Source: Patellaria atrata CBS 101060 | Lineage: Eukaryota; Ascomycota; Dothideomycetes; Patellariales; Patellariaceae | Reading direction: 5' to 3' | DNA length: 64,000 bases | Assembly (NCBI GenBank): GCA_010093705.1 | Contig: MU006098.1 | Location: forward strand, 107,981 to 171,980 | In this document: piece by piece, positions 1-64,000 of the stretch | How positions within the stretch are numbered: position 1 is the first letter of the stretch | How the letters are laid out: each line of letters starts with the position of its first letter | The notes under the pieces: model-generated | What the model was told of the DNA's origin: nothing | Seen by the model: the letters and a program-made list of their open reading frames with translations, nothing else | The model's database searches: none | Translations under genes and position numbers: made by a program

Positions 1-526
1 CGGTAGGTTCTGTTTCGGTATCGGTGAAGGCGCTTTCAGACAATGTACCAGTTTCAGATATCTTTGACGTCCTCCGCAGCCTTTCTAATTCCAGATCCTC
101 CTGCACCGTCTCCTTAGCAACAATCTGCCTAGTTGGAGTGGACATAGCTTCGGTATTCGGAGACCAGAAAAGTCGGGACAGCGTCTGGGAAGAATCACGC
201 CGATCCTCCACGACATGAACAAAGGAAGGATATGCAAGATGTGAATGAACAACACCAGTAGATTCACTCGTTGAAGCTTCCGGGACGGATTCCATTGCTA
301 GGTCTATGGAGGTCCTCGTTTCGGGATTTGAAGATGTAGATAGTCGTCGTGCTGACTTCAGAACAGAACCTCGCCGATTGCTACCATCTTCATGGAGGGC
401 CTGCAAAGAACGTTCTTCGGGAAAAATAATGTTTCTTGAAGTATCTTTGGTGTTATTACCACGGAGGTCAGGATCGAGAAGAGGTAGAAATTGAGAATTC
501 CCGATTGTAGAACCCTCGACAGCCAT
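1..526 (-). CDS. Unrecognised protein, 5' part only (runs off window)
   Basis: An open minus-strand frame runs from an ATG at 526-524 to the window edge without a stop, about 175 residues. The protein starts MAVEGSTIGNSQFLPLLDPD and is hydrophilic, rich in Ser, Glu and Arg, with no signal peptide or membrane segment. A Ser/Arg patch (residues about 55-65, SARRLSTSSN) looks like a phosphorylation-prone disordered N terminus. Codon use is balanced and the frame is uninterrupted, which supports a real gene. The upstream 600 bp toward the transposon would hold its promoter. I do not recognise the family, and the informative domain probably lies beyond the left edge. Confidence 0.6.
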   Translation of the reverse strand, partial: MAVEGSTIGNSQFLPLLDPDLRGNNTKDTSRNIIFPEERSLQALHEDGSNRRGSVLKSARRLSTSSNPETRTSIDLAMESVPEASTSESTGVVHSHLAYPSFVHVVEDRRDSSQTLSRLFWSPNTEAMSTPTRQIVAKETVQEDLELERLRRTSKISETGTLSESAFTDTETEPT

Positions 527-1137
527 CTTCAGATGTACGTTCAGTATTCTTTACACCTTGAGGGTTTCCTAGAGTGTAGTTTAGGGGATACAGTTGTGAA
601 CAAGCAAAAATTAGGAACTTTTTAGGGAGAAGGAAGTTGAATTGACTAAGAATGAATGTCAATCGTAGTGGAAAAGAGATAGAGAGGTTGAGGGTAGGTC
701 TAAAATTTCCATGTTCAACCCCGAAGACAAATACTTGAATGAAGAATATAATGAAGGAAAGAGCAGCTACCATCTGGTGACATATTGTTATCTTGAAGGC
801 AAGAGCTTTTGGATGCCTTAGCCTTAATAAGACAATGACGATGTTCGAAAATTATTAGCTCGGGAGCCTTACACAATGAGAGTGGGTGCTAAGTAGGATC
901 CATTCATCAAACGGATACAAATTTCAATTAAATAAGTAAATCGTTGTGATATTTGCTCGGAATGGAAGATGAGAACTATGATTCCACTGGGTTGAATCAC
1001 ATTTGCCATATTTCGAGTCCACTGAGCGAAATACACCACCGTCTTCAACGTTCATAAGGTATCCATGGCAAGATTATAGTAGAAGGAGGGTTTAAGGGTG
1101 CTGAGGTTAAGAAGAATGGAAAGGAGCAAATGACATA
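527..1137. other. Intergenic, promoter side of the left-edge gene
   Basis: No convincing gene. This should hold the promoter and leader of the minus-strand gene starting at 526, and it ends at the TA target site of the transposon. A 101-codon minus-strand frame at 468-773 overlaps that gene's start in another frame and looks spurious. Confidence 0.5.
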
Positions 1138-1184
1138 ACGTGCTTCACCAGTCAGTGAGCCACCCCACCAAGATCAACCCACGT
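1138..1184 (+). repeat. Left terminal inverted repeat of the Fot1/pogo element
   Basis: Matches the reverse complement of 2881-2927 over 47 positions with two mismatches, at positions 32 and 44 of the repeat. Confidence 0.92.
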
Positions 1185-1201
1185 CTTCAACAAAATCAAC
1201 A

Positions 1202-2830
1202 ATGCCACTAACACAGAACCTCCAGAAGCTCCGGCAAGAAGGTAGATTACTTATTGCTACTAAGTCGCTTCAAGAAAACTGAATTTCAAGTATCCGGAAG
1301 GCCGCTACATTGTACGATGTTCTAAAGTCTACACTCCGTCGTCGAGTATACGGGGTAACACCTCAGAGCGCGTCTAACTCACGAAAACGAAAGCTACAGC
1401 TATCTAAAGAGCAGGCACTTGTAGAATGGATCCTCGACCTCGACCGATGCGGATTTCCGCCCCATATCATTGACGTACGCCGAATGGCAGACCATTTACT
1501 CGCCGCGCGGGGCCAGACTCCCACACCCGTCGGTAAGAACTGGGTATGCCGCTTTATCAACAACCAGCCAGACCTACAGACAAGATGAAATAGGAAGTTC
1601 CATTCTCAACGCGCGAAATGCGAAGATCGAGACGTATTTCGCGAGTGGTACAAGCGCGTAAATGAGACGCGCCAGAAGTACGGCATCCTAGACGACGATA
1701 GCTACAACTTTGACGAGACTGGATTCATGATGGGTGTATCTGCGACATCGAAAGTCGTTACAAGCTCCGATACTATAGGCCGAGCAATTCTTATACAACC
1801 GGGCAATCGCGAATGGTCGACGGCGATTGAGTGCGTTAATGCGACTGGGTGGGCAATCCCGCCCTTCGTTATCCTTCCAGGAAAGCTCTACCAGTCAAGC
1901 TGGTATCGGGGACTTAGTGACTGGATGCTCGCTGTTAGCGATAATGGCTGGACAACAGTTAAACTAGGGTTTGAATGGATTAAGCACTTTAATAGCTATA
2001 CAAAGTCTTGTACGAAGGGGGTCTACCGTCTACTTATACTTGACGGTCATAGTAGCCACGCGACGCCTGAATTCGACCAATACTGTACGGAAAACAAGAT
2101 AATTACGCTCTGTATACCATCGCATACGTCACATCGTCTTCAGCCGCTTGACGTAAGCTGCTACTCCTCTCTAAAGGTCGCGTACGGTCACGAGGTTCAA
2201 AAGCTCGCCTATTATAGAGTCCCCTATATTGATAAAGAAGACTTCCTAGCAATATATACTAAGGTGCGGCTATCTATCTTTATAGATCAAAATATTAGAA
2301 GCGGATTTCTTTCTACGGGCCTAATGCCGTACGATCCTGAGCGCGTTATATCGTTACTTCCAATCACGAAGACTCCGACTCCACCAAGCACGGCTAATGG
2401 GGAAGCACCCCAATGGACTTCAGAAACGCCATATACTACTACCCAGCTAGAGCAGCAAGCAAAGCTCATACGGGACATCCTTCGGCGCCAGTCACAGAGC
2501 CCTACGAGCCAAGCAATCAATCAACTTGTTAAAGGATGCCAGATGGCGATGCGTTCCGCTACCATACTCGCAAAGGAGAATTCAGAGCTTCGTACGGAAA
2601 ATCAACGCCGAAAACAGAAGCAGCAGCACCGCCGAAGGTATATCGCACATGGAGGGGCTTTACAGGCTCAGCCGGCTCAGCACATAGCTGAGGAGTTGGA
2701 AAATATGGAGCAGGAGGCCGACCAGAGCTGGGCTGATCAGACGCGACAGCGAGCACCACCCACGTGCTCTAACTGTCATAACCAAGGCCACACAAGGCGT
2801 CAATGTACTAGTATCTTAAGTAGCTCTTAA
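1202..2830 (+). pseudogene. Fot1/pogo transposase with two in-frame stops
   Basis: One reading frame from the ATG at 1202 to a TAA at 2828-2830 gives about 542 codons, the usual length for Fot1-type transposases. It is interrupted by TGA codons at about 1280 and at 1586-1588. Domains in order: a helix-turn-helix/CENP-B-like DNA-binding region (about residues 25-130), a DDE_1 catalytic domain with FDETGF, LDGHSSH and LQPLDV holding the three acidic residues, and a C-terminal zinc knuckle CSNCHNQGHTRRQC (CX2CX4HX4C). The second and third acidic residues are 35 apart. Both stops could arise from single transitions, as in RIP (repeat-induced point mutation), though TIR identity argues against heavy mutation. 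As read, no full-length transposase is made, so it could move only with help from another copy. Confidence 0.85.
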
Positions 2831-2880
2831 GCATAATTTTTTTCGAATATATTTTGTTGTAGTAGAGTAATCGTGCGAAA

Positions 2881-2927
2881 ACGCGGGTTGATCTTTGTGG
2901 GGTGGCTCACTGACTGGTGAAGCACGT
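2881..2927 (-). repeat. Right terminal inverted repeat of the Fot1/pogo element
   Basis: Inverted copy of 1138-1184, followed directly by the TA target duplication at 2928-2929. Confidence 0.92.
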
Positions 2928-3039
2928 TATTCAGAAAAGGTGTGACTAAGCAAACTCCAATAGCAATCTGGCTGGAAGCTCTCCCAAAATTAACACCCAC
3001 AATCACCACAGCTCCTGGAGAGCGAAGGAACCCAGCAAA

Positions 3040-4853
3040 ATGAAGGAGAGTTTTCTTGGACAATTGGCCCTTCTTGGATCAATTGTCAACCCGAGTTTGG
3101 CGGCTTCAGAACCGTCAAGGCCTCGTGGTGTTAGCCCCGAATGTAAGCTTCGACAAATTCACTTGACGTAAACATTGCATTTCTTACTAACTCCATTACA
3201 GTTTCTAAATTCTATAAATCTACTGATGGGTTCGCTTGCATATCAAACCCATCAATTGAAGTTGCGTTATCACAAGTTAATGACGATTACTGCGACTGTC
3301 CAGATGGTTCAGATGAACCAGGAACATCGGCGTGCTCGCATCTTTCCCCTCTATCGCCACGATCCCCAATAATCATTACCGATGACGATGATAATATTAC
3401 AGTTTCCTTACCGGGATTCTATTGTAAGAATAAGGGGCATCAACCAAGTTATCTACCTTTTACGAACGTCAATGATGGAATCTGTGACTACGATCTATGT
3501 TGTGATGGTTCCGATGAGTGGGAGGGAGTAGGAGGAGTAAAATGCGAAGATAAATGCAAAGAGATTGGCAAAGAATGGCGGAAACATGATGAACAGAGGC
3601 AAAAGTCTATGAGTACCGCGAATAGAAAGCGCAAAGAGCTCGTACTGGAAGCTGCCAGGAGACGTATGGAAGTTGAAGACAGAATCCGGTCACTCGGTGA
3701 AGAAATTACGGCGTTAGAATTCAAGGCAACTACCCTCGAAAAACAACTTGTTGAAGTAGAACGTAAGGAGAAATTCAAGGTTGTCACGGGTGGTGGCCAA
3801 GGAGGAAAGTTGGGCATTCTGGCTAGCCTTGCCAAAAACAGGATTACGGAGCTGAGCAGTTCGTTGAGTAGAGTTCGCAATGAGCGTGACTCTACTCGTG
3901 AGCGTCTAAATGAACTTGAGGGCATACTCACTAGGTTCAAAGAGGAGTATAACCCGAATTTCAATGACGAGGGTGTTAAGAGAGCTGTACGAGCATGGGA
4001 GAATTATGCGGCACGCGACAAAGGATCGGATGACAATGCTGCACTGGATAGAGATTTGGATGAGATCCTCAAACCCGATGCTGAAAATGGCCTTAACTGG
4101 GAAGAATTCGAGGAGGCGGATCAAAGTGATGTTGACGTCTGTAAGTTTTGTGATTTGGGTATTGCTACCATTGACTATCATTCTTGCTGACCCCTTATAG
4201 TGTATCAATTTGAAGCATATCTTCCTGGACCTGTTAGGGAGTGGGTTGACCAGAAACTTCGTGATTTGAGGACCACCCTTATTGAAAACGGCATTCTTGC
4301 AGGACCCAAAGATGATGCACAAGAATCAAAGGCTGTGATAGAAGCTAGACAGGCGGTCACAGATGCAAGAAATCATGTCGAGAATTATAAGAGGGACCGC
4401 CAGAATCACAAGGATGACCTAGAGAAGGACTATGGTCCTGATGACGTATTCCGAGCGTTAAAAGGTCAATGCATAGACAAAGATGCCGGTGAATATAATT
4501 ACGAGTTTTGCTTCTTAGATAAGACAACTCAAAAACCGAAGAAAGGTGGTTCAAACACTGGAATGGGTAACTTTGTCCGCATTGAGAAGGTTATGGTGGA
4601 TGAAGATGTTCCCCCTGATGGTAAGGGCTTGGGTTCTGGCGAAAGGATTGCTCTAAAGTATGAGAACGGTCAACACTGTTGGAACGGACCGAACCGGAGT
4701 ACTACAGTGATCCTGGCATGTGCGGAGAAAGATGAGCTGTGGAAGATTGTCGAGGAAGAAAAATGTGTATATCGTATGGAGGTGGGTACTCCGGCCGCCT
4801 GCGGTTATGATTCTAGTGGCAAAACATCACCACCACCGAGGGATGAATTATAG
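3040..4853 (+). CDS. GTB1: Glucosidase II beta subunit
   Basis: Non-catalytic subunit of ER glucosidase II, which helps trim glucose from N-glycans and retains the alpha subunit in the ER. Exons 3040-3142, 3202-4140 and 4201-4853 give 564 residues, a normal length. Introns are 59 and 60 nt and both keep frame. The protein has a signal peptide (MKESFLGQLALLGSI...), two Cys-rich LDLa-like modules (DYCDCPDGSDEP and CDYDLCCDGSDEW), a charged coiled coil (about 190-310), an acidic segment, a MRH (mannose-6-phosphate receptor homology) domain (about 435-545, GQCIDKDAGEYNYEFCF) and a C-terminal RDEL ER-retention signal. The start is fixed by the signal peptide. A transposon ends 112 bp upstream and may alter its promoter. 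Confidence 0.95.
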
Positions 4854-7800
4854 ATGAGTATGTCTTTAAAATGTTGTATCAAACAAACAACAATATATCT
4901 TCAATATCTCATTCATCTACGCACTATCAACCGCACCTTTCGTTGTCTCTTCAATGTTTACCAGAAGCAACCATTGACATACTACAAGCTCCCGTTCATT
5001 ATGTTGGTTGGTGGCAAACACTCTCCTTACACCTCGTAGATGATCTAGCCAATTATATGGTACAAGCATACCTTTTATAACTGGCCGCTTTTCGTCTGGT
5101 CATTCCATCCGTCACAAGGTGGCAGTCAATCCGACATGTACGAAAGACATTTCCCGAATATCCATGTACAAAGACATACAACATGGTCTTAATTGTAGTA
5201 CGGAGGAGGTTACGCAGGCATTGTGGACTCGAGATGGGTAGTGCAACGATCGGAAGGACGATTACTGTCCTTGTGATGCCCCTTTTAGTATCCAGGGTGA
5301 TAATTCTTGAAGTAGTGTGTGATGTTGATTACTTGACATTCTACATCAATTTGACTGGGAAATAAAGTGAGCTATCGAGATAGATTTCCCAACCGATTTC
5401 AAATGAGTTGCGGAGCTATAGAACCGTAATGTGTTCGAGACAAGTGACTCTCAAATGAATACCTTACCTTACAGTTTTTCCGACACTATTCAGTGATCAC
5501 TGGGATTTCTGTTGAGGTAAGATAGGCATGCTAGGTCAATTCGGCAGGGACTTCTTCCCACGTTGGCCAGAACTAACAACATCTTCTGATCGTGACGACT
5601 GGCCAAACTCCACTTGTTCTTCCCATAAATATTTGCTTCGTGGGAAAAAGGGTCTCACTACGCATCTGAATAATCAATCTCGCCCCTCTATCAAGATACG
5701 CAACTGACGCGCGGTCAACCAATCTGCAGTAGAACGGAATAGTTTCGGTGTTTCTTCTTTTTTATTCTCCTGAGCTCGCCGCTGACCGTAGTTCTAGTTG
5801 CAGACTTTGCGCTGATATGAAACATCTATCTGACGCACGCTATTCCCACGTTCAACACTACGCTGACGCCTCTCTATTTCACTCAGCCGCTTCTGCATTT
5901 TCAACGGAATGCTCAGCCAGCACCACGGACCTCATCACGGTTTCTTTTGTTTTCAGGACCTCACCAGTGATAAACATGACGTTGGATCTGCAAGAGATGG
6001 AAAAGTAGATCAACTGGTACCGACTTTTAGCAGAGACTGGTACTGGGAATATGGTATTATTCTCCGATTATCCAGATGCAGTTTCAGATGCTTGTTTAGT
6101 TCTTATTATTGCTGAACGGAAAGGGTCATAGCTATAATACACAACTTGAGCACGGTAACGTGAGCCCTACTGCTGTACGACGCTCCTCGACCTGGATATC
6201 AGTTATTACGCAAGCATGGAAGTTCCTTGCACCAACCAAGTCCTAGACCGGATATGCAGAATCTCTTTGGCGGCTGCTCACGCCAGAGGTCCCACCTTAA
6301 GCCAACAGATTATGAGAAAGAGTTCCCAAACGATGGCGTGCGGCATACAGGAGATGTGCATCCGTAGGTTCAACTTTGCTGAAAAGCAGTATGAAACTGG
6401 ACGATCGACAAATCCAAGCCAGGGACTCTCGTGGAGGACAGGTACCGACGATGATTTCTTTAGTGATGGTGATCGGAGTTGCATCCATCACGCTGGGAGA
6501 GAGTTAAGGAGGTTTGGTTTTAGCGCTGATTATTGGAATCGCTTCTGCCCGGTTTCCCCTGTTCATCTCCCTTGTTCCGCGCTTCAAGATGCAGGGCCGG
6601 GGGATCCACCAGAGGGCTTATGGAGGACTAAGCAAATAACATCAGAGAAAAACCTGGAATTTCCCTGGGCACCCCTATTATCCCTCTAGGGTTGACTTTC
6701 ACTACTTTGTTGGTTGAGCTAGAGTGCTTCAACTACTGTGTACAATAGGAGAAGTATAAGCAAGAGAACTGTATGGAATAGAACTTCAAAACCCCTAGGA
6801 TTGTGACTGTTTGACGATGCGACGCAACTCACGACAGAACCACCAAGGCTTCGTTCTCAGCACAAGATGGCGGGTCGGGTGTGGCTAGAGCTAGAACCAA
6901 TGTTTCGCTGCAACAGCGTTCTGCACATGGTGTGTCGTTTGATCTCCTTTTGGTGCTTCCGTTAGATAGACGATACCGTAGGGAAGTGATTGGCGTTATT
7001 CTCGCTTCAGGGGGAAGGACTGCATATGTCTCAAACGAGGAGCGGGAAGGGGGTCCCTATTCGGGAATTTTTCATGTTTGCTTTACGGGAGGATATTTAT
7101 CGTCCACGAAGGACATGACACGATTTGATTATGATCGCAAAGGAGAAGGGATGAATATCTTGGTGCATCCTTTGATACCTTAAGTTAACATTTATACATC
7201 TATAATACCATCTTTTGGTGAGACGATACATCATTGCGCATAGTTGTCTGAACTGAAAAGTTGGGGGTTAAGCGTACCGAGAATTCCTTGCCGGTTCCTG
7301 CAGTAGTTAGTCGATTACCCCTTACCACACCGGGAAGTACCCGTTTTTCCCTTTACAACGCTGTCAGGTACCTTATCGATACGTTACTGCACGTCTACAC
7401 ACCTCAGCACTTCCAGGTTCTACTTCTCTGCCAACAAACATTTCGCCATTTCGCCATTTCGCAAAGCACCAACGATCCTCATCATCTCCACGAACCGCAA
7501 AGACTTGTATAGGATTACCTTGCATCTCGTTGCCCCGATTATCGACAATTGATCGAAGATTAGCTCTTACAAAGTGGCACGGCGGCGTTTCCAGTTTCCC
7601 GGCTCTACGTTGGAACTACAACGGTACTACCAGGCGCTAAGCTCATAACGCGCATAGTAAACGGTATGTGGGAAATTAATTGAACGCTCTGAGCAAGTGA
7701 GCAATAGGCGAGCAGTCATGGACTCCATGGCTCAAGGGGGGGGGGGGGTACCCCAGTTGTCGTTTTTTTGGGCGTCGAAATGAGATGAGCACCGCCTGGG

Positions 7801-8717
7801 GTCTCCCTTATGGCTGCCATTTAGCCCAAGACCCCCGTGGCTGCAAAGAATCCCACGATGGCTCCTATGCCTTTTCTTCCATCCATATTTCCTTCACGTG
7901 TGTGATTCGCGATCTTCCCACAACAACTTCACTAACACTTCATTTCTTGCTCTGGCAGTTTTGCAGAGATATTCGTTCCTTACATTCCAACTGCATCTCG
8001 TTCTTTCGACTTCGTCGCCCGTGCTGGATTCGTCACACAAAACTTGCACCTTCTCTCCTTTAACCGCAAACACGCACCTCCTCGAGGATTGATTCCATAA
8101 TCGTCAAACTTGGACACTCTACCACCGCTCTCCTTCACAGTTCCACTTACCAAGGTCATCATTGTCGCCTGGACCTCAATCAATCGACTCCTAACTGCTC
8201 ACGGCCAGCGTCCATTCGTTCCTATTTCCATCCGTTGCTCTTTCGCGCACGAAGCGGACGCGAATATATTCTCAACACCCTCTCGACAAAGTCGATACAT
8301 TCTCTACAGCGTATATGGAGACTATCATAACTAGAAACACATCCATTGGCGTAATTTCAGGCTCTTGAAATACCAGGCCTGGTGGCTAACAAGGTACGTT
8401 AGTCGCAGCAGTTGTAGCGGTAGCCCAACGTCTCCACGGTTCCTGAACCATAGCATCAACACATTACGAGAAGACTGACGTATTAATAGACCCGGAATAA
8501 GTGTGTTCCGTTATACCTTTTTTTTTTTCTTTTTCTGTGGGAGGGGGGGTCCATTATTCTCCTGAATAGACCTTGCCGTGCGTTCTCTTCGATAGAACGC
8601 TAAGCGCCCTTTGAATCCTGGTCCCTAGACTCTGATCTTCAACGAAGAACTCATATCTTGCAAATATTCCTTACCCCTGTATACTATAATCACCGTATGT
8701 GCTTTTCATTCTAATCA
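4854..8717. other. Gene-poor stretch; leader of the following gene at its right end
   Basis: No gene I can support. Short open frames at 5748-6008, 6216-6689, 6881-7183 and 7261-7512 have no recognisable domain. About 6450-6640 holds a hydrophobic stretch (LVMVIGVASITLG, then after a stop LVLALIIGIASARFPLF) that may be a relict membrane-protein fragment. A run of 13 G occurs at 7736-7748. From about 7860 to 8700 the strand is rich in C and T, as expected for the promoter and 5' leader of the 8718 gene. Confidence 0.5.
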
Positions 8718-11700
8718 ATGAGTCTACCGCCACCATTCTCCTTGCCGATCAATGGCAAAGAATCAAGACAGCAGTTCACACTGCATAACGTTCGTCTCAC
8801 TAACCTCTATAAGGGAACAATGAATCGAATGTTCACGAAAAAGAAGGCGAAGGTCGTCTCAGAAGATGACTCTTCGGGATTCTCCATCCCTTCAAAGAAG
8901 AACAAGAAGGGAAAGAAAGGTGAACCTGAAATGAAGCCTCAAGTAGATCTCTCGACAGCATTACCTTCTTCCGACGATTTTCGTACAAGTCTTCTGATGC
9001 CAAACCTTTCTGCTCGATTTAGTATGCTCAGAGAGCAAGACGACCCGAACTCGAAAATAGGTAAAGCAAGTGACGATAGTGTTCTGCAACCGAAACGACA
9101 ATCCCGGCTGGCTGATTTTGGATTTAAAGCTGGAGCACTGGCTGATATTGACGAGGTGTCTTCTATCAACAGCTCCATCAGACCTCCATTTGCATATGGT
9201 CGACAAGGGTCGGTGGATAGTTATGCGACAGATGATGAAAATGCTCAAAATGGAAGTGTAATGAGCAGGTCTAGACCTGGTGAAGGAAATGTTCTCTTTG
9301 GCGGGCGTCAAAAGATTTACACATTGAACGACCGAGGAATGGGACGTGCTCTCTATGAAGATGATGTGGCTTTATCCTCATTCCAGAGGCTACGACAAGA
9401 AGAAAGGGAAAGAGAGAGACAACGAGTGGAGGCAGAACTCAATGCTGAGCTTGAGGAACAGGATATTAGTCCTAAGGAATCCGCGAACTCTCCGTCTATA
9501 TCGGGGCTTAGCAAGAGAGAGACATCATCTTCCACAAATTCTGGGCCATCTTTCACGCGCACATCCACCGCAGCAACTTCAATCGCTTCCCAAGGGGCTG
9601 GCGCAATCCCGCCAAGTCCTCCCACCGTACCAAGTGCTCCATCACAATTCAACGCTGCTCCCAATTTGGACCGGTCAAAAACTCGACGGCTGTATGAATC
9701 GGGACTTGACCGTGATATTCATGATCAGCAATCCTCAGCGATGAATCGACTCAATTCGATACAGAAACAGCGAATCATGAATACAATCCCAACTCCTCCC
9801 TCTCTTTCCCAGGTGAGAAGTAGTCCCAACTTACAGGATCGTTTCAACCGAGCAGGCCATCCCATCCGAGCTGCCAGTCCTCCGCCTTCGGCACCCTTAA
9901 TGAATGTGGCAAATTTTGAGATTCGCAGAGATACCGAAAGGATTGGCCAAACATCAATATTACCTCACTCCCCTCCTATGAGTCCACTGGGAAGCGATAG
10001 TGAAGAGCACAATCCGCTCCCATCCGCCATCAGACCTAGTGATCGAGGTAAAGCTACGGCTATGGGCGCCTTCAACAAACCAAAGCAGTTCGATGAGCAA
10101 CAGTATTTGCAACGAACACTGCAGATGCAACGTGGTAGGGAAACACCACCCATAAGAAAAGAATCACCATCACCTTCCAGACCTGTACAGACGATGCGAG
10201 CAGAATTCGAAAGGAGACGAGCAGAATCCAATAACACTAGTCGATCAAATTCAGTCAGCCAACCTGAACCACCATCGGCATTGTCAGTCTTCCAGAAAGC
10301 TGCTAGTCAACTGAGAGCAAACGTATCTGAAAGCCCGGAGGCAAAATCTGCTTCCAATGTTCAGCAAACAAGCGTCGCTGATACCCCTAATCCAGAAATC
10401 AAGCTTGATTCGCAAAGAACTTTCTTTGCTTCACCGGATGATAGCGAGGTTGAAGATGAATCTTACATAAAGACGGAGACTAAGCCCGTGGTTCCTAAAC
10501 AAGAGCGACGCAGAGTAGTAGATCCACGAAATATCCCAACCACAGATCTTCCAGCCCCCCCTATATATGAACATCCTGCCCTAAGGTCAACAACATCCCT
10601 CGAACATTCTCCACGTGAGGAGAGAGCAAATAAAGATTTGCCAGAACTACCCCAGTCTTCTCTTTCCGATCGTGCGTTATCTGTTGGAACGCTAATTAAG
10701 TCTGATGCAACGGATGTAGATTCACCTACTTTAGGTCCGAATACTGGTGGTTTAAGTGGTCTCGTCCGTCAACATCTCCGCAACACGAGCACTCAATCTT
10801 CAGTTTACGGTGATGTCCCAGCCCCGCTAGCTCTCAGGACTCAGGATGTTGGTTTACGACCTACACAAGGCTCTGAATCAGAAACTCCTGCACATTCGAG
10901 CTATAGCTATTCGAATCCGTGGGATCTTGAGGATTATGATCGTTCTTATTACGGTGAAGTGGATAGCCGAAGCTCTGTAAGCCCTGTTGATAACTCTCAC
11001 GTCAAAGTTCAGACGAACGAAACAACCAAACCAACCCCCCGCGCACATCCATCGTCAGGAACGGATTATAACATGACTTCTCCATGGGAAGAAGAGTTAC
11101 AGAAGAAGCATTCTAGAGGAGCCAGCACTGAGACCACTCATGAACGAGAAGCTCTTGCTAATGAATTAGCTGAACGTAGAAGACAAATACAGGAGAGTGT
11201 GCGGAACAAGGTCGCAAATCAAAGCCGGTCTGCTAGTCCATCTCCTGGTCCATTCAAAGCGTTGGGAATACTCCGTAACAAAGTCAGCAGAGATTCCATG
11301 GCGGTAAATCAGGATGTCCCGGTAGCTTCTACAAAGGCCATGAAAATGCTTGGTATAAACGCTTCAACAATGAACACCAGCACGACATCACTAAGTGGAC
11401 AGGGTTCGCCAGATGATAGATCTAATAATACTAATGAAGGTCGCGAGGTACCAGAGGGGCCATCTCGACACCCTATGTCCCATTCGATCCAATCTAGGGT
11501 TCCTCAAGACGACTCTGCAATCCCCTCTGAGGTTGGGACACCTAAGAAACGTGGTCCCAGCGAAGAAGAACCCAGGGATATACGACCAAAGGGTAAATCC
11601 CCACCATCTTCAACAAAGAGTTCGATCCGAAACCGATCTAGCTCTGATATGTCGTCTGGCCGGTCCAGAAGCCGTGCTGTTCCTTATCGGGATGACGTCG

Positions 11701-12653
11701 AAAAGTGCATGGCTGGGGGAACTAACTCTGTTATGACAATTCCCTCACCCCAACCAGTAGCTCCACTTTCTCCAATCGTCCCACAAAGCTTCGTGCATTC
11801 GGCTCGGCCGATAGGAGAAGTAGAGGCTAAGCTCCATCACAAGTTGACTCCCGAAGAGCATACTGCCAGAGCGAGGACGAATAGCAAATCCGGGTATTTT
11901 GATCAAAGGACTCTTCTTCCTATTCAGACCTCACATAGCAATACATCGCTACCTCGTTTGTCCCCAGGTATGCTAAGTCCTAATCCTGGAGTCTCACCTA
12001 TACCGTCACCTCGACCATCTCCTGGACCTTTCAGTCCTTCACTGCGATCTGGAATAGGTGCAGGACCGTACTCTGCGAATTCTACTCCTCCAATTTCGGC
12101 TTCGACGACACCAGTCGCTCCTGCTTTCGATCGTACTGGTACAATGCCGCAAATGTCACGGATACCGACTCATCGTAAGAAATCGGTTAACAAACACGAT
12201 ATCTCCGAGCCTACATTGATCTCCAAGACCTCTACCGTCGACCTCGTTTCTCTTCCGCCTGGTGCGTCACTTGCTAACGGTGCGAATGGACCTCCTCCTC
12301 CATTACCGCCGCTCAACCCTCGCCGTCGTCGCTTCGGTTTTGGACGTAGTGAAAACGGTCAGGACAACACACAGACCGTGTCTCCGATACAAACCTCCAT
12401 CCCACAAGCTGTTCCTGAGACCAGTGCTTTTTCGGACGAAGATGATAAACCCCGTCAACGCCAAAGGCTTCGAAAGAGCTCGAGTGAGGGTCGTAGTCTC
12501 CACGCAAAAGCCATGCAGCCACCGGTTGGGCTACCGCGCAGCCCAGCAATGCAACCACCGGTCGGTTTACCACGCAGTCCAGCCATCTCTCATGGGTTTG
12601 CAGGACCAAATGGCTCCCCTCCCAAGCCCGCGCCAGAGGGTGGCATGTTCTAA
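8718..12653 (+). CDS. Conserved filamentous-fungal disordered protein, 1311 aa
   Basis: One uninterrupted frame. The first Met (8718) gives 1311 residues. The Met at 8820 (MNRMFTKKKAK) starts the part that looks conserved and may be the true start. A conserved block follows (about residues 85-210): FRTSLLMPNLSARFSMLREQ, then RQSRLADFGF, then RPGEGNVLFGGRQK. A short charged helix (RLRQEERERERQRVEAELN) lies near 230. The rest is low-complexity Ser/Pro/Arg sequence with many SP and PxxP sites, ending in Pro-rich and basic tracts. There is no membrane segment or catalytic motif. From memory the N-terminal block recurs in Pezizomycotina proteins of unknown function. The make-up suggests a phosphorylated scaffold, but that is inference. 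A tandem 12-residue repeat lies at 12510-12581. Confidence 0.85.
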   Translation: MSLPPPFSLPINGKESRQQFTLHNVRLTNLYKGTMNRMFTKKKAKVVSEDDSSGFSIPSKKNKKGKKGEPEMKPQVDLSTALPSSDDFRTSLLMPNLSARFSMLREQDDPNSKIGKASDDSVLQPKRQSRLADFGFKAGALADIDEVSSINSSIRPPFAYGRQGSVDSYATDDENAQNGSVMSRSRPGEGNVLFGGRQKIYTLNDRGMGRALYEDDVALSSFQRLRQEERERERQRVEAELNAELEEQDISPKESANSPSISGLSKRETSSSTNSGPSFTRTSTAATSIASQGAGAIPPSPPTVPSAPSQFNAAPNLDRSKTRRLYESGLDRDIHDQQSSAMNRLNSIQKQRIMNTIPTPPSLSQVRSSPNLQDRFNRAGHPIRAASPPPSAPLMNVANFEIRRDTERIGQTSILPHSPPMSPLGSDSEEHNPLPSAIRPSDRGKATAMGAFNKPKQFDEQQYLQRTLQMQRGRETPPIRKESPSPSRPVQTMRAEFERRRAESNNTSRSNSVSQPEPPSALSVFQKAASQLRANVSESPEAKSASNVQQTSVADTPNPEIKLDSQRTFFASPDDSEVEDESYIKTETKPVVPKQERRRVVDPRNIPTTDLPAPPIYEHPALRSTTSLEHSPREERANKDLPELPQSSLSDRALSVGTLIKSDATDVDSPTLGPNTGGLSGLVRQHLRNTSTQSSVYGDVPAPLALRTQDVGLRPTQGSESETPAHSSYSYSNPWDLEDYDRSYYGEVDSRSSVSPVDNSHVKVQTNETTKPTPRAHPSSGTDYNMTSPWEEELQKKHSRGASTETTHEREALANELAERRRQIQESVRNKVANQSRSASPSPGPFKALGILRNKVSRDSMAVNQDVPVASTKAMKMLGINASTMNTSTTSLSGQGSPDDRSNNTNEGREVPEGPSRHPMSHSIQSRVPQDDSAIPSEVGTPKKRGPSEEEPRDIRPKGKSPPSSTKSSIRNRSSSDMSSGRSRSRAVPYRDDVEKCMAGGTNSVMTIPSPQPVAPLSPIVPQSFVHSARPIGEVEAKLHHKLTPEEHTARARTNSKSGYFDQRTLLPIQTSHSNTSLPRLSPGMLSPNPGVSPIPSPRPSPGPFSPSLRSGIGAGPYSANSTPPISASTTPVAPAFDRTGTMPQMSRIPTHRKKSVNKHDISEPTLISKTSTVDLVSLPPGASLANGANGPPPPLPPLNPRRRRFGFGRSENGQDNTQTVSPIQTSIPQAVPETSAFSDEDDKPRQRQRLRKSSSEGRSLHAKAMQPPVGLPRSPAMQPPVGLPRSPAISHGFAGPNGSPPKPAPEGGMF
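12510..12581 (+). repeat. In-frame tandem duplication of a 12-residue Pro-rich motif
   Basis: Two adjacent 36-bp units (12510-12545 and 12546-12581) both encode AMQPPVGLPRSP. They differ at seven nucleotides, all synonymous. The motif is PxxP-like. Confidence 0.9.
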
Positions 12654-12905
12654 TCTCCTTTCATTTTTTTCATGCTTGCTTGACGCCAGCCATGAGTTTC
12701 TTTCCCTTCAGTTCACGTGTCGATAATTCTACTTGCTCTTTTGAACATTTGATAAAACAGCCGGTCAATTCTAAAAAATGAAACCTTTTTATCTTGGGCC
12801 AGAGGAGTTTGTTTTCTGGTGGGGCCGGGAAAAGAAAATAAGCATTTGATCAGATACCTAGGGGGTTGCATCCTTCAGGAGCTCCTTTTTTTTTTTTTTT
12901 TGTGT

Positions 12906-12946
<41 letters not shown>

Positions 12947-13481
12947 TGGGTTCTCCATTAGATACCTGCAGTTTGGTCTGCATTTTTGGGGGATATATGG
13001 TTTCTTTTCTTTTTTTTCTCTTTTGAACCTCATGGGTTTTATTATAACTGTTGCATCACGAGCTAGACTCTATGAAGATCGTTTTGATGGTATCTTGAGA
13101 GGTGAAGGTTGTTAGGTGGACTGATACTACTTACTACTCGTAAACGAATAATAGTAGATGTAGTACTGAAGAAAAGAAATTGCTTTTTAACTTTGATCTT
13201 CTGATTGAGCGCCGGAAGTCTCATGTTCAACGATCCCCCGTACGTACGATTGCCGAGACATAACTGTTCCGAGTAACACGACGTCCATGCAAGGGGAGTC
13301 AAGAGATTTACGAAATGTTTATTGTTTATTATTATCATTCACGAAATGCGTGCCCCCTTACATACCGCCCGATTACAACTCCATATCAACTTCCCTTCCT
13401 TCCCGCCTTCCTTCCACTCCCATCAAAGAGGCCAAAAAAAGAAAATTTAAAAAAAAAAAAAAGAACAAACCACTACAAACG
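12654..13481. other. Intergenic with simple repeats
   Basis: Downstream of the 8718 gene and upstream of the CFEM gene. It holds a T run near 12887-12900, a (TG)n microsatellite at 12901-12943 and an A run near 13450-13462. No gene seen. Confidence 0.6.
12901..12943 (+). repeat. (TG)n microsatellite
   Basis: About 43 bp of TG repeats with one interruption, preceded by a T run. Length is likely to vary between isolates. Confidence 0.95.
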
Positions 13482-14213
13482 ATGCGAAACAACACTCTTC
13501 CTCACCTTACTAGCCTTCAGCGCAACGGCTACAGCACAGGGCTTGCCCGAGTTTCCGGGGTGTGCTGTACGTTCCTATCCCCTGTCCCCCATCATATCAA
13601 ATAACCTCTCCTCCGCAACCAAATAATACCTCATGAACCCCCCTCCTCCCTAAGCTACAAAACTAACCCGAACGGAAATAGCTCAACTGTCTCATCACAG
13701 CCGTAATAGCCGCTGACTGCGGTCTCACGGATCTGACATGCCAGTGCGATCCGACCAAACGCGTTGCGATCACGGCGAGCGTGACGCCTTGTTTGGCGGG
13801 GAGTTCGTGCGGGCCGGCGGAGTTGGCTTGTTCGTTTTACCTTTCTCTTTTCTGCCTTTACCTTCCCGTTTTCTGGGTTTGTGCTTATGCTTGTGTATGG
13901 GGCTGACATGGGTGTTACAGCGATCCAAAATATAGCCGAGAGCGCGTGTGCGGGTGTCGGAGGGAGTTCGTCGGTTCGGGTGTCGGCGTCGGCTTCGGCG
14001 TCGGCTTCGGGGGCGTATGAGACTGGTAGTGCTGTGGTTACGGGGACGCATGCGTCGGCGACGGAGACGAAAACGGAAACGGATGCGGTGGCGACGACGA
14101 CGGGGGATGTGGATGTGGTGCCGGAGACTTATGAGGGGGGTGCTAGGGTCATGAGGGTGGGGACGGGTTTAGGGATGGGGGTTGGGGCTGCTTTGGCTGT
14201 GTTGGGGATGTAG
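13482..14213 (+). CDS. CFEM-domain GPI-anchored protein; N-terminal frame unclear
   Basis: The exons 13482-13566, 13682-13829 and 13921-14213 encode a signal peptide (FLTLLAFSATATAQ), a CFEM domain with eight cysteines (GCALNC, AADC, TCQC, PC, SC, AC), a Ser/Thr/Ala stalk and a hydrophobic GPI-type tail (MGVGAALAVLGM). CFEM proteins sit on the wall or membrane and often bind haem or act at the host surface. Introns are 115 and 91 nt, and the second splice keeps frame. The ATG at 13482 is one base out of frame with the signal peptide. The only in-frame upstream ATG (13315) gives an unlikely leader. Either one extra base lies between 13482 and about 13500, or an upstream exon was missed. The last exon is GC-rich with TCGGCG-type repeats. 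Confidence 0.8.
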
Positions 14214-14406
14214 GACGGAGTGAGAGTTGTGGGATGAGATGGCATGGTGGTTGTCTTCCTCCATGTCCCTGGGGATGAGGGATGAGATTCCCTTATCTGT
14301 CGTCGTCTGTTCCAGTTCATCTTTGGGGAGGAGAGTGTGCGAGTATCTTGTACGATGGGGGGATTTGTCTGTATTAATGGTCATGTACTGTACTTCGAGG
14401 CTATAA

Positions 14407-15531
14407 TCACGCATTCGTTATCGCCTCCAACCACCTCGCAGACCAATCCGTGAAGACGTCTTCGTACCCGTCCCAATTGAGGTTGACGACCGCGACCGCT
14501 TTCGAGGCTTCGAGACAGCTCTTCTCGAGGTACTTGTCCGCTTCTTTGGCGTCGAGTTCGTAGAATGCGCTCGCGAGCTCGTCGGTAAACTCTGGGACTG
14601 CTTTCAGGATCTCCATCAGTCGGTCCAGCGTCGCGAGCCGGGAGCTACTCTCGGCCTCTGTGCTCGTTGACCCGCCGGCAGCAGCGATTGGGGGGAAGGT
14701 CCTGAGCCTTCTCTTGATAAGGGCTTGGTATAACATCCCGATCGTTTTTAATTTCTTCAGTGTGCGTTCCAATTGACCCCTCAAATCCTCGTTCCCAGCC
14801 AGCTTATTTGGCGCTCCTAATATCTGATCTTGTATCCTCTCCTCAGCACCAGTCTCAGTATCATCATCCTCATCATCCATCTCATCCTCCTCATCCGCCC
14901 AATCCCGTAATTCCTCCACCGCATCTGCCAACATAGCCCTATACTCCTCGGCCTTCCTAACCACAACCCCCACAAGCCCCATCCGCTCAAGCGCGACCAA
15001 CGCATCGCACGCCTCCCACACAACACCAGTGCTAGCCAGACTGTCGCGGCCCTCCTTCCCACCACTCCTCGCCTTCTCCTTCCCCTTGATCCTCTCCCCG
15101 CGCTCAAACCCCTCCACCACGCCCCCGGTCTCGCGAAGCAGATTTTGCACCTCGCGCACCACGCGCCCGACCCGCAGCCGCACCTCGTGGTTCATGGTCG
15201 CGCCCCAGGATGTGGCGCGGCAGATTTCCACCGCCCCCATCATCGCGGGGAGACAGGTACCGCTGATGTCGCGGACGACCTTGGCCACTGCGGAGGGAGT
15301 GAAGGGGTCGTTGAGGAGGAGGAGGGAGAGTTTGGTCGTGTGGGCCTTCAGCAGGGTCGCGGCGTCTCGGAGGACGGCAAGGGGGTTTGGGGGGTTGGCT
15401 GGGAGGGGGGAAGGACTGGTTGGCCTGGAGGAGGATGTGAGGGAGGTTTGGAATTGCGTCAGGAGGGCGAGGGTTGTGTTCGTGAGGGATTTGAGGGATT
15501 GGATGTCGTTCTGGGGACTGGAAAACGCCAT
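14407..15531 (-). CDS. GCIP/cyclin-D1-binding protein 1-like protein
   Basis: A single-exon gene of 374 residues from MAFSSPQNDIQSLK. The frame extends 30 codons further upstream, but this Met fits the family start better. The protein is almost all helical: an N-terminal helical domain (about 1-200) resembling the GCIP/CCNDBP1 N-terminal family, an acidic linker (DEEDEMDDEDDDTETG, about 215-235) and a C-terminal helical half ending NWDGYEDVFTDWSARWLEAI. In animals this family binds cyclin D1 and helix-loop-helix factors. The fungal role is not established. No membrane segment or signal peptide. It lies tail to tail with the CFEM gene, about 190 bp apart. Assignment rests on remembered motif resemblance. 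Confidence 0.7.
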   Translation of the reverse strand: MAFSSPQNDIQSLKSLTNTTLALLTQFQTSLTSSSRPTSPSPLPANPPNPLAVLRDAATLLKAHTTKLSLLLLNDPFTPSAVAKVVRDISGTCLPAMMGAVEICRATSWGATMNHEVRLRVGRVVREVQNLLRETGGVVEGFERGERIKGKEKARSGGKEGRDSLASTGVVWEACDALVALERMGLVGVVVRKAEEYRAMLADAVEELRDWADEEDEMDDEDDDTETGAEERIQDQILGAPNKLAGNEDLRGQLERTLKKLKTIGMLYQALIKRRLRTFPPIAAAGGSTSTEAESSSRLATLDRLMEILKAVPEFTDELASAFYELDAKEADKYLEKSCLEASKAVAVVNLNWDGYEDVFTDWSARWLEAITNA

Positions 15532-16160
15532 TTCGTTCGACAGTGTTGGGGAGAGTATAGTAGAGTATAGTATAGCCAAGTAATGGTGGGTTTGCTGTGA
15601 AGAAAAAGTTGAGGTTATCATAAAGGAAGCAGTTGTGGTTTTTTATCTTTTTTTGATATCGCGAGCATGTGGGGTAACCGTAAGGCTTCCTAGGGCTTCC
15701 TTCTGATTATTCGAGGGGCATCTCGTCTGCATGTCGTGCAGCTCGAATACGAGCCGAGATTTGGCGAAGGTGTCAAAGCTTACCCTCGTTTCGCACCCGA
15801 TGTTTCACTTTTACCTTCATCCTCCCTCGCCTACGCACATGGAAGTTCTGTTGCATGCAAGCGATGTATCAGATCAGAGAGCTTCCATCTTGGTAACCTT
15901 CTCCCGTCTTACCAGAACAGATAGTCCTACACCTCAACTTGGCTAACATCCTCAGCGGCATTTGGAATTCTGCACTGGGGGCTGGCTGATGAAGGAGTTG
16001 ATAATGGAAAGGCCCGATTGATAAACTGCTTGTAACTGGAATATCCGGAAAATGCTATTACACGTAATGAAGAGTCTAATATACCCGCATCAGCCCCTAT
16101 TTTCGTACTCTGCAACTTTTAGATAGGAAAGGTAAGAACATGAATTAACACCGTGGTGAC

Positions 16161-16207
<47 letters not shown>

Positions 16208-16337
16208 AGAAGAAGGAGGAGGAGGAGGAGGAGGAGGAGGAGGAGGAGGAGGAAAAGAAAGAAATGAAAGGAAGTTAGGATATGCTCGACACTACACAGG
16301 TATTACCAAACCTTTAGTCCAACTCGAATTCCCACAT
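15532..16337. other. Intergenic with purine microsatellite
   Basis: Holds the promoter of the minus-strand gene at 14407-15531 and the 3' flank of the GH16 gene. No gene seen apart from the simple repeat at 16161-16264. Confidence 0.6.
16161..16264 (+). repeat. (GAA)n/(GGA)n purine microsatellite
   Basis: About 100 bp of GAA, GAG and GGA triplets. The first half is mainly GAA and the second mainly GGA. An all-purine strand of this kind can form triplex DNA. It lies just downstream of the GH16 gene's stop. Confidence 0.95.
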
Positions 16338-18191
16338 TTACAACATAATCAGCGCTATCAAACCAGCAACACCAACCCCAACGCTCATCTCCGCCCCCAT
16401 CCTCCATCCTGCCCGCCGCGCCTGTAAACTGCGATAACGGTCCAGTACCCGTCTTGGTCTTCATCGGAGCCGCTGTCCCATCAGCTGAGACCGCGCGTCC
16501 TGCTCCGGTAGGGTAACCTCCATGCGTCCCATTACCGCTTGGATGGGGATACGGAGCGTACGATCCATGTTCGCCATCATCGTCCCCATCGACATCTTCA
16601 GAGGGTGAATCATTCTCCTCAGCGTGAGTCTGGGTTGGCTGGTTGGGGTCCGCGGTGACGGTGTAGTACTGGGTAACGGTAGCGGTCTTGTCGACGCAAA
16701 CGGATTCCGTGGGTTCCAGGGGATTTTGTTCGGGGGCGTCGGTGCTCTCTTCTGGTTCCTCGTAGCTAGACCCTTCGTCGCCCTCCTCGTCATGATGGTC
16801 TGGGGTAGGCGTAGGAGTTACGGATATCAGGGTGCGGGTCGTTGTATCTGTTGTAGGCTCGCCGGTACTTGTGGGAGGGGTGCTCTGGAGGAGGGCTTGA
16901 TGTGCTATCAGTGGACTCTGATGCACTCTCGGTATGCTCATGGTTATATCCGCCAGTGGGCTTGGAGGTGTTGTCAGTTGGCTTGGAGGTGTTCCAAGTA
17001 GGTTTGGAAGAGGTATCCGTAGGCCGAGAGGAAGCCCCGGTCCCCTTGGAGGTGGTAGTGCTATCTGTACATGTAGTACTCTCCTCGGACTTTGTAGTTC
17101 CAGTGGGTTTGGGAGTGCTCTCTGACGCTTTATTCGTAGTTTGAGCGGACTTCGTCGTGTCCGCAGACTTGGTTGTCCCAGCAGACCTTGTAGTTTCAGC
17201 AGACTTTGTGCTTTGAGTAACCGGTGTAGTTGTCGGCTCAGTGCATGTAGTGTAATCATAATCATCCTCAGAGTCATCCTCATCGCCGGGATCGGGAGTC
17301 TCAGTATCATCCCCTTCATCGACACCACCATCCTCGAGGATCTCAATGCTCTCCCAAGTTCCAGATTGATCACCATACCGATACTCGTCTGCAGGCGCAT
17401 AGTTCGTAATCGCCACCTTTGATACACTCATCGTGAAAGGAGCTTGAGTATAGTTGGTCTTTCCGCCCGCCCACTTGACGGTACCTGCATTGGGAGAGTC
17501 ACCTCCAGCCCAGATCCCGAGGCGGATGTTCATGGGGGTTTGAGGGTAAGACTTCCCGCCGGCTGCGTCTTCCTTCTTGAGCGTTCGAACGGTAACGTCG
17601 TCGATGATCCAGTTGAGTTCGGTATCAGTCCATTCGATCGAATATGTATGAGAGTCCTTTGTGAAGTCTTGAACTGCAGAAAAGCCTCCTCGATCATGGG
17701 TTGTGGTGTTACCTCTGCTGAAGTAGTTCGTTTGGACTTCGTTGGGTTTATTACCGATGAACTCCTTTGTCATGTTAGTACAAGACGTCTACTTCCGAAG
17801 TGTAATTTGGTTAACTCACCCAATCGATTTCGTCAAGGTCGTCAGATTGTAAGACAAGGCTGCTTACGATACCAGTTCCTTTCGACGCCTTCATGGTTAT
17901 ATCTACTCTACCACCGAAGATATAGAACGGTGTTCGGATTGTGGGTGACTCTCCGGTCTTATGAATCGTAAACTCGGTTCCATCGGCGCCAAAGTCAACC
18001 TTGCCGTTGGTGACACTCCAGTCTCCAATTTTACCTGTTGTGAAATCATGGACCCTGGTGTCTTGGTCGAGAGCTTTGTTGTTGGGACAATCGGTTTTCT
18101 TCAAAGGATTGCAGTCAGACCATGTCTGAGTGGAAGCCAAAGGAGCGGCTATCGCAACGATGCCAACGGCGGTCGCGAAATAGGTACGCAT
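16338..18191 (-). CDS. CRH-type GH16 cell-wall transglycosidase, frame changes in C-terminal stalk
   Basis: This family cross-links chitin to beta-glucan in the fungal wall. Exon 1 (18191-17820) and exon 2 (from 17764) are joined by a 55-nt intron, which rebuilds the active site DEIDWE (residues 120-125; Glu121 nucleophile, Glu125 acid/base). A signal peptide (MRTYFATAVGIVAIAAPLAS) precedes the GH16 fold, followed by an acidic linker and a Ser/Thr-rich mucin-like stalk. The catalytic frame stops at 16790 with an atypical basic end. A second frame carries on the Ser/Thr stalk (TATVTQYYTVTADP). A third holds a classic GPI tail (MSVGVGVAGLIALIML, stop at 16338-16340). An intron at about 16799-16925 could join the first two. 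A 7-bp tandem duplication explains the last shift. The alternative start at 18206 adds five residues. Confidence 0.82.
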
Positions 18192-18206
18192 ATTGTACTG
18201 TTTCAA

Positions 18207-19676
18207 TGTAAGATTCTGTAAAGAATGACTAGGGTTAGGAGGGATAGAGAAAGTGATGAAGGTTGCAAACGAAAGGAGGGGGTGGTAGAATAGAAATTCA
18301 GTAACTCGAAATTACATTACGCCATTTTATGAGATAGAATCGAAGTTACTCGACAAAGCCGTTGTCGCAGTCTGGGCAAATTTGCAATTGACCCTCTCAA
18401 AGGATTTCAAGCCAAGTCATCGATCGACTCGAAATGTGGCTTCTCCGTATTTGGATCAGACAAAGAGCATCTCTCCTAAATCTGAAATAGCCAGAGGATA
18501 AGAGTTGACAAAGATATCTACCTTGAGCCGAATCCAAATCCCCAGTGAGGTATCAATTATGAATTGACTTGACGAGATAAAGTGCAGTTGTTGATATCTG
18601 TGAATTGATAAATCGACCTACCCAGCAGTACCGACGCGTGAGCCTTTGTAAGGAATGGTTTTGGAAATATGACTAAAGGTGAACCGTAGGCCACTATCAT
18701 GCGAGATAAAGGTTGATGGGTGATGGTAGAAGATGAACTGTGCTATTTCTTAGTGACGACTTTTACTGGAGGTTGTCTTTAACAATATCCAACACCTGCT
18801 CTTGTCTCTCTGAGCTTAACTTCCCACCGGCACTGAATGTAACAAAGAAGCATCTACCTTTGAACCAAAAAGAAATATGTAACTTCTATACCTCTTACTT
18901 ACCTCATTGTTTCCCTTTACCTTTAATTAATTCCCTTCTACTACATCAAAAGAAATCCTAGCCAAAAAAAAAAAGAACTTAAATAGCAAAACTGAAAGCC
19001 ACGCTCGCCATTCAGAAACCCCCCGGACGGGTTTTTTCCGCTCGCCCTTAGAGGGTACCGCAACCGCACTGACCTGAACGTGACTGCGTATTCCACGCCG
19101 CTCGGGGTAGGGTTTCTCTAAGGTGGTTGGTGTGAGATTCGAACTGGGGACCGACCGATAGGAGGTTCGGTTCGTCGCCACTAGACCATATGATTAATTG
19201 TAATGGGAATTGGCGGAAAGAACTTATAAGGCGCAAGGCGAGGGGCAGGTACAATGGACAGGTTTTTACGTTGTTCAAGTTTTTTGTGAATAGGAGAAAC
19301 GTGACATGTCGTTGGAGTGGGAAATAGAAACCTTGGCATTCTCGAAAGGAGATTTCAAAAGGGGCCACTACTATAGAAGCTTAGAGAAACTTGGTACTAT
19401 GTCTTGCGATATACTTATGCCGATTTTTAAATTGGTATAATGACTGGTAATACGGCACTTTGAAATTCATTTATGAAAAAGCGTTGATACAAGGAAAAAG
19501 TTTTGATCACGTCAAAGTCAATATGAGTAATTAGACAAACATAGGATCATGCATTTCATGCAACGAGTAAATTACCAGTCCTGGTAAAGCGCAACTATAT
19601 GCGTGTCCAACGCCTTTTCCGAACGCCTTGAAACCGATGGACACTTCCCTAGTACGTCTAGAAATAATACAAGTGT
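18207..19676. other. Intergenic; promoter of the GH16 gene and a SINE-like element
   Basis: 18207-18900 is unremarkable promoter-type DNA with no supported gene. 18963-19190 holds a probable tRNA-derived SINE. 19200-19676 shows no gene and includes the 3' flank of the M28 peptidase gene. Confidence 0.5.
18963..19190 (-). mobile_element. Probable tRNA-derived SINE
   Basis: Reading the minus strand, an A-box-like TGGTCTAGTGG (19188-19178) and a B-box-like AGTTCGAATCT (19145-19135) are 43 bp apart start to start, as in tRNA genes. The flanking arms do not pair into an acceptor or T stem, so this is not a working tRNA. A body of about 150 bp unrelated to tRNA follows, ending in a run of 12 T (18975-18964), which would act as a Pol III terminator. 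I could not define a clear target-site duplication; AATTAAT occurs on both sides but not adjacent to the tail. Only one copy was noticed here. Confidence 0.5.
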
Positions 19677-22556
19677 CTAATGTAGGAGTTTATCTGCCGC
19701 ATTGGCTAGAATATCCGCGGCCTTCTCAAGTTGTGCTTGAGCTGCTTTCCAGTCCTGGGCATCAATGGCATCTCGAATAGCTGGGAAGTATGCCTCATCA
19801 TACCCTGACCACGTTTGTGGTGCAAAGAGGATATGTTTAAATTGTTCACGTCCGGGGACCTGTGATGAGTTAGCTGGGAAATTTCTGAAGTGGAGAATAT
19901 TATAGAGTGAATACATACGCCGTGCTTCTGATTGTCCGACCCGCTCTTCGGTAGGTCCAGAAGGTTGGACTCGAAGTCAGTCATCCTAGAATTGTGCATG
20001 ACTCTCTCCATCGCGAGTGCATTACTTTCTAGACCGGCGCGGCCATAGACTTGTCCGTACCAATAATCCTGCCAGTTTTCGAATTCCTTGGCTGTCTTTT
20101 TAAATTTGGTGGCTGCTTGCACCAATTTTGTCGTGTCGAATTTGGTACCATGCTCGTCTGGCTCCCAAGGCGCACCTTTGGAGTTTGCGTATTGCTCCAT
20201 ATCGTTGATATAGCCAGTCACAGCTGACGCGTAAGTCTTGAGATCGAAAGGGATGATAGGTTCCTGGGAGAGCTCCAGGATAAGTAGAATCCAGACCTCA
20301 GCGAGAGTACCATGATAGATAAAGCCTGGATCGCCGAATGTCTCCATCCACTCGAATGTCTCATAACAACTATGATATGGGTATCCTGGTCCATCGAATC
20401 CGAAATCTATACTTGACGTCCCTGCCATTGACTGAAATGCAACATAGTCGCTTCCAGCGCCTAAACCTTCAAGTCTACTATCAGATTCCTCCCAGATAGT
20501 TTTGAGAGTCTTATTCTTGAATGGATCTCCAACACGATCTAAGACCCGGAGAAGCGCTCGCTTGAAGATGGGAGATGCTGATGCTCGAAATTTGTTTCCG
20601 ACCACACCAACATCGACATTAAGATATGCTACACCATTTGCACGTAAATCCTCTATGTTTTCTTCTACGTGCTCCGTAGAACCAATGAGGTTGTATTCTT
20701 CGGCGTCCCAGGAAGCGAACTCGATAGTACGGAGCGGTCGCCAGCCTTGTTCGCGAAGTAAACCTAAAATAGCGACAACTTCTAACATCACCGCAGTTCC
20801 ACTGTACAGAGTTAGATCGTTTCCGCTCGTTCTCAAAGGAGACTACTCACCTGCCTGGATCTGCAGCACCAAAGCACCAGGAATCTCGATGGTTACCTAC
20901 GACGATTTTCTTTGCCTTTGTCTCCAAGCCCTCGATTACGCCCAGAACGTTATAGATTGGCTGTTTTTCTATCTCATCCTGCTCGTTTTTAAGTTGTACG
21001 ATTGGCGATGTTTGATCACCGGACCAGAACTCATCGATATCTGGTATCCCACCAACCCATTCAATGGGGACTTCCTCACCATGTCCTTTGAGGACGCTTA
21101 AAAGCCTCTGAGCATCTCGCCATGCGAGCGGAATGCTAGGGATATTGACTAGTCCAGGATTGTTCTCTTTGCTAAGCCTTTCAACATCTCCCCTACTTGC
21201 CCAACCAGGAGTGAGAACATCACCGATAACCCAGCTCATAAGACTGACTGCACCTCTCTGTACACTATCACTGGGTCTCCATCTACCTGTTGGCCAGACG
21301 TCCCCCTTTCCGAAGCCGTCTTGTTCAGGGTCGGAGTATATTATACACCCAATTGCACCTGCAAGCTCAGCAGCTTTAACCTTTAATGCTCTATCGCCTT
21401 GCGTGCCATAATAGCGGACCAAGACTACTGAGCCAGTAACATTGATGCCATGATCTTTCAATAGTTTGAAATCTTCCCTGGACCCATAATTGGCGTAGAT
21501 AAGAGGCCCCTTAACGTTGCCTGATTTTGAGTGACCATGAAAGACCATAGTCTGCTTTTGTTGGGGGGTAGGATTGATGTATACGGATTCTTCTTCAATT
21601 TTCGCTTCCCAAGCAAGCTCCGGTGGGTCGATGATCGCAACTCTTCGCCCTCCCTCTTTTGGATAGTTGAGATAAACCGCGTAACTAACCTATCATCAGT
21701 ATTCGTGTAGATATCGATAAACTCTCAACGCTCACTCTTCAAGTCCATATACATCCATATGTCCATCCTTAAACAAGCCCTCGATCCACCGAGCAAGATA
21801 TAGACTACCTTCCGAACCAGCAACATGATCAAATGAAGAGATGTGCTTAAGATTATCTCTTATTCTTCCAAGATCAATGTTACTTTGCGCAAACCCACGT
21901 ACCCACTCAGAATTGAATGGTTGACCTAAGCCACCATATTGAGAGGGCATAATCTCCACCACAAGCAATGCATATATGGCCGACACCAAAACGAACAGTC
22001 CGAATAATCGCGCTAGGACGGACCAACCAGGTCTATACTCGTCCGGGATATATGGTAACCTTGAGCTTATGATGTCAAAGGATATCGAAGGGAAAGGGAT
22101 TCGAAATGACCGAAAGGAGGGAAAATGTATGGATGAAAGTGTCATCGTAATACTCGAGATTCGTTTTGAAAATGTTCTACGTAAACGTGCTCTCCGTTGT
22201 GCTGCTGTCTCTGAATCCTCTGGATCTAATACTTCCAGTTCCTCCATGTCCCTCCGTAACGCTTCATCTTCGTCCTCATCCTCATCGTCACTTGGAGGTG
22301 TCACCTCGGGTAGATATAGGTCGCTGTCAACACTCGATCGCACCGATTGGACTGTTGGAGGGTGGTAACCATCTCTTCTTCTTGGATGGGTTCCGCTGGA
22401 GTCGCGTCCTAGGAGACCTTGCCGCTCAGCATCGTCGCTGACTTCTTCTGGACCGAGGCGGGATTGAGAGGATGGAGGGCGTGAAGACGTGGCCTCTTCA
22501 TATGTAGGTATTGGAAGACTCTCGTACTCTTTATAGACATGCTTCTCGTCCACCAT
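19677..22556 (-). CDS. Glutamate-carboxypeptidase II/Vps70-like M28 metallopeptidase
   Basis: Type II membrane peptidase of the transferrin-receptor/glutamate carboxypeptidase family; fungal relatives include Vps70 and Tre1/Tre2. Exons 22556-21736, 21684-20851, 20801-19919 and 19859-19677 encode 906 residues; introns are 51, 49 and 59 nt. A disordered acidic cytosolic N terminus (1-170) holds a PxY-type motif (PIPTYEEA). One membrane segment (about 178-200, LFGLFVLVSAIYALLVVEI) is followed by a PA domain, the M28 domain and a helical C-terminal dimerisation domain. All zinc ligands are present: His539, Asp549, Glu586/Glu587, Asp615 and His695 (YHSCYETF). It is therefore likely an active enzyme, probably in the vacuole or endosome. 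The substrate is unknown. Confidence 0.93.
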
Positions 22557-23068
22557 TTGTACGGAGGTGGAGGGACTCTAGGTCCTCTGAAGCTGGGACT
22601 GAGGCCAAGGCTGGAGGAATGTTCAAGGACAACTATCTTGCCATAATCTGGGGGTTCTGTTTCCTAGGATCGACTGCGGAAGGTAAAACAACTGGAATAT
22701 TTTTTCAAAATCAAAGGAATATTCAGATACTTTTTGCCCGAGCTGCCGTTCAACATCCTCCCTAAGACGTCCAAGACCTTGTCGTGATCTGGCTGCGTTG
22801 CCTTTCAGGGGTCTGTGCTGCCGAAATGCCCGATGTCACTTTTTTGATACAGGGGCAACATCAGACTCCGACTTCACTTATTTTGCTCATAAATTGTACC
22901 CGAATTCTACACGTAAGAGAGACTGATCAAAATCGTCGCATTTAATTTTCTGGATGCTAACTTTAGCATTACAGGCGCCAATGACATAACCATCACCATT
23001 TTCATGTGCAAGCCACTTTCAGTTTTAAAACATTAATATGATTATCTATATACAATAACCTTGCCCTC
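22557..23068. other. Intergenic; promoter of the M28 peptidase gene
   Basis: Lies between the M28 gene start and the 3' end of the lipase gene. No gene or repeat seen. Confidence 0.5.
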
Positions 23069-24484
23069 TCAAATAGCATAGGCTTTCATACTTGGTTCTT
23101 TCTTCCCTTTTATGACATACATCAAGATGTTTAGTGCGGCGTTAATGTTCGTTGACCCGTGGGTTGCGATCACGTCCACAGCAGTGAGACCAGGTGCTGC
23201 AGCCTGTTTACAAACTTTACTAAGTGAGAGTCTGCTCGTCTTCCCGGGACCATCGTGTGTTAGGGCATCCTCGATAAGGGCCCACGCAAGTGCATTGTAG
23301 AGGATTCCTCCGTGCAGTACAGTCTTGCCAGCCACTTGCCCAGGACACAAATCCTGAACATAGTTATTCGACACACCTATGCTTCGAGAGTCCTGTATGT
23401 AACCTGAAGCAGTTTTACCCCGCTGAGGTTGAACAACCTCATCTGTACCAGAATATACCGTTGTGGTAGGTACGAAAGCACTATCTCCCCCTTTCCCTCG
23501 CAGTGTTGCTATGAATTTGCTGTTGTACCTCTGTTGCATGACGCTAGGAGTGCATCCGAACAGGCCGAGTAGTGGACAGAGGATGTCTGCCGTCATCGAA
23601 CCATGAAAATCAGGACTCAGAGCAACAAAGTCGGAGACGGCATCCCGGGTGGACGGCCAATATTTAAGTCCCCATTGTGTATTAAGGGAGCCTTGAGACC
23701 AGGTTACGACAGCTACTTTCCTCGACCCGCAGATGCTGCTAATATAGTTGATAGCGTAAGCCACGTATTCAGCGGAGATCTGAACGTCGCCTAGGCTTGT
23801 TCCAGGGATATTGACCCACAGAGGGTCCGCAAAGCTAGAAGATGCAAGAAGAGGTGAGAGGTTGTTTTCGAAGCTTGAACCAGCAGAAACGGCGGTGCCT
23901 GGTACTAAGATTACTGGGACCTTGCCGTTGGCACCATATTTGAAAGACGACGGAATATATAAAGCCGCTCGAAGAGACGCTTCAGGGACTGAGTACGGAG
24001 CATCTGTAGACGACTTCTTCGGATAAATTGTGGCTGAAGGGTTCTTTTTATTATTATTCAAATAAGAATCGATCCCTCCAGGTCGTCGCTTCTGAAGCTC
24101 TGTGTCAGATGTCGTACCTTTGAGCTTCAGCTCGGCTGCATAGCTTATGATGTTGGGAGGTGTTGCCTGGGCGAGTGCTGCAGCCGCTAGTGATATAGCT
24201 TTTTCAATCGAGCTTGGATCAGTTCCTGCAACGACAGCATCAAGGACAGAAATGTACGCTGCTGATGCATCCTCGGCAGAAACACTGTTATTTGAAATGG
24301 CAGATGCAATAGTGGTAAGGTTCGAAGTAAGGAGAGATTCGTCTTCAATGGAAGATGATGGTAACGAGAGGACTTGAACGACTGGAGCTGGAAGCTCCTC
24401 TCTTCTAGCTATAGGACTTGCCCTAACTAGCGTTTCGAAAAGAAAGAAGATAAAGAATGTAATAAAGAAATGAGAGTAAGCCAT
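23069..24484 (-). CDS. Secreted CalB-type triacylglycerol lipase
   Basis: Intronless, 471 residues, with a signal peptide (MAYSHFFITFFIFFLFETLV) and a pro-region of about 130 residues. The alpha/beta-hydrolase domain resembles Candida (Moesziomyces) antarctica lipase B. The catalytic Ser263 lies in TWSQG, the same unusual elbow as CalB in place of GxSxG. Asp348 lies in YSGTDEVVQP and His391 in VLHGGIL. The oxyanion region VPGTAVSAGSS also fits. The pro-region is Ala/Ser-rich and ends near KRRPGG, a possible processing site. It probably hydrolyses esters or lipids outside the cell. Downstream is the M28 gene on the same strand, with no functional link apparent. Confidence 0.9.
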   Translation of the reverse strand: MAYSHFFITFFIFFLFETLVRASPIARREELPAPVVQVLSLPSSSIEDESLLTSNLTTIASAISNNSVSAEDASAAYISVLDAVVAGTDPSSIEKAISLAAAALAQATPPNIISYAAELKLKGTTSDTELQKRRPGGIDSYLNNNKKNPSATIYPKKSSTDAPYSVPEASLRAALYIPSSFKYGANGKVPVILVPGTAVSAGSSFENNLSPLLASSSFADPLWVNIPGTSLGDVQISAEYVAYAINYISSICGSRKVAVVTWSQGSLNTQWGLKYWPSTRDAVSDFVALSPDFHGSMTADILCPLLGLFGCTPSVMQQRYNSKFIATLRGKGGDSAFVPTTTVYSGTDEVVQPQRGKTASGYIQDSRSIGVSNNYVQDLCPGQVAGKTVLHGGILYNALAWALIEDALTHDGPGKTSRLSLSKVCKQAAAPGLTAVDVIATHGSTNINAALNILMYVIKGKKEPSMKAYAI

Positions 24485-25437
24485 GAGGGCAATGAGAGAC
24501 TGATACTATTCAGCTGAGAGATTTTCAGCTGGAATGAGCTACAATATGAAGCCTTTCCCGCACCCTAGCATCTTTTCGGATTACTTCTCGACATTGTGAT
24601 CTATTCAAGTGCTGGTAGGGATATGAAGCCACTATCACGGGTGTTTGGAGCGCTTGAGAATCGAGAGGACGTCGTTCTTCGTGTGAGATTGATCGTGCCT
24701 GCCAAGCAATTTTCTCTGGTCCACTCAGAGCTTTTTTTCCGCAATTCCCATCACGCCCACCTTTACACCAGATATGGCGCAAGACCGGGGAATTTGGGAA
24801 CATTCGGAGAAAGAGAAGCGGGCACAGAATAGGGTGAGTGTGCTCGAAAGCACCAATCCATATGAGATAAGTCTGATCTTAATATCTGGTATTATGGAAT
24901 ATCTGGGGTTGAAACGAAATGCCGGCCGCCTCCATACACATTCACTTATTGGCATATATTTTATCCAAATCTGAATGGGATGTAATAATAATATTATTAT
25001 CAGGATTAAAGCATATTTGAGACATTTCAGACTGTTTTCTAAAGAAAAAAAAAGATAAGTTCAAACCTAAGAAAGGGGCTTTCAAGTTTCAAGTCTTCAA
25101 GTTGATGCTGAAATGTACTAGCCTCCCGTTTTGGCTTGGCAACCAACCACACGATCATCTATCCAGCCTCCCGTTGTTATTCACTCTCAACTTTACATAT
25201 TCAAGTTCCAGCCACAATAATCTCATCTGAAATACAGATGGTAGGTATATTTCTCAAATTTGCCTGTTCCACTTCAATTATATTCCCAAAAACGCTACCA
25301 ACTAACTCGCTACCACCGTTAACAACCTAAATCACACCGTCATCTTCTCCTTCCAAACTGTTGATAGCAATTTACAGCTTTCTTTTCTACTCACCCAGCG
25401 AACTACATTTTCTATAATCCTCTTCAGGATTGAGATC
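24485..25437. other. Intergenic
   Basis: Promoter region of the lipase gene and leader of the next plus-strand gene. Short frames at 24596-24974 have no recognisable domain. Confidence 0.5.
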
Positions 25438-25902
25438 ATGTTATGTGCATACCTCATCTCCCTCGCACTTTTCTTTACTTCAACGACATCTTTACCCTTA
25501 GCGGATGTACTTGTTGGACAGCTCATTGCGCGTGCCTCTCCACGGTATTCCGTTGTCAATGTTGATGGCGGCTCCTCTCAAGCTCCAATTCCTACAACCG
25601 TTATACACACCATCAAACAATCAGTAACTAAGACCGCGGACACTGTTCCTACTATGGTGATGAACGAACCACCGGCGACAACCATAATCATCCCACCAAT
25701 GTCCACCGTTACTCTCCCAGCCACAACGGTTGTCATAGTGGAAACTCAATCTCCGGGCACGACGGAATACTACGATGATGGTTTGTGGCATACCTATTAT
25801 GCCAAAAAGACCTGGACAACTGAATTAGTGGGCTCTCCGACCATCACAGCCGCTAGCTACGCAACATCCTCTTCAAGCCAATACTCAACCGCAACTCCAT
25901 AA
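25438..25902 (+). CDS. Small secreted Thr/Pro-rich protein, 154 aa
   Basis: A single-exon frame with a clear signal peptide (MLCAYLISLALFFTSTTS) and a mature part rich in Thr, Pro, Val and Ser (for example PPATTIIIPPMSTVTLPATT). It has one aromatic patch (EYYDDGLWHTYYAKKTW, about 111-127) and a Ser/Thr tail. There are no cysteines in the mature part and no catalytic motif. It could be a small wall-associated or effector-like protein, but I do not recognise a family. A C/T-rich leader precedes the ATG, typical of expressed fungal genes. The hydrophilic end lacks a GPI tail, so it is probably released. Confidence 0.6.
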   Translation: MLCAYLISLALFFTSTTSLPLADVLVGQLIARASPRYSVVNVDGGSSQAPIPTTVIHTIKQSVTKTADTVPTMVMNEPPATTIIIPPMSTVTLPATTVVIVETQSPGTTEYYDDGLWHTYYAKKTWTTELVGSPTITAASYATSSSSQYSTATP

Positions 25903-26528
25903 CCTATCACCTAAGGGGCAATTTCCGGCTCTAGGTGATGCTTCTTTTTCGAAGATTTTGGTTCAGCCGGAATATTTTATATTTCGATGTGCGCTGAGGT
26001 GCTCTCGAACGATTTTTATTCTCGAACATACTTCAATTTAACCTGCACGGGATTCTGCAGAAATCTACTACTCTAGGAATTGTACGGTTGGCTAAGACAG
26101 CAACTTTTCCTTCATGAACATACCTTACGGTAAATGATTAATGGGGTATGGATACTGGGTGACTAGATGGGTTATTGCATTGGGAAGGGAGTTGAGCATA
26201 GCATAGCGTTGTCTTTAATAGAAATTGATTTATTTTACTCTCTAAAGCTGTGAACAACTTTAAAGATTGATAATGAATCGATGACAACAAAGTTGATAAC
26301 CAACAAAGGAGCGGTATTGTATGCCAATAATGATGTACGTAGGGCTGCGTCAGAGTGGCTTGAAGTCGTACTTACACCCCGAAATGTGGCTAGTGAGCTC
26401 GTCCAACCCGACCTTCCTCACTCGGGATCTCCAGCTATATCTAAAAGTGGTGTATGGCTGCAAGACATCCCACAGCTTACAGAGACCCTAGGGCCCCAAA
26501 GTCAACATTACCTTCGAGCGGTTACGGA
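25903..26528. other. Intergenic; promoter and leader of VPS35
   Basis: No separate gene supported. Open codons at 26281-26550 and 26454-26528 run into or past the VPS35 start and are taken as leader. Confidence 0.5.
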
Positions 26529-29463
26529 ATGGCGTCGCCACCACCAGTAGAAGATCAGGGTCGCCTGCTAGAAGATGCCCTCGTTGTGGTGAAGCATCAG
26601 ACAGCTCTCATGCGAAAGTGCCTGGAGACACCGGGGAAGCTTATGGATGCTCTGAAATGTTGGTGCGTGAGCTTGAACTTGAGTTTCTATGAGACGACCT
26701 CTGGGTTATGCTTCAAGTTTGTCTAATCTGTCTATAGTTCTACATTGGTATCAGAGCTTCGAACGAGTAGTCTTGGCCCTAAGCAATACTACGAGCTCTA
26801 CATGGCCGTGTTCGACGCATTGCGGCACCTATCTGTCTACCTACGAGAGAACCACCCCGTGAATCACCTTGCAGACTTATACGAGCTCGTCCAGTATGCG
26901 GGCAACATTATCCCCCGGCTTTATCTCATGATTACCGTTGGAACAGTCTACATGGCTATAGAAGATGCGCCTGTGAAGGAGATAATGAAGGATATGATGG
27001 AAATGAGTCGCGGAGTTCAACATCCAACGCGAGGTCTCTTCTTACGCTATTATCTCTCCGGACAAGCGCGGGATCATCTACCCACTGGCGATGGAGATGG
27101 GCCGCAAGGCAACCTTCAGGACTCGATCAGCTTTATTTTGACCAATTTCGTCGAGATGAATAAGCTTTGGGTACGTCTACAACATCAAGGTCACTCGAGG
27201 GAACGCGAGCAGAGGACAAAAGAGAGACAGGAACTACAACTTCTGGTCGGAAGTAATTTGGTGCGGTTAAGTCAATTAGTGGACCTAGAAAACTACAAGA
27301 AGATTCTCGCACCATTGCTCGAACAGGTCGTACAATGTCGAGATGTACTAGCCCAAGAGTATCTCTTAGAAGGTAGCTCACTCCATTGTTGTGTTTATGA
27401 AATCTTCTGACCTAGTATTATAGTCATAACTCAGGTCTTCCCGGATGATTTCCACCTCCACACCCTCGATCAATTCCTCTCCGCTACTGCAAGATTAAAC
27501 CCCCACGTAAACATAAAGGGCATCGTCATAGGACTTATGGATAGACTTTCTGCTTATGCTCAGCGAGAAGCACAAAGTGAGACTCCCGAGGCAAGACAGA
27601 AAGCAGAAGAGGACGCGACTGCAGCACTTTTAGAAAAACTACAAATATCAAAGGAGTCAAAAGAGACGCCCAAGCAACAGAATGGTGATACCTCAAGCAT
27701 TAGCTCTACAGATGCCGAATCACCTCCTTCGGATACATCATCAGACACGGCAGTAGCGCCACCATCTATAGCAGAAAGTGATACCACTGCTACAGAGACG
27801 GACGGGGAAAGCTCGAAGAAAAGAGGAATACCGGATAATGTCAAACTGTTCGAGATATTCTACGAGCAAGTCGCAACACTTGTCAAGCAACAACGACTGC
27901 CTATTCAAGACACGATTGCTCTGTTGGTCTCGTTAACGAATCTAGCTCTGTAAGAGTTACTCCGAATATCATAAGACACAACCACTGACAGACACAGTAA
28001 CATTTACCCGGAGCATTTGGAATATGTCGATCAAGTGTTAGCATTCGCTAACGAGAAGGTCACTCAATTCGCAAATAGCGCTGACTTACATTCTCAAGCA
28101 TGTCAGTCAAACATACTCAGCTTACTTCTTGCCCCTGTTAAAGTATATTTCTCACTTTTCACTGCTCTCGCCTTACCTAACTTCATCCCCCTATTACACT
28201 CCCAACCATACCCTACCCGACGTGCCGTAGCCGGCGAAGTAGTTAAAACCCTACTCCGAAACGAAACCAAAATCTCCACAGTCTCCCATCTAGAGGGCGT
28301 CCTCGAAATTGTCAAAGTCCTCATCAAAGAAGGGACCCAACAATCTTCCGGCTACCCCGGCGGCCCCCTCCAACGCAAAGGCGTCGAGACCGACGAAACA
28401 ATTGAAGAGCAAGGCTGGCTCGCCCGGCTCGTCCACCTCATTCAAGGCTCGACCAACGACACCCAATTCCAGCTCCTCCAAACCGCCCGTAAAGCCTTCA
28501 ACGAGGGTAACGAGAGGGTCAAATACACGACCCCAGCTTTCATAACCTCAAGCTTGAAACTTGCAAGAGGATTCAAAGCTCGAGAGCACTTCGACGACAA
28601 CACATCAACCCAGCTAAGCGCCCTTTACAAATTCGCCCACACAACCATCTCAACCCTCTACTCCCGCGTCACGGGTTCCGCAGACCTTGCACTCCGCCTC
28701 TTCGTCGCGTGCGGCCAGATCGCCGACCAAACGGACACAGAGGAGGTCGCGTACGAGTTCTTCGCTCAGGCCTTCACCGTCTACGAAGAAGCGATCAGCG
28801 ACTCGCGCGCGCAATTCCAGGCCGTCTGCGTCATCGCCGGCGCGCTGCACACGACGCGCCATTTCGGCAAGGAGAACTACGATACCCTCATCACGAAGGC
28901 GGCGCTGCATGGGAGCAAGCTGCTCAAGAAACCGGATCAGTGTCGTGCCGTTTATTTAGCTAGTCATCTCTGGTGGGCGACAGAGTTGAGGACTGCCGGG
29001 GAGGAGGGCGAGGATCCGAAGAATGTAAGTAGGAGAGACGGCTGTACTGAGGGAGATGATTGCTGATTTTTGACCTAGCTCTACCGCGACGGCAAACGCG
29101 TCCTCGAGTGTCTCCAGCGCGCCCTCCGCGTCGCGGATGCGTGCATGGATACAGCTGTCTCTGTTGAACTGTTCGTAGAGATCTTGAACCGTTACGTTTA
29201 CTACTTCGACCAGGAGAACGAAGCGGTGTGTTTTCCCCTCTCCATAAAAACCCCGCCCCCGTTCTCCTTTTTTGGGGTAGAGATACTGACGGCATGTACA
29301 GGTGACGACGAAATATCTGAACGGCCTCATCGAGCTCATCCACTCTAACCTCCAGACCAACGAGGCGACATCCAGTCTTGAAAACCCGCGCAGGCATTTC
29401 CAGCGCACGTTGGAGTATATCACCAGCAGGGAGTATGAGGGCGTCGTCACGGATCCGAAGTGA
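26529..29463 (+). CDS. VPS35: Retromer subunit Vps35
   Basis: Large alpha-solenoid scaffold of the retromer, which returns sorting receptors from endosomes to the Golgi. Exons 26529-26662, 26738-27372, 27424-27949, 27998-29024, 29079-29225 and 29302-29463 encode 876 residues; all junctions keep frame. The N terminus [18 protein letters not shown] and the block [20 protein letters not shown] are hallmarks. The PRLYLM motif (about residue 125) is the conserved contact for Vps26 and regulators. A Ser/Thr/acidic low-complexity insert (about 325-370) splits the solenoid, as in other fungal Vps35. The C-terminal half (residues about 430-876) is the Vps29-binding superhelix. The start was chosen by the conserved N terminus; an in-frame ATG at 26454 is less likely. 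An Mrl1-like receptor, a class of cargo that retromer may recycle, is encoded 6 kb away. Confidence 0.96.
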
Positions 29464-29937
29464 ACCAGTGCTGACGTACGTGGGTTTGCAAGAAAGTCGT
29501 CACTGCGCCTTTAAAGGGTTACGGGACTTTGTGGGGGCTTTGCGAAGGGCCTGCTTTGATGTGAGGGAAGGGAAGGACGGCCTTAAGAGGTATGTAATAG
29601 TAGATATTGGCCATGTGGTATTTTGCACCATCAGCACTTGGAGGAGCAGGATGACGAGATGGGTAAAGTGAGAGGGAGACTGTAAGTAGAGATAAAAGGA
29701 TGGGTCAGATAGCGAAGTAATGCTAAAGAGGGAACCTGCAATTGCTGGTACATGCGGTTCTGCCATCCATCGACCTTTGAATCTATGACTATGTCCTTGT
29801 ATGGACATTCCCTTCCAATAATGGTCTTTTGACCATTGCTATGCTCCTATCGATGGGAAGATATCCACAAGTAGTCTAAAGCCCGTTCCACAAGTCTAAT
29901 CCCAAAGGCTCCTAAAACGACACGACCCAAACCGAAC
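29464..29937. other. Intergenic, tail-to-tail
   Basis: Between the 3' ends of VPS35 and the Pro-rich gene. No gene supported. Confidence 0.5.
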
Positions 29938-29993
29938 TCAGTCCCTTAAACCTCCCTTCCTTATAAACCCCATCCCCTCCCCTTCACCCCCCC

Positions 29994-30032
<39 letters not shown>

Positions 30033-30654
30033 CCCATTTCCCAACCGCGCCCAAAACCCCCTCCTCGTCCTCCTTAGCTCTATTCAACCTCTCCCGCTCC
30101 GCCGCCGTCCCGTCCGGATACGGGTTTTGCACGTATCCCGGCGGATGCTCGATCGAATGTCTCCCCATATCTGTCTCCTCACCTTTACCCCTGTCCATAT
30201 CTCTCTCTGTGGAATAGCCGGATTGAAACGGCGAAGGCTGCGGTATCCCCGCGATTGTGGATTTGGTGCTGAGATGGGTCTGTTGAGGCGCGGGGAAGGA
30301 GAGTTGAGGTGGTGGAGGAGGTTCGGCGGCGCGGGTTTCGGTCACTGTGCGCGTTTCCGTTATCACAGGCGAGGGCGAGGGACCGGCGTGTGGGGCTGGT
30401 GGGATGGGTGTGGTGCCCGTGGGAGCGGGGGTTGAGGAGGTAGGTGGGCGGGGACGGGCTGCTGGTTGTGGGGGAGGGGGATCGAAGGTCGCGGTCGTGG
30501 TTGCGGGGATGCTGGCGGGAAAGGTACGGGTTGGAGGCAGTTGTTGATGATGGGGGTGGTCGGAGGAAGAGGAGGCCGTTTGCGGTGTTGTGCCGTCTGG
30601 TTTCGCGGCTGCGGTGGATATTGGGTCGTTGAGGTGGATTGGGATAGGTGGCAT
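29938..30654 (-). CDS. Pro-rich fungal protein with a poly-C/G run in its C-terminal coding part
   Basis: A single frame of 238 residues starting MPPIPIHLNDPISTAAAKPD. This N terminus followed by DGTTPQT resembles a short Pezizomycotina protein family of unknown function. The middle is low complexity (Pro, Thr, Ser). A conserved-looking segment HPPGYVQNPYPDGTAAERER lies at about 170-190, then VLGAVGKWAGG. The frame then enters a 37-base C run (29995-30031, poly-G in coding sense) giving 12 or more glycines, and ends 19 residues later. Because such runs are often miscounted in assembly, the C-terminal frame after the run is uncertain. No membrane segment, signal peptide or enzyme motif. Confidence 0.65.
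29995..30031 (+). repeat. 37-base poly-C homopolymer within a coding frame
   Basis: An uninterrupted run of 37 C on the plus strand, preceded by further C-rich sequence from 29977. It lies inside the minus-strand Pro-rich gene. Confidence 0.95.
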
Positions 30655-31489
30655 CGTGGAACTGAGGGACGCAAAGTCTCGATTGTTCTGTTATAGTTGT
30701 TTTTGGGTTTATCTGAAGCTGGTGACTGATGGTCGTGGGTGAATGTGTTGTTCTACATTTCGGGATCTGAGCGTGTCTTAAGGTAGTTGAGCTTTAAGGG
30801 TTCCTTTGAAGGTGACTTCCCGAAGTGTTACTGATGACATCATACCATGAAAGGGGAAGGAATGCGGATCCCTAATTTGTGTCGGACCGAAATATCGAGT
30901 TCCCAAACAAAGAATCGAGAAATAGCAGCGCACGTAAATTAGTTGTTGCAGATCCATCTGTACCTGAATGTGCATCTCGTGCGAGGGTTCACGCGACGTG
31001 TACTGTACTGTACATCAACACATGAACATCAGGAGCAAATAAAACACTTTTTGAACCAACGGAAATTCTATACTAGAGCTTGATCAAACCATCGCCACAT
31101 GGACCGCCGAAACCCCCAATGCCGAAAAATGTTTCTATCGACAGAAGAGAGCACCCGCGCGCTGATTGACCAAAGCAGAAGAAAATCAACTAAGACAGAA
31201 CAAACCGGAGGAAAGTAGCAAATGCAAGCTTATGGAGAGGGACTAAGGTAGTACAAGTTTCGATGTGCTTTGCAGAGATAGGTAGAAAATTGTGCCAGGC
31301 AGTAAAGTACAGAAGGCAGGGAAAAGAGAAGATTTCATCCTTCGCCCCAGAGCGCTTTCGTGACCAGAGCAATCTTCCACCACGAACATAGGCTTGATAT
31401 TGCTCCTTTTCCAGATCATTCTATCAATCAACCCTCTTCACTTCATTACATCTCCAACCCCCTTCCACACCATTCTATCTTTCTCTCGT
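30655..31489. other. Intergenic
   Basis: Promoter of the Pro-rich gene and 3' flank of the ADP/ATP carrier gene. GTACTGTACTGTACA-type palindromic sequence occurs near 30999-31014. No gene seen. Confidence 0.5.
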
Positions 31490-33064
31490 TTAACCTGACC
31501 CACCCTTGAAGGCCTTGCCGAACATGAGCAGCTGGACTTGGTCGTAGATGGAAAGAACACCAGCACCGGCGACACCACGGAGAATGTTAGCACCGGCACC
31601 CTTGAAGAGAGACTTGACGCCCTCAGCAGCGATAATCTTGCGGGCAGCATCCATAGAAGAGCTATACTTGACGGCCTGTGGAAAGAATGTTAGTATTTGT
31701 TGTTTGTCGAGGATCAGGGAAGCTCGATACATACCTCACCAGATGTCATCATCATACGACGACGGATAGTGTCCAATGGGTAAGAAGCGATACCAGCACC
31801 AGTAGTGACAGTCCAACCGAGCAAGAAGGAAGCAAGGAAGTTACCCTCAAGAGGACCAACGAGGACGACAGGCTTGATGGAATCGTACATGCCGAAGTAC
31901 AGACCACGGTAGACGACGATACCAAGAACGGAGGGCATGAAACCACGGTAGAGACCGGCAATACCGTCAGATGCGAGGGTCTTCTTGTAAACATCAACGA
32001 GACCGTTGAACTGGCGCTCACCACCCTTCTTAGCGTTCTTGGCGTCATTGGCAAGACGGGTACGGGCATAATCGAGAGAGTAGACGAAGAGGAGAGAAGT
32101 AGCACCGGCAGCCTGTAGATATTTAGTTTTGTATTATCACATTGCTTTTGCGATCGTGACTTACACCACCGGAAGCCAAGTTACCCATCATCCACTTGGC
32201 ATAACCATCACGCTCCTTCTTGAAGGCGAACATCGACTTGTAGGTATCGCGGAAAGCGAAGTTAAGAGCCTGGGTAGGGAAGTATCGGATAACGTTGGCA
32301 GTGTTACCACGCCATAGGGAGACGAAACCCTCATCGGCAGTGGTGCGGCGGAAACAGTCGGCGATACCGTTGTACTTGCGGTCAAGACGCCCTGATTTCA
32401 ACATCTCATCCTGTTGACAGATACTGATTAGCCATGTTCCTTGATAAAGGATTGGTAAGGCTAGATGCAACTCCGGAGCAGTTCCGACTGTTATTACGGA
32501 CAAGATCCGTCACAACCTTCGTAACGAAACTTGGGAAACTATCGTTTGAATAGCAATTGAGGTTTTATAATGGACTTACTTGATTCTGGATGAGAAGCTT
32601 GACACGCTCGATGGGAGCGGCGGCGGTCTTCGAGACGGCAGCGGAGACACCACCCACTGGAGATAAGGGATTAGCGACCGCAACATATACACAAATTGTC
32701 CGGAAAAGAGAGATATCGATGAAAAGCCATCAATGGCATCGACTGATGATAGAATCAGGTGTGGACATACTCAAGAAGTCGACCACGAAGCCCTAGAAGA
32801 GATTATGTTAGATGCATGTCGGAAAAAAAAAAAAAAAAAAACTTCGAATCAACAACAAAACACAACTCTGAGCCATCGAAACGTGCTGAAACTGCATTTC
32901 AATCTTGTCGCAGTGTATTCCGTTACAATTGCAAAGCTATTACTTGCAAGTCTCAATGGCGCAAAACGGTTTCGGTGTAGCTGTAGTTGAGAATAGGGAG
33001 AAACGGACTGTAGACCTACCGGCATGCCCATAAAGGACTTCTTGGGCTGAGGAGCATCTGTCAT
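31490..33064 (-). CDS. Mitochondrial ADP/ATP carrier
   Basis: Exchanges ATP for ADP across the inner mitochondrial membrane. Six exons, 33064-33020, 32792-32771, 32656-32580, 32410-32165, 32112-31735 and 31675-31490, encode 317 residues. The three mitochondrial-carrier repeats show [18 protein letters not shown] and [11 protein letters not shown]. The RRRMMM signature is diagnostic for ADP/ATP carriers. Exon 2 is only 22 nt and exon 1 only 45 nt, with a 226-nt first intron; together they encode [15 protein letters not shown] and GFVVDFLM. The short N terminus lacks a cleavable presequence, as usual in the family. The carrier should be highly expressed, and its codon choice looks strongly C-biased at third positions (for example GTC, ATC, TAC). 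Confidence 0.96.
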
Positions 33065-33848
33065 TGTGATGGATTAATAACAACCGCTGCTATTATGGGA
33101 TAAGGGAATGAGGGGAGATGGGGATGAGGTTCTTTCGTGTAGAGAAGTTGTAGATGAGGATCGGAGTTGTAGGAATTGAGGAAGAGGTTTTAAGGGAGCT
33201 CTGCCAAGGCGCAAAGTTCCAAGGGAGCAGGACCGGGCGGGAAAAATCGGTAACCCAGCGAAAGACTATTTAAAAATTTTGAACTCGTATAATTTTTAAA
33301 TGGTCCCCTAAATATTCGAATTATTCTCAATAATAATTCTAGGCCTTCCTTTTCCTGTAACTGCTACCATGGACCTTACAATTATAAAATGTAGAACTAA
33401 ATAATGGTCAAGCTGAAGAGCTGTAGATCAGAACTTTCCGAGCCGACATCTCCCTTTGACCGCTCGCGCCGTTATCAACCTCACGTGCCCCGGACTCCTA
33501 AGGTATTGGTCGTTAATCGGGTACTCATGCTTATTTTGTAACTATTTGAGGTATTTCATACATATGCTCCTATCAACCATCATGCCCCACAGGTTGCATC
33601 TAGGATCTGAATTCTGGTGAAGCATTTATTCAGATCTTGAGCTACGTGAGCTAGTATCGGCACCCGTATGCGACACATTATCCGTTCCCCGAGGAGCCTC
33701 AACCTCGCTCCGCACTCCTCTCACTATCATTCTCCCTTTGCACCACTGGAACTATTATAAATTTATACTGGAAATTATTTTACAGAAATGAAAATCCCCC
33801 GAGCCCCCTTGAGCTACCTTCGATCCACTATTCCTTGGTCCATCTCAT
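33065..33848. other. Intergenic
   Basis: Promoter of the ADP/ATP carrier and 3' flank of the sterol reductase gene. An AT-rich patch lies at 33265-33400. No gene seen. Confidence 0.5.
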
Positions 33849-35442
33849 TCAATAAACACCAGGTACAATTCTCCATGGAACCTTTTTGCAATAAATGTCC
33901 CAGTCCGCTCCGTACTTGTTTCTGCACTTCTGCTCGTCTCTTCTTTCACGATGAAGGAGCAATATTGCAAAGTACAACATGAAGAAATATGTCACGATTA
34001 TTCCCCATCCTTTAGCTTCTCCGGGAACCACTTCTGCCCTCACGGGTTGACCTCCAAAGATTCCCCCATCCGCAGGTGATGTGCCATCGAAGTCTGGTGA
34101 GGCTGGTCTTTGCTGGATAACATACCCGGAGATCAAAGTCGGGAGACAATATGCCCAAGACATAAACCAATCCCCGAGATAGTTGATGTGACGAGCAGTC
34201 CCCCACCAACCAGAAGTGAGGAGCTTGCTTCCCGATTTTGTCTCCATGTATTCCAAGTGAGCGATCTTAGGGTCCTTTGGATTGTTTCTGAATCGATTTT
34301 TCTCGTTATTTGTGGCACGGAAGATATAATATCCAGTTGCCTGGACTGCCATTACCAATGCAGTGCCCGTTACACCTAACTGGACTGGATGAACGGCCAG
34401 ATAACGTGCCGGTAAGACGTATATGAAAGGCACCCAGACCAAATCGCCGAAAGACAGCATGAATCCGAAGCCATCCGTAATGATGTCGATCGTTGTTAAA
34501 ATCGCTGGTTCCATATACAGCGCATCAAAGACGTACCAGCTTTGGGCGAAAACAACAAGTAAAATACTGGCGGTGATCGTACCATGTGTCCTGTACTGGC
34601 GTGCAATACTGGCCAGGCCAAGAATGACCCAGAGCAGCATACCAGGCCGAAGCTCCATCCAGGTCTTGATATCGACCTCGCCAAAAAGAGGTAGGGTGAC
34701 ACGGGGGTTCATTTCACGGCCAATGAACCAATCGTAGACAATATTACCACTGATACCACCCGGAGCATGTTCACGCTGATTGGGATTGGCCGGCTTGATG
34801 GAGAAGCTACGCACATAAACAAAAGTTGCAAGTGCGTAGGAAATGATCATATTGCTCGTCAAAAGGGGAATCTGGTTCTTCCATATGAAGACCCATGGGA
34901 CCCAATTAGCACCGTCGAGGAACGTGCCCGCTGCTGCAATTGCCATGGTGAATAAAGCCGAATAGAATGCTTGGTAGTACTGTTAGCAGGGGAAAACCCG
35001 TTTGTTCACATCATAACTTACCATTGAATCTATATGTGAGACGTCCAAAGGATCCATATTGAAGCTCCGTACCTTGTAAGGTCTGAGCCGGGAGAGTGGC
35101 ATATAGCACGAGACTCAAGAAGTAGTAGCCGATAGTAGCAAGGAAAGATTCTGTATTCAGCAAAGTAGAAGGACCATGCCAGCCAACCTCTTTCTTGAGC
35201 CTCTCAAGGGTCAGAGTAGATGGATGTAATAAGGATGGGGCTGGACATCCGGAAACATCGTTGCATAGAAAGTAAGCTGCATAGCAGATTATAGGCAGTA
35301 CGATAGTGATAAGGCTTACTCCTGGCCTAGAAAGAATTAGATGCTTAGCAGTTGTTTTTGTAATGTCCACTTACGGGCCGAAGAAATGATAACCATGGGC
35401 TTCTTTGAAGCTCAATGGCTTCCCGTCCTTTCCTTTCGCCAT
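33849..35442 (-). CDS. ERG24: Delta(14)-sterol reductase (ergosterol pathway)
   Basis: ER membrane enzyme that reduces the C14-C15 double bond of sterol intermediates with NADPH. Exons 35442-35375, 35326-35022 and 34969-33849 encode 497 residues; introns are 48 and 52 nt. Several membrane segments run through the protein. Family signatures: FGPPG near the N terminus, TSGWWGTARHINYLGDW (about 385-401) and the C-terminal RRDEQKCRNKYGADWDIYC followed by VPWRIVPGVY. The last matches ERG24 and lamin-B-receptor reductases better than C-24(28) reductase ERG4. This enzyme is the target of morpholine fungicides, which is established for the family. The start was chosen because MAKGKDGKPLSFKEAHGYHF leads straight into the first membrane segment. 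Confidence 0.88.
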
Positions 35443-35859
35443 TCCTACCTCCTGTGTTGCTTAGGGTGTGGGTGGCCTTAGGGAAGACAAATAAATAAAC
35501 TGTTTAAGGTAGTGTAGAAGCTCCAGTTACCCTCACAGCGTTCTCAGGTGCGGGACTGATATATCCGCCGCAAGCAATTGAACCTCGTATGATTTCGCTT
35601 GCACCGGGCTCTTACTTTCCTTCCCTCTCATCAGTCAGCACTTTTCTCGGAAGTGCATGCAGCCGTAAGGAAAAAAATTTGGTGACGAGATGCTCATTAA
35701 TTAGTTCCACCTCCTTGGCCAAGACATCTGGCACCGCGTAACCCCCTGCAGACACGGTTACCATTACATTAGGGGGACACGGCGAATTTAACGAATCAAA
35801 CCCAAACAACCATTTCCTTTCGTCACCGCAAGGGTAATATAATTGATCACAGCTTCATC
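35443..35859. promoter_or_regulatory. Divergent promoter region between ERG24 and the Mrl1-like gene
   Basis: 417 bp between two divergent start codons, so it should carry both promoters. I see no clear operator motif. Confidence 0.5.
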
Positions 35860-37149
35860 ATGAGGCTCCTTTATTCTTCCCTCGCCTTCTTCCTCCTACA
35901 TGTCGCCTCCGCGGCCTCGGACGATAAGAAACCGCTCAAACCGTGCACTATACACTCCCCTCATAGCGAACGCTTCTTCGATCTCAATCCTATCGCTGTT
36001 CTCCCGCATGAGGAGGGCAAACCGGTACATAAGGATGACAGGACGGAAAGTTGGCATGCTAAGGGTCATGACTATAACACGAACTTTACGATAAACTTCT
36101 GCGCGCCGGTGGTGGAAGAGCTGGAAGATGTAGTGGGCGTAGAGAGCTCGTTGTGGAAGAATGTCAGCGCATACTACACGAAAGGGGGCAAGACGTATTC
36201 AATAGGGTGAGTGGAAGCATAGAGGGCAATTGTTCCGTGTTAGAATGATGGTTTGCGCAACGTCTAGTCCGCATATTGCGGAAGGCGCAAACTGTCTGGT
36301 CGAAGGGATGATGTTTACGGATCATGATGTTGGCAGCTCAGTGTACAGAAAATAAAAGACTAAGGGTATCCTCGCAGTCAAGCAAATACCGAACTCGTCT
36401 TCCGCGGCCGCAAACTCGTCCTCAATTATACCGACGGCTCTCCCTGCGATATTTCCTCATCCAAACGCTCCCTCTTCCCCCGCCAACTAGACGATCTTCC
36501 CTCCGATCCCCGTGACGACGACGACGAAGATGAAGATGAAGACCCACCCTCCGAATCGACCGAAAAGAAAAGACGAAAATCCACAATTTTCTCCCTCCTC
36601 TGCGAGAAGGATCCCCTAGCGCCAAAAACAACCGTCTCCTTCGTAGGTGCCAGCCCGGACGAGTGCACATATTTCTTCGAAGCCAGGACAGCCGCAGCGT
36701 GCGGAGGCGTAGAAATCGAGCAGCAGACTTTAAGCCCTGGCGGAGTATTCGGCGTGATGTACGTTCCTACAATACCCCAGATCCCCTTACCAGCGTACTA
36801 ACGCGGACACTGCAGCGCTCTTATCGCGATCCTTGTATATCTCATCGGCGGCTGCGTCTACCAGCGCACAGTAATTCATCAACGCGGTTGGCGCCAACTT
36901 CCTAATTACTCCATGTGGGCCGCGATCGCCGGTTTCTTCAGTGTAAGACCCCCTACCTCCAGACGAAGCAAAACCTAACATCGGTAATAGGACATCTTCA
37001 TCATCCTAACCTCATCCTGCGCACGCCTGCTCCCGAGCCGACGCGGCTACAGCAGGGTATCCTTGAACGGTAACGGGAGAGGCAGGGGTAGAGACCCGGA
37101 TGCGGAAAACAGACTCATAGACAATTTGGACGAGTCATGGGATGACTGA
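35860..37149 (+). CDS. Mrl1-like vacuolar sorting receptor (mannose-6-phosphate-receptor homology)
   Basis: Type I membrane protein of the Golgi/endosome related to yeast Mrl1 and mammalian mannose-6-phosphate receptors; expected to help sort vacuolar hydrolases. Exons 35860-36206, 36378-36758, 36816-36942 and 36991-37149 encode 337 residues. Signal peptide MRLLYSSLAFFLLHVASAA. The MRH domain (about 25-235) holds CTIHSP, FFDLNPI, NFTINFCAPV, SIGQANTELVFRGRKLVLNY and SPDECTYFFEARTAAAC, broken by an acidic insert (PRDDDDEDEDEDPPSE). One membrane segment (ALIAILVYLIGGCVY, about 245-260) leads to a cytosolic tail rich in Arg/Asn ending DESWDD. The first intron is unusually long for the window (171 nt). 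Atg27 is a weaker alternative. Confidence 0.82.
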
Positions 37150-37946
37150 CAGTGTTTTCAAATGAGCATTTATGGCGTCTGAAAGAATCTAAATCGGGGC
37201 TATATGGTATGGCGTTTGGTTTATATGGATATGGATCACAAATTGTGGTAGAAATTAGAGGGTGCGAAGTTGAGTATTGAGGTATGTATTGTATTAGTAT
37301 GACAAATGAATATATGCTAGAGTGCAGAGTGTATGACATTCCCGCTGAGACAAGGGAAAAGGAAGCTCCCGCTGCACGTCTTTGCACTCATCTTTCCCTA
37401 TCATGGTACCTTTTGACTCACTGGACGAGTACGGCCTTTGTGAAGAGTGTTCGCTGAGTGGACTGTACAAAAAATCACTCGACTGTACCCATTGCCAGAA
37501 AGTATCAAGTAGCCCCAACCGTACAAAATTACCAGATCGTACACAATCACTCAACTGTACAGTCCACCTCAAAAATCACTTAAGAGAATATGCACAATAC
37601 AAGCCAGGGTAAGGTTATCGGAACAATAGTTATGAGAATGCGGTTGTATATGTGGTACTCACTTCCTGGTCCCTAAAGCGTAGTTAAGCAGGGTGGTGTC
37701 TACTACCCGAGCATGTATATCGTACAATTGCAACAGAGTGATAAAGAGTCCAAAGATGATGATACGCCGTATATACCAAAGAGCAGATATACATATATAA
37801 AGGACACACCAGTATCACGTAAACCAAAGCCCAAACTCGAAGTATGCAAAGATGAAGAACAAGAGTCAACTCCTACCCAACGCCGGCGAATGCATAAACA
37901 CGCCAGGCCAAAACAACATACAACGATCCAGCTCAGCACTCACCAC
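37150..37946. other. Intergenic with a small inverted-repeat element
   Basis: Tail-to-tail region. It holds a short inverted-repeat structure at 37455-37570 and a weakly 5S-like patch near 37645-37710. No protein gene supported. Confidence 0.5.
37455..37570 (+). repeat. Small inverted-repeat element (MITE-like or hairpin)
   Basis: Ends are TGAG-TGGACTGTAC at 37455-37468 and its inverse GTACAGTCCACCTCA at 37557-37571, with a one-base gap. Inside, AATCACTCGACTGTAC and AATCACTCAACTGTAC are near-identical direct copies. Total about 115 bp, with no coding capacity. No target duplication was identified. Confidence 0.45.
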
Positions 37947-39375
37947 CTAATGATGCTCAATCGGCTCCTCTGGCAACAAGGGCTCTCTCTCCCCGGTCCT
38001 TGCTCTCGCCCACCCCATGAGCGTCTTCATCGGCGGCCTGACGAGATCGTTGAAAAGGAACGTGCCGTACACGAGCAGGGCGAAGCCGAGGATCTGCAGA
38101 GGCTTGAAGGTCTCCCAGCCCAAGCCGAGCGAGACGATCCAGATAAAAAGCGTGCGGCAAGTGTCGATGGTGGAGCGGGAAGTGGCGGAGACGGTGCGAG
38201 TTACTGAGAGGCCGAAGAAGTTGAAGCCGCTGGGGGTTAGGTTAGCACGTATTTTGATCTAGAGAGTTGAAGGGGCTATACCCGATACTGATCATAATCA
38301 GGAAACTGGTGAGCCCAATCGCCTTGAAGTGTGTCATCTCGTACAAACCCTCTCTTGCGTCAAAGTAGCCATAGCGGCCTTGATCGGTGCGGCCGACGGC
38401 GGCGTGGAGGATCCCCATGCAGATGACGGTGACGAGGAAGCCGAAGATGCCTTCCCAACCGACTACTTTGAGGGGTTCCAGTTCATATTTCTCCATGATG
38501 TTTTCCTCGAGCACGAATTGGACGGCCGTGAAGATCTGAGCGCCGGCGATGAGTAAGACGCCGATGATGGTCCTGAGCGCCGCCTTAGAGGTAGCGGCGG
38601 CATGAAACCCATCCCCTTCGATAGCTCTTTTAGCGACATCAAGTACAGCCTTCCCTCCCTCCGCCGCATCCTCTTTCTTCCCATCCAAGAACCCCGCCAG
38701 TCCTACGATCGCCACACCAGCCACGACGACGAACAGCGCAAACCATTTATAACCGCCTAGCGTTCTCTTAAGAAACAGCACGCTGAACAGGCCGACGAAG
38801 AGCACCAGCGCACCCCTGGTCATCTGGTAAATACTCGCCGCCACAAACAACAATCCCACATTCATAAGCGTGGTGCCGGTGATATCACAGCATGCCGGCA
38901 GGGCCAACATCAGCACCTTCCACCCGGTCAGCGGTGTCCTTACCCCCACATTCTCGTGTGCAGGTTTCAGCGGATTCGCCACCTCCCCGGACTCAGAGCT
39001 TGTCTCGGTCCCGGGCAGCAGAGTGGCGGACACGCTGCTGTCTTCGTCCTCGGCGACAGCGGCGACGGGTGAGTAGCCCGTCTTAGAGACGAAACGCTTG
39101 TAGAGCGAGTAGCCGAGGACGACGAGCCAGCAGCCCATCTCCCCGACGAACATTTGGGCGGTTTGGAGGACGGGTTGTTCGAAGCGTTTGGGGTTCGGGG
39201 TTTCGCAGTCGCGGACGCATTGGTTGTCCTGGGTATGGGGTTAGTAAAGGGATGGGAGTGGAGGGAATAGGGGTGGGGGATGGGGATATACTTGGTATTT
39301 CGTCAGGAGAGTGTTGCAGACGCCCGTCACCAGCATCATGGCGACGAGGAAGGGGACAACCGCTTTTGCAGCCAT
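37947..39375 (-). CDS. SLC35F6-like drug/metabolite-superfamily transporter
   Basis: Multi-pass membrane transporter of the EamA/SLC35 type. Exons 39375-39292, 39228-38282 and 38229-37947 encode 437 residues; introns are 63 and 52 nt. About ten membrane segments, starting MAAKAVVPFLVAMMLVTGVC with a TKYQDNQCV motif, as in SLC35F6. A variable acidic loop (about 85-130) separates the first hairpin from the core. The core carries PACCDITGTTLMNVGLLFV and the repeat MTRGALVLFVGLFSVLFLKR. The C terminus has TCRTLFIWIVSLGLGW and a short tail PLLPEEPIEHH. The C-terminal tail and the PLL-type dileucine could direct it to the vacuole or endosome. Substrate unknown; nucleotide-sugar transport is not shown for this branch. 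Confidence 0.88.
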
Positions 39376-40243
39376 GGTTATGGTGTTTGTGGTCCGGAGA
39401 CCGGACCTTGAAGATGGGAAAGATAGCTGGCGAAAGAGCAAAAGTATAGGAGAGAGTTTCTAATGAGATATTCTTGTATTGAGAGCTTATCGAAGCTCAA
39501 GCTGGCTCGTTTTAAACAAATAGCCACACGAGGCGGCCTGTTCTTGTCTCGAGTTGTTGTCTTTTGAGGTGACGGAGGCGGAGCTATCTTACGAAAGCTG
39601 GCCATAGCTCGGTTACTGGAGGAGATGGTTTATGATATAGTATCGTACAACTCAGAAGCGCATCCACGGGAGTCCAGTTACGTTTGGACAGTCCTTTATT
39701 CGGAATCAGGTAGGAACCAACCCCAACTCAGCAATTCTTCTGCTCAGTGAGAATCACGAAGGGTGTCGGAAGTTGTGTTCCAAACCACCGTGTCGACTCT
39801 AAAACTGTCGCGGCGATGTGAAGATGCGGCGAAATCCATGACATACAATATCATGGAGTGAGCTATCGGGGTACGCAAACATCATGGCAGATGCGTTAAT
39901 GTACTGCGCGCAGCTTCCGCTCTCTAAATGACACGATGGTGGTTAGTCCCTTAAGACACGTCGTCCTAAGTATACCTTCTACATCCCCTCTGCTCGCTCT
40001 ATACGCTATATTTCCTATTATGAAGGATAACTGGATAGATCTCAAGCAGAAATGGACTTTAGGTGGGTCCAGTTTTTCCCTATCTTGGGGGTATACGGGG
40101 GTATATCAAATCAAATGATAAGAGGCATATGTTGCTGTGATGTTGTGCTTACAAGACGGGGGGTACTGTAAAACACGAAAATGGTTACCTTTCTAGCCAA
40201 CGCAATACGAAAACAACTTTTGAGACGAGCACACATTCCCAAT
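39376..40243. other. Intergenic
   Basis: Promoter of the SLC35F6-like gene and 3' flank of the MFS gene. No gene or repeat supported. Confidence 0.5.
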
Positions 40244-41852
40244 CTACAAAAACCACCTGAAATCCGGGCTCGCCGGCCCATCCCTCAAACGCTCAGTTGG
40301 CACATCCTTCGCCGTCAACTTAACCCCCTGTTCCCTATTCCTCCTCGCGTTATCCAGGACCATGAACGTACCCAACAGAAGCGTGATCACCGCGCCCGTA
40401 GCTCCAAACGCAGCCGTCGTAGCAAGCGCAGGAATATACTTCGGCGCATCCTTATTCTGGAAGATATTGCTACTGACGACGCCCATGAGGTTCGCGAGGG
40501 GCACGCCCACAGAGGTGAGAGTGACGCGACGACCCTCGTGCGCGATGTTGTTGTTATACCAGGTCGACAAGAGCACCGAAGGGGCGGAGGTACCCCAGGT
40601 CATCATGAAGCAGGCGAAGTAGGCGACGTTGAGCTGGTGCTCGACGTCGATGGTCACGTAGATGATGAAGCCGATGAAGGTGAGCAGGAAGCCGAGCGCG
40701 ATGAACGGGAAGCGCAGGCGCATGTAGTCGGAGGTGAAGGCTAAGATAAGCAGGACGACTGCGCCGACGATGTTGGGCGCGACGGTGTAGAGGTTCGTTT
40801 TGATCTTGTCGTAGCCTAGTCGTCCGACGATCTGGGGGAGGAAGAGCGAGACGGATTGGAGGGGGACGCCGAGACAGATTTCGATGCCGAGCCAGGCGTA
40901 GACGGCGGGGATCTTGAAGGCTTTGAGCGCTTCTTTGAGGTCGAACTTTTCGTTGACGATTGAGGAGCTGTCGAGTTGCATGCGGGCGAATGCGATTTTG
41001 CGTTCGTCTTCACTTAGGAATTTTGCCTCGGAGGAAGATTTGGGAAGATACCAATATACGAATAGGGAGACTGTGTACTCATTAGTTCGGTGAGATTCGG
41101 CAATAGTTAGCTGTCTCGACGACTTACAAGAAACCGTGACCGCCCCTTCTATCAGAAACAGATATCTCCATCCTGGCAGACTAGACTCGATCTGGAAGAC
41201 ACCAAAAGCCAAAAGTCCACTGAAGGCGTTGGCGATATTCGAAGCAGCGTAGAAGATTGCTAAGCGTCGAGCAAGCTCACCCCTTCGATAGAATGTGGTA
41301 AGATAGTAGATTACAAGAGGAAAGAAGGCGGATTCAGCCATGCCTAGTTTGAATGTTAAATCGAACCTTGCTGAAAGTGTTATAGAACTCACCCAGGAAC
41401 CATCTCAGCGTCATCATCCCCCCGAAATTCCTCACACTGGCTCCTAGCAGCGTACATGTACCGAAACAGAACATCATGATGGGAAGAACTCTACTCGGAC
41501 CGTACTTCTTCCCCAGCATACCAATAGGAGGTGCAAATATGACGTATGGTACGAAGAACACGCTGAGGATGATGTTATACTGGCCGTCTTTGAAGTGCAA
41601 GTCATCCTCCAAGCTGTCAGTCTTCGCATTCCCGAGATTCCCCTTGTCTAAGGCATTGCAAAGATACATGAAGGCAAGAACGGGCAGAATCCGAAGGTCG
41701 AACTTGAGCACTAGCCGTTTCTCATGTTCGTATGTCGGAATGTAGTTCCCACTCGCCACGAAGCCTGTTTCTGGCGAGGGAGTATTGCTGAGCGAGGATT
41801 TGAGCGAAGCATCTTCCACGCCTCCTTTCGTAATGTCACTTGCGACGCCCAT
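40244..41852 (-). CDS. MFS permease, anion:cation symporter (Dal5-type) family
   Basis: Plasma-membrane permease of the major facilitator superfamily, in the fungal allantoate/nicotinate/tartrate-like group. Exons 41852-41393, 41343-41128 and 41070-40244 encode 500 residues; introns are 49 and 57 nt. The N terminus is soluble (about 45 residues), followed by HEKRLVLKFDLRILPVLAFM and DKGNLGNA, which is typical of this family. The loop 2-3 motif GMLGKKYGPSRVLP and RWFLGMAESAFFP are also typical. There are twelve predicted membrane segments. The central loop (about 225-265) is charged. Substrates in this family are organic anions, including some aromatic acids. A link to the aromatic gene set 7 kb away is possible but unproven. 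Confidence 0.9.
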
Positions 41853-42966
41853 AATGGCAAATCTACTTGTATCCTTTGCTATTCAAGTAGACTGGGGGAA
41901 AAGGAACAGATTAATGATGTCTTAGGATATTCTTTGACCCACAGGTTCAGCAAAACAGCATGACTGTTTTGAAAAGAGGGGTTGACAATTCAGTTGATCA
42001 AGACATAAGACGCCATGTGCGTACGTACTGCTTTATAGATCCTTCGCATGCTGGTAAGACGTAGAGTTCTGGTTACATCTAAACCTAGACTATGCTTAAA
42101 GACGCGAAGAAGCAATATTGAAAAGAGAGATAGAGAGTAAGGGCTAACCTTGAGGTAGCCCTGGGAGAATTCTAAGTACTAGGTATCATTAGGAAAAAGA
42201 GTGTCCCCTTGCTGATGTCGTAGTCCGCTCCTAGGAGAACCACACGGCCTAAGAAACAGATTCTCGACAGAGAATGACAAGTGTAAACGCTTTGATCGGG
42301 ATGCCGATTGGTTACCGCCACCGATCGGGAATGCTAGGGTGATGCATGAAGGGGATCCTTTTGGGTTTTTTGGAGATAAGAGAAAAGAGGAGAATTATAC
42401 TTGAACCCTTACCTGACCTCATCGTATGAGCGCGGGACACATCCTTGGCGTCCATCACCGTTGATACCACCACTTACTGATTGAGCGCCCTGGACATGTG
42501 GCAAATTGATCCTTCTACTCTTAAAAATGATTCTTGGGCACTTGCACAGGAGGGACCACGAACGAGAAAGTGATATGTAAGAACGGGATTCGATGTTCTA
42601 TGTTTCTGGCTGGCTGGTTGAAAGCATGCCTTAGTTGCCCATAGGTCATGCAGACTTCCATAGCCGAGGCTATCAAAGTGGATTGATATTGATACAAACG
42701 GGGGGACTGGGGGCTACAGACGTCCAACAGATAAGAGATCTTGAAAACCATTGGCGCTCACCATGCAACGCCGTACAATGATACTATCCAAGCAGCAGTA
42801 TGTCCACCTTTAAGATACCGAAAACTCCATGTTTGGGTATTCCCTCCATGACGACCCCAGGCGCTTTTGAAACGCCGTTGCTATAGACGTGAAATCAACA
42901 AATGAGATAGTGTAACGTAGGTGGACTATAGTAGGTAGATGTCTGGTAAAACTGCGACCGCTTCCT
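41853..42966. other. Intergenic
   Basis: Promoter of the MFS gene and 3' flank of the Cys-rich coiled-coil gene. Short frames at 42521-42751 and 42810-43139 show no domain. Confidence 0.5.
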
Positions 42967-44508
42967 TCACGCTGAAGGTCCCTGCTGGGTGTCCTTATCG
43001 TTCGTATGTCGGTGTAGAAGGTTGTTAACCTTCTTAGGGATTGGAGGGTACTTCCACTCTGACACTGTCCACGAAACCGGCTCCTTTGGTTTTTGAGGCA
43101 GCTTCCGCTTGGAGCGACCTGAAACGTACCGAGGAGCACCGCTGGTGGCGCGTTCTCTCAGAGCGGGTTCTGAGCCTTTGGGACGTAGCTTGAGTTTCTT
43201 GTCTCGATGCTCGTCGTCTGAGCCATCGAGCTCGAAGCTGCGAAGGGACATGGCGGCGCGGTCGTTTGGGGTGATAGGCGATTGTATCGCGGAGGAACGA
43301 TGGGAAGGGAGTAACGACGCAGATGCTAGGACGTCAAGAGCTGTCGGTGACCTGATAAGGTCGCTGTGAGTGCGCGAAGTGTAAGGCGGAGGGTCCGAAG
43401 ACTCGTACATCAGCTGATCTCCCATGCTCTTTACATTCTGCGGTTCGCCGTCCAATTCGCTGTCATGCGACCAACATGTCTGATCCACCCCGTACATGGC
43501 GGGTAAGCTGTGTATCTCTTCCCATGTAATGTCCTGAAACACTAAGGAGATATAAAGTACGTCGCCTTGCAACTTATCGTGGCATATGCAATGTTCTTCG
43601 AGGTACGATTTATCCCACATTTGATCTGATTCGTCTGTCGCAAATTCTTGGAGAACTATTCTGCTTAGAAATTCTCCCTTGGTGAGGCGATATGCTTTTA
43701 ACGGTATCCACATCCTCCCTTTGAGAACGTTCGCGAAAGTTTCATGTACAGCTTTCGTAAACGAGGTGTGATCGGTATTAGCTATTGTTAGTTCTTTGTG
43801 AAGACCACGGGACTCGCATCGCTTGTACGCGGTACTGCTGAAGTCGAAGGCGAAAGGTTGCTGTTTACTGGGGACAAAGATTGTACGGATCGTCCAAGAC
43901 TGTGATTTGGGCCTCTCGATTCGTATCGGCAGTTGTGTAATAACCTGGTGCTCGACAGACTCGAGGACAGGCGTGAGGGAGCGAGTACTTCGTCCAGGAT
44001 CTACTCTTTCCATCCGATTTTCGAGATCCATGACTACTTCGTCGACCTTGCTGAGATGTTCACGGATAGTCCTAATATCATTAAAGCACTCGGTGACCTT
44101 ATCAACAGCTTCCTCAGCCTTATCGTCCAACTGTAATTTGAGATTTGTCATGTTCGAATACACCCCCTGAGATAAGGCTTCTCTTAAACGTCGTTCATCG
44201 TCAAGTTGACGCTTCAACTTCTTCACCTCCGTCAGTACCTCCTGGAACTGTTCTGCTGATACGCCGCTCTGAGCCGCTCTTCTCTCATGTACCCATGCTT
44301 GATGACCACAACCACACATCGAGCCCGGCTTCTCCTTGTTTAGCATATAGCTCTGACAACAGCATCGTTCGCGCGCTCCATTAGCCTGAGTGAGGATATA
44401 TTGACATGCTCCTTGCGGTAAGTCGGGATCTACGCTCGCTCTTGGGTTTCGCGGAAGGTGTACCAGATTGTGTTGCCCGTTAGAAAACATCGGGGGAGGA
44501 AGAGACAT
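42967..44508 (-). CDS. Unrecognised Cys-rich, coiled-coil protein, 513 aa
   Basis: A single uninterrupted exon. The N-terminal region (about residues 33-72) holds a compact Cys/His cluster: CQYIL, ERCCCQSY, GSMCGCGHQAWVH. This may bind metal. A coiled coil follows (about 80-165, EVLTEVKKLKRQLDDERRLR onward), then a globular middle part (about 190-360, containing WTIRTIFVPSKQQPFAFDFS and YLEEHCICHDKL) and a basic Ser-rich tail with KKLKLRPKG and RSKRKLPQKPKEP, possible nuclear localisation signals. No signal peptide or membrane segment. The architecture suggests a nuclear or scaffold protein, but I do not recognise a family. Confidence 0.75.
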   Translation of the reverse strand: MSLPPPMFSNGQHNLVHLPRNPRASVDPDLPQGACQYILTQANGARERCCCQSYMLNKEKPGSMCGCGHQAWVHERRAAQSGVSAEQFQEVLTEVKKLKRQLDDERRLREALSQGVYSNMTNLKLQLDDKAEEAVDKVTECFNDIRTIREHLSKVDEVVMDLENRMERVDPGRSTRSLTPVLESVEHQVITQLPIRIERPKSQSWTIRTIFVPSKQQPFAFDFSSTAYKRCESRGLHKELTIANTDHTSFTKAVHETFANVLKGRMWIPLKAYRLTKGEFLSRIVLQEFATDESDQMWDKSYLEEHCICHDKLQGDVLYISLVFQDITWEEIHSLPAMYGVDQTCWSHDSELDGEPQNVKSMGDQLMYESSDPPPYTSRTHSDLIRSPTALDVLASASLLPSHRSSAIQSPITPNDRAAMSLRSFELDGSDDEHRDKKLKLRPKGSEPALRERATSGAPRYVSGRSKRKLPQKPKEPVSWTVSEWKYPPIPKKVNNLLHRHTNDKDTQQGPSA

Positions 44509-47500
44509 CTGTCCCTAAGCAGCGCAGTTCAAATATGTTCATTGAGCGGAACGACGGGTCGATAAGGGGTGAGGAGTGGCACTGCGGTCAGAAATGACGC
44601 GAGGCTCCAGATTTCCTACGGTGGGAAGTGTCAGTCGGTCTGGGGGCGCGAGAGTTATATCAAAAGTTTCAGAAGGGGGAACCGTGTGGGATAACCGGGG
44701 CGAGGCTACGCACCTGATAAGGGTGTGGAAAGATGCAGAAGAAACCGAAAGAGCAGATCCCAGCGGATGCTCCCGTGGGGCGTATGTTTTAGGCGCTGGC
44801 AATGTGCAATTCCAGCAGGAGAACGAGCGCCTTGTTTCTCTTAAAGCGTGGATATGGACGGCTTCGAAGTCGCAGGGCAGGTGAATATTTGTTCGAACAC
44901 CAGGAAGAAAGTGTCGAAAAAGGCCGGTGCAGGTACTATCATCCTTTTAGGAGATATAGTTGGCCCATCCCGCACAAGGCAGGGCTAGTTCCCGCGTTAG
45001 GGGTGGGAGACTGGGAGTGTTCAGTCATGTTGCGGCATCCCCGGCGGAGAGAGGTTACAAGGCTAGATTCGATCATTTCGGGGTTAGGAAACATTTGGCA
45101 TCCAAGCCCATCTTTGTTGCTCGACTGTGACATGCGCCGCCTATCTCAATTCTAATGAGAAGTGGGTTGGGTGTCCTAGGGGACCGTGCAGAGCTGGGTT
45201 TTCTGGCGTTGCTTACAGGTCAGTGGATGGAAAGGGGAGAGAGGTAGAGATAAGGAGCGCGGGGCGTTGATGTCCCAGCAGACGCCTGAACAAGGACGAG
45301 AGAACGATGTCGGACAAGCGGGCGTGGGATTTTGAGCATTTTGCAGCACATTGTGGAACACCGATACGATATCATGGGGGTAAAGGGGGGGGGGGGGAAT
45401 TGTGGTATACAGTACGTCCACTCTGCCGTGTACACCAGGGTTCTCATGATGTCCCAGCATAATAATACAAAGAGTCATTTTGTTACGCTCTGATAGTACT
45501 CATCCTGGAAAACATTTGTGTCATTTTCAACGTTGATCGTGTTATTGTTGAGCATGTTATGTTGTGGCTGTAGGAAAGGTGTTCGCGGCGCATCTTCAAC
45601 CCAAAGGTTCGGTCCGTTTGTCAAGGCATCCCACTGTTCCCACTCTCCTCGCTCCACCTCATATAAAAAAAAGGCGCTGAATATTATAAATTCTCTCCAT
45701 CCCCAACGGCTCCGAAAGAGACATAAAGTTCAAGTTGGAAGTCTGGTATGTCGATCCGGGATTATAATTGCCAGAATCGGGATGGATATATTTCTGAGAA
45801 ATTTGTATAGGTTACTTGTAGTCCTCGGTCCTTGAATTCCATGGGAGCCCCCAGAAGGTTCACTTTCGCCGAGTGAATCTCAGACCAGGTCTTGATCAAA
45901 TGGCCATGAGTTGTGCCTGCACATGCACCCGTGGCGGCGGGGGATATTCTCAGGGTAAAGCGTACGAAGTAAAAGCCGTGAAGCATGAAATTCAATTCCC
46001 ATGGAGAATACGGCACTCTATGCCGTATGCGTATGGGGGTGTAAGGCTTGAGTAGCTCTACAGACTACAGTACGGTGCTACTCCCGGTAGGGGCTAAACT
46101 GATCAAACTCGTTGATAACCAACAGCCCCTTCTGTAGACTACCGGTACCTCCGTACTGTATCTAGAAATAGATCCTTATCCGTCTCTTCTCAACACGACC
46201 GCCTCCAACAATAAAGCGCAGGTCGAGGAAAGCTTATTGAAAGCCAGAAAGAGTGAGAGGTACGGAGAATGTACTGTACACTTTGTAACACGAACCGAAA
46301 GATGGAATTATTTGCCCTTATCTTCGCAGTTTCGCACGCCTAGTAAAGTATCATACCGGACTCGTCGAGCACTTTGGCGAGGGTTTTTCTTGTGGGTTTA
46401 TCCCACATGGTGCCATTGTTATGGACTCGGTCCCCGCTTGGTCTATCCCTGCCTTCATCTACTGTACTGAATGTATATGATCGGTTAGCATGAAGTACGA
46501 AAATGGTTTCTCGATAATTGATACGCTTGAGAAGAGAATGACCTGAAGACGCTGCAAATAACGAAGATGACGACTGAAGATCGAAGACAAGAAAAGGCGA
46601 GCAGAAGCCGGATTGCCGATGATGCTGATTTGACGAGGTATGAAACGGTAGAACTAAAAGAACAGCAAAAAAAAGATGTGATGTATCAACGTGGCTTTTC
46701 TAGAAACTCTAGGCCTCTTCTAACAGAACTTAACCCTTTGTGGCCACGAGGCTGAAACATATATTTATGATGGTGTAAACTCAAAATATCTGATACCTCC
46801 CATTTATTTGGCTTGGGAGCCCAGCGTCGAGCAGGTCAGCACCTCAGGAAGCAGGGCGATGTGCCACGCAACCTGTGCCTGGCCGATCATTGGAACTAAA
46901 ACGTCTGTAGGATTCACCATTAGATTTTTAAGATCCCATCACGGTATTCGGTATTCACAAGGTACCCAAGTATTTCAGTTGTCATGAATTGCCTTTTGAG
47001 CTCCACCGCAGCATCAGCCTGAGATGACACCTCATACAATATCCCACGTAAAGCACATCTTCTGGGCTTCTTGACAATTTTCTAGCTCTCTGTCTAATTC
47101 ATCACTCATTCTGAAAATAAGGCCAAGAGATGGTTGAATTTGCCGACGGCGTAGGGAAGAGCAAAGCGAATCCCGTTTTGGGAATTGAGTGGATGTTGAA
47201 AAAGTCATCAGAATCTGTCATCCACGCCGACGGAAAGACGCCATGCATCGTCTACAGTAGCCTATCGACTTGCTTGCCTCTACATCGTGTCAACCTCTGA
47301 ACGGTTGGTAGTTCTCCAGGTCTTGCTAGGGCTTCAGTTCTGAAAATTTGCGCCGCGATTCTCTCAACTCGTGAGTGACGGCTTTCTTCCTGACGATAAT
47401 CTCACGCCCACTCTGAGCTCTTCTAATTGCAAAATCTTCTTCGCAGCTCGTTCGCATTTGATTCTGGACTTTCATCTCCGTGAGCATGAAAATATGTTTA

Positions 47501-48840
47501 TTCACCGATTGGGTATCTTCTCCAGCCTCTTATGCACTAACCGATGTGATATGGCAGTAGGTCCGATCTGGTAGGTGCAGAACGCTTACTTCCCATTTTC
47601 TTCTTTCCTTTAGCTGTACTGAACCTTAGCAAACTCCAGTACGCTCTTCTCCATATCCATATCAACGGTCACCTTTCTTTTCTTCTCTCGCTTCTGCTTC
47701 TGCGGCTGTCCTTCCGCGACCCATTAGGCACCGGTCCACGTCCCAAGAACATCGTTGACATCCAATATCTTGGAGCTCATAGGATAAGCGTTACTGAAGA
47801 CCTGCTCCACGCGGCTCGACCCGCAGATCGGGTAGACTATGTCTATTCGGACCTTCTGAGATCAGCACGGATCAGATAAGCTCCATCCCCACGCAATGGT
47901 TGGTACAGCGCTATGAAGAGATAGGTGTTCATAGACCTCCTGAACGCCTCCGTGTGACGTCGTCCCAAGGCACCGGGTCTAGAGTTGCATTGAAGCAGCT
48001 GATAACACGGTGGAAAGCCCGTCCTCATTGTTGCCTGACAAACTAGTCCTTGATAATGTCCTCCCGCATTGAAGTGTAGTATGGGGGAAATTTTGCTTTT
48101 GGTCCTGGAGACGAGATACGAGTATGAAGCCAAACATCCAAACCTTGAGAGATAGACAAAAACAACTATCAGCGTATGGTAGCAAGACCTTTTACCCTTC
48201 GAAACATGCGATCCAAAAACTTTGGACGTGAATATAACAACCGGGGGTGGAACAGACCGTCGCGTAAACTACATTCCACTTAGAATAGCAAGGCGCCTCA
48301 TGCTTTACATAGCTTATAGTCTAAGTACAGACATTTTTTCTTAGCTGTTAACCTACTTTAAGGGACCTCAATGTTTTCTCGTCAACGAAACATACAGAGT
48401 CTACATGCAACCCGCGGAGGCGGGTTGGAACCTGCAGTTTACAGCACTTCTACCGGGATACTCGCTTTCAAAAGTCCTTAGCCATGCATCGGAGAACGCG
48501 GGCCTACCGCTTTTCTGCATGACAATCGTCTCTGTAGTGTAACTATAGAAGTTTGGTTACCGATTTGCACATGGATTCATGGGACCTTTCACGGGAAAGC
48601 GGTCTGACATATCAAATTATTGGAACACCTGGAGAGCTCTCTTATCAAGGAATCAGACTATAACTTTTATTATGTCTTCAGCCTTGGTTATCATTACATA
48701 AGATATTTCTTTTTTCTGCGTGACCACTCGATCAATATCGATTGTTCTTCCTTAACCGCCAGCAACGAGACAGCTTTATCACTCGACATAAACAATGAAT
48801 ACGAGAAGAATACAGACTCCAGCTGAGATATTGAAAGCCA
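44509..48840. other. 4.3-kb gene-poor stretch
   Basis: No gene I can support on either strand; open frames are short and show no domain. It holds a run of 13 G at 45385-45397, an imperfect inverted repeat at 46057-46163, and many GTAC/TACAGTACGG-type palindromic words. It may contain old repeat DNA, but I could not identify a family. Confidence 0.5.
46057..46163 (+). repeat. Imperfect inverted repeat (about 107 bp)
   Basis: The left arm 46057-46096 and right arm 46122-46163 share inverted blocks TACAGTACGG, CCGGTAG and GGGGCT in the same order, separated by small gaps. A loop of about 25 bp lies between. It could form a cruciform or be a decayed MITE. Confidence 0.4.
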
Positions 48841-49910
48841 CTACATCAGGAAAGTTGGGGGTAATTCAGGGCCTATCATTATCAGCATGTGCTCATCGGA
48901 AGGTCGTAGTTTTCATTTCTCACTCACCCCATATGTGTAGATTACCGGGACCCGCCTTTGTTCGCGAAGTGGGTGTTGTATCATCAACAAGATCTCCATC
49001 GACATAATGTTCCATCATAAACTTCGAAGGATCCCACCTAATAGAGTCAACAAACGTTCATCAAACTCTCGATTGCTATCACTCACCAGTAATCGAATAT
49101 CTGTGACCCAAGGACATGGCGCCCAATACCCCAAACAAGGTCATACCCCTTTTCTCTCAACCACTGATGTCCAAGACCTTGGATATCGAAATCGTGGACC
49201 TCATAACTGGAATGATGTACGTGAAACTTCGGACCTTCGAAGAAGAAAAAACAGTGGTGGTCTACTTGCTCCTTTCCTCTATCAAGATGCATAAAAGTGG
49301 TTATATCTTCATTCGTGTCGCCATCATACACCAGGTCTGTCGACTTCAAGTTGAAATGCTTCGTATAAAACTCGTACGCCTTCTTGTAGTTCGTCGTACA
49401 GAGGCCGAAGTGACCTAGCTTATGTATCGGTGCCGGGCCATGCTTGAATCGCTGTGTATGGTTGACGGGTCGGTTCTTGTGAGTAGGATAGTTGTAGTCG
49501 AGTTCAGGTAGACTGTCATCGACGCCTTTCTCGCTTTGGCCATAGATCAGATGCCAGGGGCAGTTGTCGATAGGCTCATAGAACGTTACCCGTTTGCCGC
49601 CACCCGGTGCGTCGAGATCCTCAATCTTTGATGCACCCGGTAAGGTTTCTGATGCGCGTTCTAGGTCTTCTAGTGAATCGACCACGAATCCTGCACCGCT
49701 GAATTTACTTTCCGAGCCTTTAAGTGAACAGTACACGAAAGGTTCCTTGCCATAACCCTTATAGTAGGTTCGGTCTTCCTTCTCCTCAGCTACGGTGAAA
49801 CCAAAATCTAGCAGGAACTTGTGGGCCGCTTCATGATCGGCGTGGGTATAATTAATATGGGCGATGCGTTTCAGGGAAATCTTTGGGGGTTCGGTGGCGG
49901 CTGGAGACAT
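48841..49910 (-). CDS. Extradiol ring-cleavage dioxygenase (VOC/glyoxalase superfamily)
   Basis: Predicted Fe(II)-dependent dioxygenase that opens a catechol-type ring next to the hydroxyls. Exons 49910-49087, 49037-48928 and 48872-48841 encode 321 residues; introns are 49 and 55 nt. Two VOC modules: N-terminal (about 12-125, LKRIAHINYTHADHEAAHKF) and C-terminal (about 160-300). The second carries a likely 2-His-1-carboxylate metal site: His167 (KLGHFGL), His233 (HVHHSSYEVHDFD) and Glu284 (FMMEHY). The C terminus WGPELPPTFL fits fungal members. The short last exon is only 32 nt. It is divergent from the FAD monooxygenase gene, fitting a shared promoter and pathway. A non-ring-cleaving VOC enzyme is possible, but the HHSSYEV motif favours an extradiol type. 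Confidence 0.85.
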
Positions 49911-50895
49911 GATGTCAAGATGTTGAAGCTATTTGGGGACAGCTTCTACTGGAATTTCGAAATCAGATTTAACTACCTATCGACGAACACAGCTTATCAT
50001 ATATAGGTTTATAGCAAATGTTCGAGGCCGTGAGGCGACCAAGACGGCAAATGAAGTCTTTCCTTCCGACGGCAACCAAGAAAGCAAGCACTTCGATCTG
50101 GTCAAGTGAGAGGTGGAGAAGAATTGCATTGACGGGCTAATGTGAGAAGAGCTATCTAACTATGCCGGACTAATGTTGACTCTGATAGGGCCGATCATAG
50201 AACGGCTTTTTCTGCTCCGCATTGTTTGATGTGGGGTTGACGCGATGGAAGTGTTCATCATTCCAGTCGCGGGGTCCTCTTGGTCATTTACTCGATCCAG
50301 GTCCTAATCCTTTACCATCCTCTATACCTAGTTCTCATGTTGTGGCTATCTCCTCTCGGTCACGGCTAGCATTCCTTAGTTACTGCGATAAAGTACCGTG
50401 TGCCTGCACACGTCAGTGTACTATCGAGTTCCAGTGAATAATGGATTGATACCGACAGTTATTCTGGCCCAATTATGCTGAGTCCTTCAAACAATCCTGC
50501 TGTCCTGCATAGTAGAGCTGGATACAAACCCAAAGAGACACCGTACAGTGGTTTTAAGCCGGGAGAACCATGACCGGATGGGATATAACACCACTTTCAC
50601 TTGGTTCTGTTTTCCAGTCATGGGTATTGCACGAGTAATCTTCCGGATATGGTACCGATACCGACGTCTCGCAAGAGTAGAATCAGGACGTACCCTTTTA
50701 CGAACATGTTAACCAGGTGCCTCGTTGGAAGCTCCCCTGTTAGAGAGCCGCGAGGGATCGTCATAGGACCTCTACTTTCATGATGATGAGCATACCTCCG
50801 CAGGATCGAAGCTGAAGAACATATAAAATACTTATTTGCTCGAGGAGTAGTTTTTCTGGGGATTTTTCGTACAATCTACTCGCCCGATACTCACC
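49911..50895. promoter_or_regulatory. Divergent promoter region of the dioxygenase and monooxygenase genes
   Basis: 985 bp between two divergent starts, with no gene inside. It is the natural place for a pathway-regulator binding site. I did not identify a clear CGG..CCG palindrome by eye. Confidence 0.45.
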
Positions 50896-52948
50896 ATGTC
50901 TTCCACTGAACAGTTCACCGATGTCTCCACTATGATCGAAGTTGACCACCTCATCATAGGTGCTGGGCCAGCAGGAGCTTCCCTAGCATGTTTTCTCGCG
51001 TCATATGGTGAATACATGTATAAAAGTCAGATTTAACCATCGTACTAAACTTCTAAAGGACTTAAGGGGTTGGTGATATGTGCCGCACCAGGTACAGCAG
51101 AGACACCAAGAGCTCATATTACCAACATGGCAGCATTAGGTACAGTAAATCGCCTCCTAGAATGCTCTCACAGACGGCTGATGGTTAAATTCTAGAGTGT
51201 CTAAGGGATATCGGACTGGAAGAAGAAGTACTAAAGAATGCAACACCCAACGAATGCATGAGCCATACGAGATGGTGCCGGTCAATGGCCGGAGAAGAAT
51301 ATGCGAGAATCTATTCGTGGGGAAATGATCCCAAGCGGAAAGTACGACTTCCACATCCGCCTTTCAAAAGACTATAGGAACTTACTAGAGGATTCTAGGG
51401 CGACTACGATTCGGCAAGTCACTGCACGCACGTCGATATACCGCAAACGATTCTTGAACCAATCCTCGTCCGTAGGGCAACGCATAGCGGGTTCAAATGT
51501 CGCTTTAATACAGTATTTCTTTCTTTCGAACATGAAAAATCTGGCAAGGTTGTAAGCAAACTCCAAGATAACCTTACCGAAGCCGTCTACTACGTACAGT
51601 CCAAATACTTATATGGTTGCGATGGTGCACGGAGCCGTATTACGCGCCAATTGGACTTACCATTGATGAAAAAACCGGGTCAAGGGGTAGCAATGAACGT
51701 TTTAGCAGATGTCGACCTATCCAGGTATTTGAAAGATCGAGTCGGCAACCTCCACTGGGTCCAGACACCTGACGAGGAATACCCTGATTGGGCTTGGAGC
51801 ATAATCGTTCGGATGGTAAAACCCTGGCATGAGTAGGTTCTCTTTTCAGATGGCGTCACCCCGATGCTGAGTGTTCTAGGTGGATGTTCATCGTTCTGCC
51901 CAAACCCGGTACCGAGTTTGACGACTCGTTGACAGAGGACGACTGGATGCCGCAGCTAAGGAAAGCAGTTGGAGACGATTCTCTTCCAATCAAGATACTA
52001 GGCATCTCCAAATGGACCATCAATGAAATAGTAGCCGAGAGCTATTCCGAGGGGAACATGTGAGGGCTCGTTATTCTCTGTCTGCTGAACCTTGATTGAT
52101 CCCTTATTAGATTCTGCCTCGGAGATGCTGTGCATAGGCATCCTCCTTTCAACGGCCTTGGAAGTAACACATGTGTTCAGGATGCTTACAATCTTGCCTG
52201 GAAAATAGCATATGTCGAGAAAGGACTTGCTGATCCCAAGATACTCTCTTCATATTCTGCTGAGCGACAGCCCGTCGGTGTAGGCGTGGTCACTCGCGCT
52301 AATCAAGGTCTTCGTGACCACTTCCCCGTCTGTGAAGCGCTCGGCATGCTCGACGACGACGTCAAAGTCCGCACGCAGAAGTTCAACGAGCTGGCCGAGA
52401 ACTCGCCTGCCGGCGTGGCTCGCAGAGCAGCGTTGCAAGAGGCGGTTTATGGGACTCGTCGTGAATTCCATGGGGTTGGACAGGAGATGAATCAGCGGTA
52501 TGAGTCGAGCGCTGTATACCTTGCTGACGAAGGCTCGCGACCACCCCTACCAGAGGACCCAATTTTAGAGTATCAGATGACTACATACCCGGGAAGCAGG
52601 CTCCCACATGCGTGGTTGAATACGAGAATTCCCGGAAAACGGTTTTCAACACATGATCTTGCAGGTCATAGCCATTTTTGTCTTTTCACGAGTATCGGAG
52701 GGGACGCATGGCGGGAAGCTGGGATGAAAGTAGGTAAGGAGTTGGGTTTGGAAATCAAGACATTCTCAATTGGGTGGAAGCAGGATTATGAAGATGTCTA
52801 TTCGGATTGGACGAGGAGAAAGGAGGTCGAGGAGGATGGAGTGGTGCTCGTTAGACCAGATCGGTTCGTGGCGTGGAGGTCGAAGAGCATGATTGCTAAT
52901 TGTGAGGAAAAGCTGATGCTGGTTATGAAGAGTATACTTTCGATATAG
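50896..52948 (+). CDS. FAD-dependent aromatic monooxygenase (phenol-hydroxylase/2,4-dichlorophenol-hydroxylase type)
   Basis: Group A flavin monooxygenase expected to hydroxylate a phenolic ring with NAD(P)H and O2. Exons 50896-51007, 51059-51139, 51196-51341, 51399-51832, 51880-52059 and 52111-52948 encode 596 residues; introns are 47-57 nt and all frames agree. The Rossmann motif is GAGPAG (residues 22-27). The middle flavin motif is YGCDGARSRITRQL, and the C-terminal FAD motif is GDAVHRHPPFNGLGSNTC. A thioredoxin-like C-terminal domain follows (about 480-596, ending RPDRFVAWRS). This architecture is shared with TfdB and MhpA-like enzymes. The start is fixed by the N-terminal dinucleotide-binding strand. 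It is followed 575 bp downstream by the FAH-family gene in the same direction. Confidence 0.92.
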
Positions 52949-53523
52949 GAGGGCGGTAGTGCGTAATATTCACGACCAATGCTGTAATATTATCTGTTAT
53001 GTTATATACAGATATAGACAGAATAGTAGGTATTTTCAGGGGCAACATGTAGTCATACAGCTACAATGGAGGATCGTGCGTACTCGTACTATAATTCAAC
53101 CTCCAGAACTCATGACTTCTCCTATCCAAACGAATGGATTTCAAAGCAGATAGAAACAACACATGGGGTATACTGCATTTTGAAGCATTACGAATGCATA
53201 CCGCTGGACCATACAGTAAGCTTCGAGAAGCCGGTACCTCTCCCAAGGACAGACGGCAAACTCTCAAGTTATTACACCGAGAACATTAGCCCGGCGGGGG
53301 TCACATCATCACATCTCGTATGGAGCTACGATTCGCGCAGCTCAACCACTATAGCCAACGGTTCTCCCGGCAGTTGTTACGACTCTGGACTTACCCCACG
53401 TCAACTGGAGTAATAGCACGAAAGGACCCTGGTATGATATTTTCCAGTGACATACTTCTAGCAGTTATGTGGGACTTTACTTCTACTGCTCGTACGCCCG
53501 AGTTTGCTTAACTTTTGCCCACC
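52949..53523. other. Intergenic between monooxygenase and FAH-family genes
   Basis: Contains the terminator of one gene and promoter of the next. A 115-codon frame at 53066-53413 shows no domain and is not annotated. Confidence 0.5.
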
Positions 53524-54518
53524 ATGTCGGAGTTCCAAAGACTCATACGGTTCGAAGATGAGAGCGGGAATGTCATCTACGGTGATTTGAACGAGGAGTT
53601 ACCCGCCGCGCAGATTGTGGGTAAGACGGTATCGGTGCTGGACGGGCATGTGCAGTCCGGGTTCACGAAGACGGATAAGAAGGCTACGGTCAAGAAAGTA
53701 GGCTTTCCATGTCTAAAGATGGGTTGGTTGTAACTAGAACTGATCGATTAGCTCCTTTCTCCTCTCCCGAAAGCGCACGCCATCATCTGCGTCGGTCTTA
53801 ACTACGCCCACCATGCTAAGGAAGCAAATGTACCTCACCCTTTCCTCAAATACTCCCCATCCCCCCCCCCCAAAAAAAATATATCACACATACAGCAACA
53901 CAGCAATACAGAATCTAACACACACCCCAGCTCACCGTTCCCCCCTACCCCGTCATATTCACCAAACCCCCCGACGCCCTCGCCGGTCCCCTCGACGAAG
54001 TCCCAGTCCACCCCTCTGCCCAAGAAATGCTCGACTACGAAGGCGAGCTCACAATCATAATCGGTAAAGACGCAAAAAACGTCTCGGAAGCCGACGCGCT
54101 AAACTACATCCTCGGCTACACCTCCGGCAACGACGTGTCGGCGCGAAACTTCCAGCTCCCCGAGGTCTCCGGGGGACAGTTCTGCTACGCCAAATCGTTC
54201 GACGCCTTCGCGCCCATCGGTCCCGCTATCGTTCATCCGTCGCTCGTCCCGGATCCCCAGGGCTTGAAGCTCTGGACGAAGGTTAATGGGGAGGTTAGGC
54301 AGGAGTCCGGCACTAATGATATGATTTGGAGCGTGGCGAAGATCGTGGAACATGTTACTAGGGGCACGACGGTGAGGAAGGGGACGGTGGTTATGACGGG
54401 GACGCCGTCCGGGGTCGGGTTGTTTATGAGTCCGAAGGGGTTCATCAAGGATGGGGATGAGGTTGAGGTTGGGATTGAGGGGGTCGGGAGTATATCTAAT
54501 AAGATTAGGTTTGAGTGA
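53524..54518 (+). CDS. Fumarylacetoacetate-hydrolase-family enzyme
   Basis: Metal-dependent hydrolase/isomerase of the FAH fold, expected to act on a ring-fission product by C-C cleavage, tautomerisation or decarboxylation. Exons 53524-53697, 53752-53829 and 53931-54518 encode 279 residues. The metal site is typical: Glu121 and Glu123 in DYEGEL and Asp152 in GNDVSARNFQ. YAKSFDAFAPIGPAIV and GTPSGVGLFMSPKGF follow as in the family. The second intron (101 nt) holds an 11-C/8-A tract. The size and sequence resemble the HpcE/FAHD1-like branch rather than long FAH of tyrosine catabolism. Its position beside a ring hydroxylase and an extradiol dioxygenase suggests it processes their product. Confidence 0.92.
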
Positions 54519-57500
54519 TTGGATGGGAAGGGATGAAGAGGAAATAGAGAGAATCCTTTGAGATAGTTAGGGCCAATAGAGAAAAATTCTGATCGATGGA
54601 GCTTGTAGATGGCAGTACCCACAGATGTACCAAAACGCCATTGGTTCTGTCCTGACCTATCTTAAACCCATACTTACAAGTCAACTAAACAACCCGCAAC
54701 CCTTTCGAGCTTCCAACCTCCCAAACCATCTCGTCTAGACACCTCAGTAAAACAACCCCCAAATCCCGCGAATATCTTGGCCAGAGAAAAAGATTAGTAC
54801 ATACGGCCGCAGAACGAGAGCAAAAACAGGGAGAATAGGGACATTGCGTTCGTTCCGCTGTACGGTACCCAAGCGTGCTCTGGTAGTTGAGTGTGTGTGA
54901 TTATGGTTGCTGGTGTGTACCTTTTTCTGCTTTTATTTTCTTTTGATCTATTTTTTTTTGGGGGGGAGGGGGGGGGTTGGGAGGTGGGGGAACTTAGGGG
55001 TTGTGGTTGTAGTTGGAGATGTGTGGAATTTGCTGTTATGGTTGGAATTTGGAACCGTCGAGGGTGTGATCACAGATGGGGTGAATTACGGACGAAAGAA
55101 GACTGGTAATCTTTAGATGGTTGTGGGATGGTTCGATTCCTAAAAGAGGGTAGGGAGTGAGGGAATTGGGTTAGGGATTACGTTGAAGGTATGGTGTTGG
55201 ATATTCTGGGAGTTGGCGTGGCCGGATTGGGTGGGGACCTGGTATATCGGAGGTAAAAAGTTGGATTTGAAAGACGGGTCATTGGTATCTCATAACTATT
55301 GCCAGACAGAAATTCCGTTGACAAGTAGATATCGGAAGTAGTATTTATGCCATGACTATAACTCCTTAGCTTGTTGTCATCGACTGTACATCGAGCCTGA
55401 AATATGGTAAAGATCGCTATTGTCACAGTTGGACTCGGATGCGCTGAACTGCTCAGATCTTATTAACATCAACTTCTATCCAGTCAAGCAATCGGAAGTG
55501 GATGGAGGAATTTACCCCACAATCTTGCTACCCTCGAGCGCGCCGCACAGCGATAGCTTAAGAATTGTCGAGTACACATACTGGTGGCTGATCCCTTCGA
55601 TCAAGATGAGGCGTACTAATTCGCAAGTGATATAGTGCGAATCGGAGATAGAAATTGCAACTCGAAGGCGCATAGCTTGCTTTGGGGAAGACACATAGGT
55701 TAAAATACGCCACTAATGATCGATGGAGGATTAAGAGTGCCCAAATTACTTATGCGACCATAACTTAGACTGCTTAATTGGTGTGGTGTATATATAAGTA
55801 GGAGATGCAAACAATAACAGCGATTTACGGTGAACTTATGGACTATTTTTCCAGCCCTTGGAATCGGTTTTCCCATATACGCAAAAGGTATTATGAAATG
55901 CAAGCTGCTTATTGGCGAGCTTAATGATGAAGAATGCTTCCGCCGTCACGGGAGTTCTAACAAGGTATCTTAATAACTGGATGAGCAACTTCAAGTTGAG
56001 TAGAAACTTAGCCAATTTGACTATCGGCACGAAATTCGAACTTGAAATAACTAAGAAATGTTATTATGACGTATAACAAGAAGATAGAAGAATATGCTAA
56101 TGACTGAGGGTATGGAACACACTACAGTTTAGGATACAGCGATTGGGTTGAGTTCTATGACTGTGGTGCTGGATAATATAATACTTTTATGTACTCGCAG
56201 TTTAAGGGTTGAAATTTTCGCATTTCAGCATGGAAGTCGTACGTTTAGTGGTAAACGTAGATGGACTATCCAGTACACTCATGGGGGATACCTCTTAATA
56301 TGGAGCAGGATAGAGAACGATGTTCAAATGAAGGTAGAGCAAAGTAAACTGAGTTGAGCAAGCAAATGAGGACAGTCGAGCAATCTTCATCAGTAAGAAG
56401 GACCAACCAACGAACCAGTCGAGAGTACTCAAGACAAATACTGCCTTACAGTTGAAGGACTGAAGTCCCCTTCTCACTTACGGGTATCTTGTCGTGGAGT
56501 TGAATGTGTCACGGGTTAGACCCGATAGGTATAAGTGCCTTGAATGATCCAGCGGCTTAGTCATACTGTACTTTAGTAGAACAGCATATGCTGTCCCAAC
56601 ACTTTCTTTCCTTAAGTTTAAGCTTCATGTACATATAGCAATATACCTTTCAGCTTCCATCTGAGGTTGAGCCATAACAAAATGACGTTATACTCCGCAA
56701 ATATATCGGACTATGTGGACAGGGGAATGCTGACAACCGCATTGGTCACATCGAACCGGACCGAATAGTGATAGATCTGACGAAAATACGTAGGTAGTGG
56801 GGTTCAAAAGTTTTGCTCTGACGCTGAGAGCAGAAGTGATATGAAACAATGTATTCACAAGGACATGAGTTTCTCTCTGGATACTCCTAGAGATACCACG
56901 GACTTCGGTTTACTGTTACGCAAGGAGCTCTCGAAATGGAAGAAACAATGACAATGTGATGAATGTCCATTGTACAATTGGATCATTTGGGTGAAGTCGA
57001 CCTGGGGGATGGGTTGGAGAAGGTTGGTTTAAGTTTAGGACGGAACAAGGGCTAAGCGAAAAACGGGGACCATAAGCGCTTATAAAGGGATGGTTTTCCA
57101 CCACCATACACTCCGTATAGTATATATGATGAAGTTGGGGTTGCAAATCTCGGTGCATATCTTATCGCCACTTTTCCCAACTGCCAAAATAGTATCCCTT
57201 GACCGAGCCTGGACATTTTGTAACTGCAACTCCCGCATTAGCTGTGGATCAAGATGCAATGTCGCTAGATATCTTCTTCGATTGGCTGCTCCTTAATATA
57301 AACAATACCTGTCTCTATAAACCACTATTCTGGCTGAAGATCTCAACTAACAGAAGTAATAGTATGCTACTTTAATGATGACCGCAAAGGATAGTAGACT
57401 TATATTCTCCGGCACTGTGTATCGATCTTTAGTCATTCGGCGAAGTGATTTGCGTCACCTTCCCTGATAGGAACCCTACATACACGTTCATTCACGTCGA

Positions 57501-57760
57501 TCAGAAGTCTAGAGATGTCTCCTTGCGTACAGTTTACAGTCTTCGTCTTGATGTTACGCTGCAATGCAGGTAAAGTCAGCTTTAGGAATAGATCTATATA
57601 AAAAAAAATGGGTTGCTAAGAGTATTGCTTCAACCCTGTAGTACGAATTATTAAGGGGATACGTCATGAAGCTTTCAGCACTTACGATAGAATATAAAAA
57701 CCATCAGTCCCTCAGAAGTTTAAAAGGCTATATTCAAACTTGTACTGACCTACCACAACA
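54519..57760. other. 3.2-kb gene-poor stretch
   Basis: No gene supported on either strand. A T run followed by G-rich sequence lies at 54950-54985. 55400-57700 is AT-richer with only short frames. The last 100 bp is the promoter of the secreted M15-like protein, with a TATA-like box at 57692-57700. Confidence 0.5.
57692..57700 (+). promoter_or_regulatory. TATA-like box of the secreted M15-like gene
   Basis: ATATAAAAA lies about 60 bp upstream of the ATG at 57761, a plausible core-promoter distance. Confidence 0.35.
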
Positions 57761-58345
57761 ATGAAGGTTAGTGTCTCCATATCCCCTTTAGTTGCGCCGA
57801 GTTAATATCATATAGTTCTCTACCGCCATCTCTATTGCTCTCACTACCTTCTCACTGGCTCAAGCCAGTCCCATTGAGTTGGAGGAGCGCTCTGGTACTC
57901 CACTCACTCAAGCTCAAGCTGCTAGCCGTCTCACCAATGCCGGTATTTCCTCATACTCCAGCGGAGGCTGCACTACCCGCAGCGTCAAGACCTGCACATC
58001 CTACGAGGGCGTCCTTTCAGGGACTGTTGATGGAGCCATCACGCTTAAAGGTGCATGCGGATGCAGCCTTGTGATCACTGGTGGTACCGAGGTTGGCCAC
58101 GCCGATGGCCCGTATAGTCATTATAAAGGATATAAGTTTGACTTCCGAAAAAACACTGCGTTGGATTCGTATGTGAAGAATTCGTTTACGAGGATTGCGA
58201 ATCGCGGCGATGGGTATCCTCAATGGCAATCAGCAGCAGGCAATATATATTGTGTAAGTGAAATACCTAATCTAGAGTGTCACTATTCACGGCTGATATA
58301 TGAAACTAGGATGAGGGTAATCATTGGGATGTTACTTACTATTAG
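57761..58345 (+). CDS. Small secreted protein with M15-like (peptidoglycan peptidase) motifs
   Basis: Exons 57761-57766, 57816-58253 and 58310-58345 encode 159 residues. The first exon is just ATGAAG; splicing joins MK to a signal peptide (MKFSTAISIALTTFSLAQAS). The mature domain has GGCTTRSVKTCTSYEG, CGCSLVITGGTEVGHADGPY, SHYKGYKFDF and, from the last exon, DEGNHWDVTYY. The pattern SHxxGxxxD plus HW matches the zinc-binding layout of M15/D-Ala-D-Ala peptidases, seen in a family of small secreted fungal proteins. Zinc ligands would be the His of SHYKGY, the Asp of KFDF and the His of NHW. A role against bacterial walls is possible but inferred. Introns are 49 and 56 nt and both keep frame. 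Confidence 0.82.
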
Positions 58346-58865
58346 AACTATATAGAGAATAAATAGTCGAGTACTGTATTTGGATAAGGGCGTAGGAAGA
58401 GAATGGACCAGCCATATACACCTGTATAATAGCACCCTTTCTTTAATCAATATACAACGATACCGTACAGTGACCTGGTGTAGTACAGAGAAAACGTATA
58501 ACTCCACAAATTCTACTCCAACCTAGCAAAATACGAATGATGGCGTGATATTCAAGTATTCACACTATAGGAATTAGGGACCAGAACGAACCACTGACAT
58601 ACCCAAGAGGGCATTGTAATTTATTTATATGCTACATGAATGCCGCACCGCAATCCTGAGTCTGGTATTAAGTAGATATATCGACGTAAACTTACATGTG
58701 GTCGCATAAGGACTTCAGCCACCATTCTCCGCATAGAGTAGATTATGTAGGTTGGATGAAGCACCTGTAGCCTCGGGTAGTTACGTGGCTGCACGTAGTG
58801 CGTCCAGTCTAATGCTGATCGATTGCTCAATACCTTCAACATAAAGGAGACCCTAGGACGTGCAC
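58346..58865. other. Intergenic, tail-to-tail
   Basis: AT-rich; no gene supported. Confidence 0.5.
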
Positions 58866-60116
58866 TTAAGTAAGCGCATCGTGGAATGAGTAGATGCCGT
58901 TGGGGCCATCATTCCATATTATTTCAAGGTACTTTGTGTACTCTTCGCATTGTGCAGCATCTCCTTGGATTACTTCGCTTGAAGGGAGCACAATATATCC
59001 AGGGGGTACATATTTCGCTGCAGATATCCTCTGTTTTCCCCAAATTAGCCAAAATAGCAGCTCACGATTCGGAGGATTTGTGTAAGTATCCATCTCCCCT
59101 CCATGGTGTGGGATCAGTAAAACGCAGTATCACTTAGTGAAGCTAATGCGAAGTGCTCGGCGGCCCTCGGCACGCACCGTGTTCCAGAACTGTCGAGTGA
59201 AAATGTTTTCGATATACGATGGGGGTATTGTCCAGATTACCGTTAATTTCAGGGAATCCCTACGGCGCTGCTGTTGAAAAAGCAGGGCCAGATCCAAGGG
59301 GTTCTTCTCGTCAGGTCCAGGGAAGATCTCTATGAGATCCGACGGCCATGGCTGTAGAGACACAGTGAATATCCCAGTCATTGACCAGAATTTTATCAGT
59401 CATTTTCCAATACCAATCCCCTTTCAAGAACCCCACACCTGCGCATCCAGAGTAGAATTGTTGCGACTCATAACCTGCCTCTCCGAATCCACTCTCCTCG
59501 AAATAACTCTCGTGACTGCCATACACTCGTGACTCACATAGAAAGCTTATAGCATGTGCGAGCTCATGGACAAGAGCCTCAGCTGCTTGAAAGGGATATT
59601 CAACCTCGGTAGGCTCTCCCTTTTCATTGATATGTAATTTCCCGTAGATCCTCGACCCATAGAATATAGTGGAGAGGTAACCCGGAAAGTGCGTAAGACG
59701 AGGAGGCAACAGAGACCTCGAGGGGCCACACTCGGCGGCTTTATTAGAGCTGGGGTCGCATAGGTTCAATGTCATGTAGTCAGCTAGAACATTGAAGACT
59801 TCCATGGTATCTCTCATATCCTGATGAGTAAGGGTTGAATCTTTGCGGTGGTAGCACTGAGTCTTTACAACGTTTTGTCTCTTATCATCTCAGCGCACAA
59901 TCCATTCCCTTCTCCCAAACATCATTGCGTGCTAAAATGACAAGAAACATGATTCTGCAAGTAGTAGTCATGCCAGGCGTAGAGAGGGTTTCCACCTCTG
60001 GCATTCGACGTTCGGAAAGTTCTTCTCAGCGAATATAGAAAGAATAGGATTATCGAGATCGTACTTTGTCGATCAGCACGAACATTTGCTCCAGTACTGG
60101 ATGATGCCGTACTCAT
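58866..60116 (-). pseudogene. Decayed gene for a HELAH-motif (zincin-like) protein
   Basis: A minus-strand coding signal spans about 1.25 kb but no intact model can be drawn. The best part (59817-59311) contains AAEALVHELAHAISFLCESR, with a HExxH-type motif, and EESGFGEAGYESQQFYSG; a later frame gives IPPSYIENIFTRQFW. The order resembles a fungal family of unknown function that I recall having a similar HE-containing motif. Upstream, a coding-like frame (FAEKNFPNVECQRWKPSLRL) is interrupted by several stops within about 100 bp. Downstream the frame changes near 59350 without a good intron. Missed introns could explain some of this, but the number of breaks favours decay. There is no signal peptide in the visible N-terminal part. 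Confidence 0.55.
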
Positions 60117-61452
60117 CGTAATAAAGAGAATTACTCAAGAGAACTGTAGCGTGATAGCTGTTGATAGTTAAAGTAATGGAGATAATAGAGCAAAATCTTT
60201 TAGTCTCGAAAAGACGGGGAGATGAGAGGTATGTTTATAAGAATTTCTCGAGATGCATAGTGTTACAACAAACCGATATCCACCAAATATTATGTGAATA
60301 CAATAAATCCCTGAGACAAGGGTAAATAGGATAGTGAATCAATATCTAGACTTGTGTCTGAAAGAGGGGGATTCATAATTCACGAACCCATCTTTTTCTT
60401 TGAATGATTATTCGATCATACACCGTAGAACTCCCGGCTACTTACTTCCCCTACTTTTGACTTCACTGACTCCGAGGTCAAGAGCAGATCTATAACCCGC
60501 ATCTGTGATTCAACTACCATTCCAGGCAATGCGCCTAATATGTCCATAGACATTCGAGAAACTTCCGGTTACACGTAATTTACTTTCCGGGACATATATG
60601 CCGGGTGCTCGTCCCATTAATAAGTTCATATACGAGGGAGGTCGTTGTGGATAACTTATTACCGTTTCCTGTAATATATTCACTGGATTCATAAACGCTC
60701 AGCAAATTCTCGACATAGCTTGACTGCTCGAGTAATGATTTTGCTTAACATATTTAATTAAATAATTTGTAATCCACCAAAGAATTAGCTTGATCAACGA
60801 AGAGGTTATATTGATGTAATGGCTACTCCTCAACCAGTTTTAGTCGAATTACCTTTGCACATCGTGACAGTTAATGGCTGTTGGCATTTCGGTTGCTGGA
60901 AAGACGTAAGGTGGTCGTAAGGAGAAATGAGAAGGATTGCGACCGGGCGAAACCACTTTATAGAGTTGAGAAAATCATAGCACGTATATCTAAAGGCCCG
61001 TCTAACATGAAGAATGTCGTGTGGATGGCTGAACGTTGATTCAGAATATATCTTGTGCTGACAAAGCGGCTTCATTTGGTCGGGGACGGAAGCTAATTCA
61101 CCCCGCCTTTATACAGTAGTTCTCGACCTGCATAAGCGGATTCCATCTCTACCTTACACTTGTACAGTTAGGCTTCACAAACTTATTCACACACGATATG
61201 TGCGCCATCCAAGTTTGATTCCCTGGTACAGAAAGTTTGACCGCCATGCTTCTCTCTCCCATGAGAGATCTCGAACTTCACCTCAACGCATTCGCATATC
61301 GGTAAAGAGAAGATATATCTGTAAATCCCTATGTTATTCGCCTGTGCGACCCTCAACTATCAGGCAAGTCATTTTTCAGGCGAGGTTGAATCTACAAATT
61401 ATTATCTGTGATCCATACCAACGATCTTTGTTAAAGTACAATATTGCTACGT
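60117..61452. other. Intergenic; upstream region of the Zn2Cys6 regulator
   Basis: No gene supported. A 60-codon minus-strand frame at 60510-60692 and a 107-codon plus frame at 61200-61523 show no domain; the latter overlaps the regulator's first exon in another frame. Confidence 0.5.
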
Positions 61453-64000
61453 ATGGCGGAGGGTACAGGAAGCGGCGAGAACTCGCCCGCCCCTCGGCCA
61501 TTACTGGCGTGTTACACGTGTAAGAGGTATTGACAATAGGTCATTCTATAGCCAAGGGGACGACGCTAAGAAGAGGTTAGGAGAAAGATCAAGTGGTCCG
61601 TTCATAAAATATTGCGAACTAGTCTGCGCTGTATTGAGACTGAAGCTCGATAGTGATCATGGTCGCCCAGCTTGCTCGCTTTGTGTGAAGACAGAGCAAG
61701 TTTGTGAATATCCTCTGACGTCGGCAAAACCAGGTCCCAAAATTGGTTAGTGTCCAGTGTGTAGATTCCGCTTTACTTGGAATGATATTAAACATGATAC
61801 TATTGTTCATCAGGTGCTCCTCAGAAACGGAAACAACGGCGATTACTGGATGGCTCTGCAAAGCCGACGGATCATACCCAAAGTCCTCCTGAATATCCCC
61901 TTAAGAAACCTCCGTTATCTTCGATTGGTAGTGTGGTTCCACAACAAGATCAGACTGTTCAACCCCTAGCTCAGATCTATGCCTCAGGCACCTCTTCCAC
62001 AACCGGAGTACCTGAGATAAATAGGTCCCCACTCAAGAATGTGACTGTTTCTTCATTTGAGAGAGCGATATCTGATGAGCGTGTACTGTCTCAAATAATG
62101 CACCCCTCTCATGATCCTGTTGAGGAGCATGAGAAGGACTCACTCGATAGCTCCTCTACGGAAAGGATGGACAGCGCTGACCCGGGTACCGTAGTAACAG
62201 GAATGCTTATTGAAGCTTGTAGAACTTTTAGAATGAATCTAGGGAAAGTCCAACTTATGTGAGTAAATTCTCATATGAGATACTGCTATTTTTTTGATCT
62301 AGTCGCGCTGGATTATCGCTAAGAGGGGATCCTTTCATTAATATGGGCCTAGCCACGAATGAAGAAATGCCATCGTTGATATTGTGGTTTTACTACTCAC
62401 TGGAGATATTCTGCTGACTGGCTTGCGCCTGCTAGGATCGATAGATATTTCGAGAATATGACATCCTTCTCTTTGTTTCGTCGACCAGCTTTCGACACAA
62501 AACTCCAAGGGATCAAAACCCAACGTCATGCAGAGGCGCTCCTAGCTGCAATGTTTTCGTTCTCCGCACGTTTCTGTAGTGATGCTGAACTCAGACGGAC
62601 AGGTGATGAGACAATGCCAGCTACCGAATACTTTCACAAGCTTGCGAAGATAATGCTAGACAGTTGTCTGGATAGTTTCGTAGAAGATACACCCCCTTTA
62701 TGTCTGCTACAAGCTTTAATTCTCTTAACCTTCCAACAGTTGATCGACGGAGTGCGAGGGCGAGCTTGGAGATCTCTCGGGACTTGTGTCCGGATTGCCC
62801 ATGAGCATAGCCTACATCTCATTGATCTGGAACGGAGTAAGAAATCTGGTGTTGATCTTGACGTATCGCAATGGATCTTGGATGAAGAGCGGAGAAGAGC
62901 TTGGTGGGTCATCTGGGAATTTGACGTCTTCGCTAGTACAGTCAGGAAACTACCTACAGCTATCGACTGGGCTCAGAATAATACCTGGCTTCCGGTGGAT
63001 GATGAGGCCTGGTATGCCGGAATCTACCGACCAAGTTGCGTTTTGGCAATAGATCCAGCCATCCGATGGAAACAACTAGAGAGCAGTGGAAATCAGAGCG
63101 CTAAAGCGTGGTTTATCGTGGTAAATTCACTCATGCGAAGCGCCCAACTCGTATCATATCCGCAGTTCTTTTCGCATTCCAGTCGGATAATGTTAGACTT
63201 GGAGAGTCAAAGACCATCCGCTGAAGGGATTACTCTATTACCAGAACTCACAGATACCGCTCAAATGGACCTGGATATACTGGCCAACTCACTTTGCTGC
63301 GTCATCATTGCTCTACCACCTGGTTTAGCTTTCAGGGGCGAAGCACTCAACTTCGCTTACTATCAAACCGCTCCAGTTCTTCCGAACTCTTATCAACAAG
63401 CATTTGACACGTACAGTTTGCACATAATGATTCAACTTACGCGCTTTATGATATACCACAACCACGTATCACGCCTCTCATGTAACAACACCTCGGTCTC
63501 TACTCCCGGTTCCTCACAATCACTCGGAACATCGCCCACCATCAATTCGGCGCCACCAAAAACTATCTCACCTTCCGCGCGTGCAGCATGGAATCACTAT
63601 CTTACGGCAGCATCTGAGATTGTATCTCTCCTACGATCATCTCCCCCCTCGCACGTACAACACGTAAATCCCTTTCTCGGAAGCACCATCTGGCTTACCG
63701 CCGCCACCCAGGTCGTATACCGATTTTTCGACCCCCCTGCGCATCAACGCCGAGCAATAGACTCAAATCTGGACCTTCTACGCCTGACCTTCAACCGCTA
63801 CGTAGCCTTCTGGAACATTTCAAAGGCGTTACAGGAGAACTTAGAAGGTGTGGAAAGGAAGCTAGAGCGATTGCGGCGTCACGAGCAGAAAGTCCAGACG
63901 GAGCAGAAGAAGGATGAGCAGGTGCCCTTGGGAATTGATGGAATGATGTATGGAACTGGTACGACTAATTGGACTCCGGGCATGGCTTGGAATCTTAATT
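61453..64000 (+). CDS. Zn2Cys6 fungal-specific transcription factor, 3' end outside window
   Basis: Exons 61453-61526, 61639-61745, 61814-62258 and 62436 to the edge; frame is kept at every junction. The DNA-binding domain begins LLACYTCKR in exon 1 and continues LKLDSDHGRPACSLCVKTEQ in exon 2. Spacing is exactly CX2CX6[C]X6CX2CX6C, but the third position is Ser (AGT) in place of Cys. A basic stretch (KRKQRR), a Ser/Pro linker and the fungal_trans middle homology region follow (from about 215: RYFENMTSFSLFRRPAFD, then LLAAMFSFSARF, RAWRSLGTCVRIAHEHSLHL and DEERRRAWWVIWEFDVFAS). The 177-nt third intron is long. It lies 7 kb from the aromatic gene set and could regulate it, but there is no direct evidence. 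More than 750 residues are visible. Confidence 0.88.

What the first reader, a model, noticed from the sequence alone, without database searches (positions are those of the whole stretch)
48841..54518. Compact aromatic meta-cleavage gene set in a fungus
An extradiol-type VOC dioxygenase, a phenol-hydroxylase-type FAD monooxygenase and an FAH-family hydrolase lie together, the first two divergent. In order they could hydroxylate a phenol, cleave the catechol ring next to the diol and process the ring-fission product. Fungi mostly use intradiol (ortho) cleavage, so a clustered extradiol route is unusual. The substrate is unknown. The nearby Dal5-type permease and Zn2Cys6 regulator could belong but are separated by gene-poor DNA.
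Basis: partly seen in the sequence, partly recalled or inferred. Interest (0 to 1): 0.8.

Follow-up and report, generated by a model that had tools for sequence, protein, structure and literature searches.

The report
Fungal ring-opening gene trio
Three neighbouring genes in a fungus look like a small kit for opening a phenol-type ring beside, rather than between, its hydroxyl groups, a route familiar from bacteria but hardly charted in fungi.

Summary
The trio is real and intact. Spliced models give a 313-aa VOC protein (minus strand), a 596-aa FAD monooxygenase and a 279-aa FAH-family protein. The VOC protein keeps the extradiol metal triad H167/H233/E284, present in 87 of 87 relatives examined; its four NCBIfam hits are all extradiol dioxygenases, each far below cut-off. 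The monooxygenase is closest to 2-hydroxybiphenyl and dichlorophenol hydroxylases. Linkage recurs in bacteria: of 72 relatives' loci with at least 5 kb on both sides, an FAH gene lies within 5 kb in 61 and both partners in 40. One other fungal contig, filed in a bacterial MAG, has a sister VOC gene, FAD monooxygenases and a Zn2Cys6 regulator whose best match in this genome is the window's regulator, but no intact FAH was found there. Best reading: a fungal form of a bacterial hydroxylase, extradiol, FAH-hydrolase cassette (published analogue hcdABC). Activity, substrate and the FAH step are inferred. No fungal genome collection was searchable, so synteny in relatives is largely untested. The permease has no support as a member.

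The parts
48920..49910 (-). VOC-type extradiol dioxygenase gene, 313 aa, two exons (49910-49087 and 49037-48920); metal ligands H167, H233, E284
   Evidence: gene model; Pfam; NCBIfam; PDB alignments; ligand counts
50896..52948 (+). HbpA/TfdB-like FAD aromatic hydroxylase gene, 596 aa, six exons
   Evidence: gene model; Pfam; PDB sequence match
53524..54518 (+). FAH-family hydrolase/isomerase gene, 279 aa, three exons
   Evidence: gene model; Pfam; PDB sequence match; site motifs located
49911..50895 (.). Divergent intergenic region of VOC and FAD genes, 985 bp, probable shared control region (inferred)
   Evidence: one 12-mer shared with the FAH upstream region
61453..64000 (+). Zn2Cys6/Fungal_trans regulator gene, runs out of the window; tentative member. 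Start codon read by eye
   Evidence: Fungal_trans; frames; best match in this genome to the regulator of the other fungal VOC locus

Best explanation
The trio is a compact catabolic cassette of the bacterial hydroxylase, type I extradiol dioxygenase, FAH-hydrolase type, working in a fungus. The HbpA/TfdB-like flavoenzyme uses NAD(P)H and O2 to put a hydroxyl next to an existing one on a substituted phenol or resorcinol; the VOC enzyme, with a divalent metal held by H167, H233 and E284, cleaves the ring beside the diol; the FAH enzyme hydrolyses (or first isomerises) the keto-acid product into small acids. Because the FAH protein is of the HpcE/acylpyruvase branch and none of the neighbouring ORFs scanned is an aldehyde dehydrogenase or alpha/beta hydrolase, the ring-fission product is most likely a beta-diketo acid, that is, the cleaved ring probably bears a third hydroxyl. 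Shown here: intact genes, families, ligands, linkage across bacteria. Inferred: activity, order, substrate class, regulator role.
For: Intact models and families. VOC: its four NCBIfam hits are HpaD, BphC, catechol 2,3-dioxygenase and HsaC; ligands kept in 87 of 87 relatives. FAD: full-length HbpA and TfdB matches. FAH: matches HpcE, FAHD1 and other FAH proteins. Linkage: in 72 of 87 VOC loci with at least 5 kb each side, FAH within 500 bp in 53, within 5 kb in 61, FAD monooxygenase within 5 kb in 42, both in 40; in the 39 of these outside Pseudomonas 21, 28, 21 and 19. Four of seven plasmid VOC loci looked up are annotated with all three families (yes; no; unannotated). One Pseudomonas ORF joins a PF00903 VOC domain and an HbpA-type monooxygenase in one frame (L036 1483-4239). 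Twelve neighbouring ORFs between 44.8 and 59.9 kb gave no Pfam match. Published analogue: hcdABC, with FAD hydroxylase, extradiol enzyme and FAA-family hydrolase acting through a trihydroxyphenyl intermediate (PMC6222606, passages and section 2.4 read).
Against: No activity data and no structure (jobs never ran). VOC scores lie far below the curated cut-offs of every named extradiol family (at most 53 bits against 320-450), so substrate transfer is unsafe; its solved-structure matches to BphC and HPCD are weak (E 0.006 and 0.07-0.09). Most VOC-linked bacterial monooxygenases are MhpA-like, 24-30% to the window's FAD protein over long stretches; the close HbpA type (43%) is in two loci, L036 and L037. 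The FAH tree does not place the window FAH with VOC-linked FAHs. Nine of 72 loci have neither partner within 5 kb. The second fungus has only a 26-aa FAH-like scrap beside its VOC gene (HMM E 0.013) and its monooxygenases are distant (28-34%). Neighbouring ORFs were scanned without splicing, so a small split gene could be missed.
Confidence: 0.6

Rival explanations
1. The module does cut a ring, but to detoxify or tailor a plant, lichen or own phenolic (polyketide) rather than to feed on it.
For: Fungal extradiol cleavage has been discussed as detoxification without full metabolism (PMC8896014, passages); no transporter or lower-pathway gene was recognised beside the trio.
Against: The FAH partner and its tight linkage in bacteria suit breakdown to central metabolites; no polyketide synthase or other biosynthetic gene was met among the ORFs scanned, though most of the window was not scanned with splicing.
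Confidence: 0.2
2. The functional unit is VOC, FAD monooxygenase and regulator; the FAH gene is a chance neighbour or serves another pathway.
For: The other fungal locus keeps VOC, FAD monooxygenases and regulator without an intact FAH in about 31 kb; the FAH tree is unresolved.
Against: FAH is the partner most often beside this VOC family in bacteria (61 of 72 within 5 kb); the genome has only three PF01557 genes.
Confidence: 0.12
3. The VOC enzyme opens a heteroaromatic or amino-substituted ring rather than a carbocyclic catechol.
For: Relatives in Streptomyces and Gemmobacter lie with RidA, cupin, RraA-annotated, YciI and xanthine-dehydrogenase-type genes.
Against: The window FAD protein resembles hydroxylases of carbocyclic phenols, and the closest VOC relatives are not those two.
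Confidence: 0.08

Closest known systems
hcdABC of Pseudomonas mandelii 7HK4 (PMC6222606, passages and section 2.4 read)
   Same: FAD class A hydroxylase, extradiol dioxygenase and FAA-family hydrolase as one three-gene unit; trihydroxylated ring intermediate.
   Different: Bacterial same-strand operon; HcdA described as functionally like OhpB, MhpA and HppA; its sequences were not held here, so homology to the window proteins was not measured.
Bacterial VOC/FAH/FAD-monooxygenase loci, e.g. Burkholderia multivorans, Sphingopyxis, Microvirga, Prescottella, Pseudomonas, Alcanivorax (L019-L021, L023, L038, L057 and others)
   Same: VOC protein of the same subfamily (34-40% identity; shared GRHxLGSQIFDYW...EHYxDGD signature) with an FAH gene beside it and often an FAD_binding_3 monooxygenase.
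   Different: Monooxygenase mostly MhpA-like; extra genes such as acyl-CoA synthetase and TetR regulators.
2-hydroxybiphenyl 3-monooxygenase HbpA and dichlorophenol hydroxylase TfdB
   Same: Full-length matches, E 1e-121 and 3e-115; 43-47% identity to the best plasmid-borne relatives, tfdB among them.
   Different: Substrate pocket not modelled; the hbp operon uses an alpha/beta hydrolase (recalled), not an FAH enzyme.
Fungal CDO3-type extradiol dioxygenase (PMC8896014, passages)
   Same: Extradiol cleavage in a fungus.
   Different: LigB class III family, not VOC; one LigB gene exists elsewhere in this genome.
kpi cluster for 4-hydroxypyridine in Arthrobacter (PMC7356986, passages)
   Same: Flavin monooxygenase, extradiol cleavage, and an FAH-family protein proposed for the acylpyruvate end step.
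   Different: Ring opener has an amidohydrolase fold; heteroaromatic substrate.

Membership tests
Type I (VOC) extradiol dioxygenase | 2-His-1-Glu metal ligands in the C-terminal module | tested here: met
   H167, H233, E284 fall on the BphC (1han) ligands (ligand roles recalled) and are kept in 87 of 87 relatives
Type I (VOC) extradiol dioxygenase | Second-sphere His/His/Tyr | tested here: met
   H219 and H265 in 87 of 87, Y274 in 85 of 87; roles recalled
Named extradiol equivalogs (HpaD, BphC, catechol 2,3-dioxygenase, HsaC) | Score over the curated cut-off | tested here: not met
   52.9, 52.3, 46.4 and 20.9 bits against 321, 366, 320 and 450
Type I (VOC) extradiol dioxygenase | Ring cleavage with Fe(II) or Mn(II) | not testable with these tools
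   needs an enzyme assay
HbpA/TfdB class A aromatic hydroxylases | FAD_binding_3 plus ring-hydroxylase C-terminal domain, full-length similarity | tested here: met
   PF01494 and PF21274; HbpA E 1e-121 over residues 11-594
FAH superfamily, acylpyruvase/HpcE branch | PF01557 domain with acidic metal site and catalytic His/Glu | tested here: met
   E 2e-69; motifs NYAHHAKE, YEGEL, GNDVSAR, CYAKSF located; residue roles recalled
HpaG/HpcE and other FAH equivalogs | Score over the curated cut-off | tested here: not met
   HpaG C-terminal 169 bits against 276; didehydro-deoxy-rhamnonate hydrolase 184.5 against 500
hcdABC-type cassette | Hydroxylase, extradiol and FAH genes side by side | tested here: met
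   divergent arrangement, not a same-strand operon
hcdABC-type cassette | Homology of each protein to HcdA, HcdB, HcdC | not tested
   those sequences were not fetched
Conserved fungal gene cluster | Same genes linked in other fungi | tested here: inconclusive
   one fungal contig (L027): VOC, FAD monooxygenases and regulator yes, intact FAH no

The most novel reading that the evidence does not exclude
Fungi possess a whole meta-cleavage mini-pathway built on a VOC-class extradiol enzyme with its own Zn2Cys6 regulator, acting on trihydroxylated rings; it has been overlooked because searches for fungal ring-opening enzymes used other families. In one study seventeen A. niger genes were chosen by PF00775, PF02900 and PF04444, and a strain lacking all of them still grew on gallic acid (PMC10512348, passages).
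Probability: 0.35. Interest if true: 0.75.

Novelty: new variant of a known kind. Interest (0 to 1): 0.56.

Why it matters
[quoted passage not shown] A linked hydroxylase, VOC extradiol enzyme and FAH protein gives a concrete three-gene candidate that can be expressed and assayed, and shows that a domain list without the VOC family can miss ring-opening enzymes.

Tried and rejected
Rejected: a glyoxalase-like, non-ring-cleaving VOC (profiles, ligands). Rejected: the FAD gene as a pseudogene; its broken frames are explained by five short introns. Thought unlikely: recent transfer from a bacterium; the best identities seen are 40% (VOC), 47% (FAD) and about 45% (FAH), and the genes carry introns. 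Considered: the Dal5-type permease (two MFS ORFs, 40244-41882) as a member; about 7 kb off with other ORFs between, no support.

Led nowhere: the single-sequence scan of genome contigs and two scans of viral contigs confirmed no relative. Shared regulator sites: one 12-mer shared by the VOC/FAD and FAH upstream regions; a similar site near the regulator falls in what I read as its coding sequence. The FAH tree left the window FAH unresolved. No window ORF matched the further 14 kb of the other fungal contig. None of the paper listings I saw reports this trio in a fungus (ten searches; open-licence PMC papers only; six of the listings (22 and the shorter ones excepted) showed only the top of a longer list, e.g. 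15 of 980). The Fusarium FDB paper (PMC4726666) holds none of the five terms looked for.
Full report
What is there. The window lies in a 28.3-Mb genome of 46 contigs; short introns and fungal-type domains such as Fungal_trans show that it is a fungus. Splicing by hand gives three intact genes: VOC (49910 to 48920, minus, 313 aa), FAD monooxygenase (50896-52948, plus, 596 aa) and FAH (53524-54518, plus, 279 aa). Pfam assigns them to the glyoxalase/dioxygenase superfamily, FAD_binding_3 plus the aromatic-ring hydroxylase C-terminal domain, and FAA_hydrolase. No transcript data were available.

Is the VOC protein a ring-cleaving enzyme? Its NCBIfam hits at E 0.01 are four extradiol families and nothing else: HpaD (3e-14), BphC (5e-14), catechol 2,3-dioxygenase (3e-12), HsaC (2e-4); all are far under the curated cut-offs, so it is none of these exact enzymes. 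Against solved structures the best match is an entry named Glyoxalase/bleomycin resistance protein/dioxygenase (3b59, 5e-10), then another of that name (23al, 2e-4), BphC (1han, 0.006) and homoprotocatechuate 2,3-dioxygenases (0.07-0.09). In the BphC alignment H167, H233 and E284 fall on its metal ligands (ligand roles recalled). Aligned with 87 relatives, all three are invariant, as are H218, H219 and H265; Y274 is kept in 85. A structure could not be predicted.

The partners. The FAD protein matches 2-hydroxybiphenyl 3-monooxygenase over its whole length (1e-121) and 2,4-dichlorophenol 6-monooxygenase (3e-115); yeast phenol hydroxylase is far weaker (7e-15). The best plasmid relatives reach 42-47% identity, tfdB among them. 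The FAH protein has its best whole-sequence score with HpcE, which has two such domains; the best single-domain match is a protein called only FAH family (8sky), and FAHD1 is further down. It carries the motifs NYAHHAKE, YEGEL, GNDVSAR and CYAKSF that hold the usual site residues (roles recalled). In this genome the VOC search finds one gene, PF01557 has three, PF01494 about fifteen loci (my count), with one intradiol dioxygenase and one LigB gene.

Linkage elsewhere. tblastn of the VOC protein finds 151 plasmid records, best about 36% identity over the full length. Of seven such loci looked up, four are annotated with an FAD hydroxylase, VOC and FAH together: Burkholderia multivorans, Prescottella equi, Microvirga ossetica, Sphingopyxis granuli. 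Streptomyces NBC_00525 has an HpaB-like hydroxylase and its FAH gene about 7 kb off; Gemmobacter has FAH about 4 kb off and no such hydroxylase; one is unannotated. I examined these 80 plus the seven plasmid loci. In the 72 of 87 with at least 5 kb on both sides of the VOC gene, an FAH gene lies within 500 bp in 53 and within 5 kb in 61; all 54 within 1 kb are on the VOC strand; an FAD monooxygenase lies within 5 kb in 42; both in 40; neither in 9. If FAH genes fell anywhere in the flanks, about one in sixteen of the nearest ones would lie within 500 bp; 53 of 62 do. Thirty-three of the 72 are Pseudomonas; in the other 39 the figures are 21, 28, 21 and 19. The loci were picked for likeness to the window VOC, not at random. 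Most linked monooxygenases are MhpA-like, 24-30% to the window's over long stretches; the close HbpA type (43%) is in L036 and L037. In L036 one ORF joins a VOC domain to an HbpA-type monooxygenase.

A second fungus. Locus L027, filed under a Deltaproteobacteria MAG, carries a Zn2Cys6 regulator and a VOC gene whose match needs two introns (one with a standard GTATGT donor, one weaker), so it is fungal. Its VOC protein is the window VOC's sister with 100/99 support in a tree of 88 rows (the L027 branch is long, and the root is arbitrary). Two FAD_binding_3 genes follow it, the nearer match 28-34% to the window's FAD protein. Its regulator's best match in the window genome is the regulator 7 kb from the trio, 107 bits against 73 for the next. 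No intact FAH was found in about 31 kb of that contig, only a 26-residue FAH-like scrap beside the VOC gene (HMM E 0.013). This supports a VOC, monooxygenase and regulator core in two fungi and speaks against a strictly fixed trio.

How it most likely works. Flavin hydroxylation of a phenol or resorcinol, metal-dependent cleavage beside the diol, FAH-type hydrolysis. This logic has a published bacterial case: HcdA makes a trihydroxyphenyl acid, HcdB cleaves it to a dihydroxy-oxo-dienedioic acid, and HcdC, a 31.2-kDa FAA-family protein, is the putative hydrolase of that product (PMC6222606, passages and section 2.4). One section of that paper places HcdB in the superfamily with type I enzymes while a clipped passage of the discussion mentions class II; I did not resolve this. 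A similar division of labour with another ring-opening fold is described for 4-hydroxypyridine (PMC7356986, passages). Twelve ORFs around the trio (44.8-59.9 kb) gave no Pfam match, so no aldehyde dehydrogenase or alpha/beta hydrolase was recognised there; they were scanned unspliced. For the window, every step beyond family, ligands and linkage is inference, and the substrate is unknown.

What is known in fungi. Passages read: only intradiol cleavage described in fungi, and seventeen A. niger ring-cleavage candidates chosen by PF00775, PF02900 and PF04444 deleted without loss of growth on gallic acid (PMC10512348); meta-cleavage pathway not characterised in fungi, the extradiol enzyme there being LigB class III with ring-cleaving activity in vitro (PMC8896014); extradiol enzymes less common in fungi (PMC12388069). 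Against novelty: gentisate is described as cleaved extradiol (PMC8283699); a Penicillium transcriptome proposes extradiol dioxygenases and a phenol 2-monooxygenase in paracetamol breakdown (PMC10146002, passages); and tables for Scedosporium list genes named biphenyl-2,3-diol 1,2-dioxygenase, trihydroxytoluene oxygenase and 2,4-dichlorophenol 6-monooxygenase (PMC5716253). So single relatives are probably annotated in other ascomycetes. I saw no report of the trio as a unit in the listings of ten paper searches of open-licence literature, several of which showed only the top of a longer list.

Verdict. Observation confirmed, interpretation partly supported and sharpened. New variant of a known kind: an intron-bearing, divergently arranged fungal form of a bacterial cassette, with a VOC-class extradiol enzyme.

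Noticed in passing
L027 (NYXK01000232.1 19034-36077): A contig filed under a Deltaproteobacteria MAG is fungal: Zn_clus and Fungal_trans domains and intron-split genes.
   Followed up: partly
L027 7602-7679, minus: A 26-residue FAH-like fragment (50% to the window FAH, HMM E 0.013) beside the second fungal VOC gene; possibly a decayed FAH gene, possibly chance.
   Followed up: partly
window 50558-50569 and 53360-53371: A 12-mer, GCCGGGAGAACC, is shared by the VOC/FAD intergenic region and, in reverse, the FAH upstream region; its 11-mers occur only there in the window. About 0.07 such sharings expected by my estimate; weak.
   Followed up: partly
L036 1483-4239, minus: One 919-aa Pseudomonas ORF carries a VOC domain and an HbpA-type FAD monooxygenase, next to a second FAH gene.
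   Followed up: no
L022 and L024: VOC relatives lie in clusters with RidA, cupin, YciI and xanthine-dehydrogenase-type genes, suggesting that the family may also open heteroaromatic or amino-substituted rings.
   Followed up: no
window 1589-2830, plus: A DDE_1 transposase-like ORF (PF03184, E 1e-28).
   Followed up: no
window 57816-58355 and 59311-59889: Two ORFs without Pfam match between the trio and the regulator; the second shows an HExxH motif, HELAH (by eye).
   Followed up: no
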